21,327 bases of DNA from the IMG/VR virus record IMGVR_UViG_3300048011_000740, positions 1-21,327 of that record; one strand, written 5' to 3'. A program made the position numbers and the translations under genes. The stretch comes from a virus. Positions 1 through 21,327 of this stretch are shown piece after piece. The first letter of the stretch is position 1, and each line of letters opens with the position of its first letter. Below the pieces are notes generated by a model that saw nothing but the letters and a program-made list of their open reading frames with translations, was not told the origin of the DNA and ran no database searches.

Positions 1-40
1 CGTTTGCACTAAATCCTACGTTGATGTTTTGTATTGTCAT
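1..40 (-). CDS. Start of a further structural protein (partial, cut by window edge)
   Basis: Only the first 13 codons are visible, reading MTIQNINVGFSAN. A ribosome-binding site (GAGG) lies about 5 nt upstream of the ATG. The opening matches the N-terminal pattern of the next two structural genes upstream (INIGTGVNKGDGD and IDIGVEGNDGTGD), so this is probably another member of the same fibre or baseplate-associated family. It follows the 514-aa fibre gene by 15 nt and would be co-transcribed with it. The rest lies outside the window. Confidence 0.6.
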   Translation of the reverse strand, partial: MTIQNINVGFSAN

Positions 41-55
41 TTTGTTCCCTCGTTA

Positions 56-1600
56 TTAAAATAATACTTCCCATGCGCCGCCAATGTATACCATTAACGC
101 TCTGTCGCCTTGGCCAGTTGGATCCCAGTTGATTCCGTCTGCCATTGCTATCATTCCTTCGTGTTCATAAGTTGGAATGCCACCAACAGTGATATTCATC
201 GATACCCATTTGTTTTGATCAGCAGCTAGTGCTGTACTGTCAAAGTTATTTACATACACCATGTTACTTCTAACTTCGTTGTTGTAAACTATTTCCCCCT
301 CAAGCGGAGTTGGTATGGCAGCCATTTGAGCGTTGCTAACACCAAATACTCGTAGTGTTCCGTCAGTTATTGCAGTTCTTCTGTCAGCTCCCAAAGACAA
401 TACAGATCCTGCGCCTGACAATGTCAATGAAAAGTTAGTAGTTGTCGGTAATATTGAGCCTGTGTTTACAGTATTTGCATAAAGATTATTAAAGGCATTA
501 CCTGTGGCACCTAAATCAGGAGTAACACCTGCGCCTGGTATAATACTACTGTTGGTTTCTACAGGGTCAAAGCTGTTGAATATTACGCTGCTTTGTCCAC
601 CAAGTGTCAACGTGCCGCCTGTGCCTCCGCTGGATACATCAATTACGATATTGCCACTGCTGTTGAATGTAATTCCTGTAGTGAGTGTAATGCCGCCAGC
701 TACAACATTACCAGTTGTTATAAAGCTCCCAGCAGTGATGTTGTTTGTTGTTGATCCGCCTCTTGTGGTTACAGTGTCTAGGGTATCTGATTCGGTTGTT
801 AGATATCCTGTTGCATTGTTGAAGCTGATTTCACCGGTTCCTTCATCGTAGCTGATATCGCCCACGCCTGAAATAGCAGTTCTGTTGATATACTCATTTG
901 GGTTAGTAGTACCATTATACGGAGTAAATCCCAATGCGTTTGTGATCTGACTGCTGATGAATGTGAGCTCTGCTGCTCCAACAAATCCTAAGCTGGTTTC
1001 TCCACTGTTAACTGCCAGCAACTTGTTGCCTTGTCCTGTGTAAGTATCCGGTGCATCAGTTAAATCTGTAAACGTTTCTTTTAACAAATTTGAGTTGTCA
1101 GTTAAGTCTGCAATATCATCTGGTATTAATCCGTTGTTATCTGATAGCTCTTGTAAGTCAGTCGGAACAACTGGAGCATTGATCAAGTCGTTGTAGTCGC
1201 CGCTGAACCCGCCACTTAGCAAGTTGTCATCGTCTGTCAAATCTGCAACATCTGTAGGAATAAGTGGACGATTTAATATATGTGCAGGATCAGTTATATC
1301 ATCTTCGTTGAAGTCTGATTGTATTTGAGTTGCACTCAGTGGTTCGCCGTCTATGGTAATTGTACTTGCATCAAGTGTGGTAGCATTGATAGTTGTAATA
1401 TTACCGGTTGTTGCTTGTAAAGTATCTGCGTTTGACTCGCCACTTACATTTATTGAACCGCCTACTGTTATTCCACCAGTTGTAGTTAATGCAATCAATC
1501 CAGTGATGTTGTTGCCTGCAAGATTTAAATCATCGCCGTTTGGCAGTTCTCTTAATCTGCCTGTGGTTTCATCTAATACTAGTGGATATCTACTTGCCAT
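56..1600 (-). CDS. Fibre-like virion structural protein, 514 aa
   Basis: Probably a tail-fibre or other elongated virion protein; the family assignment rests on composition and repeat style. The N-terminus (MASRYPLVLDETTGRLRELP) and the low-complexity stretch rich in Thr, Gly, Asn and Ile are typical of marine T4-like phage fibres. Residues about 112-184 hold degenerate repeats of the type DLTDNxxLL...FSGDYNDL. The middle (about 260-400) is beta-rich, with GGITL/GNIVI-type strands. The C-terminus (about 425-514) has the GEIVYN...GMIAMADGINWDP...IGGAWEVLF pattern seen at the tips of such fibres. The ATG at 1600 has an AGGA site 8 nt upstream and a late-type promoter box at 1624-1631, so it probably has its own late transcript besides read-through from the giant gene upstream. 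No catalytic domain is visible. Receptor binding is possible but unproven. Confidence 0.75.
   Translation of the reverse strand: MASRYPLVLDETTGRLRELPNGDDLNLAGNNITGLIALTTTGGITVGGSINVSGESNADTLQATTGNITTINATTLDASTITIDGEPLSATQIQSDFNEDDITDPAHILNRPLIPTDVADLTDDDNLLSGGFSGDYNDLINAPVVPTDLQELSDNNGLIPDDIADLTDNSNLLKETFTDLTDAPDTYTGQGNKLLAVNSGETSLGFVGAAELTFISSQITNALGFTPYNGTTNPNEYINRTAISGVGDISYDEGTGEISFNNATGYLTTESDTLDTVTTRGGSTTNNITAGSFITTGNVVAGGITLTTGITFNSSGNIVIDVSSGGTGGTLTLGGQSSVIFNSFDPVETNSSIIPGAGVTPDLGATGNAFNNLYANTVNTGSILPTTTNFSLTLSGAGSVLSLGADRRTAITDGTLRVFGVSNAQMAAIPTPLEGEIVYNNEVRSNMVYVNNFDSTALAADQNKWVSMNITVGGIPTYEHEGMIAMADGINWDPTGQGDRALMVYIGGAWEVLF
1049..1267 (-). repeat. Degenerate LTD/NN fibre repeats inside the 514-aa protein
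   Basis: Codons for residues about 112-184 encode imperfect units with the signatures PTDVADLTDDDNLL, PTDLQELSDNNGLI and DDIADLTDNSNLL, separated by FSGDYNDLINAP-like linkers. Such units are common in elongated fibres of marine myophages. The repeat is in the protein and has diverged at DNA level. Confidence 0.6.
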
Positions 1601-1623
1601 TCGTCATTTCCTATTGTTTAGTA

Positions 1624-1631
1624 TATTTATC
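1624..1631 (-). promoter_or_regulatory. T4 late-type promoter box (GATAAATA)
   Basis: The minus strand reads GATAAATA, one base from the T4 late consensus TATAAATA. It sits in the only gap (38 nt) between the 67-aa gene and the 514-aa fibre gene. Placing the box at -13 to -6 puts the transcript start near 1618, leaving a short leader that contains the AGGA ribosome-binding site. No sigma70-type -35 is evident here. Confidence 0.55.
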
Positions 1632-1638
1632 GTATTCA

Positions 1639-1842
1639 TTATAGTGCAGCAATTCGTGCTTGAAAATCTGCAAAATCAGTGCTTGCTGCCACTTGTGTTT
1701 TTAGATCTGCTAAACTAATAAAAGTCTGATCAACTGTATACAACTCGTCGAAGTTGTCGTTTACTTTGTCAAAGGCGGTGCGGAGAGCATCCCCGTCACC
1801 TTTGTTTACACCTGTTCCTATGTTTATTGTTTGTTGTGCCAT
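1639..1842 (-). CDS. Small structural protein, one shared N-terminal module (67 aa)
   Basis: Residues 1-36 carry the pattern INIGTGVNKGDGDALRTAF followed by DKVNDNFDELY, nearly the same as the first 40 residues of the giant upstream protein. The rest (about 37-67) is a short Ala- and Asp-rich helix-like tail. The protein therefore resembles the N-terminal module of the fibres without any shaft. Its ATG overlaps the stop of the giant gene by one base (TAATG), and the GGGAGAG in the last codons of that gene serves as ribosome-binding site, so translation is probably coupled. It may be an attachment or capping piece, or a remnant of a longer fibre gene. Function unknown. Confidence 0.7.
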   Translation of the reverse strand: MAQQTINIGTGVNKGDGDALRTAFDKVNDNFDELYTVDQTFISLADLKTQVAASTDFADFQARIAAL

Positions 1843-4800
1843 TATACTCTCCCTACAACTACTTCAACTGTGCCGTAGCCGTCGTCAGTTTTATCGCCAA
1901 CTGCTTTACCGATTACTTGTCCCACGCCGGGCGAGTTGTTTACAATTGCATATCCTGCTTTGGCACTAGTAACCAACATATCACCTTTGCGTACTTTTCC
2001 TAGTACCTTACAAGGCACACGCCCTTGTAGTGCTACACCTACAACATGTTCTCCTTTTAGATGACTGTTCATCAAGTGTGCTGGATTTGTTGTTACAACG
2101 CCTGCTACTCTTGTGTCACCTTTGGTGTTGCCAACTGTGACTTCAGCTTCGCCTCCAAATACAAGCACTGTGCCTGGTTCGTATGCTGCATCTCCCAAGT
2201 AGTTTTCTGCAAGGTCAGCATACAATGCTTCTGTTGCAACACCGTTGAATGTTTGTGCATACACTGTGCCCCAGCGATTTGAACTACTACCAATGTTTTG
2301 GTTTGTAGGTGTGCCGCTGTTTGGAATAATGTTTCCAGTGATATTCATAACACCGTTGATGTCTGCACTGCCTGCTTGCATTTCACCGCTTACAGTAAGT
2401 TGGTTGGTGCTTGGATTGTAGCTTACACCTGCATCTGTGTACACAGTTTCCCAAGTTCTAGTAGTATTGTTGCTGTCTACAAATGTCAAGTAATGTGTAG
2501 CATTAGTAGCAGTTGCCCCAGTTTCCAGTTGTTTTGCATACTGTGACCAGCCTTCAAAACTTGGTAGTGTGGTATATGCACTGCCATTCCACACGCCGTT
2601 GTCTAGTACTCTATGCGGGTTAGATACGTTTGTGTATATGTCACCGACAATGTCAGTTTCAAATGTTGCTGTTAGTCCTAGTGTGTATGTTCCTGCACCG
2701 TTGTAAGACACAGTGATTTCGTTTGCTGTACCTTGAATAGTAAGTGTCTCGCCTAGGTCTACTTGACTGCTGGTACCACCGCCATCTGCAAATGTCGTAC
2801 CTTGGTTTGCCAGTTTAGCATTTGCAATGGTGCTGTCTGCAATTTTAGCGTTTACAACACCCAAGTCCTTTAGTTCAATCCAGCCGTCTGTAGCATCAAA
2901 CTGTGTGTTGTGGAAACTTGCTAAGCCTAAATCTGCTTGTGTAATACCTGTGGCATTTGCTCTTGTTGTAGCAGCATTCATGTTTAGTTTGCTTTGTGCA
3001 ATAGCAGCATCGCTTTTAACATCTGCATTAACAATGCTGTTTGGCTGATAACTACCGATTAGATTTCCACTGCCGTCTTTAGTGATAATAAAGTCACTGT
3101 TTGGTACTGCCGGAGATGCACCGTTGTCACCTGTGTCAAATCCGCTGTTGATCCACCTACTGATGCCGCTGTCGTATATTGCAAATTGATTGTTTGCAAG
3201 AGCAGTAGTATCATCAATGTTGGTGTCTTCCATTTCTTCAAATGTATCGTAACGTGCAACCTGTGCATCAACATAGTTTTTGTTTGCTGCATCTGTGCCG
3301 TTTGTAGGAGCATCCAAGTTGAGTATGTTGAAACCGCCCATACGTAGATCTCCACGCATGGTAGTAACACCACTGAGTGCTAGCGCACCACCTGTACTTG
3401 CTGGAATAATATCAGCATCGCCCAACAAGTTGCCGTCTCTGTTCCATCCTAAACGTCTGTTGATGTATCCTTCAACTGCTGTTTCAACTGGCACTGCATC
3501 TGCTGTAGCATTTGTAAATGTATCGTCTGCACTAAATTCGTTTACACGTACACCACGTTTGAATCCAATACCGTCAATGTTTGTAAGAACAAGTGCAGCA
3601 TTGAACGTGATTCTACCTGTACCCTGGTCAACTGTGAAGAATCTACCCACACGGAAGAAACCATCTTGGTCGGTACTTGCAAAGAAACAGCGTCCTCTTT
3701 TGCGTTCTTGTACTTGCGCTTTGCTTGCAAGTCCTTCGCTGTCAATGCTTTGTTCGTCAGTGACAGCACGCTCAATTGGTGCACCTAAAATTCTATCAGG
3801 ATAGTTTGTGGTGTTGTATCCACCTGTACCAATGTCTAGGAAGTCATGAGATGTAGCACGACATGTTGAAATATTAACAGTTACGTTGCCTTTTTCAGCT
3901 TCTTGCAAGCCAAGTTGTAGTGTGATGTTGTTGCCTGCGGCGCTGTCTACTCTAGCAACCAGTCCGCTTCCGCCTGCACTGACAATGTCGTATTTGTCTG
4001 TTATTGTGATTATTCCAAACGCTGCGCCAGTGCCGTCTACTGCATCGGTAACATCGGTGTATGCTGAAGCAACGTGTACTCTGCCGTTCCATGTAAAAAT
4101 CATGTCGATTGTAGTACTGTTAACTCTGGCTGCATCTGCTGTGCTCAGTTTGTTTACAGCAATGTGTTGGTCACCCACTGTACGTCCCAGTGTAGTACCG
4201 CCAGTTAATCCGTAAGCAGCAATTGCATGATCAGCAAAATCGTTTATTACTGTTAGATCGACATAATCAAAGTTGTCATCGATTGTACATCTTGCTTGTA
4301 CTCCCGAAACTTGCACTGCGCCAACAATGGTCGTTTCAAAGCTAAGTGTTCTATATGTAACCTGCTCTTGCTCATCAAAGATAAGTGCAGTACTTGGTCT
4401 AGTTAATACCTCTGAGCTTACACCATTCAACAACAAGTTTTGCTGTGCAGTCATTATTGCATTGGTTGCATAGTCAACATTAAACCGTAAACCTGTTGAT
4501 TCTGTTGCAACATCGCCGCCTGTGCCACTTGTAAAGTCTAGTCTATAAACTTTTGCATTAATGTCGGTGTTTGCACTTCCTAAATCGCCGGCATAAGCAG
4601 CTGGAATTTCAAACTCTGTTTCGCTTACACTCACAACTTCATAAGGCTGGAAACTGAGATCTGTGTCTGCATGGTGTATTTCCAACTGCGAGCCATTCAT
4701 TGGATAGTTAGTACAGTCAAATATAAATGCAAACGATTGTCCTGCTGCACCCTTGGTTGACAGTGTAGATACATCAACAGGAGCACCATAGCTTACCGGA

Positions 4801-7800
4801 GTAGGAGTGGTATCATCTGTAACTGTGTCTGCATCGTTGAATGTGTATTCATACAAGTTTATTGCATCTATATATCTAGTAACCCAGACCACAGTGTTGC
4901 CCGACTCTTCATAAGCAAATACCACACGTCCTTGTGCAGTATTTCCAGTAATAGTACTTAACTGCTGAATTATATCGTCTCTAACAATTCCTAACCCTGT
5001 GCCTGTGAGTGTGACAATTTGGTCAGCTGCAAACATTTTAACAGGTTGTGTCAAATCTTGTTCAAGATCAATTTTTGTTGCAACTTCGTCTGGGTCACTG
5101 CCTTCTGAAACCAGTCCGTAGAAACCATAACTGTTGTTGCCTGTAAGTGAACGTATCTGCGAACCGTTGAGCGACAAGTATCCTGTGTGACAGTAGTATG
5201 TAAACACACTAACAAGTTCTGAAAGTGCGTTGTTGTTTGCTAGTACACCGTAGCCCAAGTCGTTGATTTGCGTAAAGTCGTTTGCCAACATTGATTTGTT
5301 ACCGGCGCCTTGTAGAATAATATCTACTGGACCAGCAGCGCTATCAATGTCGTCGTCAAAACCAATGCCGTCATGTGACCCCAAGTCTAGTACAAGTGTG
5401 GCTTTTTGTACAGTTGTTACACCGTCAATTTCACTTACACCTGTTGTATAGTTTCTAATAGCGTTTACCTGATAACGTCTGCCAAATTCAAAGAAACTAC
5501 ATGGTAGTTCTGGCTTGCGAATATTCAAACCACTTCCAATAGGTGCTTCAACATTTACTGTAAACAAATCTACTTTACTGGTGATTGTCATTGGCATGTT
5601 GTATGTGTAACCGTCAATGAACATACCACCGTGGAATGCTTTTTTGTTTAAACTTCTAGCAAAACTTGTGTTGGTCTGTGCATATGGAGAACGTGTTCTA
5701 ACACTACCTTCAGGATCCAATACCATCATGAATCCACCGTGTCTTTGTACTGTAAGATTTCTTACAATTGTGTTATCTCCGCACAAGAACACATCCATCT
5801 CGTTGTTGTCTTTGGCAGGATTGTAATCTGCATCAAATCCGTATGCAACAAGATCCACTAGTTCTAATGCTTGTGTATCTGCTCCGGTTTCTGCTTCATA
5901 GTTGGTGTTGAACACTTGTGTTTCGGTATTGCCTGCTGTTACTGTGTATGGATCTGCAGAATCGTTGGCTAGGATATTTGTAATCATGCCTTTGATGTGC
6001 AAAACACCTGCGGTTGTTTCTGTTTCTTTTCCAACAAATTCTGCCTTAGTGCTGTAGGTTTTTTGATTTTCTGCACTATAACTGCGCCCGCCGCGATTCA
6101 AGTCTTTGACTAACCCGTCAACTAAAAATCCTATTTGTGCACGATACACTGTTGCATCGTAAACCAATGCAGGGTACGTAGCAGTTATGTAAGCAATAAC
6201 TTCTTCAACAATAAAGTCTTTGTTGAAACGTACTAGGTCAGCAGCTTCGCCATAGTTGCCCTTGTTGTCTTTACCAAAATCACTGATGTCTACAGGATTA
6301 GCTGGATCTGTCAAATAGTGATATCCAAAGTATCCTCTACGCAAGCCTGTCAAGTCGTCGATCCACTCATCAGTACCGCCTGTGGCAGTTGTTAGTCCAT
6401 CAATGGTTTCGTCTCTGTAGAACCAAACATTGGCATGGTCACTCAAACTTGGGCCAGGTGCTGGTCTAATAACAGTTCGTCTAAATTCGTCACCTTTGAT
6501 TGAAATATTTTCAGGTAATCTAATTGGAAGCTGTTCTTCGTATGTACCCGACTCTACTCTAACACTGATTTGCTTTTTCTTAACAAATGCGCCGTATTCC
6601 AATTCTTCATTTTCTAAAAATTCTGTAGGCTCAAGCAAATCAATTTCTACAGTATCGTAGTTGATGCCGCCGTTGTCTGCACCACGGGTGTAACTTACAA
6701 TAGTACCGATTGCACCACTGCGCTTACCTCTAATTACTTTGCCTGGAAAAATGTCTACATTTGGAGTGCCTGCTGCTGGATCGCCTGCTTGGTCAACAAA
6801 TCCGTTGGCGCCACTGTGTATATACAAATTGTAATAGTTTGCAGCTTCTACCAAAGCAGGATCGGGTGTGTTTTGATTGATTGTATCTAGCACAACATCC
6901 CAATTGTCTTCTACTGCACCGTACCACGGGTTGCCGTTTGTAACTGATGCTGCTGTTAATGCTGTTAGCATGAGATTTTTTGCATATGTCAGTGCATAGC
7001 TGGTTTGTTGATATTGTCCATTATTGTCAATTGCAATTTCGCCCGACGGGTTTGCAAAATATTTCAAGCCTGCAATTCTACTGAGTCTATTTTGTTTTAC
7101 AAGTGAACTACTGCCTGCAATGTCCAATTTGATAGCATTGATAATTAATTCTAAATCTCTTCTGCAAATACTTTCGTTGTACACAAAAGTAGGAAACACC
7201 ACTGCAACTTGTGCAATTGTTTCATCTATGATATCTCTTAATTCTGTATCGATTGTGTTCACAACGACAGTTTGATCTCCAGATGTTGTAAACCCTAAAT
7301 CTCCCGGATCGGTGACATACGCATTGTATTCTGTCAACGACTCGTTGTATGTCATGGTTTGAATATATGGACCGATATCAATATCACTTGCGTCTTGAAT
7401 TCGTTTTGCTTTGGCCATAGCTGCATAAACTGAACGGAACGCATAAGTTTCGCTGCGTCCTTCTCTACCAGCTGGCGTACTACTGTGGTCGTCAGTGCCT
7501 CTCAAACTCACATAAATGTTTTCACTGAGTGTTGCCTGTTGTGCATCTACATAATACTTTGTAGCAACTTGCAAATCACTAGCATCATTTACAATGCCTG
7601 CGCCTTCATACGGAGCAGGGTGATCATGTGCAAACAATGCACCTGTCATGCTATCGCCTTCTCTGCGTACCACACTCTTGCGAGGTAGTGCAACGTTGTC
7701 TAGCCAGTTGCCAGCAAGGTCGGCATCATATGCAGCGTCTACAAGCGTCTGTACACCCACTCCAAAGTCTGGCAGTATTGCATTTGTATTTGACAACGCA

Positions 7801-8603
7801 TCGTTTTGTGTAGGGTGAAGCGTGATGTTGTTACTGTCTTCTCTACGTACATAATAAGTTGTGCCTGTTGTTAAATTTGTTCCGTCAGTGATTGTGCTGT
7901 TGTATATGTAAGGAGCACCAGTGACTGCTTCTGTTAGTCCATGATCTGCAATTTCCACAAGTGGAGAACCTTGACCTGCAAAATCATCAATTGTCAGTGT
8001 ATATGCTGCAACACTGGCTGGTTCGTCTTTGATACGTGCACCCATGCCAGCTGCTTCTTTTGGCATATACTTTCTATCTGACAAGCCTTTGGAAATAAGA
8101 ATATTGTCTTCGTCAATCAGCGGTGGATCATCGTGCACTGCATTCCAGTTGTCAATCAACAGTTGTCTTTCGCTGTCCACAAGAACTTTCTCGTGTGTGG
8201 TTTCGCCGTATGCTAGTGCAGCACCCATTTTCATAGGATTAGAAATAGTTGGACTAGGGTCTGTTTCAATGTTTACATTGATAACACGTATTCTCAGCTT
8301 GTCACCGTCAATGTTAAACGCAACAGTGTTGTCAGGATCATTGGGATCTGCGTTGCCTGCATCACTAACTAGTTCAAAGAAATCAAGACCTGTGCCATCT
8401 TGTTTTACAAGAACAACTTTGCCTTCTTCGCCGCTGGTTGACGAAGGTGTATCGTTGAGGTTAGTAAAACTAATCTGTCCGCCAAGACCAAATACAGCAT
8501 ACAGTTCTTGGAAGTTTTCATTAACTTTCTTAAAACTTTCACGTATGCTATCTCCAGTGCCGTCATTGCCCTCTACACCGATATCAATTTCTTGTTTTGC
8601 CAT
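1842..8603 (-). CDS. Giant fibre-like structural protein, 2253 aa
   Basis: This single uninterrupted gene fills almost a third of the window. Residues 1-40 hold the module NDGTGDSIRESFKKVNENF shared with neighbouring structural genes. Around 355-410 is a block beginning NIYVSLRGTDDHSS. Around 675-715 (SVRVESGTYEEQLPIRLPEN, then IKGDEFRRTVIRPAPG) and 936-1010 (CGDNTIVRNLTVQRHGG) the sequence looks like a pectate-lyase-type right-handed beta-helix. Around 1590-1700 is a conserved-looking section (ERKRGRCFFASTDQDGFFRV). A GGDLRMGG-like/NYVDAQ section follows at about 1755-1800. The last 130 residues start with YADLAENY and form a separate C-terminal domain also found on long fibres of marine T4-like phages. 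It is probably a trimeric tail or baseplate fibre. The ATG at 8603 has a GGAG site and lies 11 nt after the Fe-S carrier gene. No hydrolase active site could be assigned. Confidence 0.8.
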   Translation of the reverse strand: MAKQEIDIGVEGNDGTGDSIRESFKKVNENFQELYAVFGLGGQISFTNLNDTPSSTSGEEGKVVLVKQDGTGLDFFELVSDAGNADPNDPDNTVAFNIDGDKLRIRVINVNIETDPSPTISNPMKMGAALAYGETTHEKVLVDSERQLLIDNWNAVHDDPPLIDEDNILISKGLSDRKYMPKEAAGMGARIKDEPASVAAYTLTIDDFAGQGSPLVEIADHGLTEAVTGAPYIYNSTITDGTNLTTGTTYYVRREDSNNITLHPTQNDALSNTNAILPDFGVGVQTLVDAAYDADLAGNWLDNVALPRKSVVRREGDSMTGALFAHDHPAPYEGAGIVNDASDLQVATKYYVDAQQATLSENIYVSLRGTDDHSSTPAGREGRSETYAFRSVYAAMAKAKRIQDASDIDIGPYIQTMTYNESLTEYNAYVTDPGDLGFTTSGDQTVVVNTIDTELRDIIDETIAQVAVVFPTFVYNESICRRDLELIINAIKLDIAGSSSLVKQNRLSRIAGLKYFANPSGEIAIDNNGQYQQTSYALTYAKNLMLTALTAASVTNGNPWYGAVEDNWDVVLDTINQNTPDPALVEAANYYNLYIHSGANGFVDQAGDPAAGTPNVDIFPGKVIRGKRSGAIGTIVSYTRGADNGGINYDTVEIDLLEPTEFLENEELEYGAFVKKKQISVRVESGTYEEQLPIRLPENISIKGDEFRRTVIRPAPGPSLSDHANVWFYRDETIDGLTTATGGTDEWIDDLTGLRRGYFGYHYLTDPANPVDISDFGKDNKGNYGEAADLVRFNKDFIVEEVIAYITATYPALVYDATVYRAQIGFLVDGLVKDLNRGGRSYSAENQKTYSTKAEFVGKETETTAGVLHIKGMITNILANDSADPYTVTAGNTETQVFNTNYEAETGADTQALELVDLVAYGFDADYNPAKDNNEMDVFLCGDNTIVRNLTVQRHGGFMMVLDPEGSVRTRSPYAQTNTSFARSLNKKAFHGGMFIDGYTYNMPMTITSKVDLFTVNVEAPIGSGLNIRKPELPCSFFEFGRRYQVNAIRNYTTGVSEIDGVTTVQKATLVLDLGSHDGIGFDDDIDSAAGPVDIILQGAGNKSMLANDFTQINDLGYGVLANNNALSELVSVFTYYCHTGYLSLNGSQIRSLTGNNSYGFYGLVSEGSDPDEVATKIDLEQDLTQPVKMFAADQIVTLTGTGLGIVRDDIIQQLSTITGNTAQGRVVFAYEESGNTVVWVTRYIDAINLYEYTFNDADTVTDDTTPTPVSYGAPVDVSTLSTKGAAGQSFAFIFDCTNYPMNGSQLEIHHADTDLSFQPYEVVSVSETEFEIPAAYAGDLGSANTDINAKVYRLDFTSGTGGDVATESTGLRFNVDYATNAIMTAQQNLLLNGVSSEVLTRPSTALIFDEQEQVTYRTLSFETTIVGAVQVSGVQARCTIDDNFDYVDLTVINDFADHAIAAYGLTGGTTLGRTVGDQHIAVNKLSTADAARVNSTTIDMIFTWNGRVHVASAYTDVTDAVDGTGAAFGIITITDKYDIVSAGGSGLVARVDSAAGNNITLQLGLQEAEKGNVTVNISTCRATSHDFLDIGTGGYNTTNYPDRILGAPIERAVTDEQSIDSEGLASKAQVQERKRGRCFFASTDQDGFFRVGRFFTVDQGTGRITFNAALVLTNIDGIGFKRGVRVNEFSADDTFTNATADAVPVETAVEGYINRRLGWNRDGNLLGDADIIPASTGGALALSGVTTMRGDLRMGGFNILNLDAPTNGTDAANKNYVDAQVARYDTFEEMEDTNIDDTTALANNQFAIYDSGISRWINSGFDTGDNGASPAVPNSDFIITKDGSGNLIGSYQPNSIVNADVKSDAAIAQSKLNMNAATTRANATGITQADLGLASFHNTQFDATDGWIELKDLGVVNAKIADSTIANAKLANQGTTFADGGGTSSQVDLGETLTIQGTANEITVSYNGAGTYTLGLTATFETDIVGDIYTNVSNPHRVLDNGVWNGSAYTTLPSFEGWSQYAKQLETGATATNATHYLTFVDSNNTTRTWETVYTDAGVSYNPSTNQLTVSGEMQAGSADINGVMNITGNIIPNSGTPTNQNIGSSSNRWGTVYAQTFNGVATEALYADLAENYLGDAAYEPGTVLVFGGEAEVTVGNTKGDTRVAGVVTTNPAHLMNSHLKGEHVVGVALQGRVPCKVLGKVRKGDMLVTSAKAGYAIVNNSPGVGQVIGKAVGDKTDDGYGTVEVVVGRV

Positions 8604-8614
8604 TTATTTCTCCA

Positions 8615-8971
8615 TTACCATTGTGGTACTAAATTGTCCATATCGAAATTAACACTAACGCCGCAGCCACAACTGCTCTGTGCGTTCGGATTGTTGATTT
8701 CGAAATTACTTCCTGTGAGACTGCTTACATAATCGACCTCTGTACCAATTAAAAACATTACACTGCTGGCACTGATTGCAAAATTTCCTTGATCACAAGC
8801 AACTATTTCATCGCCTGCTTCTAGATCTTCTACCTGTGCTGTACCCCAGTCGTATTCAAACCCTGCACAGCCGCCGCCTTTGATGTTAAGCGTGATAGCA
8901 TAACAATCATTCTCTTTGCATAGTTTGCCAATTTGATGGTTTGCTGCTGGGGTTAGTGTACAAATACTCAT
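8615..8971 (-). CDS. A-type iron-sulfur cluster carrier (HesB/IscA family), 118 aa
   Basis: A-type carriers hold an Fe-S cluster, or iron, through three cysteines and pass it to target proteins. All three are present: C35 in GGGCAGFEY and the pair C101/C103 in SSCGCGVSV. The length of about 118 aa is normal for the family. The ATG at 8971 follows an AAGGAG site, and a late-type box lies at 8993-9000. The gene is first in the structural block, 11 nt ahead of the giant fibre gene, so it appears to be expressed late with virion parts rather than with metabolic genes. It could supply iron to a virion protein or to host Fe-S enzymes. The bacterial homologue (IscA, ErpA or SufA) cannot be told apart by eye. 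Confidence 0.9.
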   Translation of the reverse strand: MSICTLTPAANHQIGKLCKENDCYAITLNIKGGGCAGFEYDWGTAQVEDLEAGDEIVACDQGNFAISASSVMFLIGTEVDYVSSLTGSNFEINNPNAQSSCGCGVSVNFDMDNLVPQW

Positions 8972-8985
8972 TATTTCTTGTCTCC

Positions 8986-9015
8986 TTGCTATTATTTATG
9001 GTTATTTTTTATAAT
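8986..9015 (+). promoter_or_regulatory. Sigma70-like promoter for the plus-strand Cys4 gene
   Basis: TTGCTA at 8986-8991 and a perfect TATAAT at 9010-9015 are separated by 18 bp. The predicted start near 9022 leaves about 12 nt before the ATG at 9034, with no Shine-Dalgarno sequence. The site overlaps the minus-strand late box at 8993-9000, so the two divergent promoters share the same DNA. Confidence 0.55.
8993..9000 (-). promoter_or_regulatory. T4 late-type promoter box (CATAAATA)
   Basis: The minus strand reads CATAAATA, one base from the T4 late consensus. Placing it at -13 to -6 puts the start near 8987, so the leader would begin right at the AAGGAG ribosome-binding site of the Fe-S carrier gene. 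It would drive the carrier, the giant fibre and the 67-aa gene. Confidence 0.6.
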
Positions 9016-9033
9016 CTTAATGTAAATATAGTT

Positions 9034-9321
9034 ATGTACATTAAAGAATATATGATAGATACTTGGCACATGCGCACAAGCAAACTTGGTAATCAACACA
9101 CCTATAATCGCAAAAAAACAATGGTATTGTTTAGATGCGACAACTGCGATGACGAATTTTCACGCCCACGAGGCAGTATGGATCCCAAACGCATCAGCAA
9201 CAACTACTTTCATGTTTGCGATAAATGCGATGCCAAACGCTTTGCACAAAAGCGTGGAGTTGATAAGAAAAAAGTGTGGTCACTTACAGCCAGTAGTGAT
9301 ATTCCAATTAACAAACTGTGA
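9034..9321 (+). CDS. Small Cys4 (zinc-ribbon-like) protein, 95 aa
   Basis: This is the only plus-strand gene. Two CxxC pairs, C35/C38 (FRCDNCDDEF) and C62/C65 (HVCDKCDAKRF), are spaced as in a treble-clef or zinc-ribbon metal site, with a basic stretch (KRFAQKRGVDKKK) after the second pair that could touch nucleic acid. No HNH or other nuclease residues are evident. The start is uncertain: ATG codons at 9034, 9052 and 9121 are all in frame and none has a convincing ribosome-binding site. The first fits best with the promoter at 8986-9015. Its end overlaps the end of the minus-strand sulfotransferase by 42 nt. Small DNA- or RNA-binding regulator is a guess; function unknown. Confidence 0.65.
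   Translation: MYIKEYMIDTWHMRTSKLGNQHTYNRKKTMVLFRCDNCDDEFSRPRGSMDPKRISNNYFHVCDKCDAKRFAQKRGVDKKKVWSLTASSDIPINKL
9268..9285 (-). terminator. Weak intrinsic terminator at the end of the sulfotransferase operon
   Basis: On the minus strand a 5-bp stem (AAGTG / CACTT) with an ACCA loop runs directly into a T tract and overlaps the TGA stop of the sulfotransferase. The stem is short and AT-rich, so it is only a candidate, but it falls where the accessory block meets the structural block. Confidence 0.3.
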
Positions 9322-9927
9322 ACGGTTGATCAACTTGTAGTCCTTTTTGTAAAACTCTTTGAGTTTTGGATACAGTTTCTCACGGTTTATTTCCAGCCAG
9401 CCGTCCAGAGCCATACGAAACTTGGGCCTGTGTTTGTCTGCGCTGGTGGTGTTTTCTTTTGACACTGATTTAAAAACATTGAAGTCTTGCTGGATATCAT
9501 CCAGTACATCTGGGTGGTAATAGTAATAGTGTATTTTTCCAGTGAACTTTTTTATATTTTTCAATTCAGCAGATTGCAGCCCGGTGTGAAAATCAAATGC
9601 ATACAATGTATCTCTTTTTATATAAGAATTCAGTGCCATCAGCATTTTACTTGGATTGGGATTTCCTAATGTAGTGACAAACGAATGTGGACCGTATGTG
9701 AAATACTCCACTGTTCCACTGATCCATCTATCAATCGGATCTCTCAAAATTACAACAACATCTGCATCCAGTGGAGGTTTAACAGCCACAAAGTCTTCAG
9801 GTAGTTGATTTATTATAGATGTAGAACAATTCTTTGCTATGGTACAAAAATAAAGATTTCTCTCAGGGCTGTATACTGGTAAAAACTCAAGTATTTCGTA
9901 GTTTTCTGATTTGTTTTTCTTGTACAT
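9280..9927 (-). CDS. Sulfotransferase-family protein, 215 aa
   Basis: Sulfotransferases move a sulfuryl group from PAPS to a hydroxyl or amine of sugars, lipids or peptides. Two PAPS-binding signatures are visible: a 5'-phosphosulfate loop near residues 28-38 (CTIAKNCSTSI, with K32) and the 3'-phosphate motif near 58-70 (VVILRDPIDRWIS, with R62, R67 and S70). The C-terminal half is Lys/Tyr-rich and gives no acceptor clue. The ATG at 9927 is preferred because AGAGAG lies upstream; a TTG directly before it at 9930 is also in frame. It overlaps the coiled-coil gene by 41 nt and is the last gene of its operon. It is only weakly similar by eye to the other sulfotransferase two genes upstream, so the two may use different acceptors. 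Confidence 0.75.
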   Translation of the reverse strand: MYKKNKSENYEILEFLPVYSPERNLYFCTIAKNCSTSIINQLPEDFVAVKPPLDADVVVILRDPIDRWISGTVEYFTYGPHSFVTTLGNPNPSKMLMALNSYIKRDTLYAFDFHTGLQSAELKNIKKFTGKIHYYYYHPDVLDDIQQDFNVFKSVSKENTTSADKHRPKFRMALDGWLEINREKLYPKLKEFYKKDYKLINRSQFVNWNITTGCK

Positions 9928-10141
9928 CAAGTCTCTCTTCTAACTGTCGAACTTTTTGTTCAAGTCCTTGAACATACGATCTAGTTGGAACTTCGATACG
10001 TTCTGTGCCATCTTCGCCTAACATGCTGTAATGATCTACGCCTGCACCTTTTAATCCGCCCAGCACTCGGTTGGGGTTCTTTTCTTTTTGCGGCGCTGCC
10101 GGTGTATTACTACGTGCATACATTGATGAAATATAACTCAT
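9887..10141 (-). CDS. Small coiled-coil protein between two sulfotransferases, 84 aa
   Basis: The N-terminal half (residues 1-45) is Gly/Pro/Asn-rich and looks flexible (SNTPAAPQKEKNP). Residues about 55-82 form a clear heptad-type coiled coil (SYVQGLEQKVRQLEERLDVQ). The ATG overlaps the stop of the upstream sulfotransferase (ATGA) and has a strong AAGGAG site. Its own end overlaps the following sulfotransferase by 41 nt. Translation of the three genes is probably coupled. It could be a scaffold or oligomerisation partner, but similar small coiled-coil proteins of unknown role are common in marine T4-like phages. Confidence 0.7.
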   Translation of the reverse strand: MSYISSMYARSNTPAAPQKEKNPNRVLGGLKGAGVDHYSMLGEDGTERIEVPTRSYVQGLEQKVRQLEERLDVQEKQIRKLRNT

Positions 10142-10725
10142 GGTATCTCCTTGTTGTAGTATTTAATACTTTTTTCGATATTGTAGTTGAATAACTGACA
10201 ATAGTTTTTTGTAATCTTAGTGATTAATTCGATGCTTTTTTCATCCAGTTTAGGATACGGTATTTTATCAGGAGTTGTATTTTCTTTTACAGGCAGGTTC
10301 AGCTGTTCCAAACGCTGCACATTGCATCCTTTGATGTAATATTGATCTGGCATCACGCTGCAATGATCACTGAAAAACAGATCACTGCGGTCGTCTCTGT
10401 AGACTTTCTTCAAATGGCTGCTTAGGCTTTTAGGATACCACGGCGCTCTTGGGTTGTACATCAACCGCAAAAATCTATATCCACTCACAAGCCACTGCAC
10501 TGGATCACGCACAATCAATGTTGTGCTGTATTCATCGATGTTTCTATTTGTAAGTTCAAATATTTTATAAATTTTGGCAGCACCCGACAACGGCAAATCG
10601 TCTAAGTGCTGCACTTTGCTAAAGTCAGTCCATTGTGGGTTGTTTGCATACAATGTTCTATAACTGCTGCTACCGCATTTCATTGGCACAATCAGCAATT
10701 GTTTTTCGCTGTCGTTTACCAGCAA
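10138..10725 (-). CDS. Sulfotransferase-family protein, 195 aa
   Basis: The PAPS-binding hallmarks are present: a 5'-phosphosulfate loop near residues 13-25 (VPMKCGSSSYRTL, K16) and the 3'-phosphate motif near 69-82 (TLIVRDPVQWLVSG, with R73, P75 and S81). At 195 aa it is short for the family but retains both sites. The predicted start is a TTG at 10725, immediately after the TAA of the 100-aa gene, with AAGG about 10 nt upstream; no in-frame ATG precedes the loop. A strong sigma70-like promoter at 10772-10800, inside the upstream gene, gives it an independent transcript. The next gene starts within its stop codon. The acceptor (host surface glycan, fibre tyrosine, small molecule) cannot be told. 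Confidence 0.75.
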   Translation of the reverse strand: MLVNDSEKQLLIVPMKCGSSSYRTLYANNPQWTDFSKVQHLDDLPLSGAAKIYKIFELTNRNIDEYSTTLIVRDPVQWLVSGYRFLRLMYNPRAPWYPKSLSSHLKKVYRDDRSDLFFSDHCSVMPDQYYIKGCNVQRLEQLNLPVKENTTPDKIPYPKLDEKSIELITKITKNYCQLFNYNIEKSIKYYNKEIP

Positions 10726-11028
10726 TTATATCTGCCTTGGAGTTTTGCCTGTGATAAGATACATTTTTTTGATAATAGTATTAACTTCTGCTTCTGTCAA
10801 GTAACCTTTGACTGTATCGTCTTCATCTGTGATTCCAGGCATATATGTAAGGTCACCGTGTTTGATTACAGCAATCTCGTAAGGCGCAGTTTCTGTGCTG
10901 TAAGCACCTTGCCCGCTGATGATGCTGAGTTCATATTCATCTCCGAAACTCAACACACACTGATGCTTGCCTAAAAAATCAGCAGTGTTTTCAATCATTT
11001 CAAAACTTTTAAGTTCTAATACAGCCAT
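10726..11028 (-). CDS. Conserved-looking hypothetical protein, 100 aa
   Basis: I do not recognise this protein. It opens with AVLELKSFEMIENTADFL, has a beta-rich middle (ECVLSF-like and YELSIISGQG strands) and ends in a helix with Lys and Ile (LTEAEVNTIIKKMYLITG). There is no signal peptide, membrane segment or metal site. The ATG has an AAGGAG site. It lies 10 nt after the UV endonuclease gene, and its 3' part carries the promoter for the following sulfotransferase. Confidence 0.7.
   Translation of the reverse strand: MAVLELKSFEMIENTADFLGKHQCVLSFGDEYELSIISGQGAYSTETAPYEIAVIKHGDLTYMPGITDEDDTVKGYLTEAEVNTIIKKMYLITGKTPRQI
10772..10800 (-). promoter_or_regulatory. Sigma70-like promoter inside the 100-aa gene, driving the sulfotransferases
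   Basis: On the minus strand, a perfect TTGACA (10800-10795), a 17-bp spacer and TATTAT (10777-10772, five of six consensus bases). The predicted start near 10765 is 40 nt before the TTG start of the first sulfotransferase. Confidence 0.6.
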
Positions 11029-11038
11029 TGTGCTCTCC

Positions 11039-12073
11039 TTATGCTGCTATTGCCTTTGACTCTTCGGTCATGCTGTACAGTTGTCCGCTGGCCAAGTTCT
11101 TCATCTTAGCCTCCACCATAATGTCTGCCCACTGCCAATGCGACAGTGCCCATTCATTACATGCATCGTTCCACATATAATCACTGTGTGCTCTCAACTT
11201 TTGTTTTTTGTATCCACTTTCAAGTAATGTTGCCATGTCTGGTCGTACACTTGGATCAAAAGTCTGTAATACATCTTCACGGCTAGTGCTATAATGCATA
11301 GCAGGCCTAACACTCCGCCAGCTATCAATAACACGTTTAATACGGTCGTCATTTGGTTCAATGTATTCTCCTGTGCGCACCCAATGGTGATGAATATCCA
11401 ACACCAATGCTACGTCTTTTTCTAATTCTAGGCTTGCGTCGAGTCCCCACGAGTTTTCGTCGTTTTCGATAGTGATACAGTTTCGTGCTTCTGTAGACAA
11501 TCTTGGAAGGACTGCTTTGATACCGGCTGGACCTTGTCTACCGGAGATGTGGACGTTACACTTGAAGTCTTGCCACTTCTGACCGTAGCCCATGTACCTG
11601 ATGAGATTCGCATGATATTCAAACTCCTCTATTGATCGTTCAACGATTTCTTCAGTGGTGGATGCGAGAACAACAAATTGTCCGGGATGCATCGAAAGTC
11701 GCACATCGAGGGCTCTTGCCGCTTCACCGGCGGCGCCATAGTGCTTTTCACAGTATGCCACCACGTCAGGACGACTCCAAAAATACTGCCAATCAGGATG
11801 GGTAGCACAAGGAAGCTGATTGCTACCAAGTCGAACCATCCGAAGTTCAGGTGGAAGAGTTCCCACATATTCAATTAACCTTTTTGCTGCAGAAGCGTTA
11901 TGCTCCATAATTTCCCAAAGACGCTGTTCTGCATCTTCACGTGTTTGTCTATTTAACCATGCTACTGTTGTGCTACGCTCAGTGAGAGGACGTTGCAGTT
12001 CTTCCAACAGTTTCTTGGGTTGCGATTGATTGTAGTGCAGATACTTGCAGGCGAAGCCGATGCGTTTTGTCAT
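11039..12073 (-). CDS. uvsE: UV-damage endonuclease (UvsE/UvdE family), 344 aa
   Basis: UvdE enzymes nick DNA 5' of UV photoproducts and some other lesions, starting an alternative excision repair path. The TIM-barrel metal site is complete by eye: H129 in SMHPGQF, H175 in NVHISGR, E203 in TIENDE, D226 and H228-H230 in LDIHHHW, H260 in HYSTSRE, and H296 in RAHSDYMW. The N-terminus MTKRIGFACKYL fits the family start, and 344 aa is a full length. The ATG overlaps the stop of the preceding 57-aa gene (ATGA), so the two are coupled and share the promoter at 12250-12278. A repair enzyme of this kind suits a phage exposed to sunlight at the sea surface. Confidence 0.93.
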   Translation of the reverse strand: MTKRIGFACKYLHYNQSQPKKLLEELQRPLTERSTTVAWLNRQTREDAEQRLWEIMEHNASAAKRLIEYVGTLPPELRMVRLGSNQLPCATHPDWQYFWSRPDVVAYCEKHYGAAGEAARALDVRLSMHPGQFVVLASTTEEIVERSIEEFEYHANLIRYMGYGQKWQDFKCNVHISGRQGPAGIKAVLPRLSTEARNCITIENDENSWGLDASLELEKDVALVLDIHHHWVRTGEYIEPNDDRIKRVIDSWRSVRPAMHYSTSREDVLQTFDPSVRPDMATLLESGYKKQKLRAHSDYMWNDACNEWALSHWQWADIMVEAKMKNLASGQLYSMTEESKAIAA

Positions 12074-12243
12074 ACTTTATCCAATTCAGGCAACTTGATA
12101 AGTTGTGCCTTGTATTCAGTTTCGTTCCAGTTTTGAGGAGGGCCAAACTTGCCAATAGTCCTAAAAACCACTGCTTCTTCAGTCTCGCCGTACTCGTAGC
12201 CGAGAAAAGTAAGACCTGCATACATCATATAAGTTCTAATCAT
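12070..12243 (-). CDS. Small protein of 57 aa coupled to the UV endonuclease
   Basis: The reading frame starts MIRTYMMYAGLTFLGYEYG and ends KAQLIKLPELDKV, with 57 codons and a TGA that overlaps the ATG of uvsE. It is Tyr- and Glu-rich, with no motif that I recognise. The coding frame is supported by the 4-nt overlap and by a strong promoter directly upstream. The predicted transcript start coincides with the A of the first ATG, so the message could be leaderless. In-frame ATG codons at 12228 and 12225 are alternatives, but neither has a ribosome-binding site. Role unknown; coupling to uvsE suggests a small partner or regulator. Confidence 0.65.
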   Translation of the reverse strand: MIRTYMMYAGLTFLGYEYGETEEAVVFRTIGKFGPPQNWNETEYKAQLIKLPELDKV

Positions 12244-12244
12244 G

Positions 12245-12267
12245 TTTAAAGTATACTATACTTTAAA
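12245..12267. promoter_or_regulatory. Perfect 23-nt palindrome overlapping the uvsE operon promoter
   Basis: Two 11-nt arms (TTTAAAGTATA and its exact complement) flank a single central base at 12256. The palindrome contains the -10 element, ends one base before the start codon of the 57-aa gene, and occupies most of the gap after the glycosyltransferase stop. There is no T tract, so it looks more like a dimeric operator than a terminator. Confidence 0.55.
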
Positions 12268-12278
12268 TCAGTTGTCAA
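12250..12278 (-). promoter_or_regulatory. Strong sigma70-like promoter for the 57-aa gene and uvsE
   Basis: On the minus strand, a perfect TTGACA (12278-12273), a 17-bp spacer and TATACT (12255-12250, five of six). The -35 overlaps the TGA stop of the glycosyltransferase gene. The predicted start is the A of the ATG at 12243. Confidence 0.7.
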
Positions 12279-13084
12279 TACCAATTTTCTTTTGGCCACG
12301 CATCAACTGCTTCTGGTATATCTGGTTTTCCATGAAACACTGCAATACTAGTGTCGGGCAAGATAGTAGGCGTGCCGGGTTCTTTGAAGTTGCGTTTTCC
12401 GTTTATTACACCTAGTGTATCTCTGCCACGCATTTCCCATTTGTAGCTCTGTATCCACTCGTCTGGCCAGTATTCATATGGTTTGCAATATCTGTACATC
12501 CAGTCTTGGTCGCCAGGCATGCGTCTTGTTATGCTTTCTCGTTCCTTGAGAAACTGTTCATATGCATTGTATCTAGCGCCAATTTTCAGTCTAAACACGC
12601 TGCTGTTGACTCTATCCCAATTCTTTCTCACTTGTCTGTTAAAATCTCGAATGATTACAAAGTCTTTTTCAGGCTTGAAGCTGAAAAGTTTGTCTATGTT
12701 TTCAAACACAATCAAATCCAAATCGAGGTACAGCAATGTACCCCTCAGTGGAATTTTATCACTCATAAAGTATGGCTTGAACCACCAACCTGTAGCAGGT
12801 ATAGGAGGCAAAGGTTCTATGCGTATGTTTTTATCTATGCCTGCGGAGTTTTCTGTAAAACAAACAAACTCATAATCGATTGTGAGATTACGCTTTACCA
12901 TGTTGTACAGTTTGTTTACATAATCAGCTGAATACTTGTTGCCCCATTTGAGACACACAACGTAATTTTTTTCCACACTTTTCTGCGGCGAAACTTGAGA
13001 AGGTTTTGCATTTTTCTGCGCCTTCTCAAGTGCCTTACGTGCTTTACGCTGTGCTTTGGTTTCAGTCCACGCGGTAGATTGCAC
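12275..13084 (-). CDS. GT-A fold glycosyltransferase (GT8-like), about 269 aa
   Basis: This enzyme probably transfers a sugar from a nucleotide donor. The metal-binding DxD lies in LLYLDLDLIVF (about residues 117-127, D121 and D123). Further GT8-like features are the NYVVCLKWGNKYS nucleotide-binding strand near 40-53 and GDQDW near 190. The first 35 residues are a Lys/Ala-rich helix (KAQRKARKALEKAQK), an unusual basic extension before the catalytic domain. A GTG at 13084 is preferred as start because GGAG (13094-13091) lies 6 nt upstream; a GTG at 13105 would add seven residues. It overlaps the QueD-like gene by 23 nt. The acceptor could be phage DNA, a fibre or host surface sugar; nothing in the sequence decides. 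Confidence 0.75.
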   Translation of the reverse strand: MQSTAWTETKAQRKARKALEKAQKNAKPSQVSPQKSVEKNYVVCLKWGNKYSADYVNKLYNMVKRNLTIDYEFVCFTENSAGIDKNIRIEPLPPIPATGWWFKPYFMSDKIPLRGTLLYLDLDLIVFENIDKLFSFKPEKDFVIIRDFNRQVRKNWDRVNSSVFRLKIGARYNAYEQFLKERESITRRMPGDQDWMYRYCKPYEYWPDEWIQSYKWEMRGRDTLGVINGKRNFKEPGTPTILPDTSIAVFHGKPDIPEAVDAWPKENWY

Positions 13085-13511
13085 TATTTGCTCCGTGCTC
13101 TGCACATTCTACTTCTACACAACGACAACGTCCTTGTGTCATTTCATGTACAAGTTCATTTGCTTGATTCCAAGCATGATATGCAAACTTTTCTACACCT
13201 ACACCATCTAAGATTGTGAGTTCTGCAAGTCCTGCATTTTCAAGTTCTGCAAACTTGTACAGCATGGGATCTTCTCTGTCCAACACAACCTTGTGATCAA
13301 ATGTGTCTTCCAGCCAAGCCTTGAGTGGTTTAAGTCCACCAAAGTCCACAACCCAGTTTTTGTTGTCAAGTTCATCTGCTGCAAATGTAAACTTGAACTG
13401 CAAACTGTATCCGTGCAAGAACCTGCAATGCGAGTGATCTGCATGCGGTTGTCTAAAGCAGGCACTGAGCCCGATGTTGTGTCCATATGTTTTAGTTGAA
13501 TAATAAGCCAT
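13062..13511 (-). CDS. QueD-like 6-pyruvoyl-tetrahydropterin synthase family protein, 149 aa
   Basis: Family members rearrange dihydroneopterin triphosphate; QueD makes 6-carboxytetrahydropterin, an early precursor of 7-deazaguanines. Visible features are SHCRFLHGYSLQFKF (residues 27-41, with H28, C29 and H33), VVDFGGLKPL (54-63), the TFDHKVVL motif (70-77, with D72 and H73) and C-terminal VEVECAEHG (132-140). The first zinc His of classic QueD (SAAH) is replaced by Cys-Phe (SACF), so this is the divergent branch and the reaction is less certain. The ATG has a strong AAAGGAG site. Other 7-deazaguanine genes (queC, queE, folE or a tgt-like enzyme) are not in the window. It is followed by the glycosyltransferase, with overlapping ends. 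Confidence 0.8.
   Translation of the reverse strand: MAYYSTKTYGHNIGLSACFRQPHADHSHCRFLHGYSLQFKFTFAADELDNKNWVVDFGGLKPLKAWLEDTFDHKVVLDREDPMLYKFAELENAGLAELTILDGVGVEKFAYHAWNQANELVHEMTQGRCRCVEVECAEHGANSAIYRVD
13091..13094 (-). promoter_or_regulatory. Ribosome-binding site deciding the glycosyltransferase start
   Basis: The minus strand reads GGAG, then CAAATA and GTG. This favours the GTG at 13084 over the GTG at 13105, which has no comparable site. Confidence 0.5.
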
Positions 13512-13566
13512 TATTTGTACTCCTTTGTTAATGGAGTGTGCGGAATATTTAAAGAGGGTCGAACAC

Positions 13567-14019
13567 TTAGTCCTCTGCTATTAATAGTATGTTGTCGTAT
13601 GTTCTTGTAGTCTCTTCATTGAAGATCCAAAATCTACAAGTCCATTCTCCTACCATAGTAACACGATATATGCCTGCTGTCAAGTCTTTTGGTCTTGCAT
13701 AACTCCAAGTATTGGTGACTGTCTCGCCGGGTTGTATGTCGCGTACATATGCTTTGGTGTATTGGTTGAGTATCACATCTCGATCCTCGACGTCATTGTG
13801 TGCAATACCATACACATTTTTTGCTTGGCAGTTGAGATTTTTTGTGCCTACCATAGCAAACTGAATATCTTCTTCTCCGGTGATGGGGTTGTTTACAATT
13901 TCAATCGTGTAGTTGCTGTACACCGGAGTGTTTTTAAAAATAAGATATTGTATTCCAAATACAATTAGGCAGGTTAAACTTAACCCACTAATCAGATTGA
14001 TTGCTATTGTTTGTCGCAT
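13567..14019 (-). CDS. Membrane-anchored protein, 150 aa
   Basis: One N-terminal hydrophobic helix (about residues 6-28, LISGLSLTCLIVFGIQYLIF) is followed by a 120-residue soluble part rich in beta strands (YTIEIVNNP, AYVRDIQPGETVTNTWSY, GIYRVTMVGEWTCRFWIF). Two cysteines (about 64 and 128) might pair if the domain is periplasmic. There is no lipobox, so it is probably an anchored periplasmic or external protein. Its start overlaps the end of the two-helix membrane protein by 32 nt, which suggests paired production. A spanin- or exclusion-like role is possible but unsupported by any motif. I do not recognise the family. Confidence 0.65.
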   Translation of the reverse strand: MRQTIAINLISGLSLTCLIVFGIQYLIFKNTPVYSNYTIEIVNNPITGEEDIQFAMVGTKNLNCQAKNVYGIAHNDVEDRDVILNQYTKAYVRDIQPGETVTNTWSYARPKDLTAGIYRVTMVGEWTCRFWIFNEETTRTYDNILLIAED

Positions 14020-14323
14020 CTCTCAACTCTTTTCTTACAATTTTTAATTCTTCTCCTGTTTCGATCAAATCGTTGGTTGCTTGATTGAACATTCTCACTA
14101 GGAACCGTATGCTGTATATGGTCCAGAACCACCAAATTACCGCAGTGATACTAAACCCCATCATTCCAAAAAGAAAGATACTATCAAAGGTTGTATTGCC
14201 TGTTACCAAGAGGATAAAGCACACAAACAAAAAAAACGTTGGGGCTAATTTAGCAAAAGTGTCCCAACGTTCTACTTGTTTTTCTATGCGGTGCGCTTTG
14301 GCATTTTTAGATTCAGTGTCCAT
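13988..14323 (-). CDS. Two-helix membrane protein with coiled-coil tail, 111 aa
   Basis: Taking the ATG at 14323 gives MDTESKNAKAHRIEKQVERW, then a hydrophobic helix at about 26-41 (LAPTFFLFVCFILLVTG), a second at about 49-75, and a charged coiled-coil-like tail at about 80-105 (TGEELKIVRKELRDA). The start is chosen because it lies 4 nt after the upstream stop; an ATG at 14401 would overlap that gene by 74 nt. No ribosome-binding site is seen, so expression may depend on coupling. The topology resembles small two-helix holins, but no family was recognised, and the overlap with the 150-aa membrane protein is the main clue that they work together. Confidence 0.65.
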   Translation of the reverse strand: MDTESKNAKAHRIEKQVERWDTFAKLAPTFFLFVCFILLVTGNTTFDSIFLFGMMGFSITAVIWWFWTIYSIRFLVRMFNQATNDLIETGEELKIVRKELRDATNNSNQSD

Positions 14324-14327
14324 ACAA

Positions 14328-14711
14328 CTATTTATTAAATGTTGACGGGTCGTCTTCTTTCCAAAAATCTCCAAGTCTAACCTTGTAATCAGCTTTGTCA
14401 ATAACTTCTACTTTGGTCACACGGTCATAACGAAAGCTACGAAATCCTTTGGATTCAACTGCCCATGCAGCAATTACCTTATCTGATATTTCTCGGACTT
14501 TCTTTTGACTCAGTGGGTCATCTTTTTTTGCAGGCGGCAAAAAACTTTCAATAAGTGTACACGGCATTGTGCGCTCGTCGCCGTTTAGTTTTGTAAATGT
14601 AACTTCAACAACTTCCTTGGACAAGAGCTCATAAAGCTCTTGTCTTGTGGGGATGCCTTTGATCGCTGCTACTGTATCAGCGACTTTGGATGACTGTGTC
14701 TGCGAGTCCAT
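14328..14711 (-). CDS. DUF2693-like small SH3-barrel protein, 127 aa
   Basis: Residues about 21-60 ([20 protein letters not shown] followed by [14 protein letters not shown]) and about 78-103 ([20 protein letters not shown]) match my recollection of a small protein widespread in marine T4-like phages and annotated as DUF2693, an SH3-like beta barrel of unknown role. The ATG at 14711 is chosen for its AGGAGG site 9 nt upstream; an ATG at 14747 would add 12 residues inside clpP. Its start overlaps the end of clpP by 35 nt. The family name is from memory, not a search. Confidence 0.65.
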
Positions 14712-15294
14712 TGGCAACTGCCTCCTCTGCCGAAAGGAATGTATCAAACTTCATAGTTTCGAACAGTTCCTCGTATGTTTTGCCTACTGTGTTGTGGCGT
14801 ACATAAAGCTCTGTAAGGCGGGTATTAAGCCTTTTGCTTTCTTCGAAGTGTCTACGTGCATCTTCAAACTCCAGCTCTTGTACGTGTACGCTACCGCTTG
14901 TGCCACGTGTTCCGCTGCTGACTCTGTGAATCATTGTGCGTGACTCTGGCAACACATAACGATGCCCTGCTGCGCCTGCTTGTGCAAGGAAACTGCCCAT
15001 GCTGGCTGCCTGGCCCATTACCATAGTGTGCACTGGTGCTTTAACAAACTGCATGGTGTCGTAGATAGCAAGTCCTGCTGTTACACTGCCGCCGGGCGAG
15101 TTGATGTACAGCTTGATAGGCTTGTCTGGGTTTTGACTTTCCAAGAACAGCATTTGTGCTACAATTAGATTGGCCATACCGTCTTCTACAACGCCTTGCA
15201 TCATAATAATACGGTCTTTGAGTAGTCGACTGTAAATGTCGTATGAACGTTCGCCTTTGGCTTCGCTTTCAACTACAATTGGTACTAGTGGCAT
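14677..15294 (-). CDS. clpP: ClpP-type serine protease, 205 aa
   Basis: ClpP forms a 14-subunit barrel that degrades proteins fed to it by ClpX or ClpA. The catalytic triad is intact: S98 in [10 protein letters not shown]123 in TMIHRVSSG and D184 in [11 protein letters not shown]. The oxyanion region [17 protein letters not shown] (64-80) and the handle helix [15 protein letters not shown] (139-153) are also present. The length fits the mature family, with no obvious long propeptide. No ATPase partner is encoded in the window, so it would have to use host ClpX/ClpA or mix with host subunits. The ATG has an AAGGA site and follows the 399-aa gene by 12 nt. Phage-borne ClpP could redirect host proteolysis or process virion parts. 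Confidence 0.93.
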
Positions 15295-15306
15295 GTGTTT
15301 TCCTTT

Positions 15307-16506
15307 TTAGTAAACTTTTAAAATAATAGTGTCAGCATTAAGTCTACCATTCAACTTAATATCTGTGGTTTTGATTTCGTCTAAGAATTTGCGCAATTTA
15401 ACTTTGCTTGCTTTCTTAAACTCCTTTAGTGTATCAGCAGGCTTGCGCAATGTTTTTTGAATACTCTTGCTTTCGTCATAGCCTACCAATGTAGTTCCTT
15501 TAACACCAAGTATTTTGGCATATTCATCTGCAACATACTTTCCAAGTTTGCGTGTCTTTACATTGTACACCCAAACTTCGCTAGCGTCAAGCAACTCCAA
15601 CGGATTTACACTGACAATCTGCAACTTGTCGTCTCGCTCCAAGTACTTGAGTTTGGCAATCAACTTTTCTTTGCTAGGCGGTGCTTTCTTGCGTGGCTTG
15701 CGTGTGGCTTTAGCAGCGTCTATAACAAGGTCACAAGCGCCGTTTAGCGTCTCTAATGCTTCCAAGTATGTTGCAGCATCTTTTTTAGTAAGGTGGCTGT
15801 AGCCTTCGCGTAGCTGTGCTAGCATGTCGCTTTTGTGCGGATCCTTCTCACGATTGATTTCTCCTGGAGTAGGCAGCTTTTGAATCAATTGCGCTTCTGC
15901 TAACTCTCCTGCATAATATCCTTTGATCTTACGAGCATGTGCCTGGCTTACTTTCATCTTAGCAAAGTGACTTGTAAAATCAAATCCCTTAGCATCAAAC
16001 TTTTTCTTGTTGGTGACAAATCCGTCTAACCATTCTTCAATTGCATCACATGCTTCTTGAGCTTGTTCAGCAATACGCTCTTGGATACTAGGAACGTACA
16101 CATTCTTTTTGGAGGTTTCTTCAGCTTTCTTTTCTTCTACAAGTGCAGCACCTTCTTCTGCGAGTTCAAGAATCCATTTGTGGATGCCTTCTTTGTATAT
16201 TTCGGGTACAATGTCAGGATTGTTGTCTAAAAGGTATGCCGCACAAGTCCAATGACTCTTCCCGCCAATTTTCCAATCTGGTAGCTTGTTGATTGCACTA
16301 ATAATGTTTTTATCGTAGTGTTTTTTAATGTATGCTTTAACAGTTGTCAGCCACTCCTTTGACTCTACTTCGTAGTGTGTGTAGTACTTGGCTTTGTTCC
16401 AAGTAAGTCCTTTTGTAGGCATCAATGGCATCATGTTGGCACCACGGCGTACGGCCCGAACTGTTTTCTTTTTAGGTTTTGCTGCTGCCTTGTTTGCTCT
16501 AGCCAT
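15307..16506 (-). CDS. Basic, Lys-rich protein of unknown function, 399 aa
   Basis: I do not recognise a named family. Residues 1-22 are a basic tail (ARANKAAAKPKKKTVRAVRR). Residues 40-110 contain a YTHYEVESKEWL...WKIGGKSHW section; about 135-200 is a charged helical region (ERIAEQAQEACDAIEEWLDG). A second basic patch lies at about 265-282 (KATRKPRKKAPPSKEKLIAK), and the C-terminal 120 residues hold a more ordered domain (SEVWVYNVKTRKLGKYVADE, RKPADTLKEFKKASKVKLRK). The make-up suggests a nucleic-acid-binding protein. Its ATG overlaps the stop of the SWIM protein by one base (TAATG), and clpP follows 12 nt later. All three share the promoter at 16728-16756, so it may be early or middle expressed. 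Confidence 0.75.
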   Translation of the reverse strand: MARANKAAAKPKKKTVRAVRRGANMMPLMPTKGLTWNKAKYYTHYEVESKEWLTTVKAYIKKHYDKNIISAINKLPDWKIGGKSHWTCAAYLLDNNPDIVPEIYKEGIHKWILELAEEGAALVEEKKAEETSKKNVYVPSIQERIAEQAQEACDAIEEWLDGFVTNKKKFDAKGFDFTSHFAKMKVSQAHARKIKGYYAGELAEAQLIQKLPTPGEINREKDPHKSDMLAQLREGYSHLTKKDAATYLEALETLNGACDLVIDAAKATRKPRKKAPPSKEKLIAKLKYLERDDKLQIVSVNPLELLDASEVWVYNVKTRKLGKYVADEYAKILGVKGTTLVGYDESKSIQKTLRKPADTLKEFKKASKVKLRKFLDEIKTTDIKLNGRLNADTIILKVY

Positions 16507-16700
16507 TAAAATGCTTCCTCTACTGCTTTGATGTGTTTACACTTTTTAAATGCAGGACAGTTGCATGTAAAGCCGTTGTCCTGCATCTCAATGTTATATA
16601 TGCCTTTGCTGCCTTCAGCGTTCCAAATTGTGCCTACTGCCCAATGACCTTTTGTTTTAATAGTGTCACTGGCAAAGACTTTAGGACCATACTTCGACAT
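16506..16700 (-). CDS. Small SWIM zinc-finger-like protein, 64 aa
   Basis: The C-terminal half contains FTCNCPAFKKCKHIKAV, giving C46-x-C48-x5-C54-x-H56, the CxC...CxH arrangement of SWIM zinc fingers, which bind DNA or protein partners. The N-terminal half (HWAVGTIWNAEGSKGIYNIE) is a small beta-sheet that often precedes such fingers. Nothing else is present, so this is a free-standing SWIM module. The ATG has a GAGAGG site. It is first behind the promoter at 16728-16756 and overlaps the start of the 399-aa basic protein, which suggests the two act together on nucleic acid. Confidence 0.78.
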   Translation of the reverse strand: MSKYGPKVFASDTIKTKGHWAVGTIWNAEGSKGIYNIEMQDNGFTCNCPAFKKCKHIKAVEEAF

Positions 16701-16727
16701 TGTGTGCCTCTCATTTAACTTAACATC

Positions 16728-16756
16728 AGTATACAGTCATTCGCCGTAATAGTCAA
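16728..16756 (-). promoter_or_regulatory. Sigma70-like promoter for the SWIM / 399-aa / clpP operon
   Basis: On the minus strand, TTGACT (16756-16751), a 17-bp spacer and TATACT (16733-16728). The -35 lies in the last codons of the 70-aa gene. The predicted start near 16721 leaves a 21-nt leader containing GAGAGG. Confidence 0.65.
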
Positions 16757-16949
16757 GAACTATTTCGAGGGCTTTCTTCAATTCGGTGTTGCGGTCGTAG
16801 TCATCCGGGTGTCCCTTTTGGTGTAGCACAAAATCGTCCATGCTTTCCACAGCCATATTATAATGATCTTTGAGACTTTGTGCTGCTATGAGATCTACTA
16901 TCTCTGCGTCTAGTTCAAAGGTTTTGGGTATGTCATACTTGCGAGCCAT
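16737..16949 (-). CDS. Small hypothetical protein, 70 aa
   Basis: An acidic, mostly helical protein (ELDAEIVDLIAAQSLKDHYN near 12-31 and TELKKALEIVLDYYGE at the end) with no metal site or membrane segment. The ATG has AGGA 8 nt upstream and overlaps the end of the 79-aa gene by 17 nt. It is last in the ligase operon and its end carries the -35 of the next promoter. Function unknown. Confidence 0.65.
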   Translation of the reverse strand: MARKYDIPKTFELDAEIVDLIAAQSLKDHYNMAVESMDDFVLHQKGHPDDYDRNTELKKALEIVLDYYGE

Positions 16950-17172
16950 ATTTAATCCTATAAAATGTTTCTTTTTTTGGGTCCATCTTGAATCTAAACT
17001 TCACTTCGTACATATGTGTAGGAGGATCATAGTACTTTACAGTTTCAATGCCTTGATTATTCTCCAGCAGATAGTTTAGCCAAGGCATATCCCAGTTGCG
17101 TTGAATCCAAGTGCTCAACGGATTGTGACTTTCGGCATCGTGCCTTTCTATAGCAAACGGAACTTCAATCAT
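16933..17172 (-). CDS. Small hypothetical protein, 79 aa
   Basis: Not recognised. It is rich in aromatic residues (STWIQRNWDMPWLNYLL near 20-36) and has two predicted strands near the end (YEVKFRFKMDP, ETFYRIKYGSQ). It overlaps both neighbours (8 nt and 17 nt), so it is read with the 121-aa and 70-aa genes. Confidence 0.6.
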   Translation of the reverse strand: MIEVPFAIERHDAESHNPLSTWIQRNWDMPWLNYLLENNQGIETVKYYDPPTHMYEVKFRFKMDPKKETFYRIKYGSQV

Positions 17173-17530
17173 AGTAACTATCCACCATATACAATATATT
17201 TAGATACTTTTCGTATGCCTTCTTTGCGGCGGGATTGTTGTTGCGAATACGCACTTCTCGTTCATGTCTGTCAACGATTGATTTAGCATGTCCGGCATAT
17301 TGATGAGAGTCTCTCCAGGCTAGTTGTTCTTCCCAGTATTTTTCCATACCGATCAGTGTTTCAAAATCACGCTGACTCATATCAATTTGTACACCGTGCT
17401 CAGTTTCAAATGACTCGTTGAAGTTCATGTCATTCCATTCCTTAAATCGTTTAGGAATAGTATAACGCTTACGTCCTTCTTGAATATGAGCACGATATTT
17501 GTTTTTAAAATGTTCCAGTTCGTTATTCAT
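17165..17530 (-). CDS. Small helical hypothetical protein, 121 aa
   Basis: Not recognised. The sequence is strongly charged and helical, with Arg/Lys/Glu-rich stretches (EHFKNKYRAHIQEGRKRY near 6-23, SIVDRHEREVRIRNNN near 84-99) and a Tyr-rich end. No cysteines. GAAGG lies upstream of its ATG. It starts 44 nt after the ligase gene and overlaps the 79-aa gene by 8 nt. Confidence 0.65.
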   Translation of the reverse strand: MNNELEHFKNKYRAHIQEGRKRYTIPKRFKEWNDMNFNESFETEHGVQIDMSQRDFETLIGMEKYWEEQLAWRDSHQYAGHAKSIVDRHEREVRIRNNNPAAKKAYEKYLNILYMVDSYYD

Positions 17531-17574
17531 ATCAGCCTTCGCTTTCTTGATTCCAAACGATACGTTTTTCTCTA

Positions 17575-18882
17575 CTATAACTTTTCGTGTACTTCGAATC
17601 CGCGGAACGTTTTGAACCTCGGGAAACGAAGCGAATAAGTACCGTCTTGATTCTGTGTAATTGCATCTGCTCGTACCTCTACTAAATTGCCGATAATATC
17701 GCTACGATGAGTCCAATAATCATCACGATTAGCGTCACTAAACCCGCTGCCGCAATTGACTTCGACCATCCGTCCATCATCTTCACCGCGGCAAACGAGT
17801 GCTCCAAGTCGTCCTTTGTTTCGTCCTGTTCCTTCTTCGACATCTACTACCTCCAATGTCACTTCAATAAATGGTTTTGCTTTGAGCCAAGCGTGTGTGC
17901 GCTTGCACTCGTAGGGTGCATCTACGTCTTTGATCATTACACCTTCGTATCCACCTTCTACGGCCTGCTTATTCAGCTCTGTAAAGCGAGCTTCACCTTC
18001 TGGTGTATCCAAGTCAACTGTTTCCCAGTCTAGTGCTTGTACGTGCTCTAAGACCGCCTTATGCTCCTCTACCCAATGTTTAGTAATCTCACTGCGGAAA
18101 CTTTGCGGCTTGTCCCACACACCATTGCGGAAGCAACCTAATGGAATAGTATCAAATACATGCAGTACAGCGTCAGTGCTTTGCTTCCCGTCTTTGCGAT
18201 GTACTTGCTTCATAAGATCTTGGAAGTTTGCACTCATTACTTCACCATCCAACACAAGCGGATATGGCACAGGATACTCTGCAACTACAGCTTCAAGTTC
18301 TTGAATAATATGTCCAAAGTTGTGAAACTGTTTTCCGTTGCGACTGAACATTTCTACTTTGTTGCCACGAATGATTGTAATAACACGCACACCATCAAGT
18401 TTGATTTCAATCTGCTTCTTGCCCCGCATTTTCTTTTCGTGCTTGGCACTATCATGGGCAAGGGCACAAGTAAACACAGGCACAGTACCCGGTACTACTT
18501 TGTTAACAGTCTTTTCGCTTACACCGCAACGCAGGTCTTTGATAAGAATACGACGATACCAGTCATTCCACTGTTCTGTAGTAGCAACACTCATTGCAAG
18601 TTCGATAGCATCACGAGCAGCGTGTCCTGTTAGCTCACGTGCTTGTAGCTTGTCAGCAAGCTCTACAAATGTTTCCCAAGCAAGGCCTTGTCCTGACAGT
18701 ATATCACTACGCTCTGGAACTTGCTTAACACCAAATGTAACTAATGCATCTAATGCCATTGTTATGCCTTCAAAGAATTCTGGAAGTCCTTCCTCGTGTG
18801 CTGCACGAATAATATCTTCTTTGTCTAGCCTGCTGTTGGTCCCCTCTAACTTGCGGATAATTTCATCAGGTTGTGTTCTCAT
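17575..18882 (-). CDS. ATP-dependent DNA ligase, 435 aa
   Basis: The enzyme seals nicks by adenylating itself and then the 5'-phosphate end. The nucleotidyltransferase motifs are in order: motif I KLDGVR (161-166, with K161 the adenylated lysine), motif III LDGEVM (211-216), motif IIIa VFDTIPL (242-248), motif IV EGVMIKD (313-319) and motif V WLKAKP (332-337). An OB-fold domain follows (about 340-425, EVVDVEEGTGRNKGRLGALV). The helical N-terminal domain (1-140) is as in T4 gp30-type ligases, which are slightly longer (487 aa in T4). The ATG overlaps the phosphoesterase stop by one base (TAATG), and both are behind the promoter at 19484-19511. Likely used in phage replication and repair. Confidence 0.92.
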   Translation of the reverse strand: MRTQPDEIIRKLEGTNSRLDKEDIIRAAHEEGLPEFFEGITMALDALVTFGVKQVPERSDILSGQGLAWETFVELADKLQARELTGHAARDAIELAMSVATTEQWNDWYRRILIKDLRCGVSEKTVNKVVPGTVPVFTCALAHDSAKHEKKMRGKKQIEIKLDGVRVITIIRGNKVEMFSRNGKQFHNFGHIIQELEAVVAEYPVPYPLVLDGEVMSANFQDLMKQVHRKDGKQSTDAVLHVFDTIPLGCFRNGVWDKPQSFRSEITKHWVEEHKAVLEHVQALDWETVDLDTPEGEARFTELNKQAVEGGYEGVMIKDVDAPYECKRTHAWLKAKPFIEVTLEVVDVEEGTGRNKGRLGALVCRGEDDGRMVEVNCGSGFSDANRDDYWTHRSDIIGNLVEVRADAITQNQDGTYSLRFPRFKTFRGFEVHEKL

Positions 18883-19418
18883 TATCGTACTTTCAATTCT
18901 TCAATGTTAACAGGAGTGTAGTTGATTTGCTCTACGCATACACATCTGTGAAACTCAGTTGGGCTTGGATTCTGGTGAATGTGTCCGTGTACGTTTGTCA
19001 TACTGCCTTCACCAAATCTGTGACTCTCACCTAATGTACTGTTGTGTACAGGAACGTGAGTCAACAACAATCCAAACTCAGGGAACATTCTCCACAAGTC
19101 AATCTTGCCCCACCAACCGCCAGCAGCATGAAACTTGATGTTGTCGTGGTTACCGACGATCAAACGCTTCTGTCCGTTCAATCGAGGCATGTTAGTGTCC
19201 ATCCACTCTTGCTTGCGATCACCAAACAACACATCGCCCAAGTGATAAACTTTGTCGCCTGGCTTGACCACACTGTTCCACTGCTGAATCATGTGTTCAT
19301 TCATAGCTTCAACGTCTGCAAACTGACCTCTGCAAGGCTTGCCTACCTTGTCAGTAAATTGTAAGATGTTAGCGTGATCAAAGTGTGTATCACTGATTAC
19401 CCAAATATTTCTCGCCAT
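18882..19418 (-). CDS. Calcineurin-like metallophosphoesterase, 178 aa
   Basis: A two-metal phosphoesterase. All five family motifs are visible: D10-x-H12 (ISDTHFDH), GD at 61-62 (HLGDVLFGD), GNHD at 89-92, H121 (LLTHVPVH) and G145-H-x-H148 (VHGHIHQ). The compact size fits the small single-domain subfamily found in many T4-like phages and in bacterial YfcE-like groups. The substrate is unknown; nucleic-acid ends, cyclic nucleotides or small phosphodiesters are all possible. The gene ends one base into the ligase start, so the two are translationally coupled, which favours a nucleic-acid role. Its first 29 nt overlap the end of the radical SAM gene. Confidence 0.88.
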   Translation of the reverse strand: MARNIWVISDTHFDHANILQFTDKVGKPCRGQFADVEAMNEHMIQQWNSVVKPGDKVYHLGDVLFGDRKQEWMDTNMPRLNGQKRLIVGNHDNIKFHAAGGWWGKIDLWRMFPEFGLLLTHVPVHNSTLGESHRFGEGSMTNVHGHIHQNPSPTEFHRCVCVEQINYTPVNIEELKVR

Positions 19419-20601
19419 TTATCAACTCCGCAATTACAGGACTTACACTGTGTAAATCTAAGTTTTTTCTACTATCAATACTCAGTATAACATATCTGCG
19501 AAGATTGTCAAGATCTTTTTGAGAGTTGATTTTCCAATCTGTATTTTTTGGAGATGCGTAATATTGCGTGTTCATATATTTGACAACTTGCTTATCTATA
19601 TCAGTGTTGCCCATATGAGAAATTAACAAGTCTTTTTGCGATTTGCTCAAAATTCCTAATTCGTAATACACAGGATGTCTTAAAAAATTAACTTCCACAT
19701 GCTTTAATGGAAATCCTATATCATTGCACCATTGTGTAAATTCTGTTCCACTCAAACAATTTAGCAAACTAACAGTGTATGTGATTCGCAAATCAATCCA
19801 TGTGTTTTGCATAGCTTGTAAGAAATTGCTTTCAACTTTTTTCCAAGATGTAGGAGGCCTCTGATATTCAAAACGGTTGCCTATATCATCTATGCTGTAC
19901 ATCAGTCGTACTGCTTTGAAGCACTTGAATACTTTTAGCATCCTATCTGATATACGCACAGTGCCGTTGGTGTGTATCTTTAACCATATGTTTCTGGCTA
20001 CATCAATATCTATCAAGTGTTGCAACAAGTCGATTGTATTGGGCAACAACAACGTCTCGCCGCCAGACAGATACAGTGCTTCCAAATCCTTGGATATATC
20101 TTTGATGTGTTGCCAATTAACACTGTGATCAGTCCAATCTTTGCCATTTTGTACATTGATCACTTGCCCAAATATATCTTTTTCGTCTTCGATCCAATTG
20201 TTGCTGTATTCGCTGTTGCAAATTTTGCACTGTAAATTGCATTTAATACCCAGCTTAACATCCAGTAGTATGGGATTATTTGCGTCTGTGCTCACACAGT
20301 TTTTCAAATGCTTTCCGTGTGCATCAAGTTCACGCTGTCTACGACTCAGCAGTCCTTGTTGTTCTTGTTGCCAACATTTGCTGCATTCGGGCAATTGCTT
20401 TCCGTCCAAGAACGCTTGTCGTATGCTTTTGATGTCGTTGCTGTGCCACACTGTGTTGAGATCAGTACTGGGATCATTTAAATCAAACTTGTTGCCATTG
20501 TCATCAACCAGGTCTCTATTGAACTCTGCACATGGCCTTGTGAACCCTGTGGTGCACACTTCGATTTGTGTCCAAGGTACCATGCACTTAGGAGATGTCA
20601 T
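19390..20601 (-). CDS. Twitch-type radical SAM protein, 403 aa
   Basis: Radical SAM enzymes split S-adenosylmethionine at a 4Fe-4S cluster to start radical chemistry. The cluster motif is C121-x3-C125-x2-C128 (CNLQCKICN), and the SAM-binding GGE is at 180-182 (LYLSGGETLLL). The 80 residues before it hold C6, C16, C24, C73 and C76 (PWTQIEVCTTGFTRPC, PECSKCW), which look like an N-terminal SPASM/twitch auxiliary cluster site. Relatives act on peptides or attach small groups; the substrate here is unknown. The start overlaps the SGNH-like gene by 14 nt and the end overlaps the phosphoesterase by 29 nt. The 3' part also carries a promoter for the downstream operon. Confidence 0.88.
   Translation of the reverse strand: MTSPKCMVPWTQIEVCTTGFTRPCAEFNRDLVDDNGNKFDLNDPSTDLNTVWHSNDIKSIRQAFLDGKQLPECSKCWQQEQQGLLSRRQRELDAHGKHLKNCVSTDANNPILLDVKLGIKCNLQCKICNSEYSNNWIEDEKDIFGQVINVQNGKDWTDHSVNWQHIKDISKDLEALYLSGGETLLLPNTIDLLQHLIDIDVARNIWLKIHTNGTVRISDRMLKVFKCFKAVRLMYSIDDIGNRFEYQRPPTSWKKVESNFLQAMQNTWIDLRITYTVSLLNCLSGTEFTQWCNDIGFPLKHVEVNFLRHPVYYELGILSKSQKDLLISHMGNTDIDKQVVKYMNTQYYASPKNTDWKINSQKDLDNLRRYVILSIDSRKNLDLHSVSPVIAELINGEKYLGNQ
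19443..19455. repeat. Short perfect palindrome in the ligase-operon leader
   Basis: TTACAC, one base, GTGTAA. It lies about 25 nt downstream of the predicted start and may be an operator-like site, but at this size chance is possible. Confidence 0.3.
19484..19511 (-). promoter_or_regulatory. Sigma70-like promoter inside the radical SAM gene, driving the ligase operon
   Basis: On the minus strand, a perfect TTGACA (19511-19506), a 16-bp spacer and TATACT (19489-19484), with a TGT extended -10 just before it. The predicted start near 19477 gives a leader of about 59 nt before the phosphoesterase ATG, which contains a GGAG site. Confidence 0.65.
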
Positions 20602-21283
20602 AGTTCTTCTTTATCCATGGAACAATTACTTGCTTGGCGAATTCATTGTGTTGTAGCTCTCCTGGATGATCGTCGCCGGGCACAGGAAAGTCATCGGGGT
20701 AATATTTTTTACACCATTCAGCCATGCCTTGCACATCTAAAAACTTGTCCCAAGCAACAAGTTTTTTCAATGGGTGTATGTATTTTGAATTTGTACCAGT
20801 TTCGTCAAGTGCACTTGCAGTATAAGTTGTAAAAAAATATTTTATGTTGTTTTTCTCAAGGAACCATTGCAATCTCAACATGTGTTCATATGTTTCCATC
20901 AATGCTTGTGTGTCATTGAAGTACCATTGATACCATTGCTTTGCAAACTTGTCATTGAATCCAGGGTTGGACAGCAGCCAGTCTTCATCATTCCATCTAA
21001 AAGGACTGGTTTCGCTTTGACATCCTTTGTGCTTTTTCAAAGCATCTTCGCCGTTGGACATGTGACTCTTGCGAGGATAGCCGCTCCACATCACACCTAC
21101 CAGTACATCTTGGTAGCTTTTGAGCTCCAGCAGTTTGTTCAACACACGCCTACTGATCAAGTCGTTGCCTGCGCTGCCAATCCCTGTTTGATAGTGAGCG
21201 ACATTGAGTTGTTTTTCCAGTTTTACAGGCCAACAGAAATTGTCTGCACTGAAGCTACAACCTCCAGTAATCAATAGTTTCAT
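20588..21283 (-). CDS. SGNH/GDSL-like protein, 231 aa
   Basis: The N-terminus MKLLITGGCSFSADNFCWPV resembles the nucleophile block of SGNH hydrolases, with S10 the candidate nucleophile. GIGSAGND (34-41) could supply the Gly/Asn of blocks II-III, and DDHPGELQHNEFA (204-216) looks like the final Asp-His block. Such proteins remove or add acyl groups on sugars; phage members are poorly studied. The ATG at 21283 is chosen because it overlaps the stop of the upstream gene (ATGA) and has GGGAGAG ahead; a longer frame from 21322 would run over that gene. The family call is moderate. Its neighbour, the radical SAM protein, begins inside its last codons. Confidence 0.65.
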   Translation of the reverse strand: MKLLITGGCSFSADNFCWPVKLEKQLNVAHYQTGIGSAGNDLISRRVLNKLLELKSYQDVLVGVMWSGYPRKSHMSNGEDALKKHKGCQSETSPFRWNDEDWLLSNPGFNDKFAKQWYQWYFNDTQALMETYEHMLRLQWFLEKNNIKYFFTTYTASALDETGTNSKYIHPLKKLVAWDKFLDVQGMAEWCKKYYPDDFPVPGDDHPGELQHNEFAKQVIVPWIKKNYDIS

Positions 21284-21327
21284 TTGGTGTCTGCTCTCCC
21301 CTTGGCACCACAATGCGGACAATGAAA
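21280..21327 (-). CDS. C-terminal end of a zinc-ribbon-like protein (partial)
   Basis: The last 15 codons before the TGA read FHCPHCGAKGRADTK. The CPHCGAK knuckle is typical of a zinc ribbon. The stop overlaps the ATG of the SGNH-like gene by 4 nt (ATGA), which supports the frame. The rest lies outside the window. Confidence 0.5.
   Translation of the reverse strand, partial: FHCPHCGAKGRADTK

Follow-up and report, generated by a model that had tools for sequence, protein, structure and literature searches.

We propose that ST2 and ST1, two small genes of a virus record of 21,327 bases (the window, that is, the whole stretch of DNA analysed), encode PAPS-dependent accessory sulfotransferases held in two slots beside a core gene, CC, and that these enzymes transfer sulfate from host PAPS to glycans, a reading that we consider fairly probable. 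Computation shows that the proteins have this fold and keep their cofactor-site residues intact, and that their genes occupy slots, are confined to one sub-clade and diverge fast, while host PAPS and the glycan acceptor are what we infer.

Two diverged sulfotransferase-like proteins

The minus strand of the window carries, from upstream to downstream, ClpP, p139, p137, QueD, a glycosyltransferase, UvsE, up100, ST2, CC, ST1, HesB and a giant fibre gene. ST2 (10138-10725, minus strand, 195 aa, TTG start) lies between UvsE and CC, a place termed slot A, and ST1 (9280-9930, minus strand, 216 aa) in slot B, downstream of CC (9887-10141, minus strand, 84 aa). The ST2 stop and the CC start share ATGA, and the CC 3' end overlaps the ST1 5' end (start at TTG 9930 or, likelier, at ATG 9927), confirming the overlapping ends that the preliminary description of this DNA had reported for the three reading frames. 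The upstream core gene encodes the UV-damage endonuclease UvsE/UvdE (11039-12073, minus strand; PF03851, E 1.5e-39), with the glycosyltransferase gene (phrog_1962) close by, just past UvsE; the downstream core gene encodes a HesB/IscA-type Fe-S protein (8615-8971, minus strand; PF01521, E 2.5e-13), and the order of both is conserved. The fibre-like gene, of 2253 aa, lies two genes downstream of the trio. Converging on ST1 from the plus strand is a gene (9034-9321) for a 95-aa protein with two C-x2-C pairs; it is conserved, is present in relatives and overlaps the ST1 3' end by 42 nt at its own 3' end. The accessory 100-aa gene up100 (10726-11028, minus strand; phrog_4074) has homologues, recognised by eye, at positions in related phages that are unrelated to that in the window (L140:16181-16519 and L086:7187-7486), and looks like a mobile accessory gene. 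Farther away, a radical SAM/SPASM protein adjoins a DUF6071 protein (PF19547, E 1.8e-6; 19390-20601 and 20588-21322); by eye, both recur in related contigs (L140), where they are separated by a gene resembling B12-type radical SAM genes.

Consistently with the preliminary description, both proteins keep the PAPS-binding motifs, a 5'-phosphosulfate loop with Lys and Ser/Thr (K16-C-G-S-S-S in ST2, K33-N-C-S-T-S in ST1) and a 3'-phosphate Arg-x7-Ser motif (R73...S81 in ST2, R63...S71 in ST1), and they are distinct from each other, falling into separate sub-families. Loss of PAPS-binding residues in relatives had been named as the sign against this assignment, and we saw no such loss: K33, S36, R63, D64, P65, R68, W69, G72, D113, H115, Q119 and D197 are invariant in 44 ST1-family members, with S71 kept in at least 90% of ST1 relatives, and K16, R73, S81 and H121 are invariant in ten ST2/ST3 proteins. 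The same 5' and 3' motifs characterise Sulfotransfer_2 (PF03567) and phrog_3347 ('Galactose-3-O-sulfotransferase'), to which the HMM matches were weak: ST2 reached E 0.0036 and 17.9 bits against PF03567, below the curated cut-off of 22 bits, and ST1 matched no Pfam family and phrog_3347 at E 4.6e-4. Neither window protein thus belongs to PF03567 by its curated cut-off, and both are shorter (195-216 aa) than its 252-position model. Among relatives, an L029-type ST2 orthologue clears the cut-off with 24.5 bits, and 16 of the 44 ST1 relatives match Sulfotransfer_2 (best E 6.4e-9), so that the case for sulfotransferases, weak when judged from single-sequence HMMs alone, is strong once relatives are included. 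NCBIfam offered no name for the proteins, and the PADLOC defence-system models gave no match to ST1, CC, ST2 or ST3, the last a third paralogue found in some relatives. ST1 and ST2 are predicted to be diverged PAPS-type sulfotransferases and are probably working enzymes.

The AlphaFold2 models of both proteins were confident (pLDDT 86.9 for ST1, 88.6 for ST2), and in VIA-align their top structures were all sulfotransferases, at places 1-18 of the ranking for ST1 and in 50 of 50 among the matches listed for ST2. The best structure was 4ndz, a heparan sulfate 2-O-sulfotransferase, for ST1 (Z 8.3, rmsd 3.5, 163 residues) and 1t8t, a heparan sulfate 3-O-sulfotransferase, for ST2 (Z 8.1, rmsd 3.8, 161 residues). 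A Z of about 8 would be moderate on its own, and we accept the sulfotransferase fold because the lists are uniform and the motifs are present. Foldseek alone gave no significant E-value for either model (0.07-0.18), and a sequence search of solved structures returned weak matches only. The carbohydrate-acting heparan sulfate 2-O-, 3-O- and N-sulfotransferases that provided the best structures (4ndz, 1t8t, 1nst) have the PAP-binding core in common with ST1 and ST2 and match over most of both models; the window proteins, however, are just 10-14% identical to them and roughly 60-70 residues shorter than the 3-O- and N-sulfotransferase domains, and their acceptor is not expected to be heparan sulfate.

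The acceptor of the sulfate

Since polysaccharides are the substrates of the best-matching structures and a gene for a glycosyltransferase lies nearby, we favour a glycan acceptor, bearing in mind that a heparan-sulfate-like fold in a model would not amount to proof of a sugar substrate. PAPS would be supplied by the host, as suggested by the sulfotransferase-bearing contigs, in which neither APS kinase nor a PAP (Inositol_P-type) phosphatase was found; these contigs are fragments, so this is no proof. Sulfate would be moved from PAPS to glycan hydroxyls, most likely those of host envelope polysaccharide or LPS or of a virion glycan, and sulfation might alter a surface used for recognition, the best-suited allele differing from host to host. 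More tentatively, this large-phage lineage may carry a set of four to five small, rapidly diversifying sulfotransferases, exchanged by way of slots next to core genes, that rewrite how glycans of the host or the virion are sulfated; if true, they would be a sulfate-based counterpart of the phage O-antigen-modifying enzymes.

The main rival to a glycan is a protein acceptor, namely tyrosine or hydroxylated residues of a phage fibre or of a phage-made peptide, modified together with radical-SAM and possible 2OG-oxygenase enzymes. The fibre-like gene downstream of the trio and the radical SAM/SPASM protein encoded in the window are consistent with it, as are two further sulfotransferase-like genes of relatives. 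One of them (L139:16041-16697; Sulfotransfer_2 E 0.0068) has neighbours that by eye are PAAR-like and fibre-like, which may hint that the acceptor is part of the virion, and the other (L140:12517-13146) overlaps a possible 2OG-oxygenase gene. We nevertheless consider a protein acceptor unlikely: ST1 resembles protein tyrosine sulfotransferase less (Z 4.7) than the carbohydrate enzymes (Z 7-8), and relatives that have no sulfotransferase (L047, L044) likewise carry the fibre gene after HesB.

Still less probable is that the acceptor is phage DNA or a nucleotide and that the enzymes work with QueD and the glycosyltransferase in a pathway of base hypermodification. The genes of both lie just upstream, and according to a passage of PMC10829341 that cites Iyer et al. 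2013, sulfotransferase-based nucleotide modification systems have been described in phages. QueD and the glycosyltransferase are, however, also core genes where sulfotransferases are absent, the best folds are carbohydrate enzymes, and such an acceptor becomes less likely because a search of 14 related contigs found no gene of TGT/DpdA type and nothing that matched QueC above cut-off.

Slots, turnover and the core gene CC

A profile search of viral contigs with CC recovered 45 further loci, 22 of them distinct by CC sequence, and in almost every one the genes run from QueD through the glycosyltransferase, UvsE, slot A, CC and slot B to HesB (the exceptions being L057, without a recognised UvsE, and three contigs, L058-L060, in a different context). 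Across loci, slot A is empty or holds ST2, ST2 plus ST3, or unrelated genes, and slot B is empty or holds ST1 or unrelated genes. Sulfotransferases flank CC on both sides in four of the 22 distinct loci (L023, L028, L029-type and L034-type), a fifth (L019) has one upstream of CC only, and in the other 17 neither slot has a sulfotransferase. Even the nearest relative of the window in the core tree, L030, lacks sulfotransferases in both slots, and its slot B is taken by another gene, of 230 aa. ST1 and ST2 are accessory and exchangeable, and CC lies between the two insertion slots that they fill. By eye, the unrelated genes that take their place in close relatives (L030:3010-3702, L045:1407-2120 and L045:469-1029) are SGNH-hydrolase-like in slot B and 2OG-oxygenase-like in slot A; none matched Pfam, and the two that were tested against PHROG had no match there.

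Every CC locus that bears sulfotransferases falls in one sub-clade, within which ST1 and ST2 tend to travel together, often with ST3. The ST1 copies of the lineage form one clade (support 0.996) and the ST2 copies another (0.999), and for this reason an ancestral acquisition followed by loss or replacement, in other words inheritance with turnover, seems likely. To judge from identities between L029 and L034 (86-89% for UvsE, HesB and QueD, against 62% for ST2, 33% for ST1 and 27% for ST3), the sulfotransferases diverge much faster than their neighbours. Between the close pair L023 and L028, dN/dS was about 0.40 for ST3, 0.24 for CC and 0.01-0.14 for ST1, ST2 and the surrounding enzymes; the ST3 differences lie mostly outside the PAPS loop, a pattern of relaxed or diversifying change that is not proof of positive selection. 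The longer sulfotransferase-bearing contigs hold several sulfotransferase genes at two to three sites (five in 113 kb, four in 91 kb and four in 76 kb, all partial genomes), whereas eight sulfotransferase-free relatives of about 1.4 Mb in total yielded none at the thresholds used; all related contigs are fragments. Sulfotransferase-bearing relatives also encode a 261-aa protein, a fatty-acid desaturase by eye (HRCFSH...HNNHH), which adjoins a radical SAM-like gene (L137:5801-6586, L140:8088-8873).

The 84-aa CC protein has a conserved sequence, KNPNRVLGGLKG...DHYSMLGEDG...PTRSYVQGLEQK, and its C-terminus matches designed coiled coils, which bears out the preliminary description of a small coiled-coil protein between the sulfotransferases. 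The further proposal, that ST2, CC and ST1 make up a single module dedicated to sulfation, with its own promoter and with CC as scaffold, draws on the order ST2-(ST3)-CC-ST1, which four distinct relatives share with the window, in part with overlapping ends, and on the 11/12 promoter match discussed below. It is largely refuted by the distribution of CC, and we hold it to be very improbable: rare co-occurrence of the three genes had been named as the finding that would undo it, and CC is well conserved in the 17 distinct relatives without an adjoining sulfotransferase, among them contigs of 251 kb and 382 kb in which none was found at all. The coupling is likewise unspecific, in that CC is joined to whichever gene precedes it, be it ST2, ST3 or, in L053-L055, UvsE. 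Because 17 of the 22 distinct loci have no sulfotransferase beside it, CC belongs to the core genes of this lineage of uncultured large phages and is not a scaffold tied to sulfotransferases, and it is no part of the sulfation chemistry. Overlap and adjacency of genes in one genome can thus mimic a functional module that falls apart once genomes are compared.

An N-terminal motif of CC, KNPNR-V-GGL, is conserved in the window (9887-10141) and in L018-L062, in a lineage with contigs of up to 382 kb, and some members have a membrane-like protein of about 64 aa after CC. Searches with CC against isolate phages and genome contigs gave no convincing match, and the L005 CC matched nothing by tblastn against 50,697 phage records; weak similarity of CC to parts of head-scaffolding proteins of Synechococcus phages in the same records (383 aa, E 0.02-0.06, tblastn) was judged a coiled-coil coincidence.

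The promoter reported for the trio, TTGACA-N17-TATTAT at 10800-10772 on the minus strand, does match at 11 of 12 positions, and it may be a real promoter, since the gene strand has three matches of this kind and Markov shuffles led us to expect 0.28. That it serves only the trio did not hold: the site lies inside the accessory up100, at a distance of 75 nt before the ST2 start, the strand goes on past the trio with HesB and the giant fibre gene, and the site is not conserved, no match above 9/12 being present upstream of ST2 in the sulfotransferase-bearing relatives. Some relatives have promoter-like sites in the UvsE 3' end; these occupy a similar place in its frame, and we regarded them as coincidences of coding sequence. 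The weak terminator that had been placed after ST1 (AAGTG-ACCA-CACTT followed by a T-run, 9272-9285, minus strand) is a 5-bp hairpin with two G-C pairs that is no better than shuffles (-2.8 kcal/mol, z -1.1; z -0.4 in context); in context it is displaced by another fold, and it sits in the conserved convergent gene that overlaps the ST1 3' end. The trio has neither a conserved promoter of its own nor a terminator, and a promoter-driven cassette is not established.

Least credible of all is that ST1 and ST2 bind PAPS or PAP without catalysis, acting, say, as a sponge or a regulator, which would suit short proteins with no acceptor known and is hard to reconcile with D113, H115 and Q119, outside the cofactor site, being invariant across 44 diverse ST1 relatives, as an active site would be, and H121 across the ten ST2/ST3 relatives.

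Sulfotransferases in other phages

Sulfotransferases have been described in marine phages, namely OM43 phages and Synechococcus phage S-SRM01, with their function called unclear (PMC10580990), and phage sulfotransferases are also listed in several virome surveys. Those of the OM43 phages and S-SRM01 are likewise accessory genes; they belong, however, to Sulfotransfer_3 (PF13469), whereas the lineage of the window has several divergent copies in defined slots. Phage sulfotransferases as such are already known, and the newer part, of moderate interest, would be the multi-copy set restricted to one sub-clade. Many marine viromes list phage sulfotransferases without a known role (PMC10580990), and multi-copy, fast-diverging, slot-borne genes with close sulfotransferase-free relatives offer matched pairs for finding the target of sulfation.

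By tblastn against the 50,697 phage records, ST1, ST2, the L034 ST1 and the L102 relative found no match, and ST1 and ST2 of the window are new members that have diverged strongly and match nothing in isolate phages. Scans of viral contigs with the single sequences of ST1 and CC likewise found nothing, their relatives there being detected only with alignments, and no cellular relative of either was confirmed in 84,980 genomes.

Outside the lineage, the ST1 relatives adjoin genes that by eye resemble T4-type replication genes. Those in L082:5399-6705, L089:5962-6582, L134:5785-6456 and L079:5956-6636, sometimes tandem pairs, lie between a sliding-clamp-like 240-aa gene and a gene of about 520 aa, whose L082 copy matched neither Pfam nor PHROG and which carries a GDSGGFQ motif reminiscent of TGT/DpdA, a putative resemblance.
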